Positions 1 to 33,364 of a stretch of 33,364 nt of DNA are shown here, piece by piece. The position numbers were made by a program, and so were the translations under genes. This DNA comes from Saprospiraceae bacterium (lineage in GTDB: Bacteria; Bacteroidota; Bacteroidia; Chitinophagales; Saprospiraceae). The first letter of the stretch is position 1. Every line of letters begins with the position of its first letter. The stretch lies in assembly GCA_026993525.1 (NCBI GenBank), contig JALWSS010000229.1, positions 1-33,364 on the forward strand, written 5' to 3'. Below the pieces are notes generated by a model. The model was not told where the DNA came from. It ran no database searches and saw only the letters and a program-made list of their open reading frames with translations.

Positions 1-68
1 ACACCATTGCTTTTGGCTTCAGCAATGATTTTCAGTTTCTCTTCCTGGGTCCATGTGCGCTTCTTCAT
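1..68 (-). mobile_element. IS3-like transposase OrfA, 5' end only (cut by window edge)
   Basis: Reading leftward from the ATG at 66-68, 22 codons begin MKKRTWTQEEKLKIIAEAKS, the typical N-terminus of the helix-turn-helix OrfA protein of IS3-type elements in Bacteroidota. The rest lies outside the window. Upstream of the ATG are a 7-bp hairpin (ATTACAG/CTGTAAT, 76-97) and the probable IS end near 100-122 (TTAGCCCCCT on the minus strand). A second copy of this end, with hairpin and start codon, lies at about 26385-26488. The family call rests on pattern recognition of a short stretch. Confidence 0.7.
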
Positions 69-119
69 GTCGAAAAATTACAGTTTTTATCTGTAATCTT
101 TGTCCGACTTGGTAGGGGG

Positions 120-275
120 CTAAGACAGAAAAAAGTCATACTCGCTTTGCTCTTTGCCTTTTTCAGTCGTTGTGTTCTCCTTTTTTTTGATTTCAATGAA
201 ATCCATTAAGGAGAGTATCTCCATCAGGAGTTTTACTTTGGTGTCATCTTTAATGATTATCACAAGTTCTTTCAT
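120..275 (-). pseudogene. Small hypothetical protein truncated by IS insertion
   Basis: A 51-codon frame starts MKELVIIIKDDTKVKLLMEI and ends in a charged stretch (IEIKKKENTTTEKGKEQSEY). Its stop TAG at 120-122 lies in the TTAGCCCCCT string that also forms the end of the IS copy near 26.4 kb. The frame therefore appears cut and closed by IS DNA. The beta-alpha-like start followed by a Lys-rich tail resembles the small proteins encoded beside toxin genes in Bacteroidota, but I cannot name a family. It is divergent from the ABC gene starting at 343. Confidence 0.5.
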
Positions 276-342
276 CGACAACTGTGTTTAATGGACGAAG
301 ACAAAGATACTGAATAAGTTTCTCGACGAAACTAACTACTAT

Positions 343-1260
343 ATGCCTGCAACTATCTGCATAAACACTGTCACCAAAACCTTCCCCCAGGCCGGCAAGC
401 CACCGGTGCAGGCCCTGGACGGGGTAAGTCTGGAAGTTGAATCCGGTGAAATTTTCGGTCTCATCGGCCCGGACGGGGCGGGCAAAACCACCCTGTTTCG
501 CATACTGGCCACGCTGCTGGTGCCCGATGCCGGGCAGGTGCGGGTGTTGGGCTTCGATCCGGTGGACGAGTACGCCGCAGTGCGCCGTTGCATCGGGTAC
601 ATGCCGGGACGGTTCTCGCTTTACCAGGACCTGACCGTGCGCGAAAACCTCGAATTTTTCGCCTCCATCTTTGGCACCACCATCGAGGCCAATTACCACC
701 TCATCAAAGACATTTACTCGCAATTGGAGCCTTTCGCCCGGCGCCGGGCCGGGCAACTCTCAGGCGGCATGAAACAAAAACTGGCGCTGAGCTGTGCCCT
801 CATCCACAAGCCGGAACTGCTGCTGCTCGACGAGCCCACCACCGGTGTGGACGCCGTCAGCCGCCGGGAGTTTTGGGAGATGCTGGCCCGGCTCCAGGCC
901 GAAGGCATTAACATCTTCGTCAGCACACCCTACATGGACGAGGCCAACCGCTGCGACCGCATTGCCCTCATCCAGAAAGGCCGCATCCTCTCGGTGGACA
1001 CCCCCGACGGACTGACCGCCGGCTACTCAGCACCACTGTATGCCGTCAGGGCCGACGACCAGTACCGCCTGTTGCAGGACTTGCGCAGCTACGAGCAAAC
1101 CGTTTCGGTTTTTCCCTTCGGTGAAAACCTGCACCTGAGTACACGGGAAAGGGTGGGGGAGGAGGACATCGCCGATTGGTTGCGCCAGCGAAAACACCAA
1201 AATGTAGAAGTGAAAATATTGCAGCCCACGGTGGAGGATGTGTTCATGGCGCTGCAGTGA
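343..1260 (+). CDS. ABC transporter ATP-binding protein, YbhF N-half-like
   Basis: 305-residue cytoplasmic ATPase that would power a multidrug or lipid-type ABC-2 exporter. Walker A is GPDGAGKTT (42-50), the signature is LSGGMKQKL (139-147), and Walker B ends in D163-E164. The switch region reads STPYMDEA, so the usual switch histidine (THYMDEA) is a proline. As I recall, the first nucleotide-binding domain of E. coli YbhF also has GPDGAGKTT and lacks this His, so this looks like the degenerate half of an asymmetric pair with the ATPase at 2177. The ATG at 343 gives a full-length N-terminus. No membrane-fusion (HlyD) gene is visible upstream, unlike the usual ybhGFSR order. Confidence 0.88.
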   Translation: MPATICINTVTKTFPQAGKPPVQALDGVSLEVESGEIFGLIGPDGAGKTTLFRILATLLVPDAGQVRVLGFDPVDEYAAVRRCIGYMPGRFSLYQDLTVRENLEFFASIFGTTIEANYHLIKDIYSQLEPFARRRAGQLSGGMKQKLALSCALIHKPELLLLDEPTTGVDAVSRREFWEMLARLQAEGINIFVSTPYMDEANRCDRIALIQKGRILSVDTPDGLTAGYSAPLYAVRADDQYRLLQDLRSYEQTVSVFPFGENLHLSTRERVGEEDIADWLRQRKHQNVEVKILQPTVEDVFMALQ

Positions 1261-1312
1261 AAGGCGGGGCTTGGATTTATTCTTGAGTTCTCAAAATGAA
1301 GGTTTTTTCGGA

Positions 1313-1380
1313 GCAGGCTGAAGCCTGCGGGACTGACACAGGCTAAAGCCTATGCTACGAGGAGTTTGCAGCCTGCAAAC
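1313..1380. repeat. Cluster of three short palindromes
   Basis: Three small hairpins lie in the convergent gap between the first ATPase gene and the Uma2 gene: GCAGGCTGAAGCCTGC (1313-1328), AGGCTAAAGCCT (1340-1351) and GTTTGCAGCCTGCAAAC (1364-1380). They share the AGGCT/AGCCT core of widespread REP-like sequences. They could act as bidirectional terminators, but none has a strong T-tract. The remainder of 1261-1463 shows nothing else I can interpret. Confidence 0.6.
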
Positions 1381-1463
1381 TTGCCACTGACCGAGGTCTA
1401 AAGCTACGTTGTTGGAAGTCTTCGTTTGTATTTTCAGGTGAAAGCAGCCTTTTTACAGGAAAC

Positions 1464-2108
1464 TCATTCTTCCATAATTTCCGGCAAATTCAACTCAAAC
1501 CCCGGCAGCACGTCCTCGCCGGAAAGTGCAGCGTCGAAATTTTCGAAAAATATAGGCTCGCGTCCTGGCTTGTAGCTCCAGGCCTTTTTCCCGACGGGGT
1601 CAATGAGCCAGGCCAGGCGCACCCCGTTGGCCAGCCAGGCATCGGTCATTTTTTGCCGGAGCGCTGCCAGGTCGTCGGAGGGGCTGCGCACCTCGATGAC
1701 AAAATCGGGTACGATGGCTGCGAATTGCTCCCGTTCTTCAGCAGGTAGTTTTTCGTGCTTTTCATTGGAGAGCCAGGCGGCATCGGGCATTCGCTTTTGC
1801 CCGTCGGGAAGGACGAAAAGGGTGGAAGGGCTGAAGGTTTTGCCCAGTTTGTATTTGCGGTTCCAGATGATAAGATCACCCAGAATTTCGGCTTCGAAGT
1901 TTCCAGCGTTGTAAGATACAGGTGACATAAGGCTGATGTTTCCGTTTTGGTCTTGCTCTATGCGGGCATCGGGGTTGTTGCGGCAGAGCTCGAAAAACTC
2001 CTCGTCCGTCATGGGCGGGCGGGCACCCTTGAGCACCTGATCGCCCACGATGATGTCGATGTTTTTCTGTGCCGTGCTTTTTTTCTTCGTCAAAATGGTG
2101 CTTTCCAT
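1464..2108 (-). CDS. Uma2 family (DUF820) PD-(D/E)XK nuclease-like protein
   Basis: Uma2 proteins have a restriction-endonuclease-like fold; their biological role is mostly unknown. The signature is visible: MPDAAWLS, then VPDFVIEVRSPSDDL, the helix LRQKMTDAWLANG, and LAWLIDP. Length (214 aa) is normal. I chose the ATG at 2106-2108 (MESTILTKKK); a start at 2144 would add 12 residues and overlap the region leading to the next ATPase gene. It lies antisense between the two ATPase genes of one exporter, so it probably inserted there. Such genes are common in multiple copies in filamentous Bacteroidota and cyanobacteria. Confidence 0.85.
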   Translation of the reverse strand: MESTILTKKKSTAQKNIDIIVGDQVLKGARPPMTDEEFFELCRNNPDARIEQDQNGNISLMSPVSYNAGNFEAEILGDLIIWNRKYKLGKTFSPSTLFVLPDGQKRMPDAAWLSNEKHEKLPAEEREQFAAIVPDFVIEVRSPSDDLAALRQKMTDAWLANGVRLAWLIDPVGKKAWSYKPGREPIFFENFDAALSGEDVLPGFELNLPEIMEE

Positions 2109-2176
2109 GCCAGTGGTTTTATTTTCACCAAATTTAGCAAACATTGCCCAAAGATGCTCAAAAGCAAGATTCCAGT

Positions 2177-2920
2177 ATGGCCGAACCCATCATCACCGCC
2201 CGCAGCCTGACCCGGAAATTCGGCGACTTCACGGCCGTGGATGCCATCAGTTTTCAAGTGATGGAGGGGGAGATATTCGGCTTTCTGGGTGCCAACGGCG
2301 CCGGCAAGTCCACCGCCATACGCATGCTCACGGGCCTGTTGCGCCCCACCGGCGGTGAAGCGCGGGTGGCCGGTTTCGACGTCTATACCCAGCCCAACGA
2401 CATCAAGCGAAACATCGGCTACATGGCACAGCGCTTTGCCTTGTATGACGACCTTACCGTGCTCGAAAACATCCGCTTTTTCGGGGGTATCTACGGATTG
2501 CGCCGACAGGCGCTACGGAAAAAATCAGAAAAATTGTTACAGGAACTCGAGCTTGAAAGTGTGGCTGACTCCCTGGTGGGCTCCCTGCCCCTGGGCTGGA
2601 AACAACGCCTGGCTTTCAGCGTGGCCACCCTGCACGATCCGCCCATCGTGTTTCTCGACGAACCCACCGGCGGGGTGGACCCCGTGACCCGCCGCCAGTT
2701 CTGGGAAATGATCTACCACGCCGCCCGGGTGCAGAAACGCACCGTCTTCGTGACCACCCACTACATGGACGAAGCCGAATATTGCGACCGCGTCAGCATC
2801 ATGGTGGATGGCCGCATAGAAGCATTGGACACACCAGCGAAGCTGAAAACGAACTTCAATGCCGCCAACATGGATGAAGTATTTCTTAAACTGGCCCGCA
2901 AAAATCAAAGCACCGCATGA
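2177..2920 (+). CDS. ABC transporter ATP-binding protein, YbhF C-half-like
   Basis: 247-residue ATPase with Walker A GANGAGKST, signature LPLGWKQRL in place of LSGGQ, Walker B IVFLDEPTGGVDP and an intact switch histidine (VTTHYMDEAEYCDR). The LPLG signature is characteristic of the second ATPase domain of YbhF. With the gene at 343 it would form the heteromeric ATPase pair that E. coli makes as one polypeptide. The ATG at 2177 (MAEPIITARSLTRKFG) is preferred over an upstream TTG at 2144. Its stop overlaps the next start by four bases (ATGA at 2917-2920), so it is translationally coupled to the permease. Confidence 0.9.
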   Translation: MAEPIITARSLTRKFGDFTAVDAISFQVMEGEIFGFLGANGAGKSTAIRMLTGLLRPTGGEARVAGFDVYTQPNDIKRNIGYMAQRFALYDDLTVLENIRFFGGIYGLRRQALRKKSEKLLQELELESVADSLVGSLPLGWKQRLAFSVATLHDPPIVFLDEPTGGVDPVTRRQFWEMIYHAARVQKRTVFVTTHYMDEAEYCDRVSIMVDGRIEALDTPAKLKTNFNAANMDEVFLKLARKNQSTA

Positions 2921-4032
2921 ACAGATTCCGGGCCTTCGTCAAAAAAGAATTCAGGCACATATTGCGCGACCGGCGCACGCTGCTGGTGCTGCTGGGCATG
3001 CCCATGGCCCAGGTGCTCATTTTTGGCTATGCGGTGACCAACGAGTTCCGAAACGCCAACATCGCCGTGCTGGACCAGGCCCATGACGACCTCAGCACCG
3101 AGCTGATCTGCAAACTGACCGCCTCGGGCCACCTGCGCCTGGCCACCACGGTGGACGACGAGACCGACATACACGCCGCATTCAAAGCCGGTGCCATCAA
3201 GCTGGCCGTGGTCATTCCTCCTCGCTTCGCAACGACGCTGCAGCGCGAGGGCCACAGCACCGTGCAGTTGCTGGCCGACGGCAGCGAACCCAACTACGCC
3301 TCTTCGCTGGTGGCATACGCCAACCAGATGATCGCAGACTTCCAGCGGGAGCGCCTGGCTGCAAAGTCTTCGGCGGCATTTTTTCCTTCGGTAAACGTGA
3401 GCACGCGCATGCTCTACAACCCCGAGCTGCGCAGCGCCTACCTCTTCGTGCCGGGGGTGATGGCGCTGGTACTCATGCTCATTTCCGCCATGATGACCTC
3501 CCTGACCATTGCCCGGGAAAAGGAGTTGGGCACCATGGAACTACTGTTGGTGTCGCCCTTGCATCCTTTGCTCATCGTGGTGGGAAAGGTGACGCCCTAT
3601 GTACTGCTCGCCTTTGTGGATGGTGTGCTCATTCTGACGGTGGGAGTCCTGGTTTTTGGCGTGCCGATTCAAGGCAGCCTGCTGCTGCTCCTGGCGATGA
3701 GCGTGCTGTATGTATTGGCGGCGTTGTCACTGGGCATTCTGATATCCACCCGGGCCAAAACCCAGCAGGCGGCCATGATGGGCTCCCTCATCAGCCTGAT
3801 GTTGCCCACAGTGCTGTTGTCGGATTTTATCTTTCCGCTGGCCAGCATGCCGCTGCCTTTGCAGGTCATCGGAAATATCATCCCGGCCCGCTGGTTCATT
3901 GCCATCTTGCGCGACGTGATGCTCAAAGGGGTGGGCTGGGGCTATGTGTGGCAGGAGGCCGCCATTTTGGGAGGGATGTCGCTGGTCTTCCTGATGGTAG
4001 CCATGAAGAATTTCAAGGTCCGGCTGGAATGA
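2917..4032 (+). CDS. ABC-2 type permease, YbhS-like
   Basis: 371-residue inner-membrane subunit. It has one N-terminal membrane segment after MNRFRAFVKKEFRHILRD (TLLVLLGMPMAQVLIFGYAV), a large extracytoplasmic domain to about residue 170, then about five membrane segments from FVPGVMALVLMLISAMM onward. The motif AREKELGTMELLLVSP after the second segment is diagnostic for ABC-2 permeases. It overlaps the ATPase gene by four bases and pairs with the permease at 4915. The exported substrate cannot be read from sequence. Confidence 0.9.
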   Translation: MNRFRAFVKKEFRHILRDRRTLLVLLGMPMAQVLIFGYAVTNEFRNANIAVLDQAHDDLSTELICKLTASGHLRLATTVDDETDIHAAFKAGAIKLAVVIPPRFATTLQREGHSTVQLLADGSEPNYASSLVAYANQMIADFQRERLAAKSSAAFFPSVNVSTRMLYNPELRSAYLFVPGVMALVLMLISAMMTSLTIAREKELGTMELLLVSPLHPLLIVVGKVTPYVLLAFVDGVLILTVGVLVFGVPIQGSLLLLLAMSVLYVLAALSLGILISTRAKTQQAAMMGSLISLMLPTVLLSDFIFPLASMPLPLQVIGNIIPARWFIAILRDVMLKGVGWGYVWQEAAILGGMSLVFLMVAMKNFKVRLE

Positions 4033-4118
4033 TTGGATGAGGATTTGAGGAACTGAAGAAAGAGTGCACTGTAAAAAGTGGTATTCTCGTCAAAAGAGGT
4101 TATTCCTTCTGGAAAAAT

Positions 4119-4224
4119 GTCGGACAGAGTCCGACAAGATATGGTCCCGGACGGAGTCCGGAACCAGCGTGGTTGCTGGCGCCGGACTCCGTCCGGTGCC
4201 TCATCCAGCCGGACTCCGTCCGGC
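4119..4224. repeat. Four copies of a CCGGAC palindrome in two orientations
   Basis: Four hairpins of one family occur within about 105 bp: GTCGGACAGAGTCCGAC (4119-4135), CCGGACGGAGTCCGG (4147-4161), CCGGACTCCGTCCGG (4182-4196) and GCCGGACTCCGTCCGGC (4208-4224). The second is inverted relative to the third and fourth. They sit in the 361-bp gap between the first permease and the VOC gene. The gap is framed by direct repeats of GAGGATTTGAGGAACTGA (about 4037 and 4290). No gene is visible in it. Confidence 0.75.
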
Positions 4225-4393
4225 ATGTGAGCATTCAAATTTCCGTCGGAATTAATGAATTGGGGGTTTTTGCAGTGGACTCAAGAAATGAGGATTTGAG
4301 GAACTGAACAGAAGGGGATTTGCCTGAGCCTTGCCCACTCAATCCAAAAAACCTATGATAAAAACCAAAAAAACATTCAAAAACCCCTATAAA

Positions 4394-4819
4394 ATGCTGT
4401 CCATACTCGAAACCTGCCTTTATGCCGAAGACCTCGAAGCTGCCGAGGACTTCTACACCCGTGTGTTGGGGTTGGAGGTCTTTGCCCGTGAGCCGGGCCG
4501 GCACGTCTTTTTTCGCTGTGGATCGGGTATGTTTCTGATTTTCAATCCTGGCGTCACCCAAAACCCGGCAGACTCAAAGGGTGGGGTAGTGCCCGGCCAC
4601 GGAGCCACCGGTCCGGGGCATGTGTGTTTCCGCATTGCCGCAGGCGAAACAGAAAACTGGCGCAAAAAACTACTGGCTGCCGGTGTCAGCATCGAAAGTG
4701 AAGTACATTGGCCACGTGGCGGCACCTCGCTGTATTTCAGGGACCCCGCCGGCAACAGCGTGGAACTGGCCCCCGCCAGCATTTGGGGACTGAAAGAACC
4801 CCAACAACCCTCCCCATAA
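4394..4819 (+). CDS. VOC family protein (glyoxalase/bleomycin-resistance fold)
   Basis: About 141 residues forming two beta-alpha-beta-beta-beta units of the vicinal oxygen chelate superfamily. The first is MLSILETCLYAEDLEAAEDF...VLGLEV and the second contains GPGHVCFRI followed by the terminal SLYFRDPAGNSVELA. H in GHVCFRI and E in SVELA sit at usual metal-ligand positions. Possible roles are a dioxygenase, a lyase, or drug binding; the sequence does not decide. I start at the ATG at 4394, where the fold begins; an ATG at 4355 would add a Lys-rich stretch. It lies between two permease genes of one exporter, which may hint at a resistance function. Confidence 0.8.
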   Translation: MLSILETCLYAEDLEAAEDFYTRVLGLEVFAREPGRHVFFRCGSGMFLIFNPGVTQNPADSKGGVVPGHGATGPGHVCFRIAAGETENWRKKLLAAGVSIESEVHWPRGGTSLYFRDPAGNSVELAPASIWGLKEPQQPSP

Positions 4820-4910
4820 TCCCCCATCCCCGATGAATATCGGGGTCATAATCCCCATAATCCTTATAATCCCTCATAATCCTTCATAATCCTTCATAAT
4901 CCTCCCAAAC
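4815..4910. repeat. Tandem CATAATCC repeat with an embedded hairpin
   Basis: Units of about 9-11 bp built on CATAATCC(CT) are repeated about eight times up to the start of the second permease gene. A perfect 7-bp hairpin, CCCCGATGAATATCGGGG (4828-4845), sits inside the tract. Confidence 0.75.
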
Positions 4911-4914
4911 ACAC

Positions 4915-6039
4915 ATGCGCACCGTACTGCTGCTCATACAAAAAGAATTCTTGCAGGTCTTTCGGAACAAGGCCATGTTGCCCATTTTGCTGGTGGTGCC
5001 CATTGTGCAGTTGATCATCCTGTCTTTTGCGGCCACGCACGACATCAAAAACATCTCGCTGGTGCTGGCCGACTACGACCAGTCGGCCACCAGCCGGCTG
5101 CTGGTTGACAAGCTGACGGCCTCCGGTTATTTCCGCCTGGCAGCTGTAGTGAAAAGCGACGATGCCCTTTTCGAAGAAATACAGCGCGGCCGTGCCGACC
5201 TGGCGCTGACCATCCCGGCGGGCTTCGAACGCAGCATTTTCCGAAGAGAACCTGCTGCCATTCAAGTGCTCGTCAATGCCATCAACGGGCAGAAGGCCGG
5301 GCTGGCAGCCAGCTATGCCGGCGAGGTGTTCCAGTCGTTGCAGGCCGAACTGGGCAGCCGCATCGCCGTGAAAACCCGGACGCTGAACGCCTCCCCCCGC
5401 ATTGAAACTACGCACAGCTACTGGTACAATCCGGAACTGGACTACAAGACCTTTATGGTGCCGGGCATCCTGGGCGAGTTGGTGGCCATGCTGGTGCTGG
5501 TACTCAGCGCCATGAACGTGGTTCGTGAAAAAGAAATCGGCACCATCGAGCAGATCAACGTGACGCCCATCCGCAAATGGCAGTTCATCGCCGGCAAGTT
5601 GCTGCCCTTCCTGTTCATCGGGCTTTTCGACCTGGCGCTGGGGCTCACGGTGGGCAAGCTGCTGTTCGACATTCCGATGGTGGGCAGCCTGTGGCTGGTG
5701 TTCGCCTATTGCGTGGTGAACATCTTTTGCGTGCTGGGCATCGGCTTTTTCATCTCCAATTTTGCCGACACCCAACAGCAGGCCATGTTCATCGCCTGGT
5801 TTTTTATGGTCATTTTCATCCTGATGTCGGGGCTGTTTACCCCCATCGAGAGCATGCCCGATTGGGCACAGGCCATGACGGTGCCCAACCCCATCGCCCA
5901 TTTCGTCACCGTCATGCGGCAGGTGCTGCTCAAGGGCAGTTCCTTTTCCGATGTAGCCTGGAACTTCTACGTCACCCTCGGCCTGGGCCTTCTCATGAAC
6001 ACCCTGGCTGTGATTACTTACCGGAAGCGGGTGGGGTAG
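4915..6039 (+). CDS. ABC-2 type permease, YbhR-like
   Basis: 374-residue integral membrane protein. It starts MRTVLLLIQKEFLQVFRNKA, then has a first membrane segment, an extracytoplasmic domain, and five membrane segments from MVPGILGELVAMLVLVLS. The family motif VREKEIGTIEQINVTPI follows the second segment. It is the second permease of the exporter; two non-identical permeases with two ATPase domains is the YbhFSR arrangement. The ATG at 4915 immediately follows the CATAATCC repeat tract, with no Shine-Dalgarno sequence. Confidence 0.9.
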   Translation: MRTVLLLIQKEFLQVFRNKAMLPILLVVPIVQLIILSFAATHDIKNISLVLADYDQSATSRLLVDKLTASGYFRLAAVVKSDDALFEEIQRGRADLALTIPAGFERSIFRREPAAIQVLVNAINGQKAGLAASYAGEVFQSLQAELGSRIAVKTRTLNASPRIETTHSYWYNPELDYKTFMVPGILGELVAMLVLVLSAMNVVREKEIGTIEQINVTPIRKWQFIAGKLLPFLFIGLFDLALGLTVGKLLFDIPMVGSLWLVFAYCVVNIFCVLGIGFFISNFADTQQQAMFIAWFFMVIFILMSGLFTPIESMPDWAQAMTVPNPIAHFVTVMRQVLLKGSSFSDVAWNFYVTLGLGLLMNTLAVITYRKRVG

Positions 6040-6096
6040 GGGAGCTCTTCTTGCTACTCTTTGGTTTATTTCTTTCTCAGCATTCCCAGTCCCTTT

Positions 6097-6104
6097 TATA
6101 TTTG
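6097..6104 (+). promoter_or_regulatory. -7 element (TATATTTG) of the tRNA-Arg locus
   Basis: TATATTTG matches the Bacteroidota -7 consensus TAnnTTTG and lies 15 bases upstream of the first tRNA-like sequence. I see no clear -33 TTTG. The first sequence it drives is a broken tRNA 5' half; the intact tRNA is about 350 bp downstream. Confidence 0.6.
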
Positions 6105-6118
6105 CACCCGTTATTACC

Positions 6119-6184
6119 GGCCCCATAGTTCAAGGGATACCTGCCTTGTCGGCAGACAGGGAATAGAGGTTTCCTAAACTTTAG
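6119..6184 (+). pseudogene. tRNA-Arg(CCT) 5' half with D-loop insert, 3' half missing
   Basis: The sequence matches the intact tRNA at 6452 through acceptor 5' strand, D-arm and anticodon arm (TTTCCTAAAC), then departs after TTAG. The T-arm and acceptor 3' strand are absent. A 21-bp palindromic insert (CCTGCC...CAGACAGG) interrupts the D-loop after GGGATA. A degenerate GIY-YIG frame follows directly. It is placed where a promoter would drive it, so this was probably the ancestral tRNA position. Confidence 0.75.
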
Positions 6185-6196
6185 CCATGAAGACCA

Positions 6197-6478
6197 AAGA
6201 GTGAGCAGCAATCATATACCGTTTATGCACTCGAAAGCGAGATTAGTGGTATGCTCTAAATTGGATTTACCGAGGATGTTACTCGTCGTTTACGAGAACA
6301 TAATGCTGGAAAGTCTAAGTTCACCAAAGGCCACCGGCCCTGGAAACTGATTTACACTAAAGTGGTCATCGGCCGCGACGAGACCAGAAATAGAGAGAAA
6401 TATCTCAAAACCAGTTCTGGTAAAAGGTGGCTGAAGAAAATATTGAAAGACGGCCCCATAGTTCAAGGGATAGAATAG
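6197..6478 (+). pseudogene. Decayed GIY-YIG nuclease gene
   Basis: This frame aligns without gaps to the nuclease at 6671. Two lesions are visible. The start ATG is AAG (6197-6199), and the codon for the Tyr of the YIG motif is TAA (6257-6259, where intact copies have TAT, giving ML*IGFTEDV). The rest stays open (RRLREHNAGKSKFTKG, REKYLKTSSGKRWLKK) and runs into the downstream tRNA. The lack of frameshifts suggests recent inactivation. Confidence 0.8.
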
Positions 6479-6523
6479 AGGTTTCCTAAACCTTAGATCC
6501 AGGTTCGAGTCCTGGTGGGGCTA
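6452..6523 (+). tRNA. tRNA-Arg, anticodon CCT (intact)
   Basis: A full cloverleaf can be folded: acceptor GGCCCCA/TGGGGCT with one G-U, D-stem GTTC/GAAT, anticodon stem GAGGT/ACCTT with loop TTCCTAA (anticodon CCT, reading AGG), T-stem CCAGG/CCTGG with loop TTCGAGT, and discriminator A. CCA is not encoded. It is the only uninterrupted copy of four tRNA-Arg(CCT)-like sequences here. It is followed after five bases by a terminator hairpin. Confidence 0.93.
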
Positions 6524-6528
6524 CTTGG

Positions 6529-6554
6529 GCCTGGCTGCAAGCTTGCAGCCAGGC
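6529..6554 (+). terminator. Perfect hairpin after intact tRNA-Arg
   Basis: A 26-base perfect palindrome (GCCTGGCTGCAAG and its complement) is followed by TTTGTTATT. It probably ends the tRNA transcript, which would separate the tRNA from the nuclease gene downstream. Confidence 0.75.
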
Positions 6555-6670
6555 TTTGTTATTGGAGGTTATTGGAGGGTTTTTCAAAGGTTTTAAGGGG
6601 GGTATTAAAGTATTTTTGGGCATTGAGAGATATTTAAAGCTCCAGCAATTGACCAATGCCAAGAAGGTTT

Positions 6671-6934
6671 ATGAGTGAAGAGAAGTCATATACTGTTTAT
6701 GCACTAGAAAGTGAGAAGAATGGTATGCTTTATATTGGATTTACGGAAGATGTTGATCGTCGTTTGCGTGAACACAATGCAGGAAAATCCAAGTTTACCA
6801 AGGGATACAGGCCCTGGAAGTTGGTGTACACTGAAGTGATATATACTCGTGAAGAAGCCAGAAGGCGGGAAAAATATTTAAAAAGTACCACAGGTAAGAG
6901 GTGGCTGAAAACAAAATTAAATATAACCCCATAG
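6671..6934 (+). CDS. GIY-YIG nuclease family protein (copy 1)
   Basis: 87-residue single-domain nuclease of the small UvrC-N-like GIY-YIG family, which makes metal-dependent single-strand cuts in DNA. Visible motifs: TVY (GIY position) and YIG in LYIGFTEDV, the catalytic-site Arg in DRRLREHN, and Glu in TREEARRREKYLKS. Length matches stand-alone family members. I start at the ATG at 6671, since the domain begins within seven codons; the ATG at 6656 would add MPRRF. Its last codons and stop (ATAACCCCATAG) are formed by the 5' end of the next tRNA-like sequence. It lies between two tRNA-Arg(CCT) sequences inside a 543-bp tandem unit, suggesting a mobile or homing-type role, which is inference. 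Confidence 0.88.
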   Translation: MSEEKSYTVYALESEKNGMLYIGFTEDVDRRLREHNAGKSKFTKGYRPWKLVYTEVIYTREEARRREKYLKSTTGKRWLKTKLNITP

Positions 6935-7066
6935 TTCAAGGGATACCTGCCTGGCTCGGCAGACAGGGAATAGAGGTTTCCTAAACCTTAGATCCAGGTT
7001 CCCTGTCTGCCGCCAGCCAGGCAGGCTTGTCTGCCGCCAGCCAGGCAGGGAGTCCTGGTGGGGCTA
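6925..7066 (+). tRNA. tRNA-Arg(CCT)-like gene interrupted in D-loop and T-loop (copy 1)
   Basis: Every arm of the intact tRNA at 6452 is present, but two inserts break it. A 22-bp insert (6946-6967) lies in the D-loop after GGGATA. A 48-bp insert (7002-7049) lies in the T-loop between TTC and GAGT. The 48-bp insert is two tandem 24-mers, differing at one base, of the same palindrome in the opposite orientation. Removing both restores the tRNA except that the acceptor starts AA instead of GG, giving one mismatch. Anticodon arm is intact. Whether it is functional, processed or dead is open. Confidence 0.75.
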
Positions 7067-7071
7067 CTTGG

Positions 7072-7097
7072 GCCTGGCTGCAAGCTTGCAGCCAGGC
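7072..7097 (+). terminator. Perfect hairpin after interrupted tRNA (copy 1)
   Basis: Same 26-base palindrome as at 6529, followed by TTTGTTATT. Its CAGCCAGGC arm resembles part of the palindromes inserted in the tRNA loops. Confidence 0.7.
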
Positions 7098-7213
7098 TTT
7101 GTTATTGGAGGTTATTGGAGGGTTTTTCAAAGGTTTTAAGGGGGGTATTAAAGTATTTTTGGGCATTGAGAGATATTTAAAGCTCCAGCAATTGACCAAT
7201 GCCAAGAAGGTTT

Positions 7214-7477
7214 ATGAGTGAAGAGAAGTCATATACTGTTTATGCACTAGAAAGTGAGAAGAATGGTATGCTTTATATTGGATTTACGGAAGATGTTGAT
7301 CGTCGTTTGCGTGAACACAATGCAGGAAAATCCAAGTTTACCAAGGGATACAGGCCCTGGAAGTTGGTCTACACTGAAGTGATATATACCCGTGAAGAAG
7401 CCAGAAGGCGGGAAAAATATTTAAAAAGTACCACAGGTAAGAGGTGGCTGAAAACAAAATTAAATATAACCCCATAG
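7214..7477 (+). CDS. GIY-YIG nuclease family protein (copy 2)
   Basis: The protein is identical to the copy at 6671; only two silent DNA differences separate the genes (GTG/GTC and ACT/ACC). It has the same motifs (LYIGFTEDV, DRRLREHN, REEARRREKYLKS) and the same stop codon contributed by the following tRNA-like sequence. Two identical intact proteins beside a third, dead copy suggest recent duplication of the whole unit. An alternative start lies at 7199. Confidence 0.88.
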   Translation: MSEEKSYTVYALESEKNGMLYIGFTEDVDRRLREHNAGKSKFTKGYRPWKLVYTEVIYTREEARRREKYLKSTTGKRWLKTKLNITP

Positions 7478-7609
7478 TTCAAGGGATACCTGCCTGGCTC
7501 AGCAGACAGGGAATAGAGGTTTCCTAAACCTTAGATCCAGGTTCCCTGTCTGCCGCCAGCCAGGCAGGCTTGTCTGCCGCCAGCCAGGCAGGGAGTCCTG
7601 GTGGGGCTA
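7468..7609 (+). tRNA. tRNA-Arg(CCT)-like gene interrupted in D-loop and T-loop (copy 2)
   Basis: Same structure as the copy at 6925, exactly 543 bp downstream, with one base different in the D-loop insert (7501). Inserts are at 7489-7510 and 7545-7592. Anticodon CCT is preserved. A terminator hairpin follows at 7616. Confidence 0.75.
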
Positions 7610-7615
7610 CAAAAA

Positions 7616-7641
7616 GCCTGGCTGCAAGCTTGCAGCCAGGC
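7616..7641 (+). terminator. Perfect hairpin closing the tRNA/GIY-YIG array
   Basis: Third copy of the 26-base palindrome, followed by TTTGTTATT. After this point the unit decays into GGTTTTTT-rich sequence. Confidence 0.7.
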
Positions 7642-7644
7642 TTT

Positions 7645-7785
7645 GTTATTGGAGGTTGTTGGAGGGTTTTTCAAAGGTTTTTTTTGAGGTTGTTTGTAGG
7701 TTTTTTCCACGTCTTCGCCCGGGGGGGTTAAAGGAAACCTCCCCGAAAAACCTTCCAAAAAACCTGCAACAACCAATTAAAAAAC
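7645..7785. repeat. Long imperfect inverted repeat rich in GGTTTTTT/AAAAAACC
   Basis: The left arm (GGTTGTTTGTAGGTTTTTTC, from 7689) pairs imperfectly with the right arm (CCAAAAAACCTGCAACAACC, 7755-7774). The centre is a G-run/C-run stem at about 7721-7744. It occupies the gap after the tRNA array; 7786-7936 shows nothing I can assign. Similar AACCTCC/AAAAACC sequence precedes nifJ (about 15400-15510). Confidence 0.55.
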
Positions 7786-7936
7786 CTCATACTTAACATA
7801 AGATAGATTATTTACCTGCCATTTACCTGCCTGTTTTTTGTGCCAGAGGAGTTATAGTTCTCTGAAATACATTGGATTAGCTCAAAATGAATTAACTTGC
7901 AGGCGACCCAATGAAATTAATTAACCAGTTCGCACC

Positions 7937-8440
7937 ATGATGCATATCCTGACAAACAGCGTATGGGCGCTTTCTGTGTTGTTGGTGCTGCACCTTGCCG
8001 GGGAGGTCCGCAAAGGCACGGGCGTTGCGGAGCGCTATTGCAACAAAGAATACGCCTACTGTGTGCGCTACCCCGGATCGCTGTTTCCCCACAAACAACT
8101 TCTGCCTGACAGCAGTGGCATTGGCCTGCAACCCTACGACCGCTCAGCACTGGTAACGGTGCGGGGCGACCGCCAGGCGGCCGGAAAATCTCCACAGACT
8201 TATTTTGGGGAACAATTGCAAGCGCTGGCACCGCTACAGGACCGGATGACCATTCTGGACACCCTGTACGGCGACGATTATTACGAGGCGTATTTCACCT
8301 GGCAAACGGAGAGCATTTTTCACCAGGCCTTCTTTTTCGACGAGTATTGCGTCATAATGATTGCAAGGGTGCCCACCGACAGGCCCATGTTGCTGAAGCA
8401 AATCCGGCGGGAAGTGCAGCTCGAGTTTGAAGACCGCTGA
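7937..8440 (+). CDS. Secreted hypothetical protein
   Basis: 167 residues beginning with a signal peptide (MMHILTNSVWALSVLLVLHLAGEV), so probably exported. The mature part opens with YCNKEYAYCVRYPGSLF, a pattern I have seen in uncharacterised Bacteroidota secreted proteins with a CVxYP motif. There is no catalytic motif that I recognise. It ends three bases before the convergent ftsH stop. Start choice between two adjacent ATGs (7937, 7940) does not matter. Confidence 0.7.
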   Translation: MMHILTNSVWALSVLLVLHLAGEVRKGTGVAERYCNKEYAYCVRYPGSLFPHKQLLPDSSGIGLQPYDRSALVTVRGDRQAAGKSPQTYFGEQLQALAPLQDRMTILDTLYGDDYYEAYFTWQTESIFHQAFFFDEYCVIMIARVPTDRPMLLKQIRREVQLEFEDR

Positions 8441-8443
8441 GCC

Positions 8444-10393
8444 CTATTCGTCTTCCTTTTTGCCTTCGGAAAACTTGGAGACCGGCTTTTGGGGCCGCTC
8501 CCCGAAGATCTTTTCCAGGTCGTCCTTCATCACCACTTCCTTTTCCAGCAGCAAACGGGCCAGCGTGTCAAGCTCGTCGCGGTGCTCCCTCAAAATGGCT
8601 TTGGTGCGCTCATAGGCCTTCTCCACGATCTTGCTCACCTCGCGGTCAATTTTCTCGGCGGTGGCTTCGCTGTAAGGCTTTGTAAGCATCTGCTCGTAGC
8701 GGCCGGTGCTGTCGTAAAAGCTGATGTTGCCAATTTCTTCGTCGAGGCCGTAATAGGCCACCATCATGTAAGCTTGTTTGGTCACTTTTTCCAGGTCGTC
8801 CAGCGCCCCGGAAGTGATCTCGCCAAACACCACCTCTTCGGCGGCGCGGCCGCCAAGGGCTGCGCACAGTCGGTCGAAGAACTGCTGCCGGGTGTACAGC
8901 ACCTGCTCTTGCGGCAGGTACCAGGCAGCGCCCAGTGATTTGCCCCTGGGCACTATGGAAACTTTGAGGAGTTTATCGGCATGGGGCAGGTACCAGCTCA
9001 CCGTGGCGTGTCCGGCCTCGTGGTACGCAACCGTTCTTTTTTCTTCGTCGGAAATGATCTTGCTCTTTCGTTCCAGGCCGGCTATCACCCGGTCAATGGC
9101 ATCGAAAAAATCCTTCATCGAGATGGATTTTTTTCCTCGCCTGGCGGCAATGAGGGCCGCTTCGTTGCAGATATTGGCAATGTCAGCCCCGGAGAAACCA
9201 GGGGTTTGTGCAGCGAGGGTCTCAATGCTGATGTCCCTTCTGAGCTTGAGCGGCTTCATGTGAACCCTGAAAATGGCTTTCCGCTCCTCGAGGGTGGGCA
9301 ACTCCAGGTAGATCTGCCGGTCGAAACGGCCGGGGCGCAGCAGGGCACGGTCCAGGATTTCGCCCCTGTTGGTGGCGGCCAGCACGATGACGCCGGCATT
9401 GGCGCCAAAGCCGTCCATTTCGGTGAGCAACTGGTTGAGGGTATTCTCGCGTTCGTCGTTGGCCTGAAAGGAGGCAGCGCGCCCTCGGCTGCGCCCGATG
9501 GCGTCTATCTCGTCAATAAAGATGATGCTGGGCGCACTTTGTTTGGCCTTGCGGAAGAGGTCGCGCACCCGCGAGGCCCCTACCCCAACGAACATTTCGA
9601 CGAACTCGGAACCGGACATGCTGAAAAACGGAACGCCGGCCTCGCCGGCCACGGCCCGGGCCAACAGCGTTTTACCGGTGCCGGGAGGGCCCACAAGCAG
9701 GACACCCTTCGGGATCTTGGCGCCCAGCCGGGTGTATCGCTCCGGATTTTTCAGGAAGTCCACAATCTCGCGCACCTCCACTTTCACCTCTTCCAGGCCG
9801 GCTATGTCGTCGAAAGTGACCGAGCCGGTTTCCTTTTTGAAGGGCTGTGCGGAGGATTTTCCGAAGTCAAAAGGATTGACGCCCCCGCCACCGCCGGGTC
9901 GCATGCGGTTCATCAGGAAAATCCACAGGCCGATGAACAGCACAAATGGCAGTAACCAGGCAAATATGGAACCGATCCAGTCCGTGCGTTGCTCATAGCT
10001 GATTTCGATGTGCTGGTCGTTGGGCAGGCCCTCCTGGGCTTCGTCCAGCATTTTTTCAAAGTTCTCCAACGAGCCGATTGAAACCTGGAAATGCGGGCCC
10101 GGATTGGATTTGCTGAGTTCGCTGTACTCTTCTGTTCCCAGTTTGTCCTTTTTGATGAAGACTTCTGCGTACTCCTTGTTGACGACGACGATCTTTTCGA
10201 TGTCTCCGCTGGTCAGTAATTCGTTTCTGAACTCCGTCAGGCTGATATCTTCTGGCTTAACCTGGAAAAAAGTATAGGTAACCTGCCAGAGGATGATACC
10301 GATGAGCAGGAAATAGATCCACGACATCCCGTTGCCACCAAATGGAGATCGTTTCGGAGTTGGTTCTTTATGGTCTTGTGGTACTTTGGCCAT
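8444..10393 (-). CDS. ftsH: ATP-dependent zinc metalloprotease FtsH
   Basis: 649-residue membrane-anchored AAA+ protease that degrades misfolded membrane proteins and short-lived regulators. Features in order: membrane segment about 24-41, extracytoplasmic domain, second segment about 140-161, a Gly-rich linker, Walker A GPPGTGKT (235-242), Walker B IFIDEID (D294-E295), second-region-of-homology [10 protein letters not shown], and the zinc site HEAGH (458-462). Length is usual. The periplasmic domain is fairly long, as in other Bacteroidota FtsH. Monocistronic, with a 5' leader carrying a hairpin (10470-10489). Confidence 0.97.
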
Positions 10394-10469
10394 GCAAGCT
10401 CTTTTGAGTTTTATTCCGGCAGAATCTGTTCGTAAAAAAAAACAGATGAAGTAACGATTGAGCTGCCGT

Positions 10470-10489
10470 GTAGTTCTACACAGAACTAC
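10470..10489 (-). promoter_or_regulatory. Hairpin in ftsH leader
   Basis: GTAGTTCT and AGAACTAC form a perfect 8-bp stem with a four-base loop, about 80 bases upstream of the ftsH start. It could be an operator, an RNA structure or an attenuation element. Confidence 0.45.
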
Positions 10490-10499
10490 AAATGAGCTT

Positions 10500-10507
10500 G
10501 CAAGATA
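10500..10507 (-). promoter_or_regulatory. Possible ftsH -7 element (TATCTTGC)
   Basis: TATCTTGC on the minus strand resembles the TAnnTTTG element with one deviation. I see no good -33 box. If used, the leader is about 100 bases long and includes the hairpin at 10470-10489. Confidence 0.3.
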
Positions 10508-10542
10508 GCCAGACTGTGAAAATTGGGGCTACCTGATGTTTG

Positions 10543-12966
10543 TCAGGGCTTCCAGAAGCGCTGCGTCAGCGGTGTTCCGGATGCCGAACGCACCTGCAAA
10601 AAATAAATACCGGGGGGCAAACCGGTCAGGTCCAGGGCCATTTCGCCGTTGCCGGCAATGAATTCCCCGGCGGCATGTTTGCGAAGCTGACCTGCGCTGT
10701 CGCAAATGGAGAATTCGAGCAGTTGCCTGGCGGGTGTGAAGATATTGACCCGCAGTTGCTCCTGCGTTGCCCTTAGCCCGTTGATCTGAAAACTTCCCAA
10801 AGGCACCTGGACAGCCACAACCGGGCTGTACCTGTAGTTGCCGTCAAAATCGTTTTGCCGAAGGCGATAATAAAGCAAACCGGCCGGCGGCATGCTGTCG
10901 GTAAAACGATAGTGCCCCTCCCCCACCGCAGGCACAACCGCTGTTTGCACAAAATCATCGCCACTGCTGCGTTCCACCACGTATTCCTTCAGGTTTTCTT
11001 CACCTTCGGCAATCCAGTCGAGGCGGACCATGCCACTGTGGTACCGGGCCGAAAAATCCACAAGCTCCACCGGCAGCGGCATTCCCTGTGAGGCCTTGAT
11101 GACCGCCAGCGAAAAACGCGGCAGTGTGAGGGTCAGGTTATCGTTGCTGACCGGCAGCGACTGGTAGGAATAAATTACGGGGGGTGCCGGCAGCGAGTCG
11201 GCGTAGAGCAGTTCCACCTGTGCCGATTGAATTTGCCAGGATGCCGGAAATTGCACGGTCAGCGGCTGTGTGTGTTCATCGTCGCGGTTGATGACGAGCA
11301 GGTTGTAATAATTGCTGTCGGGGTCCACCCCACCCCACATTTGCAAAGCATCCACCTGTTGGGTGCCGCCCTGCTGGTTCAGAATACTGATTTGAGGCAT
11401 GTTGCTCACATTGCTGACCGGAAACAATTTCCTGCCGATGCTTTCCATGACCATCAGCGCAGCGTAGCCCTCATTGCCGGTATAAAAGTTTCCGTTGATG
11501 GAGTGAAACAAGTGGATAAAATTGTTTCCGGAAGCCTGAAGCCCGAAGTGATTGATGGTGCGGATGTCAAGCTCATTGTTGACGATGCTCTCCAGCATAT
11601 TGGCCCAAAAACCGGCCACATAAACAGACGAGGCAATGCCGTCGAACTGGTGGTTGGCAGGGCATTCGTCGCAAAGGGCGATGTTCCACTCCGTGTAGCC
11701 AAAACCCACATCAGAGGGGATTCCCCAGTTGCTCTCCCGCTGGTCCCACGTTGCCTGGTCTTCCAGAAATCCCTGCTTTTTAAATACGGGCAGGTAGGCC
11801 ACTTCCGAAAAGTATCCCCCCTGGGCCAACGGTTTCGAAAGGTTTGTGGGATAATTGTGTTCCACCATAAAATCCGGCGGGCTGGCCGCAAAGTCAGACT
11901 GAAAATCCGGATCATCGGCCAGGGGCGGTTTCACTTTGGTGGCATAGCCAATCTCAATGGTCGGGTCTGCGGCTTTCATGGCATCCCTGAAAGCAAAAGC
12001 GCCGGCGTGGTTGATGCTGTTGTATTCAACCAGCACGGCTGCACCGGCCGGCACCCCACCGGATGGATAAATAAAAACCACGGAATCGGTCCAGGAAAAT
12101 TCTGAAGCAGAGAGCGCATTCCAGGAATTGGTCAACGAATCGTAAATCTCACATTGTGAGGCGTTGTTTTTTGCCCACGGGTAGTCAAAATCTGGCGTCA
12201 GCCAAACGCGTACCCCCTGTGGATCGGTGGTATCCAGTTCCGGAAAGTCCACCGGTACAATCAATGTGTCGGAGGCCGTCTGGGTGAAGACCTTGGTGCC
12301 AAGAACAGCTGTGAACAAATCCAGCCCGCCGATGGTGTCCACCCAGCCCTGGCGCCAAAAGCTGCCCCCGTAGTAGTACAGGCTGTCTGCTGTTTCCTTC
12401 GGGAAATTCTGCACCGTTGGACAACGGAATTTGATCTGGCTTTGCCAGCCCAGCCACGACCAGGCAAAGCCCCATGCATCGGTCACTTCGTTGCCGATTT
12501 CCCAGTATTTGACATTGATGGGGTTGGGGTCGCCCAGCAATGCCTGGCGCTGGGTCTGCCAGTAGGTATCGGTTGAGTTGCAAAAGCGCACGAAGTCGGC
12601 GGCGCTCTCCGGGGTGCCGTTGCCGAAGTTCACCACTATTTGCAAGGAGGCATCGTGCTGGCGGATGAAACTCACTGCGTTTTTGAGGTTGAACTGGTTG
12701 GTCTGGCTCAGTTGTTCCTGCCAGTCGAAGTTGTTGGCTTCATTGCCAAAAGGCCAGCGCAACGGCCCTGCGTGCAGCTTCGGAAAAGTGGCCTGAAAAT
12801 CCGGGTTGTTTACCCAGTCCATGTTCGCTGAGGCAGCCTGGTTGTGGCCCCGCCAACTGTCGGGCACGTCATATACCGCAGGGTTGTCGGGCAAAACCAC
12901 CGTGGTTTGCGTTTGCGCAGCGAAAGACAAAACAGTAAAAAGAATGAAGGGTAAGAGCAGTCTCAT
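10543..12966 (-). CDS. Secreted GH51/GH39-like glycoside hydrolase with T9SS sorting domain
   Basis: 807 residues. Signal peptide MRLLLPFILFTVLSFAAQTQ. Then a (beta/alpha)8 hydrolase with the acid/base motif VKYWEIGNEV (Glu near 155) and probable nucleophile motif GFGYTEWN (Glu near 425). This resembles alpha-L-arabinofuranosidases of GH51, although GH39 or an uncharacterised clan-A family is possible. A beta-sandwich and a fibronectin-like segment (VELVDFSARYHSGMVRLDW) follow. The C-terminus (LTGLPPGIYFLQVRS...LTQRFWKP) is a type A T9SS sorting domain, predicting export and surface attachment. The role would be hydrolysis of arabinose-containing polysaccharide or a related glycan; the substrate is inference. 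No SusC/SusD pair is nearby. Confidence 0.78.
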   Translation of the reverse strand: MRLLLPFILFTVLSFAAQTQTTVVLPDNPAVYDVPDSWRGHNQAASANMDWVNNPDFQATFPKLHAGPLRWPFGNEANNFDWQEQLSQTNQFNLKNAVSFIRQHDASLQIVVNFGNGTPESAADFVRFCNSTDTYWQTQRQALLGDPNPINVKYWEIGNEVTDAWGFAWSWLGWQSQIKFRCPTVQNFPKETADSLYYYGGSFWRQGWVDTIGGLDLFTAVLGTKVFTQTASDTLIVPVDFPELDTTDPQGVRVWLTPDFDYPWAKNNASQCEIYDSLTNSWNALSASEFSWTDSVVFIYPSGGVPAGAAVLVEYNSINHAGAFAFRDAMKAADPTIEIGYATKVKPPLADDPDFQSDFAASPPDFMVEHNYPTNLSKPLAQGGYFSEVAYLPVFKKQGFLEDQATWDQRESNWGIPSDVGFGYTEWNIALCDECPANHQFDGIASSVYVAGFWANMLESIVNNELDIRTINHFGLQASGNNFIHLFHSINGNFYTGNEGYAALMVMESIGRKLFPVSNVSNMPQISILNQQGGTQQVDALQMWGGVDPDSNYYNLLVINRDDEHTQPLTVQFPASWQIQSAQVELLYADSLPAPPVIYSYQSLPVSNDNLTLTLPRFSLAVIKASQGMPLPVELVDFSARYHSGMVRLDWIAEGEENLKEYVVERSSGDDFVQTAVVPAVGEGHYRFTDSMPPAGLLYYRLRQNDFDGNYRYSPVVAVQVPLGSFQINGLRATQEQLRVNIFTPARQLLEFSICDSAGQLRKHAAGEFIAGNGEMALDLTGLPPGIYFLQVRSASGTPLTQRFWKP

Positions 12967-13073
12967 ATCGGCTTTATTTTGTGTGCAAAGGTCAATATCA
13001 GGTTACAGCCGGATGAGCGGGAGAGGCTTTGTTTGTGTGTGAATAATTGGTGTTTTTTGTCGCAAAATGGTTG

Positions 13074-13090
13074 CCTTCGCTTCGCAAAAC
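13074..13090 (+). repeat. CTTCGCTTCGC boundary motif, upstream of DUF1801 gene
   Basis: CCTTCGCTTCGCAAAAC lies nine bases before the DUF1801 start. A second copy follows that gene at 13473. The same motif recurs four times between 22.9 and 28.4 kb. Confidence 0.55.
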
Positions 13091-13099
13091 CGTTGAAAC

Positions 13100-13465
13100 A
13101 TGAGCGCTGTAGATGATTTTATCGCCGACCTTCCAACTGCCGAACGCCAATTGATGGAAGTGCTCCGCAGCCTGGTGCTGGACACCCTGCCGGAGGCGCG
13201 GGAGCAATTGGCGTACGGAGTTCCCTTTTATTACCTCCGCCGGCGGGTGTGCTACCTGTGGCCGGCCTCGGTGAGCGGCAGCGGGGCCCGGGAGGGGGTG
13301 GTAATGGGCTTCTGCCGCGGACACCTGCTGAGCAACGAAGACGGCCTGCTGCACTCCGGAAACCGCAAAGAAGTCAGCAATGTGGTTTTCACCACTCTGA
13401 ATCAAATCAACCCCGGAGCCATCGAAAAATGCCTCCTGGAGGCCGCCATTGTTGACGCCCTGTAA
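13100..13465 (+). CDS. DUF1801 domain-containing protein
   Basis: 121 residues of the YdhG/DUF1801 type. Recognisable pieces are SAVDDFIADLPTAERQLMEVLRSLVLDTLPEAREQLAYGVPFYY, the core strand VCYLWPA, VMGFCRGHLL, and the closing helix. Function is unknown; the fold is related to frataxin-like/iron-chaperone annotations in databases, which are weak. Cytoplasmic, no signal. The gene is framed on both sides, in the same orientation, by the CTTCGCTTCGC motif. Confidence 0.8.
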   Translation: MSAVDDFIADLPTAERQLMEVLRSLVLDTLPEAREQLAYGVPFYYLRRRVCYLWPASVSGSGAREGVVMGFCRGHLLSNEDGLLHSGNRKEVSNVVFTTLNQINPGAIEKCLLEAAIVDAL

Positions 13466-13472
13466 ACCTTCT

Positions 13473-13490
13473 TTCTTCGCTTCGCAAAAA
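13473..13490 (+). repeat. CTTCGCTTCGC boundary motif, downstream of DUF1801 gene
   Basis: TTCTTCGCTTCGCAAAAA begins about eight bases after the DUF1801 stop, in the same orientation as the copy at 13074. Confidence 0.55.
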
Positions 13491-13627
13491 CAGGGTGACA
13501 AATCTCACCCCTTTCCCACCTGCAATTGTCATTTTGAGGCCTTTGACGCCCCTCTACTTTTAGCGCTCCGAGCCGCAAACATCAGCGACTCCCGCCCTTG
13601 CCAATACCATCCATCAATACCGACACC

Positions 13628-15256
13628 ATGGATAAAATGAAAGAGCTGACAGGCCCCGTTGACCTGCTCGAACACGCCGAAGGGGCAGGACCCATCAGAC
13701 GGAAGATCCCCAAATACGTTGACTTTCTGCCGCCCTGCAACAACGCCTGCCCCGCCGGTGAAAACATCCAGGCATGGCTGGCCCTGGCACAGGAGGGCAA
13801 GTACGAAGAAGCCTGGCACAAACTGACCGAAGAGAACCCCCTGCCGGCCATCATGGGGCGCGTTTGCTACCACCCCTGTGAAGATTCCTGCAACCGCACG
13901 CACATTGACCAGAGCGTGAGCATACACGCCGTGGAGCGCTTCCTCGGCGACGAGGCCCTGAAAAACGGCTGGAAACCGCGCATCCTGAAACCCGACAGCG
14001 GAAAGAAAGTGCTCATCATCGGTGCCGGCCCTTCAGGGCTCTCAGCGGCCTGGCACCTGCGCAGGCTGGGCCACGAAGTGGAAGTGCTCGAAGCCGGCCC
14101 CGTTGCCGGTGGTATGATGCACTTCGGAATACCGGCTTACCGCATGCCCCGCAAAGAACTGGAAGCCGAAGCCCGGCGCATTGCAGACATGGGCGTGAAA
14201 TTCACCTTCAACCACCGTGTCAATGACGTGATCCGGGAAAAGGAAGAAGGCGGCTTTGATGCGGTGTTCCTGGCCATCGGTGCCCATATCTCCAAAAACG
14301 TGGACATCCCCGCCCGCGACGCCGGCCCCATGCTGGATGCCCTTTCTTTCCTCAAAAGCGTGGAAGAAGGCGAAGCTCCAAAACTGGGCCGCCGCGTGGC
14401 CATCTACGGTGGTGGCAACACCGCCATGGACGCTGCCCGCACCGCCAGGCGCCTCGGCTACGAACCCCTCATCATTTACCGAAGGGACCGAAAACACATG
14501 CCCGCACACGAATTTGAAGCCGATGAAGCACTGGCCGAAGGCGTAAAGATCAACTGGCTGCGCACCATCAAGATGATTGACAAAGACACCTTCACCGTGG
14601 AGGTGATGCGCATCAACGACCAGGGCCGCCCCGAACCCACCGGCGAATTTGAAACCCTGGAAGCGGATTCGCTCATCCTCGCACTCGGCCAGGAAACCGA
14701 TACCAGCTTCCTGGAGGGCATTCCCGGCCTGCAATTCGACCGGGACGGCCGCGTGAAAGTGGGACCCAACATGATGACCGGCTACGATGGCCTCTTTGCC
14801 GGCGGCGACATGGTGCCCGGCGACAGAACCGTGACGGTGGCCGTGGGCCACGGGAAAAAAGCCGCCCGCCACATAGATGCCTGGCTGCACGGCACCACTT
14901 ATGAAAAGGAACCCAAACACCCCGTCGTTGGTCCGGAGCGCCTCAAAATGTGGTTCAAAACGGACGCACCTCAAAAGGAACAACCCGCACTGCCGCCGGA
15001 AGCACGACAGGGTTTTGAAGAGGTGCTGAAAGGCCTGACGGAAGAGGAAGCACGCTACGAAGCCCAGCGCTGCCTTTCCTGCGGCAACTGCTTCGAATGC
15101 GACGGCTGTTACGGCGCTTGCCCCGAAGGGGCGATCATAAAACTGGGCCCCGGCAAACGCTACAAATTCGACTACACCCTGTGCACCGGCTGTGCCGTGT
15201 GTTACGAACAATGCCCCTGCTACGCCATTGAAATGGAACCGGTGACGGCCCTGTAG
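13628..15256 (+). CDS. GltD-like FAD/NAD(P) oxidoreductase with C-terminal 4Fe-4S domains
   Basis: 542 residues. The N-terminal GltD-type iron-sulfur domain is present (PPCNNACPAGENI near 36, then CYHPCEDSCNR). The FAD site is GAGPSGLSAAWHL (about 131), the NADPH site YGGGNTAMDAARTARRLG (about 259), and a second flavin motif is FAGGDMVPGD. Two ferredoxin-type clusters end the protein (CLSCGNCFECDGC near 482; CTGCAVCYEQCPC near 518). The layout matches enzymes moving electrons between NAD(P)H and ferredoxin rather than true glutamate synthase, since no large subunit is present. Next to nifJ, it probably recycles the ferredoxin reduced by NifJ. Start at the ATG at 13628, not an upstream TTG. 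Confidence 0.85.
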   Translation: MDKMKELTGPVDLLEHAEGAGPIRRKIPKYVDFLPPCNNACPAGENIQAWLALAQEGKYEEAWHKLTEENPLPAIMGRVCYHPCEDSCNRTHIDQSVSIHAVERFLGDEALKNGWKPRILKPDSGKKVLIIGAGPSGLSAAWHLRRLGHEVEVLEAGPVAGGMMHFGIPAYRMPRKELEAEARRIADMGVKFTFNHRVNDVIREKEEGGFDAVFLAIGAHISKNVDIPARDAGPMLDALSFLKSVEEGEAPKLGRRVAIYGGGNTAMDAARTARRLGYEPLIIYRRDRKHMPAHEFEADEALAEGVKINWLRTIKMIDKDTFTVEVMRINDQGRPEPTGEFETLEADSLILALGQETDTSFLEGIPGLQFDRDGRVKVGPNMMTGYDGLFAGGDMVPGDRTVTVAVGHGKKAARHIDAWLHGTTYEKEPKHPVVGPERLKMWFKTDAPQKEQPALPPEARQGFEEVLKGLTEEEARYEAQRCLSCGNCFECDGCYGACPEGAIIKLGPGKRYKFDYTLCTGCAVCYEQCPCYAIEMEPVTAL

Positions 15257-15261
15257 CCGGG

Positions 15262-15362
15262 ATGAGGAATTGAGCCCCGTGCCGATAATAATCGGCATCG
15301 GGGGAGGAACTGAGGAACTGAGGAACTGAGGAACTGAGGAACTGAGGAATTGAGGAATTGAA
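15262..15362. repeat. Composite repeat: 9-bp GAGGAACTG array with hairpin
   Basis: A 29-base near-palindrome (15275-15303, CCCCGTGCCGAT/ATCGGCATCGGGG with one bulged base) is preceded by GATGAGGAATTGAG and followed by seven direct repeats of GAGGAACTG/GAGGAATTG. The same composite occurs at 32796-32870 and, flipped, at 21473-21530. The rest of the gap to nifJ (15363-15523) is A-rich with a repeated GGAGG(C/T)GAAGCCGAAAG (about 15440 and 15479). Confidence 0.85.
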
Positions 15363-15523
15363 AAGGATAGTGCTAGTGCCCTGAAAACTATCAAAAAAAC
15401 TCAGTCAGAAAAACCCAAAAAACCTCCCAAAAACCTGAAGGAGGCGAAGCCGAAAGAAAAAAACCTATAGAAAATCCTGGAGGTGAAGCCGAAAGAAAAA
15501 CCTCCGGAAAAACCCTGAAAGAA

Positions 15524-18500
15524 ATGGGAAAAGAAAAGCGAATTGCGACCATAGATGCCAATGAGGCCACCGCACACGTGGCTTACCGGGTGAATGAAGT
15601 TTGCGCCATTTACCCCATCACCCCTTCTTCGCCAATGGCGGAACTTTGTGATGAGTGGGCCGCCCGCGGCATTCCGAACATCTGGGGCAATATACCCGAC
15701 GTGGTGGAAATGCAGCACGAGGGCGGAGCCGCAGGAGCGGTACACGGCAGCCTGCAGGCGGGGTCCCTGACAACCACTTTTACCGCCTCGCAGGGCTTGT
15801 TGCTCATGATCCCGAATATGTACAAAATAGCCGGTGAGCTGACGCCGGCCGTTTTTCATGTGGCTGCGCGCTCCATCGCTGCGCAAGCGCTGTCCATCTT
15901 TGGCGACCACTCGGATGTGATGGCCTGCCGCCCGACGGGCTTTGCCATGCTGGCATCTGCTTCGGTGCAGATGGCACACGACTTTGCGCTCATCGCACAG
16001 GCATCTGCCATGCGCTCCCGCATTCCGTTCATTCACTTTTTCGACGGCTTCCGCACTTCGCACGAGGTGAACAAGCTCAGCATGTTGAGTGATGAGGAGA
16101 TCAAATCCATGATCCCCGACGAGCTGCTGTGGCAACACCGCCAACGGGCCCTCAACCCCGAGCACCCATTCATCAGGGGCACGGCGCAAAACCCCGACAC
16201 CTACTTCCAGGCCCGCGAGACGGTGAACAGTTATTACCTGAAGGCCCCGGCCATTGTGGAACGCATGATGGACGAGTTCGCCGAACTGACCGGCCGGCGC
16301 TACGAGCTGTTCCAATACCACGGCAACCCACAGGCTGAGCGCGTCATCATCCTGATGGGCAGCGGGACCGAAACGGCCATTGAAACCGCCCGGTTTCTGG
16401 AAAAAGAACACGGTGAAAAGGTGGGGGTGCTACAGGTAAACCTCTACCGGCCCTGGTCGGCCACGCACTTCCTGAAAGCATTGCCGAAGACAGTAAAAAG
16501 CCTGGCCGTGCTGGACCGCACAAAAGAACCCGGATCACTGGGAGAACCCCTCTACCAGGATGTGGTCAACACCATTGCCGAAGAAGAAAAAGCCATCAAA
16601 GTGGTGGGCGGCCGCTATGGCTTGTCGTCGAAAGAATTCACACCGGCCATGGTGAAAGGCGTTTTTGACGAGCTGAAAAAGAAAACGCCGAAAAACCATT
16701 TCACGGTTGGCATCAACGATGACGTGACCCACACCAGTGTGGATTACGACCCGTCATTCAGCATCGAGCCGGCCGACGAAACCCGCGCCATGTTCTTCGG
16801 CCTGGGGGCCGACGGCACAGTGGGCGCCAACAAAAACAGCATCAAGATCATCGGCACCAACACCGACCTGTACGCCCAGGGTTACTTTGTTTACGACAGC
16901 AAGAAATCCGGTTCGCAAACGGTGTCGCACCTGCGTTTCGGGCCGCGGCCCATCCAGCGCCCCTACCTCATTGCCGAAGGACAGGCAAACTTCGTGGCCT
17001 GCCACCAGTTCAATTTCATCCGCAAAAAAGACCTGTTGAAATATGCCGCGCCGGGTGCCACCTTCCTGCTCAACAGCCCCTACCCTGCTGATGAGGTCTG
17101 GGACAAGCTGCCCCGCCGCATTCAGGAAGAGATCATTGCGAAGCAACTGAAGTTTTACGTCATAGACGCCACCAAAGTGGCCATTGCTACGGGCATGGGC
17201 CGACGCATCAACACCATCATGCAGACCTGTTTCTTTGCCCTGAGTGGGGTTTTGCCGAAGGAAGAGGCCATCCAGCAAATCAAAAAGGCCATCGAGAAGA
17301 CCTACAGCAAGAAGGGCAAGACCGTGGTGGAACTCAACTTCAAGGCCGTTGACAGCACACTGGACAACCTCTTTGAAGTGAAGGTGCCCGGCAAAGTGAG
17401 CAGCAAACTGGAGTTCCCTGCCATCGTTCCGGAAACGGCGCCGGAATTTGTGAAGGAAGTCACCGCCGCCATGATGCGGGGCGAAGGCGACCTGCTGCCC
17501 GTGAGCAAATTGCCGGATGACGGCACCTACCCGAGTGCCACCACCCGTTGGGAAAAGCGCGACATCGCCACTTTCATCCCCGTTTGGGAACCGGATATCT
17601 GCATCCAGTGTGGCAACTGTAGCTTTGTGTGCCCACACAGTGTCATCCGGGCCAAATTCTTCCACAAAGACCTGCTCAACGGAGCCCCGGAGGGTTTCAA
17701 AAACGCCCCGGTCAATGCCCGCGGTTTCCCCGAAACCCAATACACCCTTCAGATCTATGGCGAGGACTGCACCGGCTGCGGCCTCTGTGTGGAAGTGTGC
17801 CCCGCCAAAAGCCTGAAGGAAAGCGGCAAGAAAGCCATCAACCTGCTCCTGCGGGAGGATGACATGATCGAGGAAACCAAAAAGAATGTTGCTTTCTTCG
17901 AAAAACTGCCGCACAACGACCGCACCCGGGTGGACGCCGGCAGCGTGCGAGGTGCGCAGTTTCTGGAGCCGCTGTTTGAGTTCAGCGGCGCCTGCGCCGG
18001 CTGCGGCGAAACGCCTTACGTCCGCCTGCTCACCCAGCTCTTCGGCGACCGCCTCATGGTGGCCAACGCCACCGGATGCTCCTCCATCTACGGGGGCAAC
18101 CAACCCACCACCCCGTGGTCCGTCAACAAAGATGGGCGCGGGCCGGCATGGTCAAACTCTCTCTTTGAAGACAACGCCGAGTTCGGGATGGGCATGCGGG
18201 TGGCTGCCGACAAGCAGTTGGCCATTGCCACCAGGCTGTTGAAGGAACTCGCTCCGCAACTGGGCAACACCCTGGTCAACGAAATTCTGGATGCACCACA
18301 ACGCACAGAAGGTGAACTGCGGGAGCAGCGCATCCGGGTGGGTGTGCTGAAAAGCAAACTCCTCAAACTCAGCAACGACAAGAAAACGCCGGAGGCCGTC
18401 AAAAAACAGGCCGATGACCTGCTCACGGTTTCCGATCAGCTGGTGCGCCGCAGCGTCTGGCTCATCGGTGGCGACGGTTGGGCCTACGACATCGGCTCTT

Positions 18501-19117
18501 CCGGCCTGGACCACGCCCTGGCCAGCGGCCGCAACATCAACGTGCTGGTACTCGACACCGAAGTTTACTCCAACACCGGCGGCCAGATGTCGAAAGCAAC
18601 GCCAACGGCCGCCACGGCTAAATTTGCCTACGCGGGCAAACGCGTGGGCAAAAAAGACCTGGCCCTGCAGGCCATTTCCTATGGCAACGTTTACGTGGCC
18701 CAGATAGCCATGGGCGCCAACCCGCAGCAAACCCTTTTGGCCATGCGGGAAGCAGAAGCGTATCCGGGTCCGTCATTGATACTGGCCTACAGCCACTGTA
18801 TCGCCCACGGCATTGACATGCAAAAGGGCATGCAGCAGCAAGACCTGGCCGTGGCCAGCGGCTACTGGCCGCTGCTGCGCTACAACCCTGCCCTGCGGCA
18901 GGCCGGTAAAAATCCGTTCGTACTGGATTCTCCAGGACCACGCATCAAGCTGAAGGACTATGCCTACAACGAGATGCGCTACAAGATACTCACCCGTACC
19001 AATCCGGAAGAGGCCGACCGCCTGATGGCACTGGCCCAGGAACTGACCGACCTCCGATGGAAAACCTACGAGGAAATGGCTATGCTCGGTGCAAAGGATT
19101 TCGCACCCGTAGCGTGA
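15524..19117 (+). CDS. nifJ: Pyruvate:ferredoxin (flavodoxin) oxidoreductase
   Basis: 1197-residue single-chain enzyme converting pyruvate, CoA and oxidised ferredoxin to acetyl-CoA, CO2 and reduced ferredoxin. Domains in order: pyruvate/TPP-binding domain I (YPITPSSPMAELCDEWA), transketolase-like domain II, the EKR domain, two ferredoxin clusters (CIQCGNCSFVCP near 692; CTGCGLCVEVCP near 748), the CAGCGETPYVRLL motif (about 823) and the TPP site GGDGWAYDIGSSGLDH (about 983) with NTGGQMSKATP. Full family length. It is flanked by a GltD-like flavoprotein and a DHOD-like protein on the same strand. Confidence 0.97.
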   Translation: MGKEKRIATIDANEATAHVAYRVNEVCAIYPITPSSPMAELCDEWAARGIPNIWGNIPDVVEMQHEGGAAGAVHGSLQAGSLTTTFTASQGLLLMIPNMYKIAGELTPAVFHVAARSIAAQALSIFGDHSDVMACRPTGFAMLASASVQMAHDFALIAQASAMRSRIPFIHFFDGFRTSHEVNKLSMLSDEEIKSMIPDELLWQHRQRALNPEHPFIRGTAQNPDTYFQARETVNSYYLKAPAIVERMMDEFAELTGRRYELFQYHGNPQAERVIILMGSGTETAIETARFLEKEHGEKVGVLQVNLYRPWSATHFLKALPKTVKSLAVLDRTKEPGSLGEPLYQDVVNTIAEEEKAIKVVGGRYGLSSKEFTPAMVKGVFDELKKKTPKNHFTVGINDDVTHTSVDYDPSFSIEPADETRAMFFGLGADGTVGANKNSIKIIGTNTDLYAQGYFVYDSKKSGSQTVSHLRFGPRPIQRPYLIAEGQANFVACHQFNFIRKKDLLKYAAPGATFLLNSPYPADEVWDKLPRRIQEEIIAKQLKFYVIDATKVAIATGMGRRINTIMQTCFFALSGVLPKEEAIQQIKKAIEKTYSKKGKTVVELNFKAVDSTLDNLFEVKVPGKVSSKLEFPAIVPETAPEFVKEVTAAMMRGEGDLLPVSKLPDDGTYPSATTRWEKRDIATFIPVWEPDICIQCGNCSFVCPHSVIRAKFFHKDLLNGAPEGFKNAPVNARGFPETQYTLQIYGEDCTGCGLCVEVCPAKSLKESGKKAINLLLREDDMIEETKKNVAFFEKLPHNDRTRVDAGSVRGAQFLEPLFEFSGACAGCGETPYVRLLTQLFGDRLMVANATGCSSIYGGNQPTTPWSVNKDGRGPAWSNSLFEDNAEFGMGMRVAADKQLAIATRLLKELAPQLGNTLVNEILDAPQRTEGELREQRIRVGVLKSKLLKLSNDKKTPEAVKKQADDLLTVSDQLVRRSVWLIGGDGWAYDIGSSGLDHALASGRNINVLVLDTEVYSNTGGQMSKATPTAATAKFAYAGKRVGKKDLALQAISYGNVYVAQIAMGANPQQTLLAMREAEAYPGPSLILAYSHCIAHGIDMQKGMQQQDLAVASGYWPLLRYNPALRQAGKNPFVLDSPGPRIKLKDYAYNEMRYKILTRTNPEEADRLMALAQELTDLRWKTYEEMAMLGAKDFAPVA

Positions 19118-19120
19118 GAC

Positions 19121-19410
19121 GTGACGCGTGACACGTGACTCGTGACAATCGTGACAGGTGATGGACTGGTCGGAAGGCAGCGAAACTTCCCCAAAAACTC
19201 TAAACCCTAAACTCTAAACCATGTGACGCGTGACAATCGTGACAGGTGATGGACACGGGTCGGAAGGCAGCGAAACTTCCCCAAAAACTCTAAACCACGT
19301 GACGCGTGACAATCGTGACAATCGTGACAGGTGATGGGCCAGTCGCAAAGCAGGGAAACTTCCCCCAAACTCTACACTCTAAACCCTAAACCCTACTAAA
19401 CTCTAAACCC
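19121..19410. repeat. Three long tandem repeats with GTGACGCGTGAC and CTAAACC tracts
   Basis: Three imperfect copies (19121-19222, 19223-19298, 19299-19410). Each opens with GTGACGCGTGAC and further ATCGTGAC units, continues GACAGGTGATGG...CGAAACTTCC, and closes with CTCTAAACC/CCCTAAAC runs. It fills the whole spacer between nifJ and the DHOD-like gene. No gene or clear promoter is visible in it. Confidence 0.85.
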
Positions 19411-19417
19411 GGCAAAA

Positions 19418-20413
19418 ATGGACCTGACCACAAAATACATGGGAATGCAACTCCGCTCGCCACTGGTGGTGAGCGCCTCTCCCCTTTCAGAGAAGCTGGA
19501 CAACATTCTGCAAATGGAAGACGCCGGCGCCGGAGCGGTTGTGCTCTTCTCCCTTTTCGAAGAACAGATCCGTCAGGAAATAGCGCAGTTTGAGATGCTG
19601 GCCACACACGGTGCCGACAGCTTTGCCGAAGCGCTCAATTATTTTCCGACGCCGGTCAACTACCGGGTGGGCATTGACAACTACCTGGAGTTGTTGTTGA
19701 AAGCAAAGGAACGCACCAATATTCCCATCTTCGGCAGCCTCAACGGCATCACGTCCGGCGGCTGGATGGACTACGCACAGTCCTTCCAGGAGGCCGGTGC
19801 CGATGGCGTGGAGCTCAATGTTTTCTTCATCCCCGCCGATATTGAAATTGACGGCCGGGAGGTGGAACAGCGCTATTTCGAGATATTGAAATGGGTGAAA
19901 GAAGCCGTGGATATCCCCGTGGCCATGAAGCTGAACCCCTACTTCAGCGCCACCGGCAACATGGCCAGGCAACTGGCCGCCAAAGGCGCCGACGCACTGG
20001 TACTCTTCAACCGCTTTTACGAACCGGATTTCGACATCGATCAGCTCGAAATTGCCCACAGCCTGGAGCTCAGCGTCGCCAATGAAATTCGCCTGCCGCT
20101 GCAATGGATCGGCATCCTGCACGGAAAAGTGGACACATCGCTGGCCGCCACCTCCGGCGTACAGGGCAGCACCGAACTGATCAAATACCTGCTGGCCGGC
20201 GCCGATGTGGTCATGGCGGCTTCCTGCCTGTTCCGCAATGGCATCGGCTACATCTACCAGATGCTGGCCGAGCTGGAAGAATGGATGCAGGCCCGGGAAT
20301 TCAACAGCGTTGACGAAATGCGTGGCGTGATGAGCCAGGCAAACATCTCAGACCCCACCGCCTACGAAAGGGCCAACTATATCAAGATATTGCAAGGGTA
20401 CAACCCCGTATGA
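19418..20413 (+). CDS. Dihydroorotate dehydrogenase-like protein
   Basis: 331-residue TIM-barrel flavoprotein of the DHOD/DPD family: MDLTTKYMGMQLRSPLVVSA at the first strand, FGSLNGITSGGWMDYA, GADGVELNVFF, IPVAMKLNPYF, and the phosphate-binding end QGSTELIKYLLAGADVVMAAS. In true class I enzymes the active-site base lies in a different context and a PyrD operon is expected; here the neighbour is nifJ. Proteins of this subgroup are often found beside NifJ in Bacteroidota and may have a redox role. Cytoplasmic, full length. Confidence 0.87.
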   Translation: MDLTTKYMGMQLRSPLVVSASPLSEKLDNILQMEDAGAGAVVLFSLFEEQIRQEIAQFEMLATHGADSFAEALNYFPTPVNYRVGIDNYLELLLKAKERTNIPIFGSLNGITSGGWMDYAQSFQEAGADGVELNVFFIPADIEIDGREVEQRYFEILKWVKEAVDIPVAMKLNPYFSATGNMARQLAAKGADALVLFNRFYEPDFDIDQLEIAHSLELSVANEIRLPLQWIGILHGKVDTSLAATSGVQGSTELIKYLLAGADVVMAASCLFRNGIGYIYQMLAELEEWMQAREFNSVDEMRGVMSQANISDPTAYERANYIKILQGYNPV

Positions 20414-20490
20414 TGAGGGATGAGGGATGAGGGATGAAAGAGTTAGCCCCCCCCTACTCCCTACTCCCTACTCCCTACTCCCTACTCCCA
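20414..20490. repeat. Two microsatellites: GATGAGG and CTACTCC
   Basis: GATGAGG is repeated three to four times directly after the DHOD-like stop, then CTACTCC(C) five times. Such tracts are prone to slippage. Confidence 0.8.
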
Positions 20491-20529
20491 AAAAGCCCCC
20501 ACCGGGCATTTCCGGCAGGGGCTTTTTTT
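20491..20529. terminator. Bidirectional terminator between DHOD-like and lipoprotein genes
   Basis: AAGCCCC, ACCGG and their complements form a G+C-rich hairpin around GCATT, followed by TTTTTTT on the plus strand and preceded by AAAA. It serves the convergent genes ending at 20413 and 20552. Confidence 0.85.
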
Positions 20530-20551
20530 CTTTTGTCGCTGCGCAATGGGG

Positions 20552-21010
20552 TTACGGGTGTTCCAGCGTAGCGGTCATGGTGTAGGTGATGCCCGTGTAA
20601 GGCTCGTTAAACGGGAAAGTGACGCGCATCGAACTCTTTGAGAGGCTTTCGATGGTCCAACTCTCACCATCCACAGTGATGGTTTTCTCGTCGGCACTCA
20701 GCACCCAGGTTCCTGTTTGGGTTTGCGGATCGTTCGGGTCGCATTTGGTGGCCCCTTCATCCGTGATGTAAGTGCCGTTATCCTGGAAGATGGTGATGTC
20801 ATCTTTGTCACAGGCGTCCATCTGGGCATAGAAATCCGTGATGCTGGTTCCGGTGATGGGGTCAACGATGGGCGGGTCAACAGTCATTGCAACGAGGATC
20901 CAGCCATCCGGGTCGGTCAGCAGTTGGGTGGTGGATGGATCGTCCTTTTTGCAGGATGCCATTGCGAGCACTACCATGAGCGGCAGCAGTTTGAAAATGA
21001 TTGTCTTCAT
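20552..21010 (-). CDS. Lipoprotein, lipocalin-like
   Basis: 152 residues. The signal with lipobox LAMASC places the lipidated Cys at 20, followed by KKDD, usual for Bacteroidota lipoproteins. The mature domain has features of the small lipocalin-like family: a GWILVAMTVDP start, DDITIFQDNGTYITDEG, TGTWVLSADEKTITVDG and a closing strand. These are predicted ligand-binding or structural envelope proteins with no known activity. Convergent with the DHOD-like gene and sharing its terminator. Confidence 0.8.
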   Translation of the reverse strand: MKTIIFKLLPLMVVLAMASCKKDDPSTTQLLTDPDGWILVAMTVDPPIVDPITGTSITDFYAQMDACDKDDITIFQDNGTYITDEGATKCDPNDPQTQTGTWVLSADEKTITVDGESWTIESLSKSSMRVTFPFNEPYTGITYTMTATLEHP

Positions 21011-21286
21011 AAACAGAATTATTATGGTTTAGAATGAAAAAATGTCCACTTTGAAAGAAGGCCGCAAAGAAGCGCCTTTTGCCTGAGGTAAGGTGGGAAA
21101 ACACGATGTTTGTTCGAACCGTCAACAAAACAAAGGACATGAGCGACAGACGAAGTTTTCTTCACAAATGACTTTGGCAATTTTAGCCTCCACCATGCCG
21201 GGCCTTTCAAAGCTCAGGGCCTCTGCGAAAAGCTTGTCCCGGAACCCGCCTGGCAAGAACGATACCACCGCCGGTGGAATGGGGGA

Positions 21287-21360
21287 TGAGGAATCGAGGA
21301 ATTGATCCCGACTTTCGTCGGGAGAGGAACCGAGGAATCGAGGAATTGAGGAATTGACGG
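21287..21360. repeat. 9-bp GAGGAATTG array with TCCCGAC hairpin
   Basis: GAGGAATCG/GAGGAATTG units surround a perfect hairpin TCCCGACTTTCGTCGGGA (21306-21323). The same hairpin within the same kind of array recurs at 33101-33118. It lies in the 452-bp gap 21011-21462, which also has a small hairpin ACCACCTATCCGGTGGT near 21385; I see no gene in that gap. Confidence 0.8.
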
Positions 21361-21462
21361 GAGAATCGGTTAAATTAATTAGGTACCACCTATCCGGTGG
21401 TCAGACGGGGAATCGAGCAGCATAGTCGGCATCATTTCAGGTGCCACCAACAATTAAACCAG

Positions 21463-22689
21463 TTAGCAGGCCTTGTCGGTTCCTCCCCCGTGCCGATAAT
21501 AATCGGCATCGGGGCTCAGTTCCTCATCAAAAGGATGGAACCTCGCCGCTTCCTTCCGTGCTGTCAGCGGGCGGTTCCATCGGAAGCGGTGGGCGAAGGG
21601 GTTGGTCTTGCCTTCCAGCACGTCAGCGGCGATGCGGCCCAATACCGGGGCAAATTTAAAGCCATGGCCACTGCCGCCACTCATCACCATCAGTCCAGGG
21701 CGGTCGGGGTGCAGGTCTATCAGAAAATCACTGTCCACGCTGTCGCAATAGCGGCAGACCCGGGTGGCCGCCACGGGCACATCCACCAGGCCGGGCAAAG
21801 AACTGGCGATGAACTGCCGGAAGGCCTCCCATTCAGATTGTGGGATGCTCCACCTGCCATTCGCATCGGGCAAGATGCCGGGGCCGTGGCGGGCTATTTT
21901 CAGAATGCCATTTTCCTGTGCGGGGAAACCGTACCAACCCGTGTTGGAGATGTCGGCGCACCAGCCGGGCAAGCTGAGCCAGGGTTGGCGTTTTTCCGAA
22001 GGTAAAAGCAAGTGAAACACCGGCTGACCCGCCGCCCGCAGCCGCTGCCCGGGTTCCGGCAGCAGATTCGGCGTCCAGGCACCGGCAGCCAGGATGGTCA
22101 GCTCTGCAAGGTGCTGCCGGCCGGTGCTGCTCTCAAAGCCAATGATCCGGCCTTTTTTATTCAGCAGCTTTTTCATCCCTTCGCCTGCGGCAATGTGAAC
22201 GCCGGCCTTCCGGCACCATTTTGCCAGCAGCTCCACCACCCGGCCACTGGCCGCCCAGCCGGCTTTCGGGTTGAAATATGCCGCTGTGTATTTTCCTTCG
22301 GCAAAAACGGGGTATCGCTGCGCAAGCCGGACGGCATCCAGTCGCTCAAGCGGGTAGCCCCGCTCAGACAGCACCCGGTAACTTTCGCTTTCAAACCCAC
22401 CTTCGGTAAAAGGCTTTTGAGACAGCAGCAAAAAGCCCACCTGGTGGTAAAGCTCCTCCCCTGCCCTTTCGTTCCACTCCTGCCAAAGCGGAAAGGCCTG
22501 CTCCGTCAGTCCGGTGTAAAACACATCCGTCCCGTAGTCCGCCCGCACCAGCTTGGAAATATCCGTGGACGAAGCCTCCGGATGCGGAATGGGACCGGCG
22601 TCGAATACCTGCACTACATGGCCCCGCTGCCTCAGCTCCAGCGCCGCAGAAAGCCCGAACACCCCGCCACCGATGATCTGTATGCGCAT
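21463..22689 (-). CDS. FAD-dependent amine/sarcosine oxidase-like oxidoreductase
   Basis: 408 residues of the DAO/MSOX family, which oxidises N-methyl or other secondary amino acids to imine plus peroxide. The FAD motif is IIGGGVFGLSAALELRQRGH; the C-terminal part has RVCRYCDSVDSDFLIDLHPD, where the first Cys matches the covalent flavin position in monomeric sarcosine oxidase and fructosyl-amine oxidases, then GGSGHGFKFAPVLGRI. The exact substrate is not decidable. The last residues (about DEELSPDADYYRHGGG) are encoded by the dispersed composite repeat (21473-21530), so the C-terminus was replaced or extended by repeat DNA. No operon partner. Confidence 0.85.
   Translation of the reverse strand: MRIQIIGGGVFGLSAALELRQRGHVVQVFDAGPIPHPEASSTDISKLVRADYGTDVFYTGLTEQAFPLWQEWNERAGEELYHQVGFLLLSQKPFTEGGFESESYRVLSERGYPLERLDAVRLAQRYPVFAEGKYTAAYFNPKAGWAASGRVVELLAKWCRKAGVHIAAGEGMKKLLNKKGRIIGFESSTGRQHLAELTILAAGAWTPNLLPEPGQRLRAAGQPVFHLLLPSEKRQPWLSLPGWCADISNTGWYGFPAQENGILKIARHGPGILPDANGRWSIPQSEWEAFRQFIASSLPGLVDVPVAATRVCRYCDSVDSDFLIDLHPDRPGLMVMSGGSGHGFKFAPVLGRIAADVLEGKTNPFAHRFRWNRPLTARKEAARFHPFDEELSPDADYYRHGGGTDKAC
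21473..21530. repeat. Composite repeat inside the oxidoreductase gene
   Basis: A 29-base near-palindrome at 21486-21514 with GAGGAACTGAG and GAGGA flanks (read on the minus strand). Relative to those flanks the palindrome is flipped compared with the copies at 15275 and 32802: the bulged base is on the other arm. Confidence 0.8.
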
Positions 22690-22938
22690 GATTTGTGTTT
22701 TGAGCAGCTAAGAAAGGGAAAAAGGAGGTGAATACACCAACTTTGATTTGGTGAAAAAACAGCTCGGATTTCATGCCGGTTTACGGGGCAGAAATCCAAA
22801 CACACTTTTGTAATTTTATTGTTATTGTAATTGGCTCTATTTTGACAAAGTGTACTCAACTTCGGCTTTCTTCCCGGAGTTGACAGCAAGCCAATCAAGT
22901 TGAACGTACCGCTAATTTTAACCTTGAACAGTTCTCTT

Positions 22939-23049
22939 CCGGGGTTTTACGAAGCGAAGGAAAAAGAGCTGTTCACTGCATTTGATACCTCAATCGGAAT
23001 GACAGCCCGATTTTGGAGAATTTCTGAATCAGACCACCGTAGTAAGTTG
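22939..23049. repeat. 111-bp repeat shared with 26493-26603
   Basis: This segment matches 26493-26603 with about three mismatches. It carries the boundary motif (22949-22966) and the last roughly 25 codons of the outer-membrane protein gene (TYYGGLIQKFSKIGLSFRLRY...). The remainder of 22690-22938 holds no gene I recognise. Confidence 0.9.
22949..22966 (-). repeat. CTTCGCTTCG boundary motif (cassette 1 end)
   Basis: Minus-strand CTTTTTCCTTCGCTTCGT. The flanks AACAGCTCTTTTTCC and GGAAGAGAACTGTT are nearly complementary, so the motif sits in the loop of an imperfect hairpin. Confidence 0.55.
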
Positions 23050-23161
23050 GGCTAACATACTCAATATAACTTGGTATGAGCAACGGTCCGGACTTGCTCC
23101 TCCAAACTGGAAAAGGTGACCAATTATCCGCAAACCACCTCGTGTCGGTCATATCATTCAT
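22973..23161 (-). pseudogene. Chimeric remnant of the outer-membrane protein gene 3' end
   Basis: A 62-codon frame whose last 24 residues are identical to the C-terminus of the protein at 26527. The first part (MNDMTDTRWFADNWSPFP...) is unrelated to it. Its ATG overlaps the stop of the thioredoxin gene (ATGAATGA), so it could be translated by coupling, but the simplest reading is a leftover gene end after recombination. Confidence 0.6.
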
Positions 23162-24428
23162 TCCAAAGTCCCAACTCCACCAGGAGGGCTTGTAATTCGT
23201 GGTGCTTGTTATCACCCCGGTAGATGATCTGTCCCTCTTTGTCGAGCAGGATAAAGGTGGGAAAAGACACCACATCAAACATATCTTTGACTGTTTTTCT
23301 CTTGTGGTATGGAACTCCGCAACTTCCGGATCCGGCAGGCTCCAGGAACTGTCGGCAGGGAAGTGCATAGGTTGAAATCTTTTCTTTCAAAATGGCTGTT
23401 TCCTTTTGCCGGTTGGGAAGATTGCGCAATACCGGAAAACATAACATTGTGGCCCGGCCCGACTTTTCCAGCATTTCCGCTATTTGGCTCAACTCTCCAA
23501 ACTGGTCAATGCACGGCTGGGACCAATACATCCAGAAATACAGTAAAAGGTAATCATGAGGTTCATTTTTGGCCCGGCATTCTGTCAATGCCACGGCATT
23601 GCCCAATAATTTTCTGACTCGGTCCACGTCGCCGTAATATCCCTTTTTGTAACCATAGGGCAACTGGCCCGGCGGCAATAAAACCAGCTCCACTGTTTTA
23701 TTGAAAATATCCAGTTTCCGGAGCAAGAAAAAGCGGCCTGCAAACGGGAAGGGCTCTTCCAGAAGGTATATTTCCGGGCGTGATTGCACACCTGGAATAT
23801 CCCCAGTTGCGAGCAATTTGAAATTGGCAGCGTAGTAATTAACCAACAGGTCAAGCTGCAACACGGTATCTGTTAGCTTATAATCGAGGTTGAATTTCAA
23901 CAGGTTGGACACGGCAAGGGAGGCGTTTTTACCCCTTCCTGTCAGGTCAAACTGAAGTGGCAGGGGAAAGGTGCTTGTTGCGGAATCCAGTACCGGTTTT
24001 ATCTCCCTGAAAAGCGGTTTGCCTGGCAAAATGGCCTGACTCGTCTCGTCTGTAAAATCTTTATCGCCATTTTCATCCACCCATAGGTAGTAGTCACCTG
24101 AATATGACCGTTGCGCCACCAAAACGTCAAAACGCTTTTGCAACAGGTGCGCTGGCAGGTAACAATAATTGTAAGAAAACAGGCTGGCCAGGGGCATGGA
24201 AAATACCTTGTGATTGACGTACCCCGTTCCCGTCCGGTAAGCGCTTATATCAGGAACCGGCATCAGGCTCCACCTCAACACAATGCCATCCTGGCTGCCT
24301 CTGGCAGGATCTGCCGGAAAACTCGTCCGGCCAACTTTCAAGGCAACAAGCTCCCCTGCGGTCTCCTGGGCAGATACAGAAGAGCCGATTAAACACAACA
24401 ATACTCCCAACACTATTGAAAATCGCAT
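23154..24428 (-). CDS. Secreted thioredoxin-fold (TlpA-like) protein
   Basis: 424 residues. Signal peptide MRFSIVLGVLLCLIGSSVSAQ. A large beta-rich N-terminal region (20-280) has no recognised domain, except a calcium-loop-like LWVDENGDKDFTDE. A thioredoxin-like domain follows: YLLLYFWMYWSQPCIDQFGEL (about 300) and the cis-Pro loop VSFPTFILLDKEGQIIYRGD (about 388). The active site is WSQPC, so the first Cys of CxxC is missing, which suggests a sensor, peroxiredoxin-like or isomerase role rather than a simple reductase. It is 12 bases downstream of the Cys-rich lipoprotein gene, an evident operon. Confidence 0.8.
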   Translation of the reverse strand: MRFSIVLGVLLCLIGSSVSAQETAGELVALKVGRTSFPADPARGSQDGIVLRWSLMPVPDISAYRTGTGYVNHKVFSMPLASLFSYNYCYLPAHLLQKRFDVLVAQRSYSGDYYLWVDENGDKDFTDETSQAILPGKPLFREIKPVLDSATSTFPLPLQFDLTGRGKNASLAVSNLLKFNLDYKLTDTVLQLDLLVNYYAANFKLLATGDIPGVQSRPEIYLLEEPFPFAGRFFLLRKLDIFNKTVELVLLPPGQLPYGYKKGYYGDVDRVRKLLGNAVALTECRAKNEPHDYLLLYFWMYWSQPCIDQFGELSQIAEMLEKSGRATMLCFPVLRNLPNRQKETAILKEKISTYALPCRQFLEPAGSGSCGVPYHKRKTVKDMFDVVSFPTFILLDKEGQIIYRGDNKHHELQALLVELGLWNE

Positions 24429-24440
24429 AGATCCATGCTG

Positions 24441-24866
24441 TTATTCAGCGGGCCGGCAGGCTCCTGCATGCGTTAAATTCGGATTAAAGCATCCTAAACA
24501 AATAGTAGGGTCCTGGCATGAAGGAGGGTTACAGGCCACCACTTTACAATTACCATCGCATTCAATTTCACCATAAGTGGTTCCATCCGGATCATCGCTC
24601 CACCTGCATGTTTTTGTCCTTTCATCGTGGATTACCGAGATTCCCTTGTCTGCAAGTTCTCTGAGCTCCTGATCCGTCAGTTCCCTGAATGAAACTTGCA
24701 CTTGTTCTTTTTCATCAGGAACCGGTATTTTCTCAATATTCACATTTTCATCCAAAGCCTTTTGCTCTCCCTGGTCCTGTTTGCAGGAACTGTTCATCAA
24801 CAGCATTGGCACAACTATCATCAAAACGGCAGTCAAATATCGGAAGGAATAAAACAGGTGTTTCAT
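24441..24866 (-). CDS. Cys-rich lipoprotein of unknown function
   Basis: 141 residues. A long N-terminal hydrophobic segment ends in LLMNSSC, a lipobox with Cys28. The mature part has an acidic/Lys-rich linker, FRELTDQELRELADKGISV, then a compact C-terminal domain with eight Cys (KTCRW, IECDGNCKVVACNPPSC, TICLGCF, GACRPAE). The dense, paired Cys suggests disulfides or metal binding. I do not recognise the family; the arrangement with a TlpA-like gene recalls NVEALA-type peptide loci of Bacteroidota, which is only an analogy. Operon with the thioredoxin-fold gene. Confidence 0.75.
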   Translation of the reverse strand: MKHLFYSFRYLTAVLMIVVPMLLMNSSCKQDQGEQKALDENVNIEKIPVPDEKEQVQVSFRELTDQELRELADKGISVIHDERTKTCRWSDDPDGTTYGEIECDGNCKVVACNPPSCQDPTICLGCFNPNLTHAGACRPAE

Positions 24867-24887
24867 GGCTCAAAATTTTATTAGGAA

Positions 24888-25125
24888 ACAATGTGATAAA
24901 GCTACCAGCATCTCCACACCGGATACACGCTGCACTTTTTCCCTGGCTCCTGTCTTTCTCCTGGCTACTTCCGGCGATGGATGTGTTTTTGTGTTCTTAC
25001 CGCCTCTTTGAAAACTTTCCTCCTCAAGGGTAGATATGGTGTCTCTGAAAAACAGTCCAAATGTAAAAAAAACGAGCCTGTCAAGGGGTGGGGTTAATTT
25101 TTTTTTGCTCAATCGGAAATTTTAA
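24888..25125 (-). repeat. 238-bp duplicated leader/promoter block (copy A)
   Basis: Near-identical to 28095-28333. Minus strand contains TTGAC and a -7 element TACATTTG. It is placed directly upstream of the Cys-rich lipoprotein operon. The reading frame across it is not conserved between copies (poly-A length differs and leads to a stop), so the block is non-coding. Confidence 0.85.
25058..25065 (-). promoter_or_regulatory. -7 element TACATTTG of the Cys-rich lipoprotein operon
   Basis: TACATTTG fits TAnnTTTG exactly; TTGAC lies 19 bases upstream (start to start). Predicted leader is about 185 bases. In copy B the upstream box reads CTGAC. Confidence 0.55.
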
Positions 25126-25153
25126 CATTTAACAGTTCTTTCCCGTTGGTTTT

Positions 25154-25171
25154 GCGAAGCGAAGGAAAAAG
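25154..25171 (-). repeat. CTTCGCTTCGC boundary motif (cassette 1/2 border)
   Basis: Minus-strand TTTTTCCTTCGCTTCGC followed by AAAACCAACGGGAAAGAACTG. It lies between the 313-residue thioredoxin gene and the duplicated leader block. Confidence 0.55.
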
Positions 25172-25229
25172 GTTCTTTTTCACGGGACTTGATAACTGAG
25201 CCGTATCTTAGCCCCAACCATGGGTGGGG

Positions 25230-26171
25230 TTAGTGAATGTATCTTCCAATTGCAGTACTCAGCTTTTCCTTTCCGGGGTAACCCCTCCAAAAGGCCAGCA
25301 ATTCACCCTTATTGTTGAAGAGTAAAAAATATGGGAACCCCTTCATACCGATTGCATTATAGAAGTATTGATTCACATCCACCAAAATTCTGTCGCTATG
25401 ATTTATATGTTTGAAGTTAAAGATCTTTTCAAATGAATTTCTAGCCCGCTCTGAACTACTTTCATAAACGTAATAAAACTCAAGTTTTTGCTGGAGCGAT
25501 TCATAAAATGGGGGTAATTCTTTCATTGCTTTGATGCATGGAATACAGGTCTCATTCCAGGTCTCGATCAGCAAGAAATCTTTTTGTATTGGCAGAATTT
25601 TGATAGTATCTCGCCCACGATCAATGAAAGAATAATTTGCCAGGTCAATGCCAGCCGCCAGCAAATCAACTTCATCGGTTTTCCTAATGTTTTCTATGCC
25701 AGCAAAATCATCAGTCATCGAAGTAAGGTTGAAAGATCTCCAATCCGGAAAGAAAAAGTAAGAATAGAATAGCACTATTGAAAAATATAGAAACAGGTTT
25801 GAGTGCCTGGAGATATCCCTCCAGAAGAACAATACAAGAACCAATGTAGCAAATGCAATCAGTATCGGGTTAACGAAATGGATATAGAAGTAAAGCTCAA
25901 AAAAGTTGGCTTCAAACTTTTCAAAGAATCCACTCTTGAATAACCGAATATAAAAGGCAGTTAGGTAAAGAGCCGGGAATAACAGTGCAAGGTATTTTGG
26001 CTTACCGGAAGGGTCGGACTTAACTTTTTCATTGAAAAAGTATCCACTCAGAAATGTGAAGCTCAACCCCAGGCCGGCTGTGAACTGGCTGGCTTTCTCA
26101 ATGCTTAAGAAACACAAGCCCCACACCAAAACAAGTATGAGGCCATAGAGTATTGAAAAAAAATTGTTCAT
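25230..26171 (-). CDS. Membrane protein with C-terminal thioredoxin domain (CIPC)
   Basis: 313 residues. About four to five membrane segments fill the first 150 residues (FSILYGLILVLVWGLCFLSI; FTAGLGLSFTFLSGYFF; YLALLFPALYLTAFYIRLF; PILIAFATLVLVLFFW; LFLYFSIVLFYSYFFF). A thioredoxin-like domain follows: FLLIETWNETCIPCIKAMKEL (CxxC near 208) and MKGFPYFLLFNNKGELLAFW. The domain would face the periplasm and exchange disulfides. Codon use is strongly A/T-biased compared with flanking genes, suggesting transfer. It follows the Cys-rich peptide gene at 26243 with a 71-bp gap that contains a hairpin. Confidence 0.8.
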   Translation of the reverse strand: MNNFFSILYGLILVLVWGLCFLSIEKASQFTAGLGLSFTFLSGYFFNEKVKSDPSGKPKYLALLFPALYLTAFYIRLFKSGFFEKFEANFFELYFYIHFVNPILIAFATLVLVLFFWRDISRHSNLFLYFSIVLFYSYFFFPDWRSFNLTSMTDDFAGIENIRKTDEVDLLAAGIDLANYSFIDRGRDTIKILPIQKDFLLIETWNETCIPCIKAMKELPPFYESLQQKLEFYYVYESSSERARNSFEKIFNFKHINHSDRILVDVNQYFYNAIGMKGFPYFLLFNNKGELLAFWRGYPGKEKLSTAIGRYIH

Positions 26172-26193
26172 TACAACGACTCAATTTGGATAG

Positions 26194-26227
26194 TAGGAGA
26201 TCAACCACATCATGGTGGTGATCTCCT
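26194..26227. terminator. Hairpin between Cys-rich peptide and thioredoxin genes
   Basis: AGGAGATCA/TGATCTCCT and CCAC/GTGG form a stem of about 13 bp. There is no T-tract in the minus direction, so it may be an attenuator or mRNA-processing site controlling the ratio of peptide to thioredoxin. Confidence 0.55.
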
Positions 26228-26242
26228 ACAGGAATTTTTTAA

Positions 26243-26431
26243 TTAGAGTTGTTCACATGTAACCAACCCAGTGCAAGAAAATAAAAACAAAAAGCCGCAA
26301 ACAGTAGCGGTTTGGTTACAACACCCACTTGTTTGTCCATCGTCACATGGGGATAACGTGGTGGCATAATAACTTGGTTCGCACAACATTATCTTCAGCT
26401 TCTCTTCCTTGGTAAATGTGAGCTTCTTCAT
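26243..26431 (-). CDS. Cys-rich small peptide, possible secreted or modified peptide precursor
   Basis: 62 residues with no classical signal peptide. The first 14 (MKKLTFTKEEKLKI) parallel the start of the IS OrfA at 1-68. The rest is a new Ser/Thr/Cys-rich segment with seven Cys (17, 29, 37, 38, 45, 53, 59) and motifs such as TTLSPC, TSGCC, TATVC, SC and TC, ending EQL. It looks like a leader plus core of a ribosomal peptide (lanthipeptide-like) or a disulfide-rich peptide, but no maturation enzyme is in the window. A membrane thioredoxin follows. Alternative: a meaningless frame opened by an IS fragment. Confidence 0.5.
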   Translation of the reverse strand: MKKLTFTKEEKLKIMLCEPSYYATTLSPCDDGQTSGCCNQTATVCGFLFLFSCTGLVTCEQL

Positions 26432-26488
26432 GTCGAATGATTACAGTTCTTATCTGTAATTTCTGTCCGACTTGATAGGGGGCTAAAC
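26385..26488 (-). mobile_element. IS3-like left-end fragment with start of orfA
   Basis: Matches 1-122 in inverted-repeat region (TTAGCCCCCTATCAAGTCGG), the ATTACAG/CTGTAAT hairpin and the first codons of OrfA. By eye about 49 of 55 bases match upstream of the ATG and about 80% within the first 46 coding bases. No other part of the IS is seen. Confidence 0.75.
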
Positions 26489-26502
26489 CATCCCGGGGTT
26501 TT

Positions 26503-26520
26503 GCGAAGCGAAGGAAAAAG
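26503..26520 (-). repeat. CTTCGCTTCGC boundary motif (cassette 2/3 border)
   Basis: Minus-strand CTTTTTCCTTCGCTTCGC a few bases after the outer-membrane protein stop. Its right arm is replaced by the IS end. Confidence 0.55.
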
Positions 26521-26526
26521 AGCTGT

Positions 26527-27996
26527 TCACTGCATTTGATACCTCAATCGGAATGACAGCCCGATTTTGGAGAATTTCTGTATCAGGCCACCGTAGTAAG
26601 TTGTTCGTCCATTGGAAACCTTCACTCGCCCTTGAGCAAACACACCTGAAGTGATATTAAAAACCGCACCAACTCCTAAGGCAACTTTAGGCCTAAATGG
26701 AATCAACAATTCTGGACGATACTCGACACCTACCAGGAATTTATCCCTTCCATAGTCATAATCGATTGTTCCCGCCAACAGTGCATTTTCCAGTGTTGGC
26801 GGATGAAGTTGCAAGGGGTTTTCATGAATTGTGATGTACTCCTGCTCTTTCGCCAAAGGGCTTACAACAACCCCGGAAATAGAATTTGAGAACAGGACTT
26901 TTCTTATTGGTTTTTCATATTTGACACCAACACCCAGGATTCCGTAAATATTCAGATAACCTCCATTTGGAGAGTCTATTAGCCTTTCCAAAGTCGTAAA
27001 CTCAGGAATCGCAACAAAGTGATTGGTATAGCGCATTACGCCAAGACCCAAACTGGTTGAAAGGTATAGCTTTTCATCAATCCCCCTAACCGAAAAATCG
27101 GCTGAAAAACTCCATTGATTGGTAAGACTCAATGTGATTCCTTCCAATGAAAAACTATCCACCAATGGAACAAAGTACTTTGTAGGCTCAGGCCTGAACA
27201 CCTGCGTTTCAAAGGACAAGTAACGCAGTTTACTTTCACCGTGAAGTTTGCTAGCTCGCCCTATCGGATTGTGACGCGCTGTTTTTCTTAACCCTATGGA
27301 CAACTGAAAACCGAGTATTGAATTGTTCAAGCTGTACTTTCCCGTATCAGCCATTCCACTAACAGGATTAATGAGGTATTCCGGGCTGCGGGCAATTTCC
27401 TGAGTACTTATCTTCGAAAAAAATTTGGCCTTTACCGGTATTTGTTTAAACATCGTAAAACTCCTTTCCAACCCCAGGTTTAGTCTTAAAAAAAGTGGAA
27501 ACGTAAAGTCATCTAGTGATTGACCTAATCTGAAACTATAAGACCTGATTTCCTGCAAATCATGCTGGATCCTAAATGAAGATTCCAATCCAATCCAAAT
27601 TTTTGTGCTATTGACCTCATCTTGTTCTAAATTTATAGCCCGACCCAATCCCAAAATCAAAGAAGGGAATCCAATGTGCTTTACCTTGTAATTAATCCAC
27701 GCACTTGTAGAATCGTTGAGGTAATTCTCAATACCTATTGACAAGCCTATTGTCGCCAAACCAAACTCGGCATACCAGTCTTTCTTGTTGCGGTTCTTCC
27801 AGAAATAACTGGCCGACAATGTATAAGATGGCACAATACGTGGTTCAATTTTGATTCTTTCATTACAACAATAATCCAACTTCACAGGCGGTGAATAGTG
27901 AATTCCAATACTGCCATAAACCTGTGAATAAGCACATTGGGCTCCTCCAATGATAAACATTAAAATAAAAATATAGCGCAAAAATTGTTTTCGCAT
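26527..27996 (-). CDS. Predicted outer-membrane beta-barrel protein
   Basis: 489 residues. Signal peptide MRKQFLRYIFILMFIIGGAQCAYSQ. The mature protein alternates hydrophobic and polar residues in strands throughout (SLILGLGRAINL; FPLFLRLNLGLERSF; LYLSTSLGLGVMRYT; PKVALGVGAVFNI; IGLSFRLRYQ), as in barrels. There are no lipobox, TonB box or known domain. A/T-rich codon use sets it apart from flanking chromosomal genes. Its last 24 codons plus downstream DNA are duplicated at 22939-23049. Function unknown; it may serve export or uptake for the adjacent peptide/redox genes, which is inference only. Confidence 0.7.
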   Translation of the reverse strand: MRKQFLRYIFILMFIIGGAQCAYSQVYGSIGIHYSPPVKLDYCCNERIKIEPRIVPSYTLSASYFWKNRNKKDWYAEFGLATIGLSIGIENYLNDSTSAWINYKVKHIGFPSLILGLGRAINLEQDEVNSTKIWIGLESSFRIQHDLQEIRSYSFRLGQSLDDFTFPLFLRLNLGLERSFTMFKQIPVKAKFFSKISTQEIARSPEYLINPVSGMADTGKYSLNNSILGFQLSIGLRKTARHNPIGRASKLHGESKLRYLSFETQVFRPEPTKYFVPLVDSFSLEGITLSLTNQWSFSADFSVRGIDEKLYLSTSLGLGVMRYTNHFVAIPEFTTLERLIDSPNGGYLNIYGILGVGVKYEKPIRKVLFSNSISGVVVSPLAKEQEYITIHENPLQLHPPTLENALLAGTIDYDYGRDKFLVGVEYRPELLIPFRPKVALGVGAVFNITSGVFAQGRVKVSNGRTTYYGGLIQKFSKIGLSFRLRYQMQ

Positions 27997-28023
27997 ATAA
28001 CTTTACAACGTTTAGAAAGTTAA

Positions 28024-28074
28024 AAAATAGCCCTTCACCGTCACCGCAAATGCACGGCGAGGGGCTTTTTCATT
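28024..28074. terminator. Terminator hairpin upstream of the outer-membrane protein gene
   Basis: AGCCCTTCACCGT pairs with ACGGCGAGGGGCT, flanked by AAAAAA and TTTTT, so it can act in both directions. It lies between the second copy of the duplicated leader (28095-28333) and the gene start at 27996, so transcripts from that promoter may end here. Confidence 0.75.
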
Positions 28075-28094
28075 CCTTTATCGGGTATGTGCGC

Positions 28095-28333
28095 ACAATG
28101 TGATAAAGCTACCAGCATCTCCACACCGGATACACGCTGCACTTTTTCCCTGGCTCCTGTCTTTCTCCTGGTTACTTCCGGCGATGGATGTGTTTTTGTG
28201 TTCTTACCGCCTCTTTGAAAACTTTCCTCCTCAAGGGTAGATATGGTGTCTCTGAAAAACAGTCCAAATGTAAAAAAAACGAGCCTGTCAGGGGGTGGGG
28301 TTAATTTTTTTTTTGCTCAATCGGAAATTTTAA
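28095..28333 (-). repeat. Duplicated leader/promoter block (copy B)
   Basis: Near-identical to 24888-25125 with a few substitutions and one extra T. Its -7 element TACATTTG is at 28265-28272. With the terminator at 28024-28074 it defines a possible short transcript of about 200 bases. Confidence 0.85.
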
Positions 28334-28362
28334 TAGGTAACAAGTCTTTCCCGCATTTTTTT

Positions 28363-28380
28363 GCGAAGCGAAGAAAAAAA
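28363..28380 (-). repeat. CTTCGCTTCGC boundary motif (cassette 3 start)
   Basis: Minus-strand TTTTTTTCTTCGCTTCGC immediately after the DUF1501 terminator; the following GGGAAAGA, GTTA and TTAAAATTTCC match the sequence after the copy at 25154. Confidence 0.55.
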
Positions 28381-28413
28381 CGCCGGCAGGGCACTCCCCT
28401 ACCGGCGTTTGTA
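28374..28413 (-). terminator. Terminator of the DUF1501 gene
   Basis: AAACGCCGG and CCGGCGTTT pair around a G/C-rich loop, followed on the minus strand by TTTTTTT. It lies 22 bases after the DUF1501 stop. Confidence 0.9.
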
Positions 28414-28434
28414 TAACGATGGAAAAGCCTGGTA

Positions 28435-30003
28435 TTACATGAATAAAACTTTGCGGCTGACGTGGAAAGCGCCGATGCGCACCTGGCAGAAATAAGCGCC
28501 GGAGGGCAAGCCCTCACGGGTGAAGCTTACACTGTGGTCGCCGGCGGGGTAATAACCCGAGGCGACGCTGCGCAGCCGGCGGCCCTGCATATCCAGCAGG
28601 CTCACTTCCACGTCGGAGCCGCTTTCGCAGCTGAAGTCAACTGTGGCCTGACGCACCACCGGATTGGGATAGACCCGCACCTTCAGGTGATCGGCGAAGA
28701 CCTCACGGGATGGCGTGACGCCTTTGAATATTGGCAAAATATCGAAATCCTGGTACAGCACGGACTGCCAGTTGCTGATGCCGTACCAGTCTTGCAGCAC
28801 GCTGGCATACACGGATCGGAAATCGTGTTGCATGGGCACGTCGGCTGATTCGGGGATGGTGAACGGAATCTGCGCATTGTCACCGATGATGCCGGGGTTC
28901 ACCCCTTCACCAAAGACGAACAGCGGGGCGGCGGCGCCGTGGTCGGTACCCATGCTGCCGTTGGCCGCAATGGTGCGGCCGAACTCGGAAAAGGTCATGG
29001 CGCACACCTTTTCGGATTGGCCCATCAGTTTCACGTCGTCGAGGAAGGCGTAAACGGCCTCGCTGAGCCAGTGCAAAAGCTGGGCATGTCTACCAATGGT
29101 GGGGTCGCCGTCGGTCTGTTCGCTGTGGGTGTCGAAACCGCTGATGCTCACCACATAAACCGGTGTTTGCAACCCCCCCCCGATGAGCCGGGCCACGATG
29201 CGCAGTTGGTCGGCAAGTGGGTTTTCGTATTCTGCGGGGTATTTGTCGGAGAGGTTCTGACTGTTTTCAGCGGCGGCTTTTATCACTTCGTAATATTCCT
29301 GCGACTGCTGCATCACCAGGCGGATGTATGCCAGCTCGTCGCCGTAGGGTGTGGCGGGCGTTGGCTCCGGCACATCACTGACAAACTCGTAAAAGGCCTC
29401 CGGATCGCTGATGGACATGCCCATCGGGAAGGCCGAGCCCATGAATGCCAGTGGCGTGATGGAGCCGATCTGTATGGCCAGTGGGTCGGGGTTGTCGGGG
29501 TTGGGATAGCCGTCGGGGAAACCCGGGTACTCGGCCTCGAGGGTGCGCCCCAGCCATCCCGATTCGAGGTACTGGTCGCTGTCGGAGGCCGTCTGCCAGA
29601 TGTCCATGGAGCGGAAGTGGGAGTAGTCCTGTTGCGGGTAGCCCACGTTCTGTACCACCGACATCAGGCCGTCGTTATACAGGTTTTGCAGCTCGGTCAT
29701 GGCGGGATGGAGGCCGGTGGCCTCGGTGCCGTCCAGTTTGAGCACCTTGTTTTCCGGAATGAGCAAGGGGCCGCGGTGGTTGGCCAGGGTGCTGTACTGG
29801 TCCACCGGAATGAGGGTGTTGAGCCCGTCGTTGCCGCCGTTCAGCTCGATGAAAACCATGACTTTGTCGTTGATGGAAGCAGCGGCGCCCAGCGCGCTGA
29901 AGAATGAATTGCGTGCCACGGGGCTGATGGAAAAGCCTTTGAACATGAACGGCGTCATGGCGGCGCTCAACCCGGCGGTGCGTATGAATTTGCGTCTTTT
30001 CAT
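28435..30003 (-). CDS. DUF1501 domain-containing protein with T9SS sorting domain
   Basis: 522 residues. N-terminus MKRRKFIRTAGLSAAM has a twin-arginine-like pattern. The DUF1501 body shows VFIELNGGNDGLNTLIP, YSHFRSMDIWQTA, SISGFDTHSEQ, FSEFGRTIAANGSMGTDHGAAAP and GGGL, a fold related to sulfatases/alkaline phosphatases. The C-terminus (VRVYPNPVVRQATVDF...LPSGAYFCQVRIG...VSRKVLFM) is a type A T9SS domain, predicting surface export. DUF1501 and DUF1800 genes are regularly paired in Bacteroidota and Planctomycetota; their substrate is unknown. 56 bp separate it from the DUF1800 gene upstream. Confidence 0.92.
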   Translation of the reverse strand: MKRRKFIRTAGLSAAMTPFMFKGFSISPVARNSFFSALGAAASINDKVMVFIELNGGNDGLNTLIPVDQYSTLANHRGPLLIPENKVLKLDGTEATGLHPAMTELQNLYNDGLMSVVQNVGYPQQDYSHFRSMDIWQTASDSDQYLESGWLGRTLEAEYPGFPDGYPNPDNPDPLAIQIGSITPLAFMGSAFPMGMSISDPEAFYEFVSDVPEPTPATPYGDELAYIRLVMQQSQEYYEVIKAAAENSQNLSDKYPAEYENPLADQLRIVARLIGGGLQTPVYVVSISGFDTHSEQTDGDPTIGRHAQLLHWLSEAVYAFLDDVKLMGQSEKVCAMTFSEFGRTIAANGSMGTDHGAAAPLFVFGEGVNPGIIGDNAQIPFTIPESADVPMQHDFRSVYASVLQDWYGISNWQSVLYQDFDILPIFKGVTPSREVFADHLKVRVYPNPVVRQATVDFSCESGSDVEVSLLDMQGRRLRSVASGYYPAGDHSVSFTREGLPSGAYFCQVRIGAFHVSRKVLFM

Positions 30004-30059
30004 TTTTCGAAGATAATTGGTGAATGATCAGAAAATGGGATCGAAAACACGGCCGGTGA

Positions 30060-31808
30060 TCAGGCCAACTGGTACTCCGCCAGACTCAAAATGTATTTCG
30101 TCAGAACGGAGAGCCGGAAGTTGACCACCTCAAAGGCCATCGGATCAGAGGGGTTGTTCTGGTATTCAAACCAGGCCACCGTCCAATAGCTGTCGTTGGG
30201 CAGGCCACTGAGCAGCACGTTTTTCAGCAGCAGTTTTTTCTGTTCCGAAATGGGCTGCGGCAACAGCAGGCGGGTCATGTCATCCACCAGGGCCGCAGGA
30301 TCTTCGGGCGCATCAAACTGGCTGGCCATGGCGATGTGGTCAATTTTTAGTTCGTCGTTGTCGCTTTCGAGCTGGTACAGGGACAGAATGTCGGTGTACC
30401 AGTTGCGGTTGCGGGCGGTGTCTCCGTTGATCCACATTCTGTAATACTGTGGGCTTTGGCGGAAGGCCTGCCAACCGGCCACATTGGGCGGCTCGCCGGG
30501 CACCATCTGCATTATTTCGTGAAAATAAGTCAGAATGTATTTCATGGTGAAATCATCCCACGGGGTGCTGCCCGGTATGTCCAGGTTGAAGCTGCGCAGG
30601 GTGCCCACCACGATGTCGATGGGGGTTTTGATGAAACAACCCGAGTACAGCGCATTGTAAAAATGCTCGCTGCTGAAGAGCGTCTGAAGTACGGGCTTTA
30701 TTTCGTAATTATTATTCCGGAAAATATCGGCCAGCGGTTCGATGACATTCTGCTCAATATCGTCGTCAATGTGGTAATAAACGAACCAGCGATACAACTT
30801 CCGGCACAGGTATTTGGCCACTTCCGGCCGGTCGAAAATCATGTCCAGCAGGGCGTCGAGTTCGGCTTCGCCATCGAGGCTTTGGCCCTGGATGACGGTG
30901 TTGTTGTAAAAAGCGGAGAATTGTTTGTCACCCGCATCGTGTTCCAGCGGGAAGAAGAAACTTTCGGCAGGCAGGAAATTGATTCTCCATCCGGTAAGCA
31001 CCCTGGCGGCCTGCACCACATCCTCTTCGGTGTACTGGCTGGGGTACTCTTTGCCGATGGTGAAAAGCTCCTGCAGCTCGCGGGCGTAGTTCTCATCAGG
31101 GGCATCCTTGCTGTTGAGGTAGCCGTTGAGGTAGAACAACATCATGGGGTCAATGGTCACGGCTTTGGCCAGTGCCTTGAAGTTGCCCAGGGCATGACTG
31201 CGCAGCAGTGCGTTGTGTTTGTAGTTTGCCTTTCCGTAAAACACTGCGGAAGATTGCGTGGCGAAGTGGTTGTGCCAGAAGAGGGTCATGCGCTCCAGGA
31301 TGCTGGCTTCCTGCTGTATCATCAGCTCCGTCCACCAGCCCCGGAAGCTTTCAATGCGCCAGAATTCGGCGTCTTCGTTGTAATCGGCCTCGATCCAGGT
31401 TTCACCGGAGGGTACGTCGGGGTCCGTGAAGTCGTCGTTGTTGTAGTTGTTCACCGGCGGGGCGGGAGCCTGTGCCGGTTCTGTCAGCAGGTGGTCAACG
31501 GCCTCGCTCATGGTCATGGTGAGCAGCAGGTCAAGGTCGGATTTTTTCAGTCCGAAAGTGGTGCGGCGCAACAGGTGCGCTGCCTGGTCGTACTCCCAGG
31601 GTCCGGTGTACGGATCCAGCCCGCCCTGAATGGTGATGGGGTTGGCAGCCGGTGGCACCGGGGGTAACTCCTGTTCCTGAAACTGAAAGAGTTTTTTCCC
31701 CCCGAGGCTTCGGGACAGGCTTTCGGTAAATTTCTCACCAGGTTGGAAGTTCTCCTCTTTGCGGGTCAACTTTTTGAAAAAGGACCGTCGGTCAATGGTT
31801 GTTGGCAT
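30060..31808 (-). CDS. DUF1800 domain-containing protein
   Basis: 582 residues. Key family stretches are AAHLLRRTTFGLKKSDLD, RMTLFWHNHFATQSS, PMMLFYLNGYLNSKDAPDENYARELQELFTIG, YTEEDVVQAARVLTGWR, KYLCRKLYRWFVY, and EPPNVAGWQAFRQSPQYY. There is no clear signal peptide, and no T9SS domain is visible. Function is unknown; it acts with DUF1501 partners, and this gene is first in that operon. Confidence 0.92.
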   Translation of the reverse strand: MPTTIDRRSFFKKLTRKEENFQPGEKFTESLSRSLGGKKLFQFQEQELPPVPPAANPITIQGGLDPYTGPWEYDQAAHLLRRTTFGLKKSDLDLLLTMTMSEAVDHLLTEPAQAPAPPVNNYNNDDFTDPDVPSGETWIEADYNEDAEFWRIESFRGWWTELMIQQEASILERMTLFWHNHFATQSSAVFYGKANYKHNALLRSHALGNFKALAKAVTIDPMMLFYLNGYLNSKDAPDENYARELQELFTIGKEYPSQYTEEDVVQAARVLTGWRINFLPAESFFFPLEHDAGDKQFSAFYNNTVIQGQSLDGEAELDALLDMIFDRPEVAKYLCRKLYRWFVYYHIDDDIEQNVIEPLADIFRNNNYEIKPVLQTLFSSEHFYNALYSGCFIKTPIDIVVGTLRSFNLDIPGSTPWDDFTMKYILTYFHEIMQMVPGEPPNVAGWQAFRQSPQYYRMWINGDTARNRNWYTDILSLYQLESDNDELKIDHIAMASQFDAPEDPAALVDDMTRLLLPQPISEQKKLLLKNVLLSGLPNDSYWTVAWFEYQNNPSDPMAFEVVNFRLSVLTKYILSLAEYQLA

Positions 31809-32040
31809 GGTCGGAAAGATTGGTGATGAGTAAACTATTGTTGGTTTTGGGCAAGCAATCTAAGCCCTTCAGGTCTGTATTCAGGCTTTTGTTTGCATCC
31901 TTAACGACATGAATGGAAAATACCCTACCAGAAATGGTTGTCTTAAGAGAGGTTTGGAGGGGTTTGGAGGAGTTTAGAGAGGTTTCCGCATCAGGTTGCA
32001 ACTTCCAGTTGCGGCCTGAATTCATCATCTCCCGATCCCG

Positions 32041-32143
32041 TCCCGAAATTCTTCGGGATTCGGGAGTCTCGGGATTTCCCTCTCACAGAGGCCACGGCGA
32101 ACACAGTAAAAAAACTCCGTGAGCTTTGTGGACTCTGTGTGAG
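32041..32143. repeat. Hairpin cluster in the gap before the sigma factor gene
   Basis: TCCCGAAATTCTTCGGGA (32041-32058) is a perfect 7-bp hairpin. The segment 32092-32143 begins CTCACAGAG and ends CTCTGTGTGAG, with further pairing inside. Both look like dispersed Bacteroidota intergenic elements. GGTTTGGAGG repeats lie at about 31950-31985. No gene is seen in 31809-32228. Confidence 0.55.
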
Positions 32144-32215
32144 GCATTCAAGGGTTGAGAGGGGTTGATCCCGATTCAAGTCCGGGAGGTTTCCACATTT
32201 CGAAACGCTAATTAC

Positions 32216-32223
32216 TACCTTTG
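32216..32223 (+). promoter_or_regulatory. -7 element TACCTTTG of the ECF sigma gene
   Basis: An exact TAnnTTTG match ends five bases before the ATG at 32229. Transcription from it would begin at or very near the start codon, giving a leaderless mRNA. Confidence 0.5.
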
Positions 32224-32228
32224 GCCCC

Positions 32229-32762
32229 ATGGAATCCACCGCCGCCAACAGCGTTTGCCGCGAAAGCGTTTACCGGGAGTTGTTTCAGCTCCACGCCCGG
32301 CGTGTACGCAACTTCCTGTACTACAAGGGAGCCGGCAGTGAAGAGGCAGAGGACCTGATGCAGGAGGCCTTTTTGCGCCTGTGGCGCGAGTGTGAAAAAG
32401 TGCCGGCTGAAAAGGCGGCTGCCTTTCTGTTCACCGTGGCCGGCAACCTCTTTCTGGATGCCCGCAAACACGACCAGGTGGTGCTTAAATTCCAGCGCCA
32501 TGCAGCCAGACAGGCCACCGGCGTTTCTTCTCCTTCGGAAAACCCGCACGCCCAACTGGAGCACAGCGAAACCCTCAACCGCATAGAGACAGCGTTGGCG
32601 GCATTGCCCGAAGGACAACGGACCGTCTTCCTCATGAACCGCATGGACGGAATGACGTACAACGAAATTGCACAGGCACTGGAGCTGAGCGTAAAGGCCA
32701 TCGAAAAGCGCATGAGCCTCGCACTGAAAAGCCTCCGACAGGCCCTGAAAAACCCGGACTGA
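32229..32762 (+). CDS. ECF-type RNA polymerase sigma factor
   Basis: 177 residues. Region 2 (HARRVRNFLYYKGAGSEEAEDLMQEAFLRLWRE) binds core polymerase and the -10 element; region 4 (LAALPEGQRTVFLMNRMDGMTYNEIAQALELSVKAIEKRMSLALKSLRQAL) is the helix-turn-helix for -35 recognition. There is no region 1 or 3, so it is ECF class. The FecR-like gene 386 bp downstream on the same strand fits a sigma/anti-sigma pair regulating envelope or uptake functions. Confidence 0.93.
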   Translation: MESTAANSVCRESVYRELFQLHARRVRNFLYYKGAGSEEAEDLMQEAFLRLWRECEKVPAEKAAAFLFTVAGNLFLDARKHDQVVLKFQRHAARQATGVSSPSENPHAQLEHSETLNRIETALAALPEGQRTVFLMNRMDGMTYNEIAQALELSVKAIEKRMSLALKSLRQALKNPD

Positions 32763-32795
32763 GGTGGGGTGCGGAGAGGATAGGTCGTTCTTTTT

Positions 32796-32870
32796 GTTGA
32801 GCCCCGTGCCGATAATAATCGGCATCGGGGGAGGAACTGAGGAACTGAGGAATTGAGGAATTGAGGAATG
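32796..32870. repeat. Composite repeat: hairpin plus GAGGAACTG array
   Basis: Same 29-base near-palindrome as at 15275 (here 32802-32830), followed by GAGGAACTG/GAGGAATTG units. Confidence 0.85.
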
Positions 32871-33012
32871 AGAGCACTGCAAAAACCCCCATTTTCGAAG
32901 GAGACCATGTTTTTATGAGGTTTTTAAATGGTTTTTTAGGTTTTTGAGATACGTCGTTGATTGTAATTCAAATGGTTAAACATTCAATTATTGATCAATC
33001 ATTCATCAACTT

Positions 33013-33136
33013 TCCGTCGCAATTGGAAAAACCACTTTTTGCAGTTGACTCAGGAATTGAGGAACTGAGGAACTGAGGAATTGAGGAACTGAGGAACTGA
33101 TCCCGACTTTCGTCGGGGGAGGAACTGAGGAATTGA
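33013..33136. repeat. GAGGAACTG array with TCCCGAC hairpin before fecR-like gene
   Basis: Six to eight 9-bp units interrupted by TCCCGACTTTCGTCGGGG (33101-33118). The array is preceded by CTTTTTGCAGTTGACTCA, a sequence also found beside the repeats near 4270. It separates the sigma gene from its presumed anti-sigma gene. 32871-33012 is A/T-rich with no gene visible. Confidence 0.8.
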
Positions 33137-33148
33137 CAACCGGAAAAA

Positions 33149-33364
33149 ATGTCTAACGACGAGCACACATACGAGCAGGACGAGCTGTTGGCCAGGTGGC
33201 TGGCCGGCGAGCTGAGCGATGCGGAGTTGACAGAACTGCGCAAGCGGGAGGACTTTGCGGAGTTGGAAGCCGTCGTGGAGCAGTTGAAACAATTGTCACC
33301 ACCTGATTTTGACGAAGAAAAAAGCTGGGCTGAACTGCGGAAAAAAATGGCAGCCCCCCCCATT
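33149..33364 (+). CDS. FecR-type anti-sigma factor, N-terminal part (cut by window end)
   Basis: 72 codons are visible: MSNDEHTYEQDELLARWLAG, then ELSDAELTELRKREDF and FDEEKSWAELRKKM. The pattern of a short acidic start, LLARWLAGELS and a Trp-containing WAELRKKM is usual for the cytoplasmic sigma-binding part of Bacteroidota FecR proteins. It follows the ECF sigma gene on the same strand. The membrane segment and FecR domain lie outside the window. Confidence 0.8.
   Translation, partial: MSNDEHTYEQDELLARWLAGELSDAELTELRKREDFAELEAVVEQLKQLSPPDFDEEKSWAELRKKMAAPPI

Follow-up and report, generated by a model that had tools for sequence, protein, structure and literature searches.

Genes and features of the array

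The window, meaning the whole stretch of 33,364 nucleotides that was analysed, comes from the draft genome of a Saprospiraceae bacterium. A preliminary description of it had reported four tRNA-Arg(CCT)-like sequences alternating with three GIY-YIG genes, and all of these parts were found at positions 6119-7641 on the + strand: one intact tRNA-Arg(CCT), three broken copies of it, and three GIY-YIG genes, of which one is dead and two are intact.

6097..6104, +: TATATTTG, a promoter -7-like motif (TAnnTTTG), preceding the first tRNA copy
6119..6139, +: nt 1-21 of tRNA-Arg(CCT), 5' copy, 100% match to the intact tRNA
6140..6160, +: 21-nt hairpin inserted at the edge of the D-loop, splitting nt 1-21 of the 5' copy from nt 22-45
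6161..6184, +: nt 22-45 of the 5' copy, with one mismatch; the copy stops here
6185..6447, +: dead GIY-YIG gene; its domain (Pfam match 6215-6424) contains one in-frame TAA
6452..6524, +: intact tRNA-Arg(CCT) (ARAGORN; Rfam tRNA 63.4 bits)
6529..6554, +: terminator-like 26-bp palindrome 3' of the intact tRNA, with T-rich DNA after it; repeated at 7072-7097 and 7616-7641
6656..6934, +: GIY-YIG nuclease, 92 aa, ending in a TAG stop (6932-6934) that coincides with nt 8-10 of the next tRNA copy
6927..7067, +: broken tRNA-Arg(CCT) copy, nt 3-73, with two hairpin interruptions
6946..6967 and 7002..7049, +: hairpins in that copy, 22 nt at 21/22 and a double 24 nt at 55/56
7199..7477, +: second GIY-YIG nuclease, 92 aa, same protein; its TAG stop (7475-7477) lies inside the next tRNA copy
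7470..7610, +: third broken tRNA-Arg(CCT) copy, nt 3-73, with hairpins at the same two sites (7489-7510, 7545-7592)

ARAGORN reported a single intact tRNA at the locus, and by DNA similarity it is the only intact tRNA-Arg(CCT) detected in the draft genome. The two 543-bp units, which start at 6507 and had been called almost identical, agree at 540 of 543 positions (3 differences). The motif TAnnTTTG, which we take to be the Bacteroidota -7 box, is absent from the 120 nt before the window's intact tRNA. Weak Rfam matches near the locus (miRNA, snoRNA, sRNA) scored under their gathering thresholds and were set aside.

The nuclease protein

Both intact nucleases match PF01541 (E 1e-19), and the residues Y15, Y26, G28, R36 and E72 are invariant across 26 sequences, so that the catalytic Tyr, Arg and Glu are present. 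The protein is a stand-alone ORF and is predicted to form one compact fold (pLDDT 90.6), a bare catalytic domain; in the predicted structure of the 92 aa there is no separate DNA-binding region beyond it. The nearest profile match is 1zg2 (E 2e-15), which is also the best Foldseek match (E 1.8e-4), and the closest relatives in sequence and fold are UPF0213 (1zg2, 1ywl) and Slx1. A bare catalytic domain that is nearest to UPF0213 and to the structure-specific Slx1, and not to sequence-specific homing enzymes, speaks against homing.

The nuclease is under purifying selection, with a median dN/dS of 0.14 over 31 usable, partly non-independent pairs out of 57 (26 were dropped for saturation or error). 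A phage origin of its clade was considered and rejected: in IMG/VR a relative was encoded in 4 of 44 pattern matches, and the 18 phage records that match the window protein all do so at under 60% identity.

Linkage to tRNA genes across Bacteroidota

Of 296 sampled Bacteroidota genomes, 200 match a profile of the subfamily, a count that includes weak matches up to E 1e-3. The preliminary description had proposed looking in Bacteroidota for GIY-YIG genes beside tRNA genes, and they were found in related genomes and well beyond; cultured carriers include Winogradskyella aurantia, Pedobacter cryotolerans and Litoribacter ruber. The phylum-wide spread, the hairpin nature of the inserts and the ending of the nuclease within the tRNA copy go beyond that description. 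In a scan of named genomes in which 80 loci were kept, an intact tRNA lay within 600 bp at 74/80, and an intact tRNA or a fragment at 79/80; both counts were unchanged in a recount that left out one library entry (an ARAGORN pseudo-tRNA containing a hairpin), and the distance control gave a tRNA match 1.5-2.7 kb away at 2/80. Many of the genomes surveyed are metagenome-assembled, and some loci counted in the scan by genome and in the scan by name are one place (e.g. L052 and L134). The phylum sample gave an intact tRNA by 25 of 28 nuclease genes, and an intact tRNA or a fragment by all 28. Among the matches listed for the window genome and its relatives, 36 of 49 subfamily-C genes had an intact tRNA within 600 bp, 9 had a fragment, and 4 had neither nearby, with L017, L054 and L077 lying near contig ends.

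Because the profile was built from tRNA-linked proteins, linkage was tested on Pfam matches as well. The 71 small genes used were taken from the matches listed; one tandem neighbour (G019 contig 4) and some dozen matches that were short, partial or of odd length were left out. Small GIY-YIG genes that fell under the subfamily score in the same genomes mostly had no tRNA nearby (17 of 22, among the matches listed); the other five are the dead window copy, the truncated L080 and L081, and two copies at one tRNA-Asp locus (L082). A tRNA or fragment within 600 bp was found for none of 27 control genes, a selection from the longer GIY-YIG genes (uvrC and ~470-aa types). Orientation was counted over 246 copies scoring at least 45 bits, with an intact same-strand tRNA within 500 bp in 186 and an opposite-strand one in 2. 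A lineage of about 90-aa GIY-YIG nucleases is tied to tRNA genes, almost always in the same orientation, and is accompanied by additional broken copies of the same tRNA.

The tRNA isotype changes 38 times on the nuclease tree, compared with a mean of 77 and a lowest value of 72 in 200 shuffles, which are not strict probabilities because the sequences are related. One explanation of the linkage is that the nuclease has an unrelated role, such as branched-DNA repair, and that its gene settles by tRNA promoters through occasional recombination. The Slx1/UPF0213-like fold would suit such a role, and ordinary recombination could yield tandem arrays, but the other small GIY-YIG genes of the same genomes are mostly unlinked to tRNA, and both the isotype and the hairpin family (below) follow the nuclease tree. 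We regard this explanation as quite unlikely.

Array structure and site occupancy

The isotype-tree, breakpoint, array and stop-codon counts come from 140 loci chosen for an intact same-strand tRNA within 500 bp. In 30 of 32 arrays with at least two nuclease copies, just one intact linked tRNA is present: what increases in number is the nuclease and the broken tRNAs, not the intact one. This count argues against the idea that the nuclease drives amplification of the tRNA to raise its dosage, as SegB does for tRNA-Tyr in phage T6, and although the tandem units and the neighbourhood are of the same kind, we find that idea very improbable.

A tandem-repeat finder recovered repeats at 12 of 12 comparable array loci in seven other genomes, with a repeat period of 306-450 bp and a match of 92-100%. 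Of these genomes, five are single contigs, and the others have three and five contigs, with contigs of more than 3 Mb. The window itself comes from a draft of 230 contigs, and several loci of this kind lie at contig ends, which would be expected of an assembly artefact; assembly error is unlikely as a general cause because these 12 array loci are in genomes of one to five contigs. Chance is excluded, since the nuclease-tRNA association recurs in many unrelated genomes and taxa. The probability of an artefact of either kind is close to negligible.

The loci have two layouts. In the one where the nuclease precedes the tRNA, the stop codon falls within the tRNA in 40 of 59, and in 24 of these it is a TAG at nt 8-10. 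The promoter motif is found within 120 nt before the intact tRNA at 3 of these 59 loci versus 30 of 38 naked tRNAs. Broken tRNA copies are often truncated or missing an arm. Breakpoints lie in the D, anticodon or T loops for 58 of 105 ends on the upstream side and for 37 of 87 on the downstream side, and this only partial concentration in loops is a point against homing.

The cassette occupies 5 of 15 tRNA-Arg loci in the window's genus; a sample of 29 other tRNA-Arg-seeded loci from the family had it at none. Occupied and empty orthologous tRNA-Arg sites were compared base by base, and they differ in the presence or absence of the cassette. L182 and L186, from different genera, carry it at one and the same tRNA between conserved flanks, which implies slower turnover than active homing suggests.

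Hairpins and palindromes

Short hairpins are present in the broken tRNA copies, for the most part at loops of the tRNA. Of 52 clean insertions, 44 touch an unpaired base, where 30.9 would be expected. The hairpin family tracks the nuclease tree, with 4 changes over 57 loci typed from copies of the linked tRNA only (200 shuffles, again of related sequences: mean 15.4, lowest 12); with 60 loci, three of them (L056 among them) typed from non-linked tRNA copies, there are 6 changes against a mean of 16.2. Loci at tRNA-Met are split in the same way: five with Met-clade nucleases have TCC hairpins, three with Arg-side nucleases have CCTG hairpins, and two more are unclassified.

One exact 20-bp palindrome recurs at an identical D-loop position in tRNA-Arg and tRNA-Phe copies from distant taxa; a short Patescibacteria contig is one of the carriers. 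It occurs in 40 of 296 genomes, of which 39 have a nuclease-profile match, compared with 161 of the 256 others (counted by eye; Fisher p 2e-6, relatedness ignored). Two further ideas about the palindromes were dropped. They are not private to tRNA arrays, being dispersed, with 36 and 17 sites for two patterns in one genome (G000). A preference for the loops of any hairpin is not claimed: 30 dispersed sites had a mean stem score of 5.48, versus 4.90 when permuted (highest of 500, 5.90).

These hairpins also bear on whether nuclease and tRNA form a functional pair, in which the nuclease would act on the tRNA or a tRNA-like RNA (in maturation, stress or phage defence) and the hairpin copies would serve as decoys or regulators. 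Insertion mostly at loops may mean that the RNA fold is kept, nuclease clades match tRNA isotypes, purifying selection is strong, and the cassette is retained at one site across genera. Against this, the closest matches in fold are DNA nucleases, the cassette is missing from the family's other sampled tRNA-Arg loci, the tRNA copies are often truncated or lack an arm, and the isotype has switched some 38 times on the nuclease tree. On balance a functional pair seems unlikely to us.

A probable selfish cassette specialised on tRNA genes

We think that the window array is probably a selfish homing-type cassette specialised on tRNA genes. The preliminary description had offered a homing or tRNA-targeted selfish cassette as one reading, and tRNA linkage, patchy orthologous sites, tandem growth and purifying selection now bear it out in part, while the cutting of tRNA genes by the nuclease is what we infer. 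The nuclease would cut the tRNA gene as DNA in its loops (D-loop TA/GA, T-loop TTC/GA, and the anticodon loop), and recombinational repair from a cassette-bearing copy would insert the nuclease with part of a tRNA. Element and host would each contribute part of one restored full tRNA, with a broken remnant left on the nuclease's other side. Where the nuclease comes first, its reading frame mostly extends into the 5' end of the tRNA, which once rebuilt would rely on a promoter upstream of the nuclease; cassette and essential gene would thus share a transcript. A hairpin at a presumed break site would shield the broken copy from cutting, or would hinder recombination of the cassette out of the site. 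The intact tRNA stands uninterrupted beside the nuclease, and therefore some protection of the target, or infrequent cutting, would be needed.

In the window, an older insertion, now dead, may lie in front of the intact tRNA, and a later one behind it may have expanded to two near-identical units, the array growing by recombination. Altogether the element looks widespread, invading essential tRNA genes without killing the host.

A more tentative extension, which we hold to be possible, is that every nuclease clade has a cognate hairpin of its own. Guided by structure, a minimal GIY-YIG nuclease would read folded tRNA genes or palindromes, open their loops, and place or spread its own palindrome; this would be a two-part mobile system that parasitises tRNA genes and seeds palindromes genome-wide. 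The hairpin families that follow the nuclease tree, the split among tRNA-Met loci, the shared D-loop palindrome and its 39/40 co-occurrence with the nuclease fit this two-part reading.

If the selfish-cassette reading is right, this would be a very common selfish element of bacterial chromosomes, undescribed in the literature searched, which lives on the cell's most conserved genes and leaves a working copy. It would account for the decayed, hairpin-filled neighbours of some tRNA genes, provide a small nuclease family with clades assignable to tRNA isotypes, and be a cellular counterpart to phage SegB. It would also open two questions to direct test, namely by what means a 90-aa catalytic domain locates one tRNA gene and by what route short palindromes get into genes.

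Comparison with known systems

UPF0213 and Slx1 share the small GIY-YIG domain fold with the window nuclease; Slx1 requires a partner. The small GIY-YIG genes L016, L018 and L043, UPF0213-like by our own label and not by search, have no tRNA nearby. Nuclease-assisted invasion of tRNA genes is familiar from group I introns with homing endonucleases. They differ in that the window's working tRNA is contiguous and uninterrupted, and no intron RNA family was among the Rfam matches (E up to 1) over 6000-8000. REP/REPIN-RAYT systems are alike in having a nuclease gene beside short palindromes that are also found elsewhere in the genome. RAYTs are HUH enzymes, whereas the protein gene of the window unit is GIY-YIG, and movement of palindromes by the nuclease is hypothetical.

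The closest known system is SegB of phages T4 and T6, a free-standing GIY-YIG homing endonuclease between tRNA genes, as described in PMC13096335. The preliminary description knew of no system with this layout; that stands for the chromosomal nuclease-tRNA family, of which no description was found in the literature searched, and has to be qualified by the similarity to SegB. Like the window nuclease, SegB is a GIY-YIG enzyme outside introns and packed among same-strand tRNA genes, with T4 segB 5 nt before tRNA-Arg and 41 nt after tRNA-Ile. According to the 2026 description, a 718-bp unit made of tRNA-Tyr and truncated segB multiplies in tandem in T6 only if SegB is active as a nuclease; its authors attribute this growth to recombination of the 5' end of the tRNA with the 3' end of segB (PMC13096335). 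The SegB motif given there, RAWTSGAAC (PMC13096335), is the reverse complement of GTTCSAWTY and, judged from the letters, would fit the T-loop consensus. Between SegB and the window nuclease there is a weak likeness over 62 aligned columns (hhalign probability 34%). SegB is phage-borne, has 221 aa and amplifies an intact tRNA, whereas the window family lives on cellular chromosomes as a bare catalytic domain, with broken, hairpin-bearing tRNA copies around one intact tRNA.

The window array and its genome

The preliminary description read window 6119-7641 as an array of tRNA-Arg(CCT) copies and GIY-YIG nuclease genes, and this layout was borne out. The elements, in order, are:

First element of 6119-7641: 5' copy of tRNA-Arg(CCT), nt 1-45, split by a hairpin
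Between the 5' copy and the intact tRNA: GIY-YIG gene with an in-frame TAA
6452-6524: intact tRNA-Arg(CCT)
3' of the intact tRNA, twice: 92-aa GIY-YIG gene, then an interrupted, nearly full-length tRNA copy (nt 3-73)

The two 543-bp units differ at three positions, and both live nucleases have a TAG stop inside the interrupted tRNA copies. ARAGORN finds only one tRNA in the window, that at 6452. A DNA search of the draft genome found no second tRNA-Arg(CCT), the next-best match being a tRNA-Arg(CCG) on contig 160. The genome's remaining two short GIY-YIG genes are tRNA-linked too: one (L004) adjoins a tRNA-Met(CAT), where tRNA-Met pieces are split by TCCGCCCAACGGCGGA, and the other (L003) sits between pieces resembling tRNA-Asp(GTC) that TCCCGAGTACTCGGGA interrupts. 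Its three longer-frame GIY-YIG genes (655, 494 and 251 aa) had no adjoining tRNA by ARAGORN. Low-complexity repeats resembling GGTTnTTGGAGG, inverted copies included, lie at window 7640-7790, 3' of the array; similar AACCTCC repeats adjoin L004.

Linkage to tRNA genes across genomes

The nuclease is associated with tRNA genes, and specifically so. In the window's genome and 39 relatives (40 genomes), 71 small GIY-YIG genes were taken from among the matches listed, and 49 scored at least 60 bits with a profile built for the tRNA-linked subfamily. Within 600 bp of these 49 there was an intact tRNA for 36, a fragment for nine and neither for four. Among the 22 genes under 60 bits, 17 had neither; the other five comprise the window's dead gene, a pair at a single tRNA-Asp locus and two that are truncated. 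No tRNA or fragment was found at any of 27 controls (uvrC and GIY-YIG genes of ~470 aa).

Named genomes were scanned as well, giving 545 confirmed loci. Of the best 80, 74 had an intact tRNA within 600 bp and 79 a tRNA or fragment, the exception being L208 from a Nomurabacteria bin. At a control distance of 1.5-2.7 kb, a tRNA match was found at 2 of the same 80. By record title, these best 80 come from flavobacteria, Cyclobacteriaceae, Pedobacter, Chitinophagaceae and Bacteroidales, and from a few bins of Patescibacteria, Chlorobiota, Ignavibacteria and Stahlbacteria, where binning errors are possible, especially on short contigs. Nuclease cassettes of the same type occur in Patescibacteria bins at tRNA-Asn (L187), tRNA-Phe (L207) and tRNA-Leu (L210), which points either to movement across phyla or to faulty binning. 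Of 296 Bacteroidota genomes sampled, 200 matched the nuclease profile (E 0.001 or better), with up to 18 matches per genome; the 28 best loci had an intact tRNA in 25 cases and a tRNA or fragment in all 28.

Occupied and empty tRNA-Arg sites

Occupancy is patchy. DNA similarity recovered 15 tRNA-Arg loci (13 CCT, two CCG) from 13 of 14 genomes of the window's genus, and five carry a cassette. Eight genus loci share an upstream gene of ~290 aa, two of them occupied (L278 and L283) and six empty. In the family's other genera, the subfamily was found at none of 29 loci seeded by the window tRNA (24 CCT), a count that excludes a 22-bit opposite-strand match at L242.

Three occupied loci were read base by base. 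L283 has the intact tRNA, ~20 nt resembling the native 3' flank, the nuclease, and then tRNA nt 19-75 with a T-loop hairpin, the native 3' flank and the terminator. L278 and L284 begin with tRNA nt 1-55 or 1-54, bearing a D-loop hairpin and ending in the T-loop, followed by the nuclease (two in L278) and the intact tRNA with native flank. These layouts indicate that the element lies inside the tRNA gene, leaving one full copy.

Two layouts, stop codon and candidate promoter motif

Across 140 loci, 59 have the nuclease and then the intact tRNA, usually with the broken copy upstream (layout i, as in L278), 72 have the intact tRNA and then the nuclease domain at a median gap of 52 nt (layout ii, as in L283), and nine are mixed. 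The nuclease stop falls within the intact tRNA at 40 of the 59 layout-i loci, as TAG at nt 8-10 in 24 and at nt 21-23 in 11. One random frame in three would hit the TAG at nt 8-10, so what is telling is that these nucleases have no stop of their own before the tRNA.

The motif TAnnTTTG lies at most 120 nt upstream of the intact tRNA in most naked tRNAs (30 of 38, a comparison set of mostly tRNA-Arg), in about half of the layout-ii loci (36 of 71) and in few of the layout-i loci (3 of 59). In layout i, 38 of 54 have it at most 350 nt upstream of the first nuclease. Because the motif precedes the nuclease and rarely the tRNA, layout-i tRNAs are, most simply, probably transcribed through the nuclease gene.

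Hairpins and palindromes

Within tRNA copies at 81 loci there are 97 insertions, of which 80 pass a hairpin filter, compared with 428 of 1,940 shuffled inserts. The 52 clean insertions fall in the D-loop (30), T-loop (6), anticodon loop (4), junctions (4) and stems (8), and 44 are in contact with an unpaired base, where 30.9 would be expected. CCTG-type clean insertions lie directly 5' of GA in 33 of 41 cases, e.g. GGATA|GA and GGTTC|GA. Truncations of tRNA copies are placed less sharply: D, anticodon or T loops hold 58 of the 105 upstream ends and 37 of the 87 downstream ones, and by hand count 15 of those 87 are at TTC|GA or TTCG|A. Hairpin family changes 4 times on the nuclease tree, against 15.4 when shuffled (lowest 12 of 200), over 57 loci, 13 of 70 having been left out with unclassified hairpins. 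ARAGORN names one hairpin-interrupted tRNA copy (L147) 'tRNA-???ggca', leaving its anticodon undefined, and calls of this kind may contaminate tRNA annotation.

Hairpin palindromes are found away from tRNAs as well, so their spread by the tRNA-linked nuclease is offered as a hypothesis only. Scattered short palindromes (CCTGCC..GGCAGG, TCCGCC..GGCGGA; L302-L341, L342-L371) in the window's genus often have short direct repeats on their flanks. Of 40 genomes with the 20-bp form of such a palindrome, 39 match the nuclease profile as well. Two copies of the palindrome CCGGACTCCGTCCGG, another short family in this genome, lie in an intergenic gap (copies at window 4182-4223), with more, imperfect copies close by. 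TCCCGA..TCGGGA palindromes at window 21306-21323 and 32041-32058 are of the type seen in the hairpins of tRNA-Asp locus L003.

Array growth, selection and lineage

Array growth is shown. In seven other genomes, 12 arrays have periods of 306-450 bp matching at 92-100%. At 30 of 32 loci with at least two nuclease copies, all 32 preselected for at least one intact tRNA, the linked tRNA type has just a single intact copy. L167 and L176, close relatives with flanks ~94% identical, differ in that L167 has an additional ~466 bp of tRNA pieces bearing hairpins, partly N. These tRNA-Arg pieces lie in tandem upstream of the intact tRNA (L167 2450-2890) and are absent from L176; no nuclease was seen in the readable part around the run of N.

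The nuclease has a median dN/dS of 0.14 (31 usable of 57 pairs; 30 of 31 below 0.5), which indicates that it is kept functional. Some cassettes are old, since L182 and L186, from two genera, have site and flanks in common. On a tree of 140 loci, one protein each, built from few columns and with many forks unresolved, there are 38 changes of tRNA isotype, where 200 shuffles average 77 and never fall below 72; for anticodon the count is 52, against 100 (minimum 94). Isotype switching is thus frequent yet far from random.

Proposed mechanism and known systems

AlphaFold2 predicts the window nuclease as a single compact domain (pLDDT 90.6) with no separate DNA-binding domain. The closest solved structures are UPF0213 BH0048 and Slx1; the catalytic domains of UvrC and I-TevI rank lower, with weak scores. 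On the most economical reading, a reasonably probable one, the nuclease would cleave the tRNA gene, and the cassette would be copied into the cut gene during repair.

Among the matches listed in a search of open-licence full text, judged on titles and abstract openings, there was no tRNA-linked GIY-YIG nuclease of bacterial chromosomes. The nearest known case is in phages. T4 segB lies 5 nt upstream of tRNA-Arg and 41 nt downstream of tRNA-Ile, and a 2010 review places segB at a tRNA intergenic site (PMC2988022). A 2026 paper with a survey of phages and archaeal viruses reports that segB is enriched close to tRNAs in phages and that in phage T6 tandem growth of a tRNA-Tyr and segB unit requires SegB nuclease activity (PMC13096335). 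The cassette would work like a SegB-type homing gene. Unlike the SegB family, the tRNA-linked nuclease has no SegB-type DNA-binding region, and it is therefore set apart from that family rather than classed as a member.
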